Of a stretch of 37,126 nucleotides of DNA, positions 1-37,126 are shown in pieces (the stretch's first letter is position 1; each line of letters begins with the position of its first letter). The notes beneath the pieces are model-generated. The model ran no database searches. It was given only the letters and a program-made list of their open reading frames with translations, and was not told the origin of the DNA. A program made the position numbers and the translations under genes. The stretch comes from Acidobacteriota bacterium (GTDB lineage Bacteria; Acidobacteriota; Terriglobia; Acidiferrales; UBA7541): NCBI GenBank assembly GCA_003166795.1, contig PMUS01000024.1:143-37268 (forward strand), in the 5' to 3' direction.

Positions 1-19
1 ACCACTGAGTTACCCCCGC
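1..19 (-). tRNA. tRNA-Gly, 5' end only (cut by window edge)
   Basis: Read on the minus strand this is GCGGGGGTAACTCAGTGGT: a 7-nt acceptor strand followed by the start of a D arm in the form common for bacterial tRNA-Gly. The anticodon lies outside the window, so the isotype is inferred from the acceptor and D-arm sequence and from its place after Thr-Tyr-Thr in the cluster. Confidence 0.6.
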
Positions 20-41
20 TCATGCCTCACTCGCTACAACA

Positions 42-117
<76 letters not shown>

Positions 118-257
118 CCGAACCGGTTCGCCTACTCTCTTCCTGCGTTCGCGCTGGAAACTCGCCGAGCCATTCCGCTCTCGAAATCCTTCGCGAGGCC
201 CTCGCCGCGATTTTCTTCACATCTTCGGGACCAGCCGCTCGGAGTCGCATGAGACGC

Positions 258-346
258 TGGTGGACGGGGGAGGATTCGAACCTCCGTAGCCCGCAAGGAG
301 CGGCAGATTTACAGTCTGCTGGTTTTAGCCACTCACCCACCCGTCC
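258..346 (-). tRNA. tRNA-Tyr(GUA)
   Basis: An 89-nt minus-strand tRNA with a long class II variable arm, encoded CCA, acceptor GGACGGG/CCCGTCC and anticodon stem GCAGA/TCTGC around loop CTGTAAA (anticodon GTA). The T loop is GGTTCGAATCC. The gap to the next tRNA (118-257) holds no further tRNA or credible gene. Confidence 0.97.
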
Positions 347-437
347 GGCGAAACGCGCTCGGGACACAGCTGTCGTCTCCCGCAAACCGAACCAGAACTG
401 TACCGGACTGCTGTACGGGGCACTCCGAAATGCAGAA

Positions 438-465
438 AGGGCTCGTGTGTGGACACACCAGCCCT
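438..465. other. Hairpin in the tRNA cluster spacer
   Basis: AGGGCT and AGCCCT enclose a second stem GTGTG/CACAC with loop TGGA and one C-C mismatch. A run of six T follows at 472-477 on the plus strand, six bases past the stem. That is too far for a standard intrinsic terminator, and no plus-strand gene lies upstream. It may instead fold in the polycistronic tRNA precursor between tRNA-Thr(UGU) and tRNA-Tyr. Confidence 0.4.
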
Positions 466-530
466 GTTCGCTTTTTTCGCGAGGAATCCGTCCTTATACC
501 CGACCGCTGAATCCCGGTCCCCTTAAACTC

Positions 531-603
531 AGCTGGCGGAGGGAGTTGAACCCCCGACCCTCTGATTACAAATCAGATGCTCTACCAACTGAGCTACGCC
601 AGC
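531..603 (-). tRNA. tRNA-Thr(UGU)
   Basis: A 73-nt minus-strand tRNA: acceptor GCTGGCG/CGCCAGC, D arm TAGCTCAGTTGGTAGAGC, anticodon stem TCTGA/TCAGA with loop TTTGTAA (anticodon TGT). Unlike the two complete tRNAs downstream it has no encoded CCA (TGAG follows the acceptor), so the end must be added by CCA nucleotidyltransferase. It is the promoter-proximal gene of the cluster. Confidence 0.96.
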
Positions 604-620
604 CCTGCGCAAACCGTGCG

Positions 621-649
621 AATATATCGCAGCGGCAATCAAATTGCAA
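621..649 (-). promoter_or_regulatory. Promoter of the tRNA cluster
   Basis: On the minus strand TTGCAA (rc of 644-649) is followed after exactly 17 bp by TATATT (rc of 621-626). The first tRNA base is 17 nt past the -10 box, leaving a leader of about 10 nt. Predicted from sequence only. Confidence 0.7.
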
Positions 650-723
650 GCAAGTTTCGCCACCCCCAGCAAAACCATTGCCAGCATGCCACTTATCTTG
701 GCTGATTCAATTTCCCGGATGCC

Positions 724-1509
724 CTATTGTACAGCGGGCTTGGCAAATTCGGAATCACTCAAGTCTACGTTGTGATGCACTTCGCTGAACGTCAGCACGT
801 ACGTCGTGTCTCCGTTGGCCTGGCGCCATACGAACGGAACTTTCACGCCGTCGACGTCGCGATAATCATCAAACTCGTCGCGCGATTCCGAGACGCCGTC
901 CGCGTCGTGATTCTGGCTGACCACGCGCAGTAGAAAACCGGTCTTCGCGTCGAAGTACATCTTCGTCGGATCGCCGCCTTCGGGCACGCCGGCTTCGATA
1001 ACCCACGTATCGCGGTCGCCGATCTTTTCCACGCCCGTCACGACCATGCTTGTGTAAACGCGACGCATCTTGAAAGCATGAAGAAAATCCGCGCCACGCT
1101 TGGATTCGGCAAGCTCCGGTCCAGTCTGCTCGCGCAAGCCGTTCTTCGGATCGTCGGTCCAACCTTGTATGCCGTCAAATCCCTGCTGGAACACCGCGCC
1201 GTTGATGATCACCGCGGTCATGAATTTGTTCGGTGCCTTTTCGTGAACCATCACCGTGCCGGACAGATCCGCCGATGGAACTTCGATCGTGCCCATCATC
1301 GCCTGCGATGTGAGTTTCTCCCAGGCATCGCGCCCGCCAATCGCCTTCTCGTAGCGATCGAGAATCTCGCCGACCTTTGGATACGTCGCTGAGGAAGCGG
1401 GTTTCCCGGTAGCCGGTGCATCGGTTTGTGCCGGCGACTGACCGCGACCCGCAATCGGCGCGACCAGTAGTAGCGCGATTATCGCAGCTATGGGGACATC
1501 TCGTCGCAT
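724..1509 (-). CDS. Exported protein of unknown function, possibly LolA-like
   Basis: A protein of 261 aa when begun at ATG 1509, chosen because the residues from there (MRRDVPIAAIIALLLVAPIAG) form a signal peptide. The longer open frame up to 1647 would run into the divergent gene's upstream region. The mature protein begins near a QSPAQT stretch and has a YEKAIGGRDAWEKL segment followed by beta-rich sequence, including VPFVWRQANGD near the end. Acidobacteria carry many periplasmic proteins of this kind with a lipoprotein-carrier (LolA/LolB-like) fold, but I see no diagnostic motif, so that is a weak guess. It is divergent from the next gene with a gap of about 170 bp. Confidence 0.7.
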   Translation of the reverse strand: MRRDVPIAAIIALLLVAPIAGRGQSPAQTDAPATGKPASSATYPKVGEILDRYEKAIGGRDAWEKLTSQAMMGTIEVPSADLSGTVMVHEKAPNKFMTAVIINGAVFQQGFDGIQGWTDDPKNGLREQTGPELAESKRGADFLHAFKMRRVYTSMVVTGVEKIGDRDTWVIEAGVPEGGDPTKMYFDAKTGFLLRVVSQNHDADGVSESRDEFDDYRDVDGVKVPFVWRQANGDTTYVLTFSEVHHNVDLSDSEFAKPAVQ

Positions 1510-1681
1510 CGCCAGGTACGTGCTGTTGTGAATGACTGAAACTCCCCAGTGAAGAACCGCGATCAACGCCCTTGTGGTGTTAGACGCTTCTGACCCATCG
1601 TTGGTTGCCGCGACATCTTTCCCATACTCAATCCGGCGCCGAGACATTACACTAAATCCGGAAGCAGAGAATCACCGCGAT

Positions 1682-2719
1682 ATGCCCATCGCCAGTACAA
1701 AGCGCGCTTGGATTGTGGTGGCTGTGATGATCGGCCTGGCCGCAGCAGGTGCGGGCGTCTATCTTTACCGCTTGCACCGCCCGCTTCCGCCAGCGAGCGC
1801 TGGCGCCGAGCCTGACATCATGAGCCAGCTTCCACCGGGCGCGCCGGTGATTGCTTATATAGATGTGGCAGCGCTGCGAAAGTTGCAGGCGTCGCCGCTC
1901 GCATCCATGCTGGGCCTTGCCGGCGCTGATCCTAAAGAAGATCGCGACTACCAAAACTTCGTGCGCGACACGGGCTTCGACTATGCGCGCGACCTCGACA
2001 AGGTCGCGATTGCCATCTGGCCCACGACTCTGCCGACGCCGAATGGAGGGCTTGGCGAAAACCAAGCCGTGGCCGTCGCCGACGGACGCTTCGACCGTGA
2101 CAAGATCAAAGCCTACGCCCTGCGCTACGGACAAGCGGTGACGCAGGGGACGCAATCGTTCTACGTCGTGCCGGGCGATCCGCCTGTCGCTTTCGCGTTT
2201 CTTTCAGCAACTCGCATAGTGCTCAGGAACGGGAAAAATTTAAGCATTCCGGAGCAGCTGCCTAATGCGTCCGAGAAGAATGCGATGCAAGGCCGCATCA
2301 ACCGCGTGGCGGGTGCGCCGATCTTCGCGGTGGCGCGAACGGACGCCCTGCCCAAAAGCTTCTACGACAATTTCAAGAATTCCCCGCAGCTGCAAGGCCT
2401 GGTGCGCAGCGTCAAGGGCCTGACGTTTGCGGGCCAGCCGCAGGGCGACCGCATTGACGTGGCGCTCGACGCCGAATGCGATTCCCTGGCGCATGCTGCC
2501 GAGATCGCGACCCTGCTCGACGGCTTCCGGATGTTCGGCACGATCGCGCTCTCCGATCCGAAAACGCGCCGCCAGATGACGAAAGAGCAGGCTGCGCTTC
2601 TTACCGCCCTCGCCAGCCAGGCAAAGGTCACTCATCAGGACCGATGGGTGCGAATGACGCTTGGCGTGACGCCGGAAATGCTCGGGCCCGCTGGTTCCAA
2701 TCACGCCGAACTGCGCTGA
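1682..2719 (+). CDS. Membrane-anchored protein of unknown function
   Basis: A 345-aa protein starting at ATG 1682. An earlier in-frame start would add residues from the divergent intergenic region with no signal character. Residues about 8-26 (WIVVAVMIGLAAAGAGVYL) form one N-terminal membrane segment, leaving a large extracytoplasmic domain. The segment PPGAPVIAYIDVAALRK after the anchor recalls acidobacterial proteins of unknown role that share a 'no greater than X is allowed'-type beta domain. I do not recognise catalytic residues. It converges on the maleylacetate reductase gene with only 17 bp between stops. Confidence 0.75.
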   Translation: MPIASTKRAWIVVAVMIGLAAAGAGVYLYRLHRPLPPASAGAEPDIMSQLPPGAPVIAYIDVAALRKLQASPLASMLGLAGADPKEDRDYQNFVRDTGFDYARDLDKVAIAIWPTTLPTPNGGLGENQAVAVADGRFDRDKIKAYALRYGQAVTQGTQSFYVVPGDPPVAFAFLSATRIVLRNGKNLSIPEQLPNASEKNAMQGRINRVAGAPIFAVARTDALPKSFYDNFKNSPQLQGLVRSVKGLTFAGQPQGDRIDVALDAECDSLAHAAEIATLLDGFRMFGTIALSDPKTRRQMTKEQAALLTALASQAKVTHQDRWVRMTLGVTPEMLGPAGSNHAELR

Positions 2720-2736
2720 GCAATTCAATTAACCCG

Positions 2737-3825
2737 TTAAATTGAGGGCCAAGTCCGCGGAGGGCGGCCCTCGAACGCGTCTTCGAGTAGGGCGCGAATC
2801 GCATCCCGCTCGAGCGGGCGCGGATTATACGAGGGAGTTTTGACGGCTAGATCCGCGGCATGGTCGAGGCCCTCGCGTTTCATTCCGATGGATTCGAGCG
2901 AGAGCGGCGCGTCCATGCCGGCTTCGAGAGCGTAAAGGCCCTGCGCGGCGGATTTAGACTGGAGGGCGCGTGCGATGCGCTCCATCGCCTGCGGCGCGGC
3001 CGGGGCGTTGTACGCCGTGGCGTGCGGCAGCAAGACGGTGTGCGTTTCCGCGTGCGGCAGATTGAACGCGCCGCCGAGGATGTGGCACAGCTTGTGATGC
3101 AGCGCCATTCCCGCCGCTCCCAACGACGCACCGCCGAGCCACGCGCCATAGAGCGCGAGCGAGCGCGCCTCCATGCTTGCGGGCTCCTTCACTACAACTG
3201 GAAGGCTGCGCGCCATCGCGCGAATTCCCTCCTCCGCCATCAGCGAAACGATGGGATTCGCCTCCTGTGCGTAAAGAGCCTCAACGCAGTGCGCGACCGC
3301 GTTCATGCCGCTGGTGGCCGAAAGCGTAGCGGACATACTCATGGTCAGCGCGGGATCGTAGAGTACCGTCTTCGGAAGGACGAGCGGGTCGCGCGCGTTT
3401 TTCTTGATGCCGCCTTCGGTGAGGCCCCAGGTGGAAGTCATCTCCGATCCTGCGTACGTGGTGGGAATGCAAAGGATCGGATGGCCCGAAATTAGCGCGA
3501 TCGCTTTGGCGAGGCCCGTGGCGGAGCCTCCGCCGATGGCGACGTAACAGTCCGCATTCAGACGTGCGGCCTCGGCGCGTCCCTCTTGGGCGGTTTCCGC
3601 CGGAACGTGCATTACCGCGCGATCGAAAACTCCCACGGATTTCGAGCCAAGCCGCGCCGCCAATTCGTCGGCAAGCTTTTTGCGCCCGGGCGTGGCGATC
3701 ACGAGCACGCGCGATGCGCCGAGGCGGTCTATTTCCTCCGGGGTTTTCGCGAGGCTTCCTTCGCCGAATACAACGCGGGAAGGCTGCGACTGATAGACGA
3801 AAGAAAGTTTCTGCTCAGAAGGCAT
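2737..3825 (-). CDS. Maleylacetate reductase (Fe-ADH superfamily)
   Basis: A 362-aa protein predicted to reduce maleylacetate to 3-oxoadipate with NAD(P)H in cytoplasmic aromatic catabolism (hydroxyquinol, resorcinol or chlorocatechol routes). Family signatures are present in order: GGGSATGLAKAIAL for the nucleotide site (about residues 98-111), PTTYAGSEMTSTWGLTE, LSATSGMNAVAHCVEALYA, and LHHKLCHILGGAFNLPHAETHT in the C-terminal half. Length fits the family. ATG 3825 was chosen over an upstream one because GGGAG sits 6-7 nt before it. The gene begins 16 bp after the stop of the carboxypeptidase-regulatory-like gene, so they are probably cotranscribed. No ring-cleavage dioxygenase is in the window, so the substrate route is unknown. 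Confidence 0.9.
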   Translation of the reverse strand: MPSEQKLSFVYQSQPSRVVFGEGSLAKTPEEIDRLGASRVLVIATPGRKKLADELAARLGSKSVGVFDRAVMHVPAETAQEGRAEAARLNADCYVAIGGGSATGLAKAIALISGHPILCIPTTYAGSEMTSTWGLTEGGIKKNARDPLVLPKTVLYDPALTMSMSATLSATSGMNAVAHCVEALYAQEANPIVSLMAEEGIRAMARSLPVVVKEPASMEARSLALYGAWLGGASLGAAGMALHHKLCHILGGAFNLPHAETHTVLLPHATAYNAPAAPQAMERIARALQSKSAAQGLYALEAGMDAPLSLESIGMKREGLDHAADLAVKTPSYNPRPLERDAIRALLEDAFEGRPPRTWPSI

Positions 3826-3841
3826 GCGCGGTCTCCCTGTT

Positions 3842-4969
3842 TTAGTGTTTCGTGGAACCGTGGTTGGGAGCATTCGGCGTTAATTTCCGGATGACAAATT
3901 CCTGAAGCACATTGGCGGCGGCAGCTGCGCCAGTATCAATCAATGCGTTTTCGAATGTTAGTCCGACGCCAGTATCTTTGGCGGGATAGTAAAGATTCGA
4001 GATGCCTGCTGAGGCGAAGTTTCCAAGAATGCTCGAGTAATTCGCCTGCCAGCGCTTATTGTCGCCCTTGCAGATCACTGCATTCGCGATCGCGTACAAA
4101 AGCCGGGCGCGCGTGGTCCCGGTTCCCCGGTAGAAATAGCGCGGATCCTGTTTCAGGAGCGACGGAAGGATGGCGCCTCCGATGAACGTGCTCGTAGCCA
4201 GATCGGCGTAGGCGGCGCCGTAACGCTTTCCATAACCTTCCGCACCTTGTCCATACCCGCCGTATTGATCGGACGCCTGCTCGAGTCCCGCGGCGGCCGC
4301 AGTTATGCCGAAGGTGACCGGGTCTACCGCGTCCTTCCAGGCTAGCTTGAATTTTTGCTTCGAGGTGAGAGGAGCTGCATCGGGGACGTAGCTAACATAG
4401 AAATTTGGAATGACGCCGAAGACACGCTGCTTCTCTTCATCTTTGAGCTGCACTTCTGCGACTTCGGTCTGCGTGAGCCCAACCCGAACCTCAGTGGTAG
4501 CGGCAGCAAGAGTCAGCGTGATTTGCGGGACAATGCTGACCTCTCCAGCGCGCAGGATTCCAGAAGTTAACTGAGTGGCGAAACCTTCGGACGTAATCGT
4601 GAGATGGAAGGGCCCGGGAGCAACGCCGGAAAAAGAGAATTGCCCATCGTCGCCCGACACCACGTCCTGGTTTGGCGATTGATCTTCGCGTGCGAGTGTC
4701 ACTCGCGCTCCGGCGACCGCAGCGCCGGTTTGATCGAGAATTGTTCCAATGATCCTTCCAGATGATTGCTGGTCCATTGCCTGGCCGGCGGCTGGGGGCT
4801 GCTGAGATTGAGCCAGGGATGGATGGGTCCAGAACAAAACGATCAGGCCGAGACTGAGTAGACTTCCCGACTGAAGGGCCGGGCGCCAAACAATTCGGTT
4901 CAGAGGCTTCTTTCGCGCGAATTGTTTTGTCGAATTCACGATTGCCTGCCGCCCGACATATAAATCCAC
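3842..4969 (-). CDS. Carboxypeptidase regulatory-like domain protein, envelope
   Basis: About 375 aa. A hydrophobic stretch at residues 36-53 (SLLSLGLIVLFWTHPSLA) acts as a signal peptide. It is followed by a carboxypeptidase-regulatory-like (CNA-B-like) beta sandwich at about 72-155, with GRIIGTILDQTGAAVAGARV and DGQFSFSGVAPGPF. The C-terminal part has alternating Ala/Gly-rich helices (GITAAAAGLEQASDQYGG, NALIDTGAAAAANVLQEF) and resembles acidobacterial envelope proteins of unknown role. The start is uncertain: the frame opens with GTG at 4969 without a clear ribosome site, and GTG at 4936 is an alternative. The gene lies downstream of a terminator (5008-5037), so it likely has its own promoter. 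Confidence 0.75.
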   Translation of the reverse strand: MDLYVGRQAIVNSTKQFARKKPLNRIVWRPALQSGSLLSLGLIVLFWTHPSLAQSQQPPAAGQAMDQQSSGRIIGTILDQTGAAVAGARVTLAREDQSPNQDVVSGDDGQFSFSGVAPGPFHLTITSEGFATQLTSGILRAGEVSIVPQITLTLAAATTEVRVGLTQTEVAEVQLKDEEKQRVFGVIPNFYVSYVPDAAPLTSKQKFKLAWKDAVDPVTFGITAAAAGLEQASDQYGGYGQGAEGYGKRYGAAYADLATSTFIGGAILPSLLKQDPRYFYRGTGTTRARLLYAIANAVICKGDNKRWQANYSSILGNFASAGISNLYYPAKDTGVGLTFENALIDTGAAAAANVLQEFVIRKLTPNAPNHGSTKH

Positions 4970-5001
4970 TATAAGCCGTGCTCCTGCCTTCGATGTCGAG
5001 T

Positions 5002-5037
5002 GAAAAGGCGCAGTTGCCCAAGCCGATACAACTGCGC
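5002..5037 (-). terminator. Intrinsic terminator after the quinoprotein gene
   Basis: A perfect 9-bp inverted repeat GCGCAGTTG (5008-5016) and CAACTGCGC (5029-5037) with a 12-nt loop. On the minus strand it is followed by CTTTTCA. It lies 55 bp after the stop of the glucose-dehydrogenase-type gene and should end the rhodanese-TlpA-quinoprotein transcript. Confidence 0.7.
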
Positions 5038-5092
5038 GCCCAGCCTTTGCTAATGCCGAAGAGCTGAGCGGAAGCAGTGTCGCTAAATGCGC

Positions 5093-6967
5093 TTAGGGTA
5101 AGGCGAAGGCGATGACGGAATCGCCGGGGGCGTCGTTGAAGTAGCCGCTGACGGCGACGATGCCAGGCCCGCCGAAGGCTTCGACGACAACGTACTGCTT
5201 GCCGTTCTTGCCGATGTAAGTGATCGGGATTGTGTGAGCGCTCGCATCAATTTTCTCGGCCCACAATTCCTTGCCCGTGCGCGCGTCGAACGCGCGGAAG
5301 CGGCCGTCGTTCGTGGCGCCGATAAAGATCAAGCCGCTCGCGGTGACAATCATCGAGCCGGTGTTAGGCGCTCCTGTGTGAGGAAAACCCTTGTCGGCGA
5401 GCGCGTCCACCGTGCCGAAGGGAACGCGCCAGACGATGTCGCCGGTCTTCGCGCTAACGGCGAATAATTCCGCCCAGGGTGGATTGATGCACGGCCAGCC
5501 CGTCTTGGGATCCCAGTAGCGCGTGTTATAGCGAATGCCGGTCCCAGGATAGATTTTTTCGTATGGGCCGCCGGTGGGATTTTCCTTCTCTCCCTTGACC
5601 AATCGGCCGACCTGCGCGGTATTGAAATCCGTGGTTCCAAAAATGTAATCGAGCTTTGGGTCAAACGCGACACCGCTCCAATTGGCAGCGCCTTCCCTGC
5701 CCGGAGAAACGATGGCCATTTTGTTCGGATCGGCGCCGAAGGGAGTAAACGGTCCGTTGCTGTAGAGATTATTTTTTTCCCAGAGGTCCTTGCAGAACGC
5801 GGCGTGCTCCGGCGTCAGGTTGTAGATATCGTCCTTCGTGATGCTCATGGGAGCGAGCGGCGGAGGCTTCAGCGGAAACGGCTGCGTGGGCGAAGTTACT
5901 TCGCCGGGGACATCCGATTGCGCTACGGGCCGCTCCTCGAGTCCAAACAGAGGCGTGCCATTGGTGCGGTCGAACAGAAAAAGCGTCCCTTGCTTGCTGA
6001 ACTCAGCGACGCCCGGAATTGTTTTCCCGTTGCGCTTAACGTCGAAAAGCGTGGGCGGCGCGGGCACGTCGTAGTCCCAGAGATCATGGTGCACGAGCTG
6101 CCGATACCACACGAGTTTGCCGGTGGAGGCGTCAAGCGCGACGAGGCTGTCGTTGTAGAGTCCATCGCCGAGACGCTGGCCGCCGTAGTATTCCGTACCT
6201 CCGCTGGGCGCAATCGGGACGAAGACAAGTCCTCGCTCCGCATCGAGCGTCATGAAACTCCAGACGTCCGTCCCGCCTTTCGCGTCGAAGCTGGTGCCCA
6301 GCCAAGTTTCGTGGCCGGGCTCGCCGGGCTGCGCCTTGGTGTAGAAGGTCCATACAATCTTGCCAGTATGAGCATCCAATGCGCGCACCGACTGCACTCT
6401 GTTTTCACCGCAGATAATCAGATCGTGATAGACGACGGGCGCCGCGGCCGGGCTGACGCCGGCGACAAAACCGCCCTCGCCAAATCCTTCAGCGGGCTTA
6501 CCCGTTTTCGCGTCGAGCGCGAGCATCTGACTGCCGGAGACCCCGAGAAAAATGCGCGGCGCGGTGTTCGCGTCGCCGGGCCAATAGGAAAGGCCTCGTG
6601 GACGCGTGCCTTTCGTCTCGAATTTCCAGATTTGCAGGCCGGTGACGGGATCGAGCGCGTACACGTTCTTGCCCGCGTCGAAATAGAGGACGCCGTCAAT
6701 CACCAGCGGGGCGCCTTCGGAGTTCATGTCATCTTTGGCGTCGCCGGTATGAAAGGTCCACGCGCGGCGCAGCTTGGTGACATTTTTCGCGTTGATCTGC
6801 TTTAGAGGGGAGAACCGCTGCGCGCCGGAATCGTGGCCGGCGTAGGGCCAATCTGTTTGCGCGAGCGCGGGCGCGGATGAAAACAACGCGGCGAGGAGAC
6901 TAAAACAAAACGCGGCGCCCGCGAGAGCGCCGCGTTTGAAACTTCGCGAAGATTTCGGAAAGGGCAT
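5093..6967 (-). CDS. PQQ-dependent dehydrogenase, glucose dehydrogenase type
   Basis: A 624-aa exported quinoprotein with a signal peptide ending ...SSAPALAQ (about residue 36) and then an eight-bladed propeller beginning DWPYAGHDSGAQRFSPLKQI. It has repeated LDAxTGK..W blade motifs, HHDLWDYDVPAPPTLFD (the Asp-bearing active-site loop in the membrane glucose dehydrogenase/quinate dehydrogenase branch) and SGLIFIGATNDGRFRAFD near the end. It lacks the N-terminal membrane domain of Gcd, so it is a soluble or loosely attached periplasmic enzyme. The substrate (sugar, polyol or alcohol) cannot be told. It is third in a unit after the rhodanese and TlpA-like genes, 10 bp behind the latter, followed by a terminator. 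Confidence 0.9.
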   Translation of the reverse strand: MPFPKSSRSFKRGALAGAAFCFSLLAALFSSAPALAQTDWPYAGHDSGAQRFSPLKQINAKNVTKLRRAWTFHTGDAKDDMNSEGAPLVIDGVLYFDAGKNVYALDPVTGLQIWKFETKGTRPRGLSYWPGDANTAPRIFLGVSGSQMLALDAKTGKPAEGFGEGGFVAGVSPAAAPVVYHDLIICGENRVQSVRALDAHTGKIVWTFYTKAQPGEPGHETWLGTSFDAKGGTDVWSFMTLDAERGLVFVPIAPSGGTEYYGGQRLGDGLYNDSLVALDASTGKLVWYRQLVHHDLWDYDVPAPPTLFDVKRNGKTIPGVAEFSKQGTLFLFDRTNGTPLFGLEERPVAQSDVPGEVTSPTQPFPLKPPPLAPMSITKDDIYNLTPEHAAFCKDLWEKNNLYSNGPFTPFGADPNKMAIVSPGREGAANWSGVAFDPKLDYIFGTTDFNTAQVGRLVKGEKENPTGGPYEKIYPGTGIRYNTRYWDPKTGWPCINPPWAELFAVSAKTGDIVWRVPFGTVDALADKGFPHTGAPNTGSMIVTASGLIFIGATNDGRFRAFDARTGKELWAEKIDASAHTIPITYIGKNGKQYVVVEAFGGPGIVAVSGYFNDAPGDSVIAFALP

Positions 6968-6977
6968 TCGCTCGAAG

Positions 6978-7493
6978 TTATTTCGCAGCGAGGAGCGGAG
7001 TGACGTCCTTGTCGAATTGATCGTAGGTGCGGGCTTCCTTGTAGAACGCGACGTTCTTGCCGGTGCGATCGAAGATCATAGTCATGGGGAGCGCAGTATC
7101 CCAGCGCGAGTCCATGTCTTTATAAAACTGATCTTCGGTATTCGCTGCGATGTACACCGTAAACGGTGGCTTGGTCTCGCTCAGGTACTTCTGCAATTCG
7201 TCTTTGTCGGTGACGTCGTTCATCGACACTTCGATGACCTGCAAGCCTCTGCCCTTATACGTGTTCTGAAGCTTGATAATGTCGGGAAATTCCGTGTGGC
7301 ACGGGACGCACCAAGTGGCGAAGAAGTTCAGGACGACAACTTTGCCCTTGTTCTGCGCGACAATGTCCTTGATGTCCTTGGGCTCGACGGATTTTATATC
7401 GGACGATTGAGCGCGGACAGCTGGCCCGGCGGCGCCGACCGCAAAGACCGCCGCCAAAACCAATAGATAAAAGCGCTTGTGCCAAGTCTTCAC
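6978..7493 (-). CDS. TlpA/ResA-like exported thioredoxin
   Basis: A 171-aa protein with a signal peptide (residues 1-28, ending AVRAQ) and a thioredoxin fold. NFFATWCVPCHTEFPDIIKLQ holds the active-site Cys62-x-x-Cys65, and the cis-Pro region is TALPMTMIFDRTGK. Such proteins keep periplasmic cysteines reduced, often for cytochrome c maturation or to recycle other thiol enzymes. Its ATG overlaps the stop of the rhodanese-redoxin gene (ATGA), which suggests translational coupling, and it sits 10 bp before the quinoprotein gene. A role as partner of the cysteine-bearing neighbours is an inference from position. Confidence 0.93.
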   Translation of the reverse strand: MKTWHKRFYLLVLAAVFAVGAAGPAVRAQSSDIKSVEPKDIKDIVAQNKGKVVVLNFFATWCVPCHTEFPDIIKLQNTYKGRGLQVIEVSMNDVTDKDELQKYLSETKPPFTVYIAANTEDQFYKDMDSRWDTALPMTMIFDRTGKNVAFYKEARTYDQFDKDVTPLLAAK

Positions 7494-8560
7494 TGGCCGC
7501 TCCCAGACGTGGGGGGCGGCGAGGCGAGCATTTTCACGGCTGCGTCCTGGACCTGCGTGAAGGTCGAGCCGGTGATGTTCACGAAATTCGCGACGACCTG
7601 GCGATTGTCGTTGACGAGAATGGTGTTGTCCGCCGCGGGAGCGAGCTTATAGAGGCGCATGCCCAAATCCAGATTGCCTTTGGCGAAGTAAACGAGTGGA
7701 ATCTGAATGCCCTTATCGGCGGCGAGCTTTTCGAGCCATTCTTTCGTGTCGGCGCCTTCGGTCATGACGACGAAGCCCTTTAGATTCTTTTGCGATTTGA
7801 CGAGCGCATCGAGCTTAACGATCAAGTCCGCTGCCCCGTCGCTCGGCTTGTTGAAAAACCCGATGAGGGTCGGCGCGGCGCCGTATTCGCACACATAGCA
7901 GGTGTCCTGGCCCTTGTACTTGCCGGTGACGTCAATTACGCGCAGAGAGGGGGTCATTGCGCCAACCTGTCGGCCGGAGACGAGCGGGCCGGAAGCAACA
8001 GCAGGCTGCGCGGAAGCCGTTGCGGCCGGAGCGGCGCCACCTTCACTCGAAGTGCTGCCGTTGGCCGCGGCGGCATCGGCCATCTTGATGGCGCTGGCCG
8101 CGTCAGAGCCGTCTACGGGCAATTTCAGCGCGACCCATTTGTACCAGCCGCCTTCGAGAACCTTCGTGTTGAGGTAGCCGAACTCCGCGAGCTTCTTGTA
8201 CATGTCGAGCGAGTCTTCGTCATGGTTGCATGGGCAGTAGAGCACGAGCATTTTGTTGCGCGGGAGCGGAATCGGCGGCTTCACCTGCTGAACCCAGGGA
8301 TAGTTGATCGCGCCCGGAATGTGGCCTTCGGCGTAGGCTTCTTCGGGCTGGGTATCAACGAGCTGGAAGCTGGCGTCGTGATTGTCCATCATCTTCTTAA
8401 TGTCGGCGGGAGTGATGAACTGGGCCGGGGGAGCGGCCATCGCTGTGGGATCGTCAAATCCGGGCTGTGCATCGTCCTGAGCCACGGCATATTTCGGTGT
8501 CAGCGAAAAAAGAGCTGTCGCCAAGGTTCCGATCGCGAGCCATTTAGCTAGAGTTTTCAT
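7490..8560 (-). CDS. Exported rhodanese-redoxin fusion protein
   Basis: A 356-aa protein. A signal peptide (1-28) precedes a rhodanese domain at about 47-150 with FQLVDTQPEEAYAEGHIPGAINYP and an active loop LYCPCNHDEDS (Cys109, Cys111), then VLEGGWYKWVALKLPV. An Ala/Ser-rich linker (151-190) leads to a thioredoxin-like/peroxiredoxin-like domain (about 195-345) starting GRQVGAMTPSLRVIDVTGKYKGQ with DTCYVCEYG (Cys221, Cys224). It probably transfers sulfane sulfur or shuttles disulfides in the periplasm, but partners are unknown. An AGGGGGG ribosome site lies before ATG 8560. It is first in the unit with the TlpA-like and quinoprotein genes. Confidence 0.88.
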   Translation of the reverse strand: MKTLAKWLAIGTLATALFSLTPKYAVAQDDAQPGFDDPTAMAAPPAQFITPADIKKMMDNHDASFQLVDTQPEEAYAEGHIPGAINYPWVQQVKPPIPLPRNKMLVLYCPCNHDEDSLDMYKKLAEFGYLNTKVLEGGWYKWVALKLPVDGSDAASAIKMADAAAANGSTSSEGGAAPAATASAQPAVASGPLVSGRQVGAMTPSLRVIDVTGKYKGQDTCYVCEYGAAPTLIGFFNKPSDGAADLIVKLDALVKSQKNLKGFVVMTEGADTKEWLEKLAADKGIQIPLVYFAKGNLDLGMRLYKLAPAADNTILVNDNRQVVANFVNITGSTFTQVQDAAVKMLASPPPTSGSGQ

Positions 8561-8579
8561 GTCATTCCCCCCTGCTTCT

Positions 8580-8591
8580 ATCCGGCCGGAT
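8580..8591. promoter_or_regulatory. 12-bp perfect palindrome in the 5' leader
   Basis: ATCCGGCCGGAT is fully self-complementary and lies between the promoter at 8654-8682 and the ribosome site of the rhodanese gene. It could be an operator for a dimeric regulator or a small RNA hairpin; nothing else supports either. Confidence 0.25.
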
Positions 8592-8653
8592 GCCGCGCGC
8601 CTGTTTATTTAGATTCGCGGCCCAAGCGTAAGGATTTCCGGCCCCAAATTCGG

Positions 8654-8682
8654 ATGTTACTCACGGCCTCTAACTGTGTCAA
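8654..8682 (-). promoter_or_regulatory. Promoter of the rhodanese-TlpA-quinoprotein unit
   Basis: On the minus strand TTGACA (rc of 8677-8682) is followed after 17 bp by TAACAT (rc of 8654-8659). The leader to ATG 8560 would be about 87 nt. The perfect -35 box matches those of the two other redox units in this window. Confidence 0.65.
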
Positions 8683-8722
8683 GGATGAGTACTTGCGGGC
8701 CATGAACCACTCCATGACAACC

Positions 8723-8738
8723 GAGGCATTTCTGCCTC
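8723..8738. other. Hairpin with GAAA tetraloop on the minus strand
   Basis: On the minus strand GAGGCA-GAAA-TGCCTC is a 6-bp stem with a GNRA tetraloop. It lies 47 bp after the stop of the quinoprotein gene and before the next promoter. No T tract follows, so it is more likely an mRNA 3'-end stabiliser or weak terminator. The rest of 8561-8784 shows no gene. Confidence 0.35.
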
Positions 8739-8784
8739 TCATATAGTTAGACGCGAGGTTGCGCGGCTGGTTTCAAAAAACTGC

Positions 8785-10347
8785 TCAGGGGGCGGGGAGC
8801 GTGAAACCGTAGATCACTCCATCCACGGGATACACGACGTACTGGCGGCCGTCCAATTCGTAGGTCATTGCCCCAGTGCCCAGCGATCCGCCTGGATACA
8901 TGTGCCAAAGGACCTTTCCCGTGGCGGCGTCAAGCGCGACCAGGCTCGACGAGCTGTCCGCGGTGAAAACCAGGCCGCCGGCAGTGGACAAGATGCCGGA
9001 TTGCCCGCCACGCCCCTCGGTGTCGGCCGTCCAGCGGGTCTTACCGGTCTGAACGTCAATCGCCTTGAGCATGGATTTCGATGACAGGAAGAAATCTCTT
9101 CCCGCCCAACCCTCAGCCATTTTCCCCGGCATCGTCAAATAGAACACTCCCATCGCTTCGCGCGAATTCACGTAGATGAGGCCCGTGTCGGGATCGTAGC
9201 TCGGCGCCTGCCAATTTGTGCCGACGCCTCCGGTGACCAACACGCCATCGGGCTGAGGCTCCTTGTCGCGGAGCGGAATCGGCTGGCCGCGCTCGTCGAA
9301 GCCCGAGAGCCAGTTCGCGGGAACAAAAGCCTCGGAGACAAGCGCCTTGCCATCCGTGCGGTCGAGCACGAAGAACAGACCGTTCTTCCCTGCCTGCGCG
9401 AGCATCTTTCGCGGCTTCCCGTGAAATGGACCGTCGAAAAGTACGGGCGTCATGACCATGTCCCAATCGTGCGTGTCGTGTGGCGACGTCTGAAAATACC
9501 AGACGAGCTTGCCGGTATCGGGATTCAACGCCACGATCGTGCAGGTGTAGAGGTTCGCGCCGGCGCGCGTGTCGCCGTTCTCAACAGGATGCGGATTGCC
9601 CGTGCCCCAGTACAGCAGATTCAACTCCGGGTCGTACGTGCCGGTGAGCCACGTCATTCCGCCGCCGCGCGTGACTACGTTGGTATCGTGCGGCCATGTC
9701 TTCCATGCGGGATCTTCCGGCTTGGGCATGGAGTCCCAGCGCCACTCCACTTTTCCGGTCATCGGGTCAATGGATTGAAGAAATCCGGGAAGATCGGCGG
9801 TGTCGCCGGAAGTGCCGACAATGATGTGATCGCGAATCACGAGCGGCGCCATGCTGCCGAATGCTTTCAGCGCGGGATCGTCAATCTGAATCTGCCAGAT
9901 CATTTTTCCGTCGCGGGCGTCGAGGCAGAGAAGTTGCGCATCGAAAGTGGTCAGAAAGAGGCGATCCTTCCACATGGCGAGACCCTTGTTGCCTCCGCTG
10001 ACGGACTCCCCGGGACGCGCGAAGTGCCAGACTTGCCGGCCGGTGCGAGCGTCCACCGCCCACGCCTGATTGCCACCCGCGATGTAGAGGATGCCGTTCA
10101 CTTCGAGGGGCATGGATTGCAGACCCTGCGTGTGCGCCTGAAACGCCCAGGCGAGACTCATCGCGCCAACATTTGTTTTATTGATTTGCGTGAGGGGGCT
10201 GAAGCGGCGGCCGGTGTAGTCGCCATTGTACGTGGGCCAGCTATCCGTGGGAGGCGTCAGGATCTTTCCCGGGTCCAAGTCCTGACCGTGCAAATGCGAC
10301 GGCGTTAACAGCAGAACAAATAAAGCAGGAGCCAGCCACTTCTTCAC
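8785..10347 (-). CDS. PQQ-dependent dehydrogenase, alcohol dehydrogenase type
   Basis: A 520-aa exported quinoprotein beginning at GTG 10347, which overlaps the cytochrome stop as GTGA and has GGAG 10 nt upstream. The longer open frame upstream lies out of frame inside the cytochrome gene and is not real. A signal peptide (VKKWLAPALFVLLLTPSHLHG) is followed by SWPTYNGDYTGRRFSPL, typical of the methanol/ethanol dehydrogenase family. GTGNPHPVENGD and TSPHDTHDWDM carry the expected Asn and Asp of the PQQ-metal site. The adjacent-Cys pair of methanol dehydrogenase is absent, and the segment GTSGDTADLPG seems to lack the usual metal-binding Glu. Electrons would go to the cytochrome c encoded just upstream. 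Confidence 0.9.
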   Translation of the reverse strand: MKKWLAPALFVLLLTPSHLHGQDLDPGKILTPPTDSWPTYNGDYTGRRFSPLTQINKTNVGAMSLAWAFQAHTQGLQSMPLEVNGILYIAGGNQAWAVDARTGRQVWHFARPGESVSGGNKGLAMWKDRLFLTTFDAQLLCLDARDGKMIWQIQIDDPALKAFGSMAPLVIRDHIIVGTSGDTADLPGFLQSIDPMTGKVEWRWDSMPKPEDPAWKTWPHDTNVVTRGGGMTWLTGTYDPELNLLYWGTGNPHPVENGDTRAGANLYTCTIVALNPDTGKLVWYFQTSPHDTHDWDMVMTPVLFDGPFHGKPRKMLAQAGKNGLFFVLDRTDGKALVSEAFVPANWLSGFDERGQPIPLRDKEPQPDGVLVTGGVGTNWQAPSYDPDTGLIYVNSREAMGVFYLTMPGKMAEGWAGRDFFLSSKSMLKAIDVQTGKTRWTADTEGRGGQSGILSTAGGLVFTADSSSSLVALDAATGKVLWHMYPGGSLGTGAMTYELDGRQYVVYPVDGVIYGFTLPAP

Positions 10348-11144
10348 TTCAAGGTCTCCAGATACGTGAAGAGATTGTGCATGTCGGCGTTGGTGTACTT
10401 TTGCAGCAGCTCGGCATGCACGGCAAGAGGATCGTGCACTTCGATTTTCACGGCGCTCGTCGGCCAGGAGTGATACCAGCCGTCCTTGCCCATGATGGCC
10501 ACGTTGAAGTCGTCGTTGAGCAGGAGCGTGCCTTCGAAGGTTTTCCCGGAAGGCAGCGTCACAATTGCAGTTGCAGGCGTGCCCGATGGATAGAGAAAGC
10601 GAACCTCGAGGTCGGGAGGATTGTATTTCTTGGCGACGCCGGCGAGATCGCCGGTGGGCGAATGGCACGTATTGCATTTGCCGGGCCCGTTGAAATAGGC
10701 CTTACCTGCTTCGACCGTTCCCGTCGCGAGACGCTCCGCGGGAATGTCGTTGGGATATGGGCCGTAGCGGGTGTGCAAATCAAAGAGAGAGATCTGCGCG
10801 TTGAGGAAGGCGACGATATCGGAAATCTGCGACTGGGTCATTGGGAAGGGCGGCATGCCTTTATCGGGGCGGCCCCCAGTGACCACAACTCCGATGAGGT
10901 CTCCGCCCTTGTCGTGGCGGACGAGCGAGGAGCGAATAAGATCGGGTCCGCGGCCCCCAGTGGCGTCTTCCGCGTGACATGCCGAGCAGTTTTCCTTGAA
11001 GATCACCCGGCCGCGCTCGGCCGCTGCCGCTTGCGCTGCCAACTCGGCAGGAGTCGGCGCCGCCGCACGAGGCGGAGCGCCTTGCGCTGCTAGCGACGCG
11101 ACCACCCCGAGAATTGCTAACACGACGAGAGCGGGCTTCTTCAA
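10344..11144 (-). CDS. Exported di-heme cytochrome c
   Basis: A 266-aa protein with a signal peptide (1-20) and two haem-binding motifs: CSACH at residues 53-57 and CNTCH at 157-161. MPPFPMTQSQISDIVAFLN after the first gives a likely Met ligand and terminal helix of a class I cytochrome domain. The region 180-235 (PSGKTFEGTLLLNDDFNVAIMGKDG) is a beta domain often attached to such cytochromes in PQQ operons. It should accept electrons from the quinoprotein whose start codon overlaps its stop. It follows the selenoprotein gene by 66 bp, so all three probably form one transcript. Confidence 0.92.
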   Translation of the reverse strand: MKKPALVVLAILGVVASLAAQGAPPRAAAPTPAELAAQAAAAERGRVIFKENCSACHAEDATGGRGPDLIRSSLVRHDKGGDLIGVVVTGGRPDKGMPPFPMTQSQISDIVAFLNAQISLFDLHTRYGPYPNDIPAERLATGTVEAGKAYFNGPGKCNTCHSPTGDLAGVAKKYNPPDLEVRFLYPSGTPATAIVTLPSGKTFEGTLLLNDDFNVAIMGKDGWYHSWPTSAVKIEVHDPLAVHAELLQKYTNADMHNLFTYLETLK

Positions 11145-11210
11145 CGGAATCCCCCTGGGTCCAGACAGCTACATGGACGGCAACGACGATACACCGGTTG
11201 CAGAAATTTT

Positions 11211-13016
11211 CTAGTGCCCGGCCTTCGTCAACGTCGCGCCCGTTATTTTCTTTGTCTCATTCGCCCAATTCGGGCCCGGATAGCTGAACAGCAGACTATA
11301 TCCCGGCGATCCGCCCGCGACCACGATGTGAAAATCGTCCGGGCTTTGAACGATCGGGACTTTCCCTCCCGGCTTCAGAGCGTTCTTGAAAATTTGCGCA
11401 CGATCCGGACGAATGCGGCCGTCGGCGATGGACTGATTGATCTCGTCAATTTCGCTCGCGTGCCCAAAGCCACTCGTGGCCGCGAGAAGCTTCTCATAGG
11501 GAATGCTCGTATGTTCATACAGCCATGCTTGCAAGCTCTTCCGCGTGTAGCCGAGCTTCCCCAGCTCGTACGCGCAGTCCGGGTGAAGCACCAATATATA
11601 TGTTTGCGAGTGGACCCAGCCGAAGACCACGTTGCTCGTCCGGGCGGCCACCGTGTCGAGAATTCCCTGCGCGGTCCACGGAGCAACGGCGCCGCCGCCG
11701 AGAACCAGGGGATTGCCCGATGTTGCCACGGTTACGGTGCTGTCCTCGGGTTTGTAGCCGAGGGCCACGTGATACGGTTCCCACGGGCTCTTGGCCTCAT
11801 CCTCCGCGAACGTGAAGAATGTGTACGCCTCGAAACGGCCTGTCAGCGCCATGTCGTTTACAGCCGGCCAGGTCTGGCCAATGTTCAATAGAGAGAGCCG
11901 CAACGCGCGGCCGACGGTGCTGTTCGCCCGCCACCCGTGTCCCAACATGCCGATTCCTGAATTGAAGTTCAATTCCTTGGCAAGGGGGCCGTTCACGATC
12001 ACGACCGGCGTGAAGGAACCTGTGGACGCCTGCACGTGCGTGAGATCGAAGTGCTTGTCCACAAATCCGTCCATGGCCGCGAGAATCACCGGAAAATATT
12101 CCGGCTTGGCTCCCGCCATCACGGAATTCACCGCGATTTTTTCGACTGTGGCCGTTCCATTCTTCGGAGCGACCTGGCCGACGACTTCGTCCGGCGAGCG
12201 CGTCGTCGCGGCGAGCATCGCCTTCACCAAAACCGGCGTCGGCGGAACGATCGGCAGACCATCGGCCCAGCGGCTATCGAGAAACAGATCGTTCACATTC
12301 TGGTATGCGTCCTGATAATCCGAGCCCGTGACTTTTATGTTGGTGTTCTCATGCTGCTTCTGAATTTGCGACGGCTTGGCCTCGTCCGCGGTCAGCGGGC
12401 GAACCAAGTCATCCACCATTTGATCGAATACCGCGGCGGCGATGGGCTGCAACTCTGCTTGGGTCGAGCGGGAGCGGTAATACGTGTCCGCGGGAAGGGC
12501 GATCATGCGAATTCCCGGCATGCCGCGATCTTTCGCCGCGGACTTCGCATCGTCTAGAAATTCAGTGGTTGTGAAGTAAACGCCCGGCATGCCGCTCTTT
12601 TCGATTTCAATCGTGTCGTGGGAACCCCACCACGTGCAGCTTCCTCAATCACCCACACCGAAGATGAACAAGTCGCCCTGCTGCTTCACCGTGGGGTACC
12701 ACTTGGGCATGTCGGTGATCGTCTGCGCGGAAGGCTTCGGATACATCACGATCGTGGCGTCGGGGTACTTCTGCTTCAGAATCTGCGCAAGCACATTCAG
12801 GAAATTGTCGGCGCCGAATTTGCCGTTGTCCACCAGCACGATTTTCTTGCCGGCCAGGCTCGACACGCGGGCATTGATTCCCATCGTCGGCGGAGGGGGA
12901 ATTTCGCCGCGCGGATTCATCACTTCGAGCGTCACCTGCGCAGCAGCCGCGCCCGCGAGAAACAGGCTCGCGCAAACGAGCGCGGCAGCCCGGAGCCAAT
13001 TTGATTGTTTCTTCAT
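11211..13016 (-). CDS. Exported UGSC-family selenoprotein with in-frame UGA (Sec124)
   Basis: One continuous frame of 602 codons interrupted only by UGA at 12647-12645. The part before it ends FIFGVGD and the part after resumes GSCTWWGSHDTIEIEKSGMPG in the same frame, giving Sec124-Gly-Ser-Cys127. Features in order: signal peptide 1-27 (MKKQSNWLRAAALVCASLFL...), UGSC domain about 30-200 (NPRGEIPPPP, KIVLVDNGKFGADNFLNVL, then the U-x-x-C site), and a C-terminal domain about 233-595 with DGLPIVPPTPVLVKAMLAAT and GGGAVAPW. As I recall, the UGSC family is annotated in databases as seleno- or Cys-protein of unknown reaction. ATG 13016 has GGAGG 7 nt upstream. Annotated naively it would be split into a truncated 123-aa piece and a 459-aa piece starting at ATG 12590. 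It is first in a unit with cytochrome c and quinoprotein genes; no sel genes are visible. Confidence 0.88.
12612..12647 (-). promoter_or_regulatory. Selenocysteine codon and bacterial SECIS hairpin
   Basis: Counting the U of UGA as 1, nt 18-22 GUGGG pair with 26-30 CCCAC around loop GUU (23-25). A lower stem 14-17 CGUG pairs with 33-36 CACG, with GA bulged on the 3' side. Bacterial SECIS elements need a short apical loop with an early G about 16-37 nt after the UGA; here it is G23, U24. The E. coli fdhF element has its critical G23 and U24 at the same spacing, as I recall. Its bulged U17 is not matched here (G17). Confidence 0.8.
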
Positions 13017-13043
13017 GAGCGCGCCTCCACCGAAACCTGCCTG

Positions 13044-13072
13044 AAGATAGACACCGAATGCCGGAATGTCAA
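13044..13072 (-). promoter_or_regulatory. Promoter of the selenoprotein-cytochrome-quinoprotein unit
   Basis: On the minus strand a perfect TTGACA (rc of 13067-13072) is followed after 17 bp by TATCTT (rc of 13044-13049). Transcription would begin near 13037, giving a leader of about 20 nt that holds GGAGG (rc of 13024-13028) before ATG 13016. Confidence 0.7.
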
Positions 13073-13102
13073 TTTGATTGCGCGCGTCGCCGCGCGTCGT
13101 GA

Positions 13103-13132
13103 TTGGCAAATTCGTCGTGGACGGTGTATGAG
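13103..13132 (+). promoter_or_regulatory. Possible promoter of the amidase gene
   Basis: TTGGCA (13103-13108), 18 bp, then TATGAG (13127-13132). It is weaker than the divergent promoter at 13044-13072, from which it is separated by about 30 bp, so a shared regulator could control both directions. Confidence 0.35.
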
Positions 13133-13189
13133 AAGGGTACGATTTGCGATCCAGAGGTCAGATCGCATGTCCCGACCTGGAGGTCCGAA

Positions 13190-14677
13190 ATGGATTCAGC
13201 GGCGGCGGCATTCTCATCCGGTGCGCGTTCCCACGAACTCGATTTCGCGTCGGCGTTGCAAGCAGCGGAAGCCATTCGCAAGAAACAGGTTTCGTCGGTA
13301 GAGCTGACTCGCCATGTCTTCGAACGGATCGAGCGTTACAATCCTGCAATCAACGCTTTCGCTTATCAGCTGAAAGAAGAAGCCTTGGCGCAAGCCAAGA
13401 AGGCTGATGAAGCGCTCGCGCGCCACGAATCGCTCGGCGTGTTCCACGGTGTTCCCGTCAACGTGAAGGAGAGCTTTGCCGTCGCGGGTCATCCGTGTAC
13501 TTGGGGAATTCGGCATTTCAAGGACTCGAATGCGCCGCATAACTCCGCAGCGGTGGACCGACTGCTGGGGGCCGGAGCCGTCTTGATCGGCGCCACCAAC
13601 GTTCCGGTCAGTCTTGCAGACTGGCAGTCCTACAATCCGATGTATGGAACCACCAATAACCCTTGGGATTTGAAGCGAACGCCGGGCGGTTCTTCGGGGG
13701 GATCGGCGGCCGCTTTGGCAGCAGGGCTTGGGTATCTCAGCGTTGGGAGCGATATCGGGGGCTCGATCCGCGTTCCTTCACACTTCTGCGGAATCTATGG
13801 GCACAAGCCAACGCTCGATCTGGTGAGCCAGCGCGGCCAGCAGCCGGGCGGCAGTCCCACCGCGCCGGGTTTCTCAACCCTACTTGCCGTTGCCGGGCCG
13901 ATGGCTCGCAGCGCGAACGATCTGCACGCGGCGTTAAAGGTGTTGGGAGGTCCGGAAGGATATGAAGCCAAGGCATGGAAATGGGAGCTTCCGCCCCCGC
14001 GCGCCAAGAGCTTGAAAGATTTTCGTGTCGGCTATGTGCTCGATGATCTTATCGCTCCCCCGACGTCGGACATGCGCGCGGTGCTCGAGAAAACGATCGA
14101 GACCCTGGGGCGCGCAGGCGCGAAAATGAGACCAGGCTGGCCAGCTGGATTTCAGCCATCAGCGCTGCTGGATACTTACCGCTACATGCTGTTCGCTTTC
14201 GAAGCCAGCATTTCTCCTCCCAACGTCCAGGAGGCTCAGAAGCAAACACTCGAAAAGATTGCGGGTCGGGCGGCCGCCGACGCTCTCGGGTCACACCCAT
14301 ACTGGCAAGCCGAAAACCTGAAGCGATTGAGATTTCGGGCGCAGTGGCAATCCTACTTCGACGAGGTTGACGTTTTCCTCTCGCCCGTAACGTTCACAGC
14401 GGCTTTTCTGCAGGATCAGAGCGAGCCCCAGGACGAGCGCGTGGTTGCGACACCTGGCGGGCCGCGCAAATACATGGACGGGCTCAACTGGATTGGCCCC
14501 GCCACACTGACCGGTTGTCCGGCCACAGTGGCGCCCGCGGGTCTGACCGAAGCAGGATTGCCTGTCGGAATTCAGATCATGGGGCCGTATTGCGAAGATG
14601 CCACGCCGATCACATTCGCGGAACTGCTCGCGCAAGAAATCGGAGGTTTCAAGCCACCTCCGGGCTACGCCTATTAA
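13190..14677 (+). CDS. Amidase signature family hydrolase
   Basis: A 495-aa cytoplasmic enzyme with the Ser-cisSer-Lys triad. Lys93 is in PVNVKESFAV, Ser168 in TPGGSSGGSAAALA and Ser192 in GSDIGGSIRVPS; spacing of 75 and 24 residues equals that of fatty-acid amide hydrolase. It hydrolyses a carboxamide to the acid and ammonia, substrate unknown. It lacks neighbours of the GatCAB transamidosome, so it is probably catabolic rather than GatA. ATG 13190 follows GGAGGT by 5-6 nt. It is divergent from the selenoprotein gene and converges with the next gene, with 4 bp between stops. Confidence 0.92.
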   Translation: MDSAAAAFSSGARSHELDFASALQAAEAIRKKQVSSVELTRHVFERIERYNPAINAFAYQLKEEALAQAKKADEALARHESLGVFHGVPVNVKESFAVAGHPCTWGIRHFKDSNAPHNSAAVDRLLGAGAVLIGATNVPVSLADWQSYNPMYGTTNNPWDLKRTPGGSSGGSAAALAAGLGYLSVGSDIGGSIRVPSHFCGIYGHKPTLDLVSQRGQQPGGSPTAPGFSTLLAVAGPMARSANDLHAALKVLGGPEGYEAKAWKWELPPPRAKSLKDFRVGYVLDDLIAPPTSDMRAVLEKTIETLGRAGAKMRPGWPAGFQPSALLDTYRYMLFAFEASISPPNVQEAQKQTLEKIAGRAAADALGSHPYWQAENLKRLRFRAQWQSYFDEVDVFLSPVTFTAAFLQDQSEPQDERVVATPGGPRKYMDGLNWIGPATLTGCPATVAPAGLTEAGLPVGIQIMGPYCEDATPITFAELLAQEIGGFKPPPGYAY

Positions 14678-14681
14678 TTCT

Positions 14682-16613
14682 TCACGGCTTCTGCAGCGTG
14701 TCGGACCAGCCGGAGGTATCGCCGAAAGGCAAGCCGGTCATCACGGCAATGATCGAATCAATTTTGCCGTTCTTGATTTTGAAAATTTCGTCCACTTCCT
14801 CGCTGAAGGGGCGGAGCGCGGCTGGGGATTCGTCCACCTTGCCGACGCCCGGCACGTCCACGGATTTTACCTTCCCTGACGTATTGAACATGAACGAGCC
14901 CATGACGATTCCGCGCTGCCGGTCCACGACGTTGTACACCCGAGGGCTGATTGGATAGATGTACTCAAAGACATGTGAATCCAATCCCGCGGCACAGCCA
15001 ACGGGCTGGCCGTTTCTAGAGGCCGCGCCGAAAGTTGACGGGCATGTTTGCGTCCCGTTCTCGACGCGAATCACATCCGGCGCGAATGGAACGATGCTGC
15101 CGCTGCTCTTCTCGATGCCGTCGAAATACAGGTCGGTCTGCGCGATCAAGTCCTTTTGCGATTCGCGCTCGGATTCAGGAATGTCCTCGAAAAATCCTGC
15201 GATCCGCGGCACGACTTTTGGATCGGTAAATCCGTCAGGACGCGTGAAGCTCACCGCAGTTTCCTTGCGCGTGACGAGCGTTTCAATTTCGGTGATCTTG
15301 CGATTGGCGACGCGCAAACGAGTGACCAGCAAGCCGGACATGCCCGCTTCGTCCGTCACGCCAACGTACGCGACTGCACCATCCTCCGGATCGTCAATGT
15401 AGAGTTTGTAGCTTCCCCAGCCGGTCAGCGTACCCCAGAGGCCGTCGCCGATTTTCAAGTCCTGCGCATTTTCCGTGTAGCGCGCGTTCGGCGCGAGCGG
15501 AAGGTGCGACGCATCGTGCTCGATGAGCGCCGCGCGGTACGCGTCCACCAGCCCGTTCAGGCATTTGCGATCGCAACTGGCCGCCCCGGATTCGCTTGGC
15601 TTCGCGGAAGCAGCGGCGGCATGCGGCGTCGCCGGTCCCCATCCGGACGTGATCCCGTACGGTTCCTGCGTGAGCACGGCCTGGATCGCGTGGATTTTTC
15701 CGTTCTCGATTTTGAAGAGTTCGCCAATCTCAAACGTAAGAGGATGGCGCAGCGTTGACGGGAAAGTGCTGCCGTCCGTCAGCGTGACCGCCTTCACTGT
15801 GCCCGCGTGATCGAAAAACGCGAACGCAAAGGCCAGCCCGCGCTCGCGGTCCACGATCACCCATCGGCGATCGCGAATGTGGGTGACGATCTTGAAGAAG
15901 CCGGTCTTGAACTGCGCCTCGCAGCCGAGGCTCATGATGGGATAGCCGGTGCTGGGCGCTTGCGTCTTATAGAGGTCTGGGTTATTGGTGGTCTGCGTGC
16001 CGTTCTCGACGCGATTACAATCCTCGGCGAACGGGTAGACGCCCTTTCCGTCGTTGTTCTGAAGGCCTGAGAAATACATATTCGCCGTCTTCACCAGCTC
16101 CTCGCGCGTGGCGCGCTCCGCCGCAGGAACGGTCTTCATGAACAGCGGGTTCGGCGACATCGCCTCCAGCTTCTTTGCCGCATCGGCATCGCGCACGACA
16201 AAGTCTTCGACTTCCGCGATCTTTCCGCCAGCCACTTTCAGGCGCAGGCAGAAAATCACAGGGTTGTCCCACTCCTTCATGGTGCCAATGAAGCCGACCT
16301 CCCCTGCCTCAGGCTCAGCAAAATAGAGCTTGAACGCGCCCTGTCCGTTTGCCGTTGCCCAGAAACCTTCGCCGATCTTAAGCCTCGCCGTGTTTTCCGT
16401 GAATTTCACGTCGCTCGCGAACGACAGTTTTGAGGGATCGCGCGCCGCAACCGCCGCGAGGTACTGATTGACGGTGTCCTCCAGGCAGGCACGGTCACAC
16501 GCGCCTTCCGAATTCGCGTGGGAAGCAGCCGCCGCAGCCGGCGTTCTCGCGAGAACCACCGCGAGAAGAGCTATCGCGCTTACGAAGATTGGTCTCAGGA
16601 ATTTCGATCGCAT
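14682..16613 (-). CDS. Exported protein with two tandem NTF2-like repeat units
   Basis: A 643-aa protein with a signal peptide (1-30). It is built of two homologous units. Unit 1 (about 39-327) starts CDRACLEDTVNQYLAAV and unit 2 (about 347-643) starts CDRKCLNGLVDAYRAAL. Each then has FTENTARLKIGEGFW or YTENAQDLKIGDGLW, a KLY(F/I) strand, and later a CNRVENGTQT or VIRVENGTQT segment with IFKIKNGKI-type closing strands. The strand pattern and ENGKI endings recall the SnoaL/NTF2 fold. I recall a fungal and bacterial family, DUF8021, with the same CDRxCL opening, but this is unverified. Function unknown. GGAGG lies 6 nt before ATG 16613. It is downstream of the cytochrome/quinoprotein pair by 109 bp and may be cotranscribed. 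Confidence 0.8.
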   Translation of the reverse strand: MRSKFLRPIFVSAIALLAVVLARTPAAAAASHANSEGACDRACLEDTVNQYLAAVAARDPSKLSFASDVKFTENTARLKIGEGFWATANGQGAFKLYFAEPEAGEVGFIGTMKEWDNPVIFCLRLKVAGGKIAEVEDFVVRDADAAKKLEAMSPNPLFMKTVPAAERATREELVKTANMYFSGLQNNDGKGVYPFAEDCNRVENGTQTTNNPDLYKTQAPSTGYPIMSLGCEAQFKTGFFKIVTHIRDRRWVIVDRERGLAFAFAFFDHAGTVKAVTLTDGSTFPSTLRHPLTFEIGELFKIENGKIHAIQAVLTQEPYGITSGWGPATPHAAAASAKPSESGAASCDRKCLNGLVDAYRAALIEHDASHLPLAPNARYTENAQDLKIGDGLWGTLTGWGSYKLYIDDPEDGAVAYVGVTDEAGMSGLLVTRLRVANRKITEIETLVTRKETAVSFTRPDGFTDPKVVPRIAGFFEDIPESERESQKDLIAQTDLYFDGIEKSSGSIVPFAPDVIRVENGTQTCPSTFGAASRNGQPVGCAAGLDSHVFEYIYPISPRVYNVVDRQRGIVMGSFMFNTSGKVKSVDVPGVGKVDESPAALRPFSEEVDEIFKIKNGKIDSIIAVMTGLPFGDTSGWSDTLQKP

Positions 16614-16722
16614 ATGCGGCCTCCGGTTCAAACTCGAATGAATGCCTGGTGAATCAATTCGGCTTCCTGTGGCATTTCGACGCAAGGAGCATCAATCGGG
16701 GTACCTGAAAGCGGTCACCGCT

Positions 16723-18318
16723 TTACGGCAAGCCAAACACAAAGTAAGTGGTGCCGGCCGTGACGAAAACATATTGCCTGCCGCCCGCCGAGAACGTCAC
16801 CGGATTCGATCGCAGCGACGAGCCCAGATTAATATCCCAAAGAGGTTTCCCCGTGACCGCGTCGAGCGCGAAGAAATTGCCTTCGTCGGTTCCGGAAAAT
16901 ACCAGACCGCCCGCGGTCGCCAGCGTGCCAACCCAGGACGGTGAGTGCAAGCGAAACTCCCATTTCATTTTTCCCGTGGTGGCCTCGAGGGCGCGGATCG
17001 CACCGTAGGCGTCATCGCCGCTGAGCGCGCGTTCGCCACCGGCGCCCATCGGAAATTTCCCCATCTCCCACTTCGTCGTAGTCCCCTTGACGAAATACGA
17101 GCCCATTTCACGCGCGTCTACGTAAAAGAGCTTCGTGATCGGGCTGTACGAATTGCTGGTCCAATTGATCGCACCGGTGATGCTGGGATAGACGAGCGTT
17201 CCCTCGGGGCTCGGATCGGAATTTGGGATCGGGATAGGCCGTCCCTTCGCGTCGAGTCCCTTCGCCCAAGTTTCCTTAACGTAAGGAGCGCCGGCGATGA
17301 ATTCCCCCGTCGCGCGATCGAGCACGTAGTAGAAGCCGTTGCGATTGGCGAAGCCCAGAAGCTTGCGCGGCTTGCCCTGCACGACGTCGTCAAAAAGGAC
17401 CGGTGGCTCGGACGAGTCCCAATCGTGGGTTTCGTGCGGTGAGAATTGGAAAAACCACTTTATCTTGCCGGCTTCCGGATCGATAGCGAGCAGCGCGCAG
17501 GTATAGAGATTGTCGCCTGGCCTCCCGTCACCGTTCCAGTCCGGAGCTGGGTTGCCCGTGCCCCAATAAATCAGATTCAGCTTAGGATCGTAGGCGCCCG
17601 CATTCCACGTGGTGCCGCCCGCAGGAACGGAATCGCCCCACGTTTCCGCATCAGGTTCACCGGGCGCCGGAACCGTCCAGATGCGCCACAGGCGCTTGCC
17701 GGTCGCAGCGTCGTAGCAGTCGAGGAAACCGCGAACGGCGGCTTCGCTGCCACCCGTGCCGATCAGGATTTTGCCGTCGATCGCGAGAGGCGCCGCAGTG
17801 ATCGCATAGCCCATTTTGTTATCGGCAACCACGATATTCCAAATCACGGCGCCGGTCGTGGCGTCGAGCGCGACGAGATGCGCATCAATCGTGGCAACGT
17901 ACACGCGATGATCCAGAACCGCGACGCCGCGATTGGTCTGAAATAATCCGATGGCGACTACATTCTTCAAAATCGGCGACCACGTCCAAAGCTTGTTCCC
18001 CGTGTGCGCGTCAAGGGCAGTCACCGTGCTCGGCGGATCGGTGACGTACATGATTCCGTCCACCACGATCGGCGAAGTTTCCACGTTTCCAGCGGGACGC
18101 GTCGGTTGGTACGCCCAGGCCAATTTCAGCCCGGCGACATTTTGCGGAGTGAGTTGCTTTAGGCCGGAGAAACGCTGGTCGTAATAGTTGCCGCCATACG
18201 TGAGCCAGTTCGCCGGCTCGCTATCGGATTTCACAACGCGCTGATAAGGCACCTGCCCGAACGCAGGAAGCGCGGCTGCCAGAGCTAGAAGAGCGAGCAC
18301 AAACCTAATGGCTCTCAT
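16723..18318 (-). CDS. PQQ-dependent dehydrogenase, alcohol dehydrogenase type
   Basis: A 531-aa exported quinoprotein with signal peptide MRAIRFVLALLALAAALPAFG and an eight-bladed propeller opening NWLTYGGNYYDQRFSGLKQLTPQNV. The site motifs are complete: GTGGSEAAVRGFLDCYD (Glu), GTGNPAPDWNGDGRPGDNLY (Asn), FSPHETHDWDSSEPP (Asp). No adjacent Cys-Cys pair is present. It resembles the quinoprotein at 8785-10347 but keeps the metal-binding Glu. Its ATG overlaps the stop of the upstream cytochrome gene (ATGA), so cytochrome and dehydrogenase are made together. Substrate unknown. Confidence 0.92.
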   Translation of the reverse strand: MRAIRFVLALLALAAALPAFGQVPYQRVVKSDSEPANWLTYGGNYYDQRFSGLKQLTPQNVAGLKLAWAYQPTRPAGNVETSPIVVDGIMYVTDPPSTVTALDAHTGNKLWTWSPILKNVVAIGLFQTNRGVAVLDHRVYVATIDAHLVALDATTGAVIWNIVVADNKMGYAITAAPLAIDGKILIGTGGSEAAVRGFLDCYDAATGKRLWRIWTVPAPGEPDAETWGDSVPAGGTTWNAGAYDPKLNLIYWGTGNPAPDWNGDGRPGDNLYTCALLAIDPEAGKIKWFFQFSPHETHDWDSSEPPVLFDDVVQGKPRKLLGFANRNGFYYVLDRATGEFIAGAPYVKETWAKGLDAKGRPIPIPNSDPSPEGTLVYPSITGAINWTSNSYSPITKLFYVDAREMGSYFVKGTTTKWEMGKFPMGAGGERALSGDDAYGAIRALEATTGKMKWEFRLHSPSWVGTLATAGGLVFSGTDEGNFFALDAVTGKPLWDINLGSSLRSNPVTFSAGGRQYVFVTAGTTYFVFGLP

Positions 18319-19139
18319 TGGGCGCCTTTCAGGCTGGCCAAATACGCGACCAGATCGTCGAGTTGCGGCGCGGAAAGAGTGTCCTTGAAGCTGGGCATCA
18401 CGCTTTTCCCGGGAATTTTTTCAATCCTCTGCACGTCGAGTTTGTTGAAGGCGTGAAAGTGGCCCGTCGCGTCCTTGATCTCGATCGTGAACGAATCCTC
18501 GCTCACGCGCGTGCCGTCCACGGAGTGGCCGTCCTTGGTAACCACGTGGACGAACAAAAACTGCGTGAAGCGGCCGCGCTCCATCGCGCCCGCCTCCTGC
18601 GGCAGATTCGTGCCGGGAGTCAGCAGCGCTGTGCGCAAGTAGCTCGGACCGCGCATGGCGCCGACTCGCGTCAGCTCCGGTCCGACGCCACCGCCCTCTC
18701 CACTGATAATGTGGCAGCCCGCGCAGCCGCTCGCTTCATAGACCGATTTCCCTTTGGTTACGTCGCCCTTCGCGATTTCGGTATCCGCGGTGTGGCCCAG
18801 AGTCCGCAAATAACCGATTACCTGGCCGGTTTCCTCGGCACTCAGCGATCCGAACCCGTTCATGCCCGTGCCCGGAATTCCTCCGCGAATGATGCCGCCC
18901 ATTGCCTCGTCGCCCAGTCTTTCCGGAGCGCCCTGGAGACTCGGGCCATCGCTGCCGCCCGCATCCAGGCCGTGACATCGCGAACACGTCGCCTCGTAGA
19001 GTTTCTTGCCGGTCGCGACGTCCTCGGGCGATGTTTTGGAAACCACAGGCGTCGGGTCGCGCGGAATTTGCGAGAGCACCGCCGGCACGCAGACGAACAA
19101 TCCCAGTGCAGCCACACACAGCGGCCGGATCGCGCTCAT
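18315..19139 (-). CDS. Exported di-heme cytochrome c
   Basis: A 274-aa protein with a signal peptide (1-23) and two class I haem motifs: CSRCH at residues 52-56 and CAGCH at 139-143. Met ligands are plausible in GTGMNGFGSLSAEE and KSVMPSFKDTLSAPQ. It ends with a typical terminal helix LDDLVAYLASLKGAQ. An inserted beta region (FVHVVTKDGHSVDGTRVSEDSFTIEI shortened here to its start FVHVVTKDGHSVDG) precedes the second Met. ATG 19139 was chosen as the start of the signal peptide. It is the electron acceptor expected for the quinoprotein translated from the overlapping start. Confidence 0.92.
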   Translation of the reverse strand: MSAIRPLCVAALGLFVCVPAVLSQIPRDPTPVVSKTSPEDVATGKKLYEATCSRCHGLDAGGSDGPSLQGAPERLGDEAMGGIIRGGIPGTGMNGFGSLSAEETGQVIGYLRTLGHTADTEIAKGDVTKGKSVYEASGCAGCHIISGEGGGVGPELTRVGAMRGPSYLRTALLTPGTNLPQEAGAMERGRFTQFLFVHVVTKDGHSVDGTRVSEDSFTIEIKDATGHFHAFNKLDVQRIEKIPGKSVMPSFKDTLSAPQLDDLVAYLASLKGAQ

Positions 19140-19178
19140 TTGCGTTCCCCCCGGAGGACCTACTCCCATTCGGTGCGG

Positions 19179-19206
19179 ATTATCACACGCAAATTTATGG
19201 TGTCAA
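19179..19206 (-). promoter_or_regulatory. Promoter of the second cytochrome c-quinoprotein unit
   Basis: On the minus strand TTGACA (rc of 19201-19206), 16 bp, GATAAT (rc of 19179-19184), preceded by TGT as an extended -10. The predicted start is near 19172, about 33 nt before ATG 19139. It is one of the strongest promoter matches in the window. Confidence 0.72.
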
Positions 19207-19231
19207 GCATTGTGGGACCTGCTGGAACAGT

Positions 19232-20308
19232 TCAGGGAAGGCCGAGACTGCCGTAAGCGCGCGGATAGGTGATGATGCCCCACGGCAAATGAAATCCGAC
19301 GAGGACGCGAATCGGTTCATACGTTTTGGCGTCGATCACGTAGACGTTGTTCGATCGCCCGCAGGCGAGGAGAAGCTTCGAGTCATCCGGCGTAAACGTA
19401 AAGTGCCAGCACCGCTGCCCTATGGGGGTTTCGGCGAGCAGTTGCAGCGAGTCCGCCGCGTACACCTGCATCTTTCGCGCTGCGGCCGCGTTCACGAAGA
19501 TCCGGCTTCCCTGCCGGTCAAAGGCGACTCCGTACGGTTTCGCGGCCGTGGTCACCGAGCGAATCACATTCAGATTCTGGTCGAGCGAGAGCAGCGTGCC
19601 CGAGCCTTCCATCGTCACCGCGTACGAATTCCCCTGCGGCGACACTTTCACGCCGCGAGGGCGCTTGCCGTACGACGCGAGGTTGATTGTTCGCTCGAGT
19701 TTGCCGGCCGCGACGTCGTACACGCCGAGCGAATCCTGCGCTTCATTGGCGACAATTAAAGATTTCCCGTCCGGCGTAAACTCCAGCCCTTCGGTCTCTT
19801 TCCCCGCAACGAAGCTCTGCACGCGCGACCAATCGCTGACGTTGAACTGCATGATTTGCGCCGGCGGCTCATCCGCGTCGTCATCCTCATCGCCTGATGC
19901 CCCTTCCTGTGGCGGCCCAGCCGTGGAACCCGGTTCATACGAGATGAATGCGGAAGTGCCGCTGGGATTCAGCTTGACGAACTCGGGATTGTCTCCCACG
20001 GGGATTCTCCGGACGAAACGGAGGCCGCCGCGAGTATCGAACACGCTCGCGTCGGCGGTGTCCTTATTGGCGGTTACCAGGTATTTTCCGTCGAACGTGA
20101 TGCCGATTCCACGAGGCGCGGTGTCCTTGGGCTGAACTCGCTTCACGACCTTGAGCGTGTTCAGATCAATGACGACGATTCCGCCCTCTTCTTCGCTCAC
20201 GTAGGCAACGTTCGTGGGAACCCTGACGAAACGAACGTAAACCAACAGGCAGGCAGTCACGACCACGAACAGCGCAAACGTCCAGAAGAAATTCCTTCGC
20301 ACGCTCAT
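19232..20308 (-). CDS. PQQ-associated YVTN-type beta-propeller, membrane-anchored
   Basis: A 358-aa protein with one N-terminal membrane segment (about residues 8-26) and a seven-bladed YVTN/NHL-type propeller: NVAYVSEEEGGIVVIDLNT, PRGIGITFDGKYLVTANKD, GLEFTPDGKSLIVANEAQD, PYGVAFDRQGSRIFVNAA. An acidic loop (GDEDDDADEPP) interrupts one blade. The family is found in operons for PQQ-dependent alcohol oxidation (TIGR03866 type, from memory); its role there is unclear. ATG 20308 is preferred to GTG 20314. It lies upstream of the cytochrome/quinoprotein unit in the same direction, but that unit has its own promoter. Confidence 0.8.
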   Translation of the reverse strand: MSVRRNFFWTFALFVVVTACLLVYVRFVRVPTNVAYVSEEEGGIVVIDLNTLKVVKRVQPKDTAPRGIGITFDGKYLVTANKDTADASVFDTRGGLRFVRRIPVGDNPEFVKLNPSGTSAFISYEPGSTAGPPQEGASGDEDDDADEPPAQIMQFNVSDWSRVQSFVAGKETEGLEFTPDGKSLIVANEAQDSLGVYDVAAGKLERTINLASYGKRPRGVKVSPQGNSYAVTMEGSGTLLSLDQNLNVIRSVTTAAKPYGVAFDRQGSRIFVNAAAARKMQVYAADSLQLLAETPIGQRCWHFTFTPDDSKLLLACGRSNNVYVIDAKTYEPIRVLVGFHLPWGIITYPRAYGSLGLP

Positions 20309-20357
20309 CCCCACCCCCGGGCCTCACTTCATCGTACGGTGATTCACAGCGAACGAA

Positions 20358-20738
20358 CTACATCATCGCGCTGAGTTTAACGGCCACCCAACCGGTCGGC
20401 TTCTTTACCTCGAGCTTATCCACCAGAATCGAACCGTTCCTTAGCTTTCCGGTAACGCGAATCGGCTGCCCGATGTATTCGGCGATATCTGGCGAAGGCG
20501 CGACCAACACAAAAAACTTTTTGTCTGGCGTCACTATCCCGGCCGGGCGGCCCATCTTCAGGCAGGCCATGCCGCATTCCTTCATCCCCATGTGTTCGTT
20601 CCCCGATTGCGTGTTATCGGTCAGATAGCAGGAAGCGTCCACCAGGGAACCCGTCCAGATCTGATTTTCTTCCGCGCGCGCGATTGCCAGCGTTCCCGCC
20701 AGCAGCGCCAGCACCGCCGCAATTCGAATCATTTTCAT
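20358..20738 (-). CDS. Small exported Cys-rich protein of unknown function
   Basis: A 126-aa protein starting at ATG 20738, with AGGAG 6 nt upstream. A signal peptide (1-20, AGTLAIARA end) is followed by WTGSLVDASCYLTD, MGMKECGMACLKMGRPAG and a beta-rich end with IRVTGKLRNGSILVDKLEV, resembling an OB fold. Four Cys in the mature part (SCY, ECGMAC plus Met and His residues between) could bind copper or haem, or form disulfides. Similar small proteins are common in acidobacteria as hypothetical. The gene is 49 bp upstream of the propeller gene and probably cotranscribed. Confidence 0.72.
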   Translation of the reverse strand: MKMIRIAAVLALLAGTLAIARAEENQIWTGSLVDASCYLTDNTQSGNEHMGMKECGMACLKMGRPAGIVTPDKKFFVLVAPSPDIAEYIGQPIRVTGKLRNGSILVDKLEVKKPTGWVAVKLSAMM

Positions 20739-20817
20739 TTTTCGCTCCTGAAACCCCGCCCATCCCGGGACCATTGAGAATTCTACACTGGCCTCTCTAA
20801 CGCGATGGACGCAATCT

Positions 20818-20868
20818 CACGGAGCTTGAATGCACAGGCATACTCCCTCATATGTGAATATGTCCGTG
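20818..20868. repeat. Nested inverted repeats in the intergenic gap
   Basis: CACGGA (20818-20823) and TCCGTG (20863-20868) pair across 39 bases that contain CATAT-GTGA-ATATG. The gap 20739-20946 shows no gene. It could be an operator or a leader structure; evidence is structural only. Confidence 0.3.
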
Positions 20869-20946
20869 GAGCTCCAATGGTTCACAGTATTTTTTGGATT
20901 GGATGCCCCCGGCATTAGCACCGTGAAATAGCGCCGCGATTCTAAT

Positions 20947-21636
20947 TCAAACGCCGCGCCCATTCAGATGTGCGGGAAGTTCCGTGAGATTGTCGAGCAT
21001 CAGGTCCGGAGGATGCGCGCGCAGCCCTTCGAGCCCCAGGCCGTAGCTGACGCCACACGCCCACGTGCCGGCGTTTCGTGCAGTTCGTACGTCCACGTCC
21101 GAATCCCCGACGATCATGGCCTCGCGCGGCGCGATCGCGAATTCGCGCAGCAGAATATTCATACCTTCGGGGTCTGGCTTCTTCGTTTCAAAACTGTTGC
21201 CGCCGTACACATACCGGAAATAGCCCGAAATGCCCAGGCCTTCAAGGATGCGTTTGCTGAACCGCACCGGCTTGTTCGTCAGCACGGCCATCGGATGTTG
21301 GCGCAGCACATCGAGCGCCTCGCGCACCCCGGGATACATCACCGTGTTGTCGAGCATGTGTTCGCGATAATAAGAAAGGAAGAACCGGTGCCCCACTTCG
21401 GCTTCAGCATCCGTCACGCCATCGCCGAGCGCGCGACGCACCAGCACCGCCGCGCCATTCCCCACGTAGCCGTAGATCGTTTCGTGCGGCAGCGATGCGC
21501 GGCCCATGTGCTTGAGCGTCGCGTCAATCGAAAGCGCTAGGTCGAGCTTCGAATCGATGAGCGTTCCATCGAGGTCGAAGACCAGCGCCTGCACGCCGGC
21601 AAATCTGCTGTTGTGTTTGTCTGTGCTATCGCCCAT
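20947..21636 (-). CDS. gph: Phosphoglycolate phosphatase-like HAD hydrolase
   Basis: A 229-aa cytoplasmic enzyme of HAD subfamily IA. It has VFDLDGTLIDSKLDL (nucleophile Asp and acid Asp), a cap domain, LTNKPVRFSKRILEGLGI (Thr/Ser motif II), KKPDPEGMNILL (motif III Lys) and MIVGDSDVDVRTARNAG (motif IV). The likely reaction is 2-phosphoglycolate to glycolate, but other small phosphates are possible. ATG 21636 was chosen because the HAD motif starts about 17 residues later and the promoter (21666-21694) sits just upstream. Confidence 0.88.
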   Translation of the reverse strand: MGDSTDKHNSRFAGVQALVFDLDGTLIDSKLDLALSIDATLKHMGRASLPHETIYGYVGNGAAVLVRRALGDGVTDAEAEVGHRFFLSYYREHMLDNTVMYPGVREALDVLRQHPMAVLTNKPVRFSKRILEGLGISGYFRYVYGGNSFETKKPDPEGMNILLREFAIAPREAMIVGDSDVDVRTARNAGTWACGVSYGLGLEGLRAHPPDLMLDNLTELPAHLNGRGV

Positions 21637-21665
21637 TCTATCCGGCGCGTGCGCGCGATTTCTCA

Positions 21666-21694
21666 ATTGTAAGCGGCCTCCCAGCCGATGTCAC
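21666..21694 (-). promoter_or_regulatory. Promoter of the gph-like gene
   Basis: On the minus strand GTGACA (rc of 21689-21694), 17 bp, TACAAT (rc of 21666-21671); each box matches the consensus in 5 of 6 positions. The leader to ATG 21636 would be about 23 nt. Confidence 0.6.
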
Positions 21695-21829
21695 GACGCG
21701 CAGTGATTCGTCCGCGGGCCTCCCCGTAACCGAAAGGTAACTTTGGGCTCGGCTAATTCACTCGCCTGGCTCCCTGGGGGCTATTGTTGGCCAACAGGTC
21801 AGAGTCCGTCCGACACTTGGGAGACTACG

Positions 21830-22231
21830 TTGAGCCGCATCTGGGATGCATTGAAACAAGCCGAACGAATGCGGTCTCGTTCGGAAAATCGTGCGCCTAC
21901 TGCGGATCGAGTGGGCGACCTCATGCGTGCCGGCGACGACCGCCGCGGAAACCTGCGCCACGCGCACAGCGTGTCCCTGCTGATCTACGGTTCTGACGCC
22001 GACAAAGAGCCATTCCACGAAGAAGCGGAAACGATTGACGCTCACGAAAATGGCTGCTCGCTCACGCTTGAGACAGTCGTCGCGCGCGGCCAGCGATTGT
22101 ATCTAACCAACATGCGCAATCAGGCCGAACAGGAATGCCGCGTCATCCACGTGGGCAGACGCGTCCGCGGCAAAGCTAAGGTCGGCATCGAATTCGTTGT
22201 ACCCACTCCGCAATTCTGGCGTCCGGCGTAG
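21830..22231 (+). CDS. PilZ-like domain protein
   Basis: A 133-aa protein starting at TTG 21830, with GGGAG 6 nt upstream and the acidobacterial opening (M)SRIWDALKQAERMRSRSE. Upstream codons in this frame have no support. The C-terminal part (about 38-130) resembles PilZ: RRGNLRHAHSVSLLIYG (an RxxxR-like element), a loop with FHEEAETIDAHENGCSL, then TVVARGQRLYLTN and VGIEFVVPTPQFW. PilZ domains bind cyclic di-GMP, but binding is uncertain here because the second conserved motif is weak. A 12-bp palindrome, TGTTGGCCAACA (21785-21796), lies in its leader. Confidence 0.7.
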   Translation: MSRIWDALKQAERMRSRSENRAPTADRVGDLMRAGDDRRGNLRHAHSVSLLIYGSDADKEPFHEEAETIDAHENGCSLTLETVVARGQRLYLTNMRNQAEQECRVIHVGRRVRGKAKVGIEFVVPTPQFWRPA

Positions 22232-22356
22232 TTTTCCCGTTGCACTGCCGCGCGCGAGGCGCGCAGCGCATGAACTCCGCCGGCCTTTGGCGCGGGGCCG
22301 CGCCGCTGCTACAATGTCTGGTTTCATACAGCGCACATTTTAATTCCGAGGCCCTC

Positions 22357-23721
22357 ATGGCTGAAATCCAACCATTTCGCGCATACCGCTACGATACGAA
22401 CCGCATCGCCCTGAAGGACGTGCTTACGCAGCCGTACGACAAAATCACTCCGTCGATGCAGAACGCCTACTATGCCGCGAGCCCGTACAACCTGATCGCA
22501 ATCGAAAAGGGCCGCGCGCTGCCGGGCGACACGCCCGAAAACAACGTCTACACACGCGCTGCAAGCAAAGTTGATGAATGGATCGCCGCGAAAATTCTGC
22601 TGCAGGACGCCTCGCCGGCCGTCTACGTCTATTCGCAGGACTTCGAAGTTCCAGGAACGCACACACGCCGCGTGCGCATCGGCTTCATCGCGCTCGCGCG
22701 GGTTGAGGACTACGACGCGCAAGTCGTCTTCCGCCACGAGCACACGCTATCGGGTCCCAAGGCGGACCGCATCGAGCTGCTTCGCCGCACTCGCGCGCAG
22801 ACCGGCCAGCTTTTTCTCCTGTACGACGACCGCGTGCGGCAAATCGACACATGGCTCGAACAGATCGCCCGCACGAGCGCTCCGAATGAGCTGAGCGACG
22901 AATTCGGCGTGACCCATCGCCTGTGGCCCGTGTCCGACCCCGCCTTCGCCGCGCGAATTCAAAAAGCGATGGCCGACAAAAAGCTCGTGATCGCCGACGG
23001 CCATCATCGCTACGAGACGGCGCTGAACTATCGCAATGAATGCCGCGCGCGCGCGGGAAAAACCGATCCCATGGCCGCGTCCGAATTCGCGATGGCGACA
23101 TTCATCAACACGCATTCGAGGGGCCTGACGATTCTGCCGACGCACCGGCTCGTCTCGCGCATCGCAAATTTCGATTTCGATCGGTTCCGCAGCAATCTCG
23201 CGCCGATCTTCGATTGGTATTCCTATCCCTTCGCGAATCCCGAGGAGCGCGCCACAGCCTACGCCGAGTTCCGCAAGGACCTCGAGCGCCCCAATCACGG
23301 CCGCCGGGCGATTGGCGTGTACCCTGGCGCCATTCATTCCGGCGCGGGCGCGTTCTACCTGTTCGCGCTGCAACCCCGGACAGACCTTGAAACGTTGCTG
23401 CCGGATGTTTCGGATGCGCAGCGTGGGCTGGACGTGGTCCTGCTGCATCGCCTCATTCTTGAGAAGGGGCTGGGAATCACGGTCGAGGCCGTGGCGGGCG
23501 AAAAAAACCTCAGCTACGAGCGCGAGATGGATACGGCGCTTGCGGCAGTGGACCGCGGTGAGGCGCAGCTTGCGTTTCTGCTGAATCCGGTTCGCGTCGA
23601 GCAGGTAACCAAAATCGCGCTTGGCGGCGATGTGATGCCGCAAAAATCCACGGACTTCTACCCAAAACTGCTGAGCGGAATTGCCATCTATCGAGTCGAA
23701 GGGCGGATCGAAGGTTCGTAA
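22357..23721 (+). CDS. DUF1015 family protein
   Basis: A 454-aa protein recognised by the family's opening (IQPFRAYRYD... QPYDKITPSMQ), SPYNLIAIEKG and VIADGHHRYETALNYRNE near the middle. The conserved GHHR motif suggests a metal or phosphate site. Function is not settled; it is cytoplasmic, with no signal peptide. ATG 22357 has GAGG 6 nt upstream. TTTGGC (22286-22291), 18 bp, TACAAT (22310-22315) is a possible promoter, with a GGCGCGG-GG-CCGCGCC inverted repeat in its spacer. The gene converges on the STAS gene. Confidence 0.85.
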   Translation: MAEIQPFRAYRYDTNRIALKDVLTQPYDKITPSMQNAYYAASPYNLIAIEKGRALPGDTPENNVYTRAASKVDEWIAAKILLQDASPAVYVYSQDFEVPGTHTRRVRIGFIALARVEDYDAQVVFRHEHTLSGPKADRIELLRRTRAQTGQLFLLYDDRVRQIDTWLEQIARTSAPNELSDEFGVTHRLWPVSDPAFAARIQKAMADKKLVIADGHHRYETALNYRNECRARAGKTDPMAASEFAMATFINTHSRGLTILPTHRLVSRIANFDFDRFRSNLAPIFDWYSYPFANPEERATAYAEFRKDLERPNHGRRAIGVYPGAIHSGAGAFYLFALQPRTDLETLLPDVSDAQRGLDVVLLHRLILEKGLGITVEAVAGEKNLSYEREMDTALAAVDRGEAQLAFLLNPVRVEQVTKIALGGDVMPQKSTDFYPKLLSGIAIYRVEGRIEGS

Positions 23722-23758
23722 AGAGACAAATCGAAGGACAGCGAAGAAAGGAACCGAC

Positions 23759-23788
23759 GCGCGGCTCGAAAGCATGCACGAGCCGCGC
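23759..23788. terminator. Strong hairpin between convergent genes
   Basis: A perfect 10-bp inverted repeat GCGCGGCTCG (23759-23768) and CGAGCCGCGC (23779-23788) with a 10-nt loop holding GCATGC. It sits between the DUF1015 stop (23721) and the STAS stop (23858). A pyrimidine-rich run follows on the minus strand, but no proper T tract is on either side. It probably ends both transcripts. Confidence 0.5.
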
Positions 23789-23857
23789 ATCCGGAAATTT
23801 CAGCGCGCCAGCCTTAGGTAGTTTCCCCGCAGCTGGTCGAAATTTACTCTGTAGGCG

Positions 23858-24205
23858 TTACTTCGGAAAGCTTGCGATCGCCGCGGCTTCGGTGTCGTAC
23901 GTGTCGAAGACGGTCATCAGCTTCGTCACCTGCAACACTTCCTTGAATTTCGAACCAAGGTTGGTGAGCTTCAGCGTGGCGCCTTGCGAACGCGCGCTGT
24001 GGAAGGTCGCCACCAGCGTGCCGAGACCAGCGCTGTCAATGTAGCCGACTTGCGCCAAATTCAATATGATCTTCTTCTTGCCTGCCGCTAGCAGGGCTTT
24101 CACCTTCTCGCGGAACGCGTTGCTCTCCTCGCCCAGCACGATGCGCCCTTCAATATCCAGCACGCTTACTCCGCCCACTTCCCGATCCGTCATTCGCAGT
24201 GCCAC
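23858..24205 (-). CDS. STAS domain anti-anti-sigma factor-like protein
   Basis: A 115-aa SpoIIAA/RsbV-like protein starting at GTG 24205 with GGAGG 7 nt upstream. The strand-helix pattern includes VSVLDIEGRIVLGEES, KKKIILNLAQVGYIDSAGLGTLV with the phosphorylatable Ser58, and GATLKLTNLGSKFKEVL. It would bind an anti-sigma kinase and be controlled by phosphorylation at Ser58. No anti-sigma partner is adjacent. Confidence 0.92.
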   Translation of the reverse strand: MALRMTDREVGGVSVLDIEGRIVLGEESNAFREKVKALLAAGKKKIILNLAQVGYIDSAGLGTLVATFHSARSQGATLKLTNLGSKFKEVLQVTKLMTVFDTYDTEAAAIASFPK

Positions 24206-24295
24206 GTTCGCGCCTCCTGAAAAGCTTGCAGTTCGATGTGGTTTGTATGCCTTGAAAAAATCGCTTCCCGTATCTTGGCCGGGCGTGCTCTCTTC

Positions 24296-24502
24296 TCAAT
24301 AAAAATCCGAGCAGGACATATAATAGCCGCAATCCGGACAGCTCAGCTTGCAACTGCGCGCCGCGAGACGCGTCGAGCAGCGTGGACAGTAGCTCATGGC
24401 CAGCTCCGGCTGATCGCGTGAAACGCGAGCCGCCTCTTGCAACTTCACTGGCGAGCTTGCGGTTTTGTCCGATGATCCAAATACAAATTCCGGCTGGGGC
24501 AT
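24296..24502 (-). CDS. Small zinc-ribbon protein
   Basis: Up to 68 aa, ending CPRCSTRLAARSCKLSCPDC and then GYYMSCSDFY. Two CxxC pairs (CPRC, CPDC) with further Cys form a zinc ribbon. I recognise this short C-terminal sequence as recurring in acidobacterial small proteins, function unknown. The start is ambiguous: ATG 24502 gives 68 aa, while ATG 24397 with GGAG 6-7 nt upstream would give a 34-aa protein. It lies 90 bp before the STAS gene in the same direction. Confidence 0.6.
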   Translation of the reverse strand: MPQPEFVFGSSDKTASSPVKLQEAARVSRDQPELAMSYCPRCSTRLAARSCKLSCPDCGYYMSCSDFY

Positions 24503-24678
24503 CTTCGGTTCTCGGCCCGACGTTTATAGCACATCCAGCCCACATGGCAAAGCACAGGCGGCTCGCTCTCCGCCCCCCACTGGGCCGATTCGGGATGGGC
24601 TTGGCGCCCCCAGACGAGTACCATGTATGCAACCACCGGAAGAGGCGAAGCGTCTCATACGGTAGGAGCGAGGCCATC

Positions 24679-25476
24679 GTGACAGGCAAGAGCCAGGTAG
24701 TGCTAGCCGCGGCAATCCTGTTGGTCGTTTCGATTGCTGGCGCGAGCACTGCGGAAGCCCAGCGAGCGGCGTCGGCTGCAAGTGTTCGATCTTCCGCTCA
24801 CGCAAGGCCTGTCGGCACTCATGTGGCATCCACGCGCGCTTCAGCCGGCGGCCGAACCGCTCCGGTGGCGCGTAACGCAATCCACTTCAACGCCGCTTCG
24901 AACTCATTCGAATCGAGCGATGGTTCCTCGGTATCGCTGCAGGAGCTACTCAGTCCAATTCCGCCTCCGGGATTCAACTATCAGTTCCTCTCGGCAATGA
25001 ATCAGGATCTCGGTATCAAGGCCGCGATCGACCCGGCGACCGAATGGAAACTGGCCATCGCTGAACGGGTGTTGCGAGGCAGATCGCGCTTCGGCGGCTC
25101 CGGATTTTACCTGCTGGATGGCGGAGGCGCGTACGCGGTTCCGGACGATACCGCTTCGGCTGATTCCGCTCCGGCCGATCAGCCCGCGCAACAGCCGCAG
25201 GTGATCGTGGTGCAGGCAGCCCCGCCTTCACAGCAAACCGCCGAGCAGCAGGCCGCCGCCGATGATTCGCCGCCGTTGCCGGATGTTGGTCAGTTCACGC
25301 TGGTGCTGCAGAATGGGACGCAGATCCAGGCCGTGGCCTTTACGCGCGTGAACGACCGGATCGTCTATATCACCGCGGATGGCAGCCGCCGCACGATAGC
25401 CGTCGCCGATCTTAATTCCGACGCGACCGTGCGCGTGAATGAAGAGCGCGGCACGCCGCTGCAACTTCCTCTGTAG
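24679..25476 (+). CDS. Exported protein of unknown function
   Basis: A 265-aa protein starting at GTG 24679, with GAGG 5 nt upstream, and a signal peptide ending ASTAEAQ (about residue 28). It has a low-complexity Ala/Ser region and a central segment (SLQELLSPIPPPGFNYQFLSA). A Pro/Gln/Ala-rich linker (about 155-190) leads to a C-terminal beta domain (FTLVLQNGTQIQAVAFTRVNDRI shortened to FTLVLQNGTQIQAVAF) that resembles a small Sm/SH3-like barrel with TADGSRRTIAVADLN. I do not recognise a function. It converges on the MFS gene with 6 bp between stops. Confidence 0.72.
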   Translation: MTGKSQVVLAAAILLVVSIAGASTAEAQRAASAASVRSSAHARPVGTHVASTRASAGGRTAPVARNAIHFNAASNSFESSDGSSVSLQELLSPIPPPGFNYQFLSAMNQDLGIKAAIDPATEWKLAIAERVLRGRSRFGGSGFYLLDGGGAYAVPDDTASADSAPADQPAQQPQVIVVQAAPPSQQTAEQQAAADDSPPLPDVGQFTLVLQNGTQIQAVAFTRVNDRIVYITADGSRRTIAVADLNSDATVRVNEERGTPLQLPL

Positions 25477-25482
25477 GGCCTG

Positions 25483-26703
25483 TCAGCGCTCGCTCCCGCG
25501 AGACGAATAAACCAGCACAGCCCCGAGAGCAGCAAAAATTCCCGCGTACACGAAGCCCGCCGTAGGACTTACCAACGTCCACAGCGCCCCAACCACGATG
25601 CTGGACACGAAATCTCCGATGCCGTTCGCGGTCGCGAGGACGCCGAAGCCCGTGCCCCGGACACTGGCGGGCAGCAGCTCCGCGGCGAGCGATTTTTCGA
25701 GCGATTGCTGGAAGGCGTCATGGATGCCCGCGAGCCCGAAGAGAACCACCAGTACGGGAATTGTCGGCTGCTCGAATATGAATCCAGCGTAGCTCATGAC
25801 TCCGACGATGTATCCGATAGCGAGTAGCCCCCGTTTTCCGATGCGGTCGCCGAGCGCACCAGCGGGATACGAAGCCGCCGCATCGACAAAATTGTGAAAA
25901 GTATAGAGTCCGACCGAGATCGCCGCGGCTCGACCCACGCCCAATCGTGGCGCAAGAATCTGGCTCGCGCGCAGGATCAATAAAGTCGGCGCAAAATCCC
26001 CGATGCCGTGCGCGAACACTCCTACGAGGTAGCGCCAGTAATCCCTGGGGAGCTGCGCGAACCTCGACGCTATCGTCGCCGGACCTTCCGGCGCCTTATT
26101 TCCCGCGATTTTCCTGCTCGCCGGTGCCAAAAGTGCGAAGGCCAACGCTGCCGTCAAGCCGGGCAAGAGTGTCCAGCGAAGGACGCCGCGAAGTCCCAGC
26201 ACCCCCAGCAAAGCTGTAGCGCACAGAGGTCCGAGCACCGCGCCGAGCGTGTCCATCGCGCGCTCAAATCCGAACGCTCGTCCCGTCTGGCCCGGTTCGA
26301 CGCATTCCGTCAGCAGCGTATCGCGCGACGGTCCCCGACTGCCGCGTCCCATCCATCCAAACGCGCGCAGCACCAGCACGGCCGGCCAGCTTTGCGCGAA
26401 GGCGTAACCGAACGTGGTGATCGCCGTCGCGAAATAGCCGACGATGGCGGTGGGCCTTCTCCACCGGGGGCGGTCCGCGACGAAGCCGCCCGCCAGTTTC
26501 GCGAAACTCGAGAGTCCGTCGGAAACGCCTTCGATAACGCCTAGCGCCACCGCCGGCGCGCCCAGGCTTGCAAGAAATGCGGGAAGAATCGCGGTTGCGG
26601 CCTCGTGACCCCAATCGGAGAAAAGGCTCGCGAGACCGATGCCGAGCACGCCGCGCGTAAGCCACCGCTTTGACAGCGAAGGTGTCGGAACAGGCTCGCT
26701 CAT
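25483..26703 (-). CDS. Major facilitator superfamily transporter
   Basis: A 406-aa membrane protein with about 11-12 transmembrane segments and the loop 2-3 region GGFVADRPRWRRPTAIVGY of MFS proteins. GWMGRGSRGPSRDTLL, a glycine/arginine motif in the cytoplasmic loop, and GIHDAFQQSLEKSLAAELLP are typical of a subfamily of uncharacterised exporters. Substrate unknown. The ATG overlaps the stop of the M3 peptidase gene by 4 nt, so both are translated from one transcript; a joint peptide-export or -use role is only possible. Confidence 0.88.
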   Translation of the reverse strand: MSEPVPTPSLSKRWLTRGVLGIGLASLFSDWGHEAATAILPAFLASLGAPAVALGVIEGVSDGLSSFAKLAGGFVADRPRWRRPTAIVGYFATAITTFGYAFAQSWPAVLVLRAFGWMGRGSRGPSRDTLLTECVEPGQTGRAFGFERAMDTLGAVLGPLCATALLGVLGLRGVLRWTLLPGLTAALAFALLAPASRKIAGNKAPEGPATIASRFAQLPRDYWRYLVGVFAHGIGDFAPTLLILRASQILAPRLGVGRAAAISVGLYTFHNFVDAAASYPAGALGDRIGKRGLLAIGYIVGVMSYAGFIFEQPTIPVLVVLFGLAGIHDAFQQSLEKSLAAELLPASVRGTGFGVLATANGIGDFVSSIVVGALWTLVSPTAGFVYAGIFAALGAVLVYSSRGSER

Positions 26704-28562
26704 GGCTTAAGCGAAGGAGCTGATTCGAGCGCGCGAAGCCTTTCGTCGAGCAATTGCAAATCGTCGGTCAGCAATGAGTCGCCGCTCAGATCGATGCCGA
26801 GAAAGTCGTGCAGAAGCTCCGAGGGAGGTCGGTCGAAACCATTTTCCAGAAGTGCGAGGTAGTGCGAGGCAAACCAATCGGGGCTTTTGCTTTGAAGCTG
26901 AAAATACTTCAATGCCAGCAGTCCCGCATACATGTAATTCACGTCATAGAGTGGGTCTTCATACGCAAGTGAGACGGCCGCCCACCGTGTTCGCAGTTCG
27001 GGCTCCTTTTCCGGCCAGATCGAGAATTGACTGTCGGTGTTCAGCGTTAGATGGTCGAGGTCGTCCGGCCCGTGGAGTGTTCCCGCTTTCACGCCATCGT
27101 AAACGGCCTGCTCGAGAATGGCATCCTGCGCGCCATAGAAAGCATCGAGCCCTTTTATGTTGATCCACTGTTCCAGGTAATACCGCCGCAGCGCTGGATC
27201 GGATGCCTGCTTCGCCAAGTAGTCCGCCAAAAGCAGTTCGTTGAATTCGGCGAACGACTCGAACAAGAACGAGGGGCCCTCCGCATAATCCGGTGCCACT
27301 CCGTGCGACGACATCAGGGAACGATGAACTGCGTGGCCGCCTTCGTGGACGATCACCGAAAGATCCTTAAACGTGCCATCGAAGTTTCCGACAAACAGGA
27401 TGCTCGTGCTTCCTGAGTAGCCCACCGAGAAACCACCGCGACATCTGTTCGGTGCGCCACCGGGCAGGATATCCGCGCGGCCGGAGGCCGGATCGATGAG
27501 TACATCGAATTCCCGCTGATATTGGGGACCCAACGGCGCCAGCGCTTCATGCAGAGCCGCGCGAGCATCCGAAACTGAAAACTTGGGAAGCAGAAGCCCA
27601 CGCGCCGGCCCGGACATGTCCCAGGATCCGGCGGGGACTCGATAATCGCGCTCAATGTCGTTTACCCGGATACGCTCAAAACGTTTGACGACGTCGCCGT
27701 GCTCCGCCATCCGATCGAGCAGCCGATGCGTGTCCTCCGGTTTGAGGAAAAGCTGGAAATACTTCCGGGCCGGCGCGTCGGGAAATGATTGCGCGCGCGC
27801 GAGTTCGTTGCCTGCCTCCGCTGTGTGAAGCAGTGCGAAGGCAAGCAGGTCGCGGTTGCTTGCGAGACCAGCGTAGCGGAGCTTGAATCCTTGCTCGCGG
27901 ACGCGCGGGTCGGGGTTGGAGGCAATCAGATTCCGCTGGCGTGTCACGTCGAGCTCTCCCGCCGGGGTGTGCACCGAGCCAAAGTTCGTTTGCGAGAGGA
28001 CTTCGTCGTAGAGCGAGAACTGCCATCCGGCAATCTCGGGATTAAGCCGATCGAGTAGTTCTTGCTGGGGCAGGGGTAGTGCATGCTTCCCATTGCGCCG
28101 GATTTTCTCTATGGCGAAGCGGTATGGGGTGAGAGCGGGTTCGGATTCGTAGAAGGACGGGAGACGGCCCGCGGGAATAGCGAGAATTTCAGCGTCCAGG
28201 AACGCCGTCCCAGCGGCGACGTCGGCATCCAGTTTGTCCTCGTCTCCGCATGTCGTGTCGGTTCTGTCTAGTGCGCAGCGTAAGTGCAGGTAGCCATCGT
28301 GCTTACCAACGAGTCTTCGAATCTCGTCCCTGGTCCTCAGCGCCGCCAGAAGCTGCTGCGGCTCCAGCCCCACTTTTCCGCGCATTTTTGCGAGATTCGC
28401 CAGGGACGATTGCAGCTTCGTTCGCGACGCCTGTTCCGCGGATGGAGATACAAAGTAATATCGTTCCAGGTTCGCGGACAACCTGACGTCCGCGCTCGGC
28501 CCTTCCGCTTCATTTGCGCCGCAAAGCGCCAGAATCAAGAAGCAAATTCGCGCTCGCATCAT
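26700..28562 (-). CDS. M3-family metallopeptidase (oligopeptidase F-like), exported
   Basis: About 620 aa from ATG 28562, where a signal-like stretch begins (MMRARICFLILALCGANEAEG); earlier and 3-nt-later starts are possible. The zinc site HEGGH is at residues 406-410 (VIVHEGGHAVH), with the third ligand expected in ESFAEFNELLLADYL about 25-35 residues later. PYRFAIEKIRR and SILFVGNFDGTFKD fit the mostly helical M3 fold. The signal peptide suggests a periplasmic oligopeptidase. It overlaps the MFS transporter start by 4 nt and is divergent from dtd. Confidence 0.85.
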   Translation of the reverse strand: MMRARICFLILALCGANEAEGPSADVRLSANLERYYFVSPSAEQASRTKLQSSLANLAKMRGKVGLEPQQLLAALRTRDEIRRLVGKHDGYLHLRCALDRTDTTCGDEDKLDADVAAGTAFLDAEILAIPAGRLPSFYESEPALTPYRFAIEKIRRNGKHALPLPQQELLDRLNPEIAGWQFSLYDEVLSQTNFGSVHTPAGELDVTRQRNLIASNPDPRVREQGFKLRYAGLASNRDLLAFALLHTAEAGNELARAQSFPDAPARKYFQLFLKPEDTHRLLDRMAEHGDVVKRFERIRVNDIERDYRVPAGSWDMSGPARGLLLPKFSVSDARAALHEALAPLGPQYQREFDVLIDPASGRADILPGGAPNRCRGGFSVGYSGSTSILFVGNFDGTFKDLSVIVHEGGHAVHRSLMSSHGVAPDYAEGPSFLFESFAEFNELLLADYLAKQASDPALRRYYLEQWINIKGLDAFYGAQDAILEQAVYDGVKAGTLHGPDDLDHLTLNTDSQFSIWPEKEPELRTRWAAVSLAYEDPLYDVNYMYAGLLALKYFQLQSKSPDWFASHYLALLENGFDRPPSELLHDFLGIDLSGDSLLTDDLQLLDERLRALESAPSLKP

Positions 28563-28642
28563 CCAACGTATATGCCAGAATTGGCCGGTTCGTTCAACGG
28601 CTGCGAACGACTTGGAATGATGAGCCGGCATAAGGGCAATCG

Positions 28643-29092
28643 ATGCGAGCTGTGATCCAGCGAGTGACGCATGCGCGGGTGTTGGTGGAGGGCCGCGTCA
28701 CGGGCGAAATCCAGGCTGGCCTCGCCGTGCTGATCGCCGTGGGCCGGGAAGATTCGCCCGAAACAGCAGCCTCGATGGCTGAGAAAATCGTGCACCTGCG
28801 AATCTTCAACGACGAGCAAGGCAAGATGAATCGCTCGCTTCTCGACACTAGCGGCGCCATATTGGCCGTGTCGCAATTCACGCTTTACGGCGACGCGCGC
28901 GGCCAGCGGCGCCCAAGTTTTTTGCAAGCGGCTCCGCCCGATCAGGGCAAGGCAGGCTACGAGGAATTTGTGCGCGCGTTAAGGGCGCTGAACGTGCGCG
29001 TCGAAACCGGAGTGTTTCAGGCGCATATGTCCCTCGAGCTTGTTAACGACGGCCCGGTCACCATCCTGCTCGATTCCGACAAGGTGTTTTGA
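28643..29092 (+). CDS. dtd: D-aminoacyl-tRNA deacylase
   Basis: A 149-aa cytoplasmic enzyme that hydrolyses D-amino acids (and Gly mischarged on tRNA-Ala) from tRNA. Both signature segments are present: SQFTLYGDARGQRRPSF with the catalytic-pocket SQ..T, and NDGPVTILLDS, the cis Gly-Pro motif. MRAVIQRVTHARV is the typical N-terminus. Length is standard. It starts 80 bp from the divergent peptidase gene. Confidence 0.97.
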   Translation: MRAVIQRVTHARVLVEGRVTGEIQAGLAVLIAVGREDSPETAASMAEKIVHLRIFNDEQGKMNRSLLDTSGAILAVSQFTLYGDARGQRRPSFLQAAPPDQGKAGYEEFVRALRALNVRVETGVFQAHMSLELVNDGPVTILLDSDKVF

Positions 29093-29151
29093 CAGACCCG
29101 CCTCTTGCCATGGCCTGGCGGTTGGCCTACGCTTTTCCTCGGAGCACAACG

Positions 29152-29613
29152 ATGAGCGAAATTCACAGAATTCTCGACCAAATGGATCGCGCGTTTTCGG
29201 GCGATGCGTGGCACGGCCCCAGCGTGATGAGCGTGCTCGACGGCATTTCTGCGGAGGACGCGTCGAAACACCCGATCCGAGGAGCGCACTCCATCTGGGA
29301 GCTCGTGCATCACATCGCCGCGTGGAACACGGTCTCGCAGCACCGTCTAGCCGGCGAAGTCGTGGAAATTACGCCCGAGCGCGATTGGCCGCCCCTATGG
29401 GAAGTCAGCGAGACGGCGTGGAAGCGCGCGCTCGAAAGTCTCGTCGAGAGCCGCAGTCGCCTGCGTGACTCCGTAAAGGGATTCAGCGACGAGCAACTGG
29501 AACGCAAGGCCACGGGCCCCGACTATTCCTGTTACGTAGTCCTGCATGGCGTGGTGCAGCACGACCTCTACCATGCCGGGCAGATCGTGATGCTGAAGAA
29601 GGCTCTCGCGTGA
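29152..29613 (+). CDS. DinB/YfiT-like four-helix protein
   Basis: A 153-aa protein of the DinB superfamily. The metal-binding His residues appear in SIWELVHHIAAWNTVSQHRL and VVQHDLYHAGQIVMLKKAL, and the helix pattern is standard. Members act as thiol-dependent transferases or hydrolases; the substrate is unknown. ATG 29152 has GGAG 8 nt upstream; the frame is open further upstream without support. It lies 13 bp before the methyltransferase-like gene, so they may form an operon. Confidence 0.9.
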   Translation: MSEIHRILDQMDRAFSGDAWHGPSVMSVLDGISAEDASKHPIRGAHSIWELVHHIAAWNTVSQHRLAGEVVEITPERDWPPLWEVSETAWKRALESLVESRSRLRDSVKGFSDEQLERKATGPDYSCYVVLHGVVQHDLYHAGQIVMLKKALA

Positions 29614-29626
29614 GGGCGCGGGCGGA

Positions 29627-30226
29627 ATGCAATTGAGCTTGGCTGCTGGCCAGCCCACGGAAATCGCCGCATTCGTGTTGGCTGCCGGATGGGTGGGCTA
29701 CGGCGCGATTCTCGCGCTCGGCAAGCGCGGCGCGGCGCGGGGCGACGCCAAGCGCGACGTAAAATCGAGCGCCGGTTTTCTATTGCAATGCGCCGCGTAC
29801 GGAATTTGCTTCCTGTTTCCGCGCGGGTATTTCTCGCCGTTGGTTCCCATGTCCCGGCTGAGCGAGGAGATTCTGTCGGGTGTGGATATTGCGTTCACCG
29901 TCGCATCGGTGTGGTTTTGCTTCGCGGCGGCGCGTGCGCTCGGCAAGCAATGGGCGCTGATGGCGCGTGTGATCGAGGGCCACGAATTGATTCGCCAGGG
30001 CCCCTACGCCGTGGTGCGCAATCCGATTTATCTCGCGATGCTCGGAATGCTGATTGCGACGGGCATGGCCGTCAGCCGCTGGCCGGCGCTCGTTTGCGCG
30101 GCCATTGTGTTCGCGGCGGGCACGGCGATTCGCATTCGCGCGGAGGAAAATCTGCTGCGCGAAACTTTCGGCGCGACGTTTGACGAATACGCGCGCCGCG
30201 TGCCCGCGTTCCTGCCGCGCTTATAG
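29627..30226 (+). CDS. Isoprenylcysteine carboxyl methyltransferase-like membrane protein
   Basis: A 199-aa integral membrane protein with five likely membrane segments. The ICMT/PEMT cofactor motif reads GHELIRQGPYAVVRNPIYLAM, then EENLLRETFGATFDEYARRVPAFLP. In bacteria these enzymes methylate small or lipid substrates with S-adenosylmethionine; the real substrate is unknown. It is cotranscribed with the DinB-like gene by spacing. Confidence 0.88.
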   Translation: MQLSLAAGQPTEIAAFVLAAGWVGYGAILALGKRGAARGDAKRDVKSSAGFLLQCAAYGICFLFPRGYFSPLVPMSRLSEEILSGVDIAFTVASVWFCFAAARALGKQWALMARVIEGHELIRQGPYAVVRNPIYLAMLGMLIATGMAVSRWPALVCAAIVFAAGTAIRIRAEENLLRETFGATFDEYARRVPAFLPRL

Positions 30227-30317
30227 CCATAGGTCCACGTAACCAACGCAAGAATTCGCGCGTCCCACGGTAATTGCTGATAATATTCACCGCGACTTCA
30301 AAGGGGGGATTCGATTC

Positions 30318-32210
30318 ATGCGCTCCAATTGTGTTTTGAGGATGGCTCGAATTGCGTGTCTTGCTGCGCTTCTCGCCGGGTCTTTCGCGGTGGCTGCCCA
30401 GGCGCAAAAAGGCGCCGGCGATTGGCCGATGTATCGGCACGATCCCGCCAGCACAGGATATTCCGCGCTGAAGCAGATCAACACGAAGAACGTCGCGACG
30501 CTGAAGCAAGCCTGGACGATGCGTCTGAATGAGCGCGGCGGCCTGGAAGTCACGCCGATTGCCGTCAACGGAGTCATGTACCTGAGCGCCGGCAATAAAG
30601 TGCTGGCTGTCGATCCGGAAACGGGCAAGGAAATCTGGCACTACGAATTGCCCGCGAGCCAGGCGTCTTCGCGAGGCGTCGCATACTGGCCCGGAGACGG
30701 CACGAACGCGCCGCGCATCCTCTTCACCACTCTCGATCGCAAGTTGATCGCGCTTGACGCCGCAAGCGGAAAGCTCGTGCCCAGCTTTGCTACTGGCGGA
30801 GTTGCCGAGTTGACCGTCGGTTACAACGGAATTCCCACGATCTTCAAGAACATCGCCTTGCTGGGCGCGAGCGTCGGAGAGCTGCCCAAGGGGCCTCCGG
30901 GCGACACGCGCGCCTACGATACGATCACCGGCAAGTTGCTATGGACCTTTCACACCGTCGCGCAGCCGGGTGAAACTGGCCACGATACCTGGCTCGACAA
31001 TGGCTGGGAAGGCCGCTCCGGAACAAACGTCTGGGGCTGGTACATGACGGCCGACGAAAAAACGAACACCGTTTACATGCCCATCGGTGGACCTTCACCC
31101 AACTATTACGGCGGCGACCGGCCGGGCGCGAACCTGTTCGCGAATTCCGTGGTTGCCGTGGACGCGGACACCGGCAAGCTCAAATGGTATTTCCAGACGA
31201 TCCATCACGACCTGTGGGATTCAGACTTGCCGCCCGGACCCAGCTTGATTGATCTTAAAGTCCACGGCAAGAAAGTTCGCGCGCTCGAAATTATCGGCAA
31301 AGCAGGATGGATGTTCATTCTAGACCGCGACACTGGCAAACCGGTGTTCGGCGTCGAGGAGCGGCCTGTTCCCAAGGGTGACGTACCCGGCGAATGGTAT
31401 TCGCCAACGCAACCATTCCCGCTGAAACCGCCCGCGCTTGCGCGAACCACCTACAAAGCGGACGACATCGTCACGGCGGACGACACCAACGCCGACCACG
31501 CAAAGGCCTGCCACGATCTCGCCGACCGCAGCGGCGGCTTCGTCAACCGGGGACCTTTCACACCATGGCTCTATCACGAGGACGGCGCTCCTCCGAAGAG
31601 CACCATTCAATTCCCGGGAGGAACCGGCGGCTCGAATTGGGGCGGCACATCCATCGACCCGAAATCCGGATACATTTTCGTACAGACTCACGATATGTCG
31701 CTGATGGGGTGGATCGAGAAGAAAAAGTCCGGCCAGAACTACGGCCGCGGGACGGAAGGCTCGACGCAGGAATATGATCGCGCCAGCATCATCGGCCCGG
31801 GTCCTTATTCGGGCTTCAGCGCCCCCGGTAAGGACGCCAGCGGCAAAGTGGTGGGCAACTGGCCCTGCCAAAAACCGCCGTGGGGACGCCTGATGGCCGT
31901 CAACGGAAATACCGGCGAAGTCGCATGGACAACCACGCTCGGCATCACCGAAGGTCTTCCGGAAGGCAAGCAAAACACCGGAAACGGCGGCAGCGCAGGC
32001 CCTATCACGACCGGCGGAGGGCTCGTCTTCATCGGCGCCACTACGGACCATCGCTTCCGCGCCTTCGATTCGAAGACGGGCAAAGAGCTATGGGTCACCA
32101 AGCTCGATAAGGACGGGAACTCAAATCCCATGACCTTCCAGGGCAAGAGCGGAAAGCAGTACGTGGCCATCGTCGCCTCGGACCAGGTGTACGTGTTCTC
32201 GCTGCCGTAA
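30318..32210 (+). CDS. PQQ-dependent dehydrogenase, glucose dehydrogenase type
   Basis: A 630-aa exported quinoprotein with a signal peptide ending VAAQAQ (about residue 30). The propeller opens DWPMYRHDPASTGYSALKQI. It carries IHHDLWDSDLPPGPSLIDL and VFGVEERPVPKGDVPGEW, and ends with LVFIGATTDHRFRAFDSK. It is a paralogue of the enzyme at 5093-6967, on the opposite strand and without a cytochrome neighbour. GGGGGG lies 9 nt before the ATG, and GATAAT (about 30281) may be a -10 box without a clear -35. Confidence 0.9.
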   Translation: MRSNCVLRMARIACLAALLAGSFAVAAQAQKGAGDWPMYRHDPASTGYSALKQINTKNVATLKQAWTMRLNERGGLEVTPIAVNGVMYLSAGNKVLAVDPETGKEIWHYELPASQASSRGVAYWPGDGTNAPRILFTTLDRKLIALDAASGKLVPSFATGGVAELTVGYNGIPTIFKNIALLGASVGELPKGPPGDTRAYDTITGKLLWTFHTVAQPGETGHDTWLDNGWEGRSGTNVWGWYMTADEKTNTVYMPIGGPSPNYYGGDRPGANLFANSVVAVDADTGKLKWYFQTIHHDLWDSDLPPGPSLIDLKVHGKKVRALEIIGKAGWMFILDRDTGKPVFGVEERPVPKGDVPGEWYSPTQPFPLKPPALARTTYKADDIVTADDTNADHAKACHDLADRSGGFVNRGPFTPWLYHEDGAPPKSTIQFPGGTGGSNWGGTSIDPKSGYIFVQTHDMSLMGWIEKKKSGQNYGRGTEGSTQEYDRASIIGPGPYSGFSAPGKDASGKVVGNWPCQKPPWGRLMAVNGNTGEVAWTTTLGITEGLPEGKQNTGNGGSAGPITTGGGLVFIGATTDHRFRAFDSKTGKELWVTKLDKDGNSNPMTFQGKSGKQYVAIVASDQVYVFSLP

Positions 32211-32258
32211 ATATTCGAGCGCCGCCGCGGCGTGCCTCGCTGGAACCGCTTTGAAAAA

Positions 32259-32449
32259 GTGTGTCACTTTGCGGGTACCGTCTTCCTTTGTTTTCAAGGA
32301 GTTACGTCGCAAATTACTTTGCACGGTGTGTCACTTAATTTGGCGCAGTCTCAACCGCCCGCCGAGAGATCCCTCGGCTCCTCCGCCGTGGCGGACTCGG
32401 GACGCCGACCGTTATCGGATCGTCGACCACTTTGCATGGTGTGTCACTT
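32259..32449 (+). repeat. Three copies of a GTGTGTCACTT repeat
   Basis: Copy 1 at 32259-32271 has the inverted repeat AAAGTG-TGT-CACTTT. Copies 2 (32316-32336) and 3 (32429-32449) share ACTTTGCAYGGTGTGTCACTT with one mismatch in 21 bases. All lie after the quinoprotein stop in a stretch without genes. The centre GTG-TGT-CAC is self-complementary in each. Confidence 0.7.
32361..32395. repeat. REP-like palindromic element
   Basis: Two adjacent stems: GCCGAG/CTCGGC (32361-32366 and 32373-32378) and TCCGCC-GT-GGCGGA (32382-32395). The core AGATCCCTCGG...ACTCGGGA resembles intergenic palindromes that recur in acidobacterial genomes; recurrence elsewhere could not be checked. Confidence 0.5.
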
Positions 32450-32895
32450 TGTTTGGTGACTTGCGAGCGGAGGCTCCACGTATGGTCCCACGAATGAAGC
32501 CATGATTATGCGGGCGTGTTCCGTAGGCCTGAAGTGCCACGCTTCCACCGGAACTTCGCGTTCAATTTTCAAAGAGCGATACGGCACTCTTCGAGAGCGC
32601 CGGGGCGCATACCCGCCCGACAGCGGGGCAAAACAAATCCCCGACTCACGCTAATACAATTCTCTCGGGCTGTCTATTGTGGAAACTACGCACACGGCAA
32701 GCCATCGGCGGACAAGTCCCTTTGATTTCGAGAGCGTCTTGCGGCGAGTTTTTCTCGCGATTGGCAGCAACGGCGCCGCGAGTTTCTCGCAGAGGGCAAA
32801 GAGATTCTCGACGCGTGGACCGGGTGGCAGGTCGCACGCGGCGGCACGGTGAGGCGGATCGGTTTCTTCCAACTGCGAATCGTCGCGCTAACCTG
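32450..32895. other. Stretch without recognisable gene
   Basis: No convincing gene is seen. A short frame from GTG 32679 to TGA 32852 and a second frame ending TGA 32896 (RDWQQRRREFLAEGKEIL) both look somewhat protein-like, so this may be the remnant of a frameshifted small gene. I do not recognise it. Confidence 0.3.
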
Positions 32896-32922
32896 ACTCG
32901 TCCGGTAATCCGACTAATCAGG
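32896..32922 (+). repeat. Left arm of inverted repeat flanking the kinase gene
   Basis: ACTCGTCC, 11 bases, TAATCAGG. It is the reverse complement, with identical spacing, of the outer 8-mers of the repeat at 35762-35788. The inner 11 bases match poorly (3 of 11). Confidence 0.6.
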
Positions 32923-32955
32923 AGTTAAAAGCGCGTTCCCCTCAGACCGATCAAA

Positions 32956-35631
32956 TTATTGCACTTGGATACGGAAAATGTTGCGATGTGAGGAGAGGCG
33001 GAGGAACGCGTAGACGGAAGGATCCGGACTCGGGAAAACTCTGTCTCCCAAGGTGAGACGTCTTCCGAGAGCCGCTGCGGCGGCATCTATTGACGGGAAC
33101 CCGGAAGCCGGCAGTCTTGCCATCCATCCGGGCTGAAGCGGAATCACGTACGTCGTGTTGGGCAATTCGATGCCGTGACGGGTGGCGTTTTCGTGGAGGT
33201 AGAGCAGCTTCCCGTCGCTCGACCACTTTACCGGCGGAGGAGTCACCCCCCGGTCTTCTCCCCCGGCCGATGCGCAGTGGTCGCAGATCACTTTGCGAGT
33301 CGCGCCATCGCTCGAATACAGGACGACCGCACTCTGTTCCCAAACCGCGAGCCACTTCCCATCCGGCGAAACGCTGTAGAGAAATACGACTTGATTCGGC
33401 ACGACGCGCCGCAGCCCGCTGCCGTCCGTATTGACGTGATAGAGGAAGGGTACTGCGATCGTTTCTCCGCCGACGAAGTACACATCGTTTTGGACGCCGA
33501 AGAACGCACGCACGCAGTCGAGCGAAGTCAACTTGCGCGGCGGCGAGCTGCCGTCGAGCGGCGCAATCCAGACTGGTGAATGTCCCGCATCGTCTAGGGC
33601 GATGAAGACGACGCTCTTGCCGTCCGGCGCGAGGCTGTAATGCTCCATTAGGAATTCAGGTAAGAGGCGCTCGCGAGCGCCGGTCTCGAGTTCGACAGAC
33701 CAGAGTTCTCCGCTGACGAAGCCCCGGCTTGCGCGAGAACGCTGAAGGTAATACAAGCGCTTGCCGTCAGGAGAAAACGAGGGCAGGAACGCATACCCTT
33801 GCGAAGTAATCTGGCGATCTCCGAGCGAGTTGTGAATCCAGATCGTGCTCTGCTTCTCACCGATCGAAGTGACGAAAGAACGGCCGTCGGGCGCGAAGGA
33901 AATCCCCTGTTCCTCGGTCGCGCCGAAGGTGACCTGCTCGGGCGAACCGTCGGGGTAGCTTTGACGCCAGATGTGAAACCCCTCTCCGGTATCAGCAGAG
34001 AAGTACATCCATTTCCCGTCCGGTGACCAGGCAGCATCCGTGCACTGGGATGGCTGCGGGCCGACCTGTATTCCGGGCTCGCTGCCGTCGAAGGGTACCA
34101 GCCGGCATGGCAGCCAGCTGGTGATGTCCATTTCCACGGTCAACACGGAACGCCCATCCGGCGACGCATACGATCGATGCGCCATGCCGTTCGCATCTTT
34201 GGGGAGATATACCTGGCGCTGGTCCGCGCGACTCTCCGTGGCGGTGAAGATACCCATGTGGAGGCCTTCTCCCGTCCCAGCGGAAAACATGATTCGCGGA
34301 TGGCCTCCGGCAGCGGCTATCCAGCTCGGGGTGCCCACCGTGAGCCAGTGACTCGGACCTCCACCGAGGACCGGCACGGTCCAGGAGTCCGCTATGCCCA
34401 CCGTGTAGGCGATGCGCGAGCCGTCCGGAGAAAAGGCAAGCGGCCCCATTTTCGAGAGGCCGTCGTGGGTAAGCTGCACGGGCTCGCCGTCGGGAAGCAG
34501 TTTGACGTAGACCTCGCCGTGTCCCACGAACGTGGAGTCTCCTCGAATGAACGCCAACATGCGACCGTCCGGCGAAAGCGCCGGGGCGACGGCCGAATCG
34601 GCGAAGTTGGTGAGCTGGACGTATGCGGTGCTAGTAGGGCCCGAAGATTTCCGGGTGCGAAAAAACATCAGTGCCGCGCCTGCCAGCAACACGACGACGG
34701 TGAGTCCTACCGTCGTGGCGACCAGTTTCGATCGTCTCTCTCGATCAGACGAAGCCGGAGCTGCCACTGTGACGGAGCTGGAATCCGATAGCGCTTCGAG
34801 CGCAAAGGCCAAGTCGGAGGCCGATTGGAATCGCTGCTCCGGACTCTTTTCGAGACAGCGGTGGACAACCCTCTGCATGGCGGGTGGCGCCAGAGGCACG
34901 AGCTGCGAAACACCTGGAGGTTCTTCGTTCAGGATGGCGGTCATCGTTTCCGCGGAGGTCGTTTTCTGAAACGCGCGCTTTCCCGTGAGCATTTCGTAGA
35001 GAATCGCGCCGAAAGCAAAAATGTCCGCGCGATGATCGGCCGGTTTTCCCCTCACCTGCTCGGGTGACATGTAGCCGACGGTGCCCATCACCGTGCCCGG
35101 ATCGGTCAGATCGCTCAAAGTGGGGGCGTTGACTTCGACTTCGCCGCGCTGTGGCAAGAGCCTGGCCAGGCCGAAGTCGAGAATCTTCACTCGCCCGTCC
35201 TTGGTCACGAACACGTTTTCCGGCTTCAAATCGCGGTGCACGATCCCTTTTTCATGCGCCGCCGCCAGGCCGCGCGCGATTTGCGCTCCGTAATCAATCG
35301 CTTTGCGAATCGGCAGCGCCCCGCGCTGCAGGGGCTCCCGGAGCGTGCTGCCTTCGAGCAGCTCGGAAACCAGATAGGGGACGCCATCGTGCGTCCCCAA
35401 CTGGAAGACGACCAGGATATTGGGATGATTCAGCGCGGCAGCGGCGCGCGCTTCCTGTTCGAAGCGCCTCAGGCGGTCGGGATCGGCAGGGAGAAACGAG
35501 GGCAAGACTTTGATTGCGACATCGCGTCCAAGCTGCGTATCGCGGGCGCGGTATACTTCACCCATCCCACCCGCACCAATGGCGGCGGAGATTTCATAGG
35601 GACCGAGCCGCGAGCCGGTTATTAAGGTCAT
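32956..35631 (-). CDS. Membrane Ser/Thr protein kinase with TolB/WD40-like sensor propeller
   Basis: An 891-aa protein. The kinase domain (10-275) is complete: glycine loop GAGGMGEVY, Lys41 in VAIKVL, HRDLKPEN with Asp134, DFG at 152-154, and activation segment to GTVGYMSPEQVRGK. One membrane helix (303-324) links it to an extracytoplasmic beta-propeller (335-890) with repeated SPDGR and PDGKxLxY motifs of the TolB/PD40 type. This is the common acidobacterial PknB-like layout; it likely phosphorylates cytoplasmic targets in response to an envelope signal. The gene stands alone and is bracketed by inverted repeats. Confidence 0.95.
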   Translation of the reverse strand: MTLITGSRLGPYEISAAIGAGGMGEVYRARDTQLGRDVAIKVLPSFLPADPDRLRRFEQEARAAAALNHPNILVVFQLGTHDGVPYLVSELLEGSTLREPLQRGALPIRKAIDYGAQIARGLAAAHEKGIVHRDLKPENVFVTKDGRVKILDFGLARLLPQRGEVEVNAPTLSDLTDPGTVMGTVGYMSPEQVRGKPADHRADIFAFGAILYEMLTGKRAFQKTTSAETMTAILNEEPPGVSQLVPLAPPAMQRVVHRCLEKSPEQRFQSASDLAFALEALSDSSSVTVAAPASSDRERRSKLVATTVGLTVVVLLAGAALMFFRTRKSSGPTSTAYVQLTNFADSAVAPALSPDGRMLAFIRGDSTFVGHGEVYVKLLPDGEPVQLTHDGLSKMGPLAFSPDGSRIAYTVGIADSWTVPVLGGGPSHWLTVGTPSWIAAAGGHPRIMFSAGTGEGLHMGIFTATESRADQRQVYLPKDANGMAHRSYASPDGRSVLTVEMDITSWLPCRLVPFDGSEPGIQVGPQPSQCTDAAWSPDGKWMYFSADTGEGFHIWRQSYPDGSPEQVTFGATEEQGISFAPDGRSFVTSIGEKQSTIWIHNSLGDRQITSQGYAFLPSFSPDGKRLYYLQRSRASRGFVSGELWSVELETGARERLLPEFLMEHYSLAPDGKSVVFIALDDAGHSPVWIAPLDGSSPPRKLTSLDCVRAFFGVQNDVYFVGGETIAVPFLYHVNTDGSGLRRVVPNQVVFLYSVSPDGKWLAVWEQSAVVLYSSDGATRKVICDHCASAGGEDRGVTPPPVKWSSDGKLLYLHENATRHGIELPNTTYVIPLQPGWMARLPASGFPSIDAAAAALGRRLTLGDRVFPSPDPSVYAFLRLSSHRNIFRIQVQ

Positions 35632-35761
35632 ACCAAAGGCGAGGATTCTACATCAGAAGCCTTGGCAGTTCGTCAGGTTCGCTGCGGCCTTTAAACGCGG
35701 TAGCGAGTCAACGGAACCGCGTTGTCCCCGCGCTGAATCGGCCCTCGAGTTCGATTCAGTG

Positions 35762-35788
35762 CCTGATTAACGCTGTAATCGGACGAGT
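35762..35788 (+). repeat. Right arm of inverted repeat flanking the kinase gene
   Basis: CCTGATTA, 11 bases, GGACGAGT. Matches the left arm at 32896-32922 in inverted orientation. No flanking target duplication is evident. The rest of 35632-35846 shows no gene. Confidence 0.6.
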
Positions 35789-35846
35789 ACCCCCGCATCG
35801 AACTGACCATTTACCAAGCGCGGCAGCGAAGTAATTCGGCGAGAGC

Positions 35847-36230
35847 CTAGTGGATGCCCAGTTTTTCGATTGCGCGGAGTACGTCCGCAGTGGAAACATC
35901 GTAGAGCGCGTGTTCGTCTTCCTGCTCGAGCCGACCGCGAAGATATTCCGCGCCGATGTAGCTGGCTTCGCGGTCCGATAGATTGCGGCCGGCCCGCTCT
36001 CGGAACTTGACGAACCCGGGATGCGCCAAGCCAAGCACGACTCCCTTGCCATCAACGACGAATTTGCAATCCATCGTGTCGCTGTGGCGCGTGGCGATGC
36101 CGTTCCAGCAATGAGAGAAACGGCATTTATAGACGTAGTCGGTCACTTTCGATGGAACGTCAAACGCGCCGATGAACTCGCTCATCGCACCGACGTTGGG
36201 AATCCTCGTGGGGATAGCTGTTTTCGCCAT
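35847..36230 (-). CDS. Small protein of unknown function
   Basis: A 127-aa protein from ATG 36230, 8 bp after the aminotransferase stop, so it is probably cotranscribed. Upstream codons in the frame overlap the aminotransferase and are not real. It has a Cys/His-bearing segment (YKCRFSHCWNGIATRHSDTMDC), then FVVDGKGVVLGLAHPGFVKFR and a helical end with SYIGAEYLRGRLEQED. The Cys and His may bind a metal. I do not recognise it. Confidence 0.65.
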   Translation of the reverse strand: MAKTAIPTRIPNVGAMSEFIGAFDVPSKVTDYVYKCRFSHCWNGIATRHSDTMDCKFVVDGKGVVLGLAHPGFVKFRERAGRNLSDREASYIGAEYLRGRLEQEDEHALYDVSTADVLRAIEKLGIH

Positions 36231-36238
36231 GAGCTTGC

Positions 36239-37126
36239 CTACTTCCGCGCGCCCACTGCAACAGGCTGCGCGCTGTGTTGATAATTCTGGATGGCCGCGG
36301 CCACGCCCGCCCCGGCGGGAAGCCGGAATCCTTGATCGTGCAGGGTCTTTTCCAACGCCGCGAGGAAAAGAAGGATATTCGTTTCCTGGCAGGAATATCC
36401 CATCAGGCCAACGCGCCAAATTTTACCCTTGATTGGTCCGAGGCCTCCGGCGATCTCGATATTGAACTCGTCGAGCAACTGCCGGCGAACCTTCCCGTCC
36501 TCGATTCCAGCTGGAATGTTGATCGCCGTAACCGTTACCAGGCGATCGGCCGCGTTCGAAACAAACAGCTCCAGGCCCATCGCTTCGACTCCCGCGATCA
36601 GGGCTTGCTGGTTGCGAGCGTGGCGCTCCCAGCGCGCTTCAAGGCCTTCTTCGAGAACAGCCCGCAGCGCTTCGCGCATCGCGTAAATCAATGTGATCGG
36701 CGGAGTGTGGTGGTACAGGCGCTCCTTGCCCCAATAATTCATTGCAGAAGTCAGGTCAAAGTACCAGCTGCGCACCGGCTCTTTGCGCGCCTGCATCGCC
36801 TCTTCCACGCGCGTATTCACCGTGATCGGCGCCATGCCCGGCGGCGCGCTGATCGCTTTCTGCGAGCCGCTGAAGCAAATATCGATGCCCTGCTTGGCCA
36901 CATTCAGCGGAATTCCCGCCAAAGTCGCCACGGCGTCCACCACCAGCAGCGCGCCCAGTTCATCGGCCACTTTGCGGTAGTCTTCAATGCGCTGAACGAT
37001 GCCGGACGAAGTCTCGCCATGCGCCAAGCCGACAAATTTGATTTTCCTGCCCTTACCGGCGCGCAAGACATCCTGCGGATCGACCGTGCGGCCGTACGGG
37101 GCCTCGACGCGAATCACTTTCGCGGG
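36239..37126 (-). CDS. Class V aminotransferase, alanine/serine-glyoxylate type (5' end cut)
   Basis: The C-terminal 295 aa of a PLP enzyme; its N-terminus lies outside the window, since the frame runs PAKVIRVEAPYG to the last base. The cofactor Asp is in LLVVDAVATLAG, the Lys in CFSGSQKAISAPPGMAPI, and HGETSSG is upstream of them. RSWYFDLTSAMNYWG and YHHTPPITLIYAMREAL are typical of the AGXT/SPT family. It likely transfers amino groups between alanine or serine and glyoxylate; exact substrates are open. It is transcribed ahead of the small gene at 35847-36230. Confidence 0.9.
   Translation of the reverse strand, partial: PAKVIRVEAPYGRTVDPQDVLRAGKGRKIKFVGLAHGETSSGIVQRIEDYRKVADELGALLVVDAVATLAGIPLNVAKQGIDICFSGSQKAISAPPGMAPITVNTRVEEAMQARKEPVRSWYFDLTSAMNYWGKERLYHHTPPITLIYAMREALRAVLEEGLEARWERHARNQQALIAGVEAMGLELFVSNAADRLVTVTAINIPAGIEDGKVRRQLLDEFNIEIAGGLGPIKGKIWRVGLMGYSCQETNILLFLAALEKTLHDQGFRLPAGAGVAAAIQNYQHSAQPVAVGARK

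Follow-up and report, generated by a model that had tools for sequence, protein, structure and literature searches.

The window (the whole stretch of DNA that was analysed, 37,126 nucleotides of an Acidobacteriota bacterium, contig PMUS01000024.1) carries on its minus strand a single frame, 13016-11211, of 601 residues and a stop. The sole interruption is a TGA at 12647-12645 (codon 124). Two ORFs are found at the locus under the standard code (12645..13109 and 11211..12590, both minus), and standard annotation would break the gene into these two pieces. The original prediction was that two truncated frames are one gene; this is borne out by the single frame and by the Pfam score of the joined protein given below. 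With TGA read as U, one codon only was changed in the 601-residue translation (U124), and the predicted context, GVGD-U-GSC-TWWGSHD, was recovered. The upstream piece stops at the motif, as had been stated. The downstream ORF was said to resume exactly after it, which needs correction: the frame is open there, but the next ATG (12590) lies 19 codons past the UGA. Coordinates are collected in Table 1.

Table 1. Features of the window gene, its neighbours and relatives at other loci (L numbers); window positions unless a locus is given.
Feature	Position	Strand	Remarks
Two-domain UGSC selenoprotein gene	11211..13016	-	601 aa and TAG stop (11213-11211); ATG at 13016
UGA read as selenocysteine 124	12645..12647	-	TGA also in three orthologues and eight other copies of the same genome
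GGAGG, probable ribosome-binding site	13024..13028	-	Read from the sequence
Probable Sec-type signal peptide, residues 1-26	12939..13016	-	By eye from the sequence start, using general signal-peptide rules
UGSC domain (PF24696), residues 32-204	12405..12923	-	Pfam match; structure model covers residues 40-205
C-terminal domain, residues 205-601	11214..12404	-	No Pfam match; stand-alone relative near a short UGSC gene in L126
SECIS-like hairpin, loop GUU	12615..12633	-	Nt 15-33 from the U of UGA; pairing and covariation comparison
c-type cytochrome	10344..11144	-	Next to the window gene; same order in L025 by sequence
PQQ-type dehydrogenase	8785..10677	-	Neighbour; true start probably inside the ORF
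Rhodanese-domain protein	7490..8560	-	Neighbour
TGA-less long-form copies	L126:2052-3875, L126:12161-13879, L127:5153-9135, several in L128 and L129		
Four-TGA long-form UGSC relative	L130:2969-4741, L131:1103-2875	-	GGUUGC (adjacent TGAs); UVU near the C-terminus; lipoprotein-like start
Aldehyde ferredoxin oxidoreductase-like and NuoE/NuoF-like genes	L142:10991-13042, L137:320-2155, L132:6373-9924		Near UGSC copies

The joined protein matched the Pfam UGSC family (PF24696) with 110 bits over residues 32-204 (cut-off 25). Scored alone, residues 32-123 gave 43.5 bits and residues 1-62 of the second piece 15.9 bits. Because the two halves align with adjacent parts of a single Pfam family and three orthologues keep the TGA, the arrangement is more than a chance pairing of frames. 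The NCBI equivalog model UGSC_fam (NF041046) gave 91.8 bits, below its curated cut-off of 125. Weak NCBIfam matches to MobA and beta-etherase were set aside as chance. Judging from the start of its sequence, the protein is probably exported. No twin-arginine motif was found in the window copy; 7 of 28 starts examined have one (six in the same genome, one elsewhere).

The gene is followed by genes for a cytochrome c, a PQQ-type dehydrogenase and a rhodanese, and locus L025 has frames with the same sequence starts in the same order (compared by eye). An amidase is also among the neighbours. Two further observations were made in the window. Three consecutive tRNA genes lie at 45-603 (minus), and the frame at 14685-16613 (minus) encodes a 643 aa protein with no Pfam or NCBIfam listing, relatives of which occur near UGSC copies in L033, L142 and L143.

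Decoding of the UGA was assessed from relatives, machinery and RNA structure. Four relatives were found in named Acidobacteriota MAGs (Terriglobia, Candidatus Acidiferrales, Acidobacteria). TGA stands at the site in all three orthologues that cover it (GenBank MAGs L025-L027; 76-83% protein identity), and the fourth relative (L028) starts past the motif. The genome itself has nine UGSC genes, and every match has one TGA; seven genes are intact, the copy at C47:8527-10254 is fragmented, and the copy at C109:16254-17913 is divided by unresolved bases. U-x-x-C reads USTC, USSC or UGGC in the eight sister copies. A check of homologues at column 124 had been proposed with the original prediction, and an in-frame TGA was present in the three covering orthologues and in all eight sisters. 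Among the UGSC copies inspected, none has a Cys form at the Sec column; the accessible part of an earlier survey lists 255 Sec forms and 21 Cys homologues for the family (PMC2398784). Across 297 genomes of the phylum a UGSC match was found in 33, and 128 of the 143 matches counted have a TGA, with per-genome counts being lower bounds (at most 11 candidates scored per genome). The TGA sits at the motif in all 38 survey loci read.

The source assembly (115 contigs, 92.87% complete) was searched for selA, selB, selC and selD, as had also been proposed. All four are present on one contig. The tRNA-Sec lies at C113:105665-105759 (67.4 bits, Rfam cut-off 47; ARAGORN anticodon tca) and is followed on the same strand by selD, selA and selB, all over their cut-offs, down to C113:101258. 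A second Rfam tRNA-Sec match (47.4 bits, just above the cut-off) is a tRNA-Ser according to ARAGORN and was rejected. A second selA-like sequence, in two frames, was seen at C104:636-2001 (L010), away from the sel cluster on a contig of 5.5 kb. In the survey, a selA match at E <= 1e-100 was present in 31 of 31 genomes with a TGA-bearing UGSC match; 191 of all 297 genomes are over the selA cut-off (both counts uncorrected for phylogeny).

In bacterial selenoprotein genes a SECIS hairpin is expected just after the UGA. The short UGSC genes, like the window gene and its three orthologues, have a hairpin whose loop occupies nt 23-25 (U of UGA = 1). In this sample of 21 loci (18 distinct sequences), 93.1% of 144 cells are paired, 12 cells are changed on both sides and the covariation score is 0.280. 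Taken separately, none of these three measures was reached in 500 shuffles, which take no account of codon constraint. Two of the five measures were unremarkable: pairs changed on both sides were matched by 193 of 500 shuffles and further pair types by 416. The pairs with two-sided changes are 15-33, 21-27 and 22-26. Four rows lack pair 16-32 and four lack pair 17-31, the latter in the window group itself. Slid versions of the hairpin pair in at most 51.4%, and a single-sequence fold of 45 nt from the window was no better than shuffles (z -0.21). In 25 long-form sister sequences, counted apart, the hairpin stands two bases further on. The compensatory changes after the UGA are those of a putative bacterial SECIS hairpin.

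From these results the UGA is almost certainly decoded as selenocysteine. The locus could instead encode two separate proteins, the first ending at the UGA and the second beginning at 12590, and both frames are indeed open under the standard code; but the break would cut a single Pfam domain in two, the TGA has the same place in all nine copies and three orthologues, and the genome has the Sec machinery, which makes this very improbable. A nonsense mutation or sequencing error, conceivable in a 115-contig draft with two sister copies fragmented or split, has a negligible chance given the same TGA in separately assembled relatives and the covariation of the hairpin.

No match was found for residues 205-601 in Pfam. 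A full-length profile was run against the genome, and all 12 rows returned are UGSC fusion genes or fragments of them. In locus L126 (genome G113; 16249-18747, minus) a short UGSC gene and a stand-alone gene for the C-terminal domain lie close together on the same strand, with a DUF6282 gene between. The stand-alone protein is 34.7% identical to the C-terminal domain of the window protein over 352 columns (E 2.5e-57). On the other side lies a thioredoxin-reductase-like gene, on the same strand (314 bits, below the cut-off of 343). Occurrence of the two domains both separate and fused suggests that they act together.

The family is many-copied in another Acidobacteriota genus. Nine of its genomes gave 12 to 35 matches each to a profile of alignment A2; such matches can be pieces of one gene. 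For G113, at least 20 TGA-bearing rows were present among 27 listed of 35 matches. The largest bacterial selenoproteomes described in the available text of PMC13188914 have 57 and 63 genes. Since standard annotation would split the gene and the family has many copies in each of the genomes seen, much of the selenoprotein set of a soil bacterium could go unnoticed.

Fifteen phylum-survey rows have no TGA, and those in L126-L129 were inspected. Divergent long-form copies of another genus, lacking TGA and lying in clusters of G037, G113 and G274, have Ser, Thr or Gly at the Sec column where this could be placed, and no Cys; in VKTSG-type copies the alignment of that column is uncertain. These copies tell against a strict Sec requirement across the long forms at large. 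G113 and G250 have a 591-residue long-form relative with four in-frame UGAs. Its TGAs are at codons 131, 132, 566 and 568, and the frame ends in TAG or TAA. Over the 23 codons past the last TGA the two genomes differ by four silent and two amino-acid changes. Searched for in 15 genomes of that family, the relative turned up in 2 (E <= 1e-60); it could be a four-selenocysteine protein.

Neighbouring ORFs were clustered over 30 loci. The groups consist partly of antisense frames, so only checked groups are given here, the family of window frame 14685-16613 being the exception. Near other copies of the window's own genome, genes were found for syringate O-demethylase DesA (814 bits, NCBI cut-off 800), catechol 2,3-dioxygenase (346.7, cut-off 320.2) and LigK aldolase (325, cut-off 304.5). 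Of two PQQ-type dehydrogenases near these copies, one is over and one under its NCBI cut-off. Aromatic genes over cut-offs occur in two (L032, L033) of the five other UGSC regions of the genome, four of which were scanned, excluding the three-copy region L030. The genes beside the window copy itself (cytochrome c, PQQ dehydrogenase, rhodanese, amidase) give no hint of aromatics. A PQQ-type dehydrogenase at L029:5275-6879 (minus) also reaches 537.5 bits, under the cut-off of 650, on the 'acido-empty-quinoprotein group A' model. Near UGSC copies of the other genus, genes resembling aldehyde ferredoxin oxidoreductase and NuoE/NuoF were met repeatedly, scoring below NCBI cut-offs.

Residues 40-205 were modelled as an alternating beta/alpha domain with Sec-x-x-Cys at the N-terminal tip of a helix, at medium confidence and from five close sequences. 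An AlphaFold model of the whole protein (mean pLDDT 42.5) was set aside. No thioredoxin-fold chain was named among the best 50 matches listed by VIA-align and by Foldseek; a thioredoxin fold is still possible. The PDB was also searched by sequence, using profiles of the whole protein and of the domain as well as one GrdB protein, and no useful match was obtained.

The UGSC domains were compared with the Sec end of proteins found by PF07355 using hhalign. Thirty-seven UGSC domains (29 kept by hhalign; L024 was dropped, its frame being broken by Ns) were set against 20 GrdB-side proteins, two of which (L078, L081) lack the U at this position. The alignment had a probability of 90 (P 1.6e-6); the comparison was picked after the likeness had been spotted by eye and rests on profiles built for this analysis. 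Taken separately, long forms gave 90.5 and short forms 77. Masking the four motif columns on both sides left a probability of 84, and 200 column shuffles reached at most 2.2. Weak matches among 12 UGSC members were seen to TIGR04483 (PrdB; 2 of 12, best E 0.034) and TIGR01917 (GrdB; 1 of 12, E 0.13). PF07355 itself had no match in the window protein at E <= 1 and none in its genome; the profile ends before the Sec site, so the Sec end is uncovered. The regions matched by PF07355 did not align with UGSC (probability 0.1), and the likeness is confined to the Sec end beyond the Pfam model. A GrdB/PrdB-like ancestry of the UGSC domain is considered likely.

Enzymes of the GrdB/PrdB type presumably work through a selenium-substrate adduct. 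On this model, residue 124 would become selenocysteine through SelB and the hairpin just past the UGA. From the sequence and the medium-confidence model, the resulting Sec-x-x-Cys centre is predicted to lie where a helix of the alternating beta/alpha domain has its N-terminal tip. The protein would be a periplasmic reductase. Its reduced selenol would attack an organic substrate nucleophilically, in the manner presumed for GrdB/PrdB-type enzymes on glycine and proline, and the substrate may be held jointly with the second domain. Cys127 would then free the Se-adduct as a selenenyl-sulfide, and a thiol reductase would restore the centre. The paralogues may act on different substrates, which could be aromatic or amino compounds from plants. 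That the gene encodes an exported selenoprotein with GrdB/PrdB-like selenium chemistry on an organic substrate is proposed tentatively, as a whole, with slightly less than even confidence; the GrdB-like substrate chemistry taken by itself is possible and rather doubtful.

A periplasmic thioredoxin-like selenoprotein, reducing thiol-disulfides or peroxides (the role assumed for UGSC proteins in the literature), is an appreciable possibility, also held with some doubt. It is favoured by the UxxC motif and by the thioredoxin-reductase-like gene near the short form in L126 (see above), whereas the profile kinship with GrdB/PrdB speaks against it, and the fused 400-residue domain and many paralogues per genome may suggest substrate diversity over general redox upkeep. 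A selenol/thiol trap for metal or metalloid ions, to which the rhodanese neighbour and the metal binding thought to occur in other selenoproteins (PMC13188914, available text) would be suited, is improbable, no metal-transport or metal-resistance family having been found among the part of the neighbours scanned.

For the proposed reductase, kinship with GrdB/PrdB, if true, would provide a testable biochemical guess for UGSC selenoproteins and tie selenium use to soil carbon turnover. It is unlikely, and put forward as speculation, that two-domain UGSC proteins form a large unrecognised class of exported Sec-dependent reductases, kin to glycine and proline reductases and expanded in Acidobacteriota, that cleave carbon-heteroatom bonds of plant- or soil-derived compounds, with one branch bearing four Sec, two of them adjacent. 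In the literature searched, no statement of GrdB/PrdB kinship or of a UGSC expansion in Acidobacteriota was found; some of it may be treated by Haft and Tolstoy 2025 (mSystems).

With GrdB/PrdB the window protein shares Sec aligned on Sec in a distant profile match, and UxxC followed by E-x-x-G-[IVM]-P and PHP-like blocks; it differs in having a probable signal sequence and no PF07355 match. GrdB binds glycine and releases ammonia, according to the available text of PMC13188914. UGSC selenoproteins were in print by 2008 (PMC2398784, as far as its accessible part goes), and the window protein resembles them (PF24696, NF041046) in its domain, its U-x-x-C motif and the presence of Sec in nearly all copies seen. 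Unlike them it has some 600 residues, with UGSC fused to a second domain and preceded by a probable signal sequence; it scores under the NF041046 cut-off, and its sister copies vary in the motif. The UGSC/Unknown_1 fusion of the Global Ocean Sampling study (PMC2398784, Fig. S1A), likened here by text alone, also joins UGSC to a domain of unknown function. Such fused domains usually carry one or more conserved Cys in the account available from that study, whereas the window-type C-terminal domain has no invariant or nearly invariant Cys (alignment A2). The UGSC family is already known; the window protein is a probably exported, two-domain form of it.
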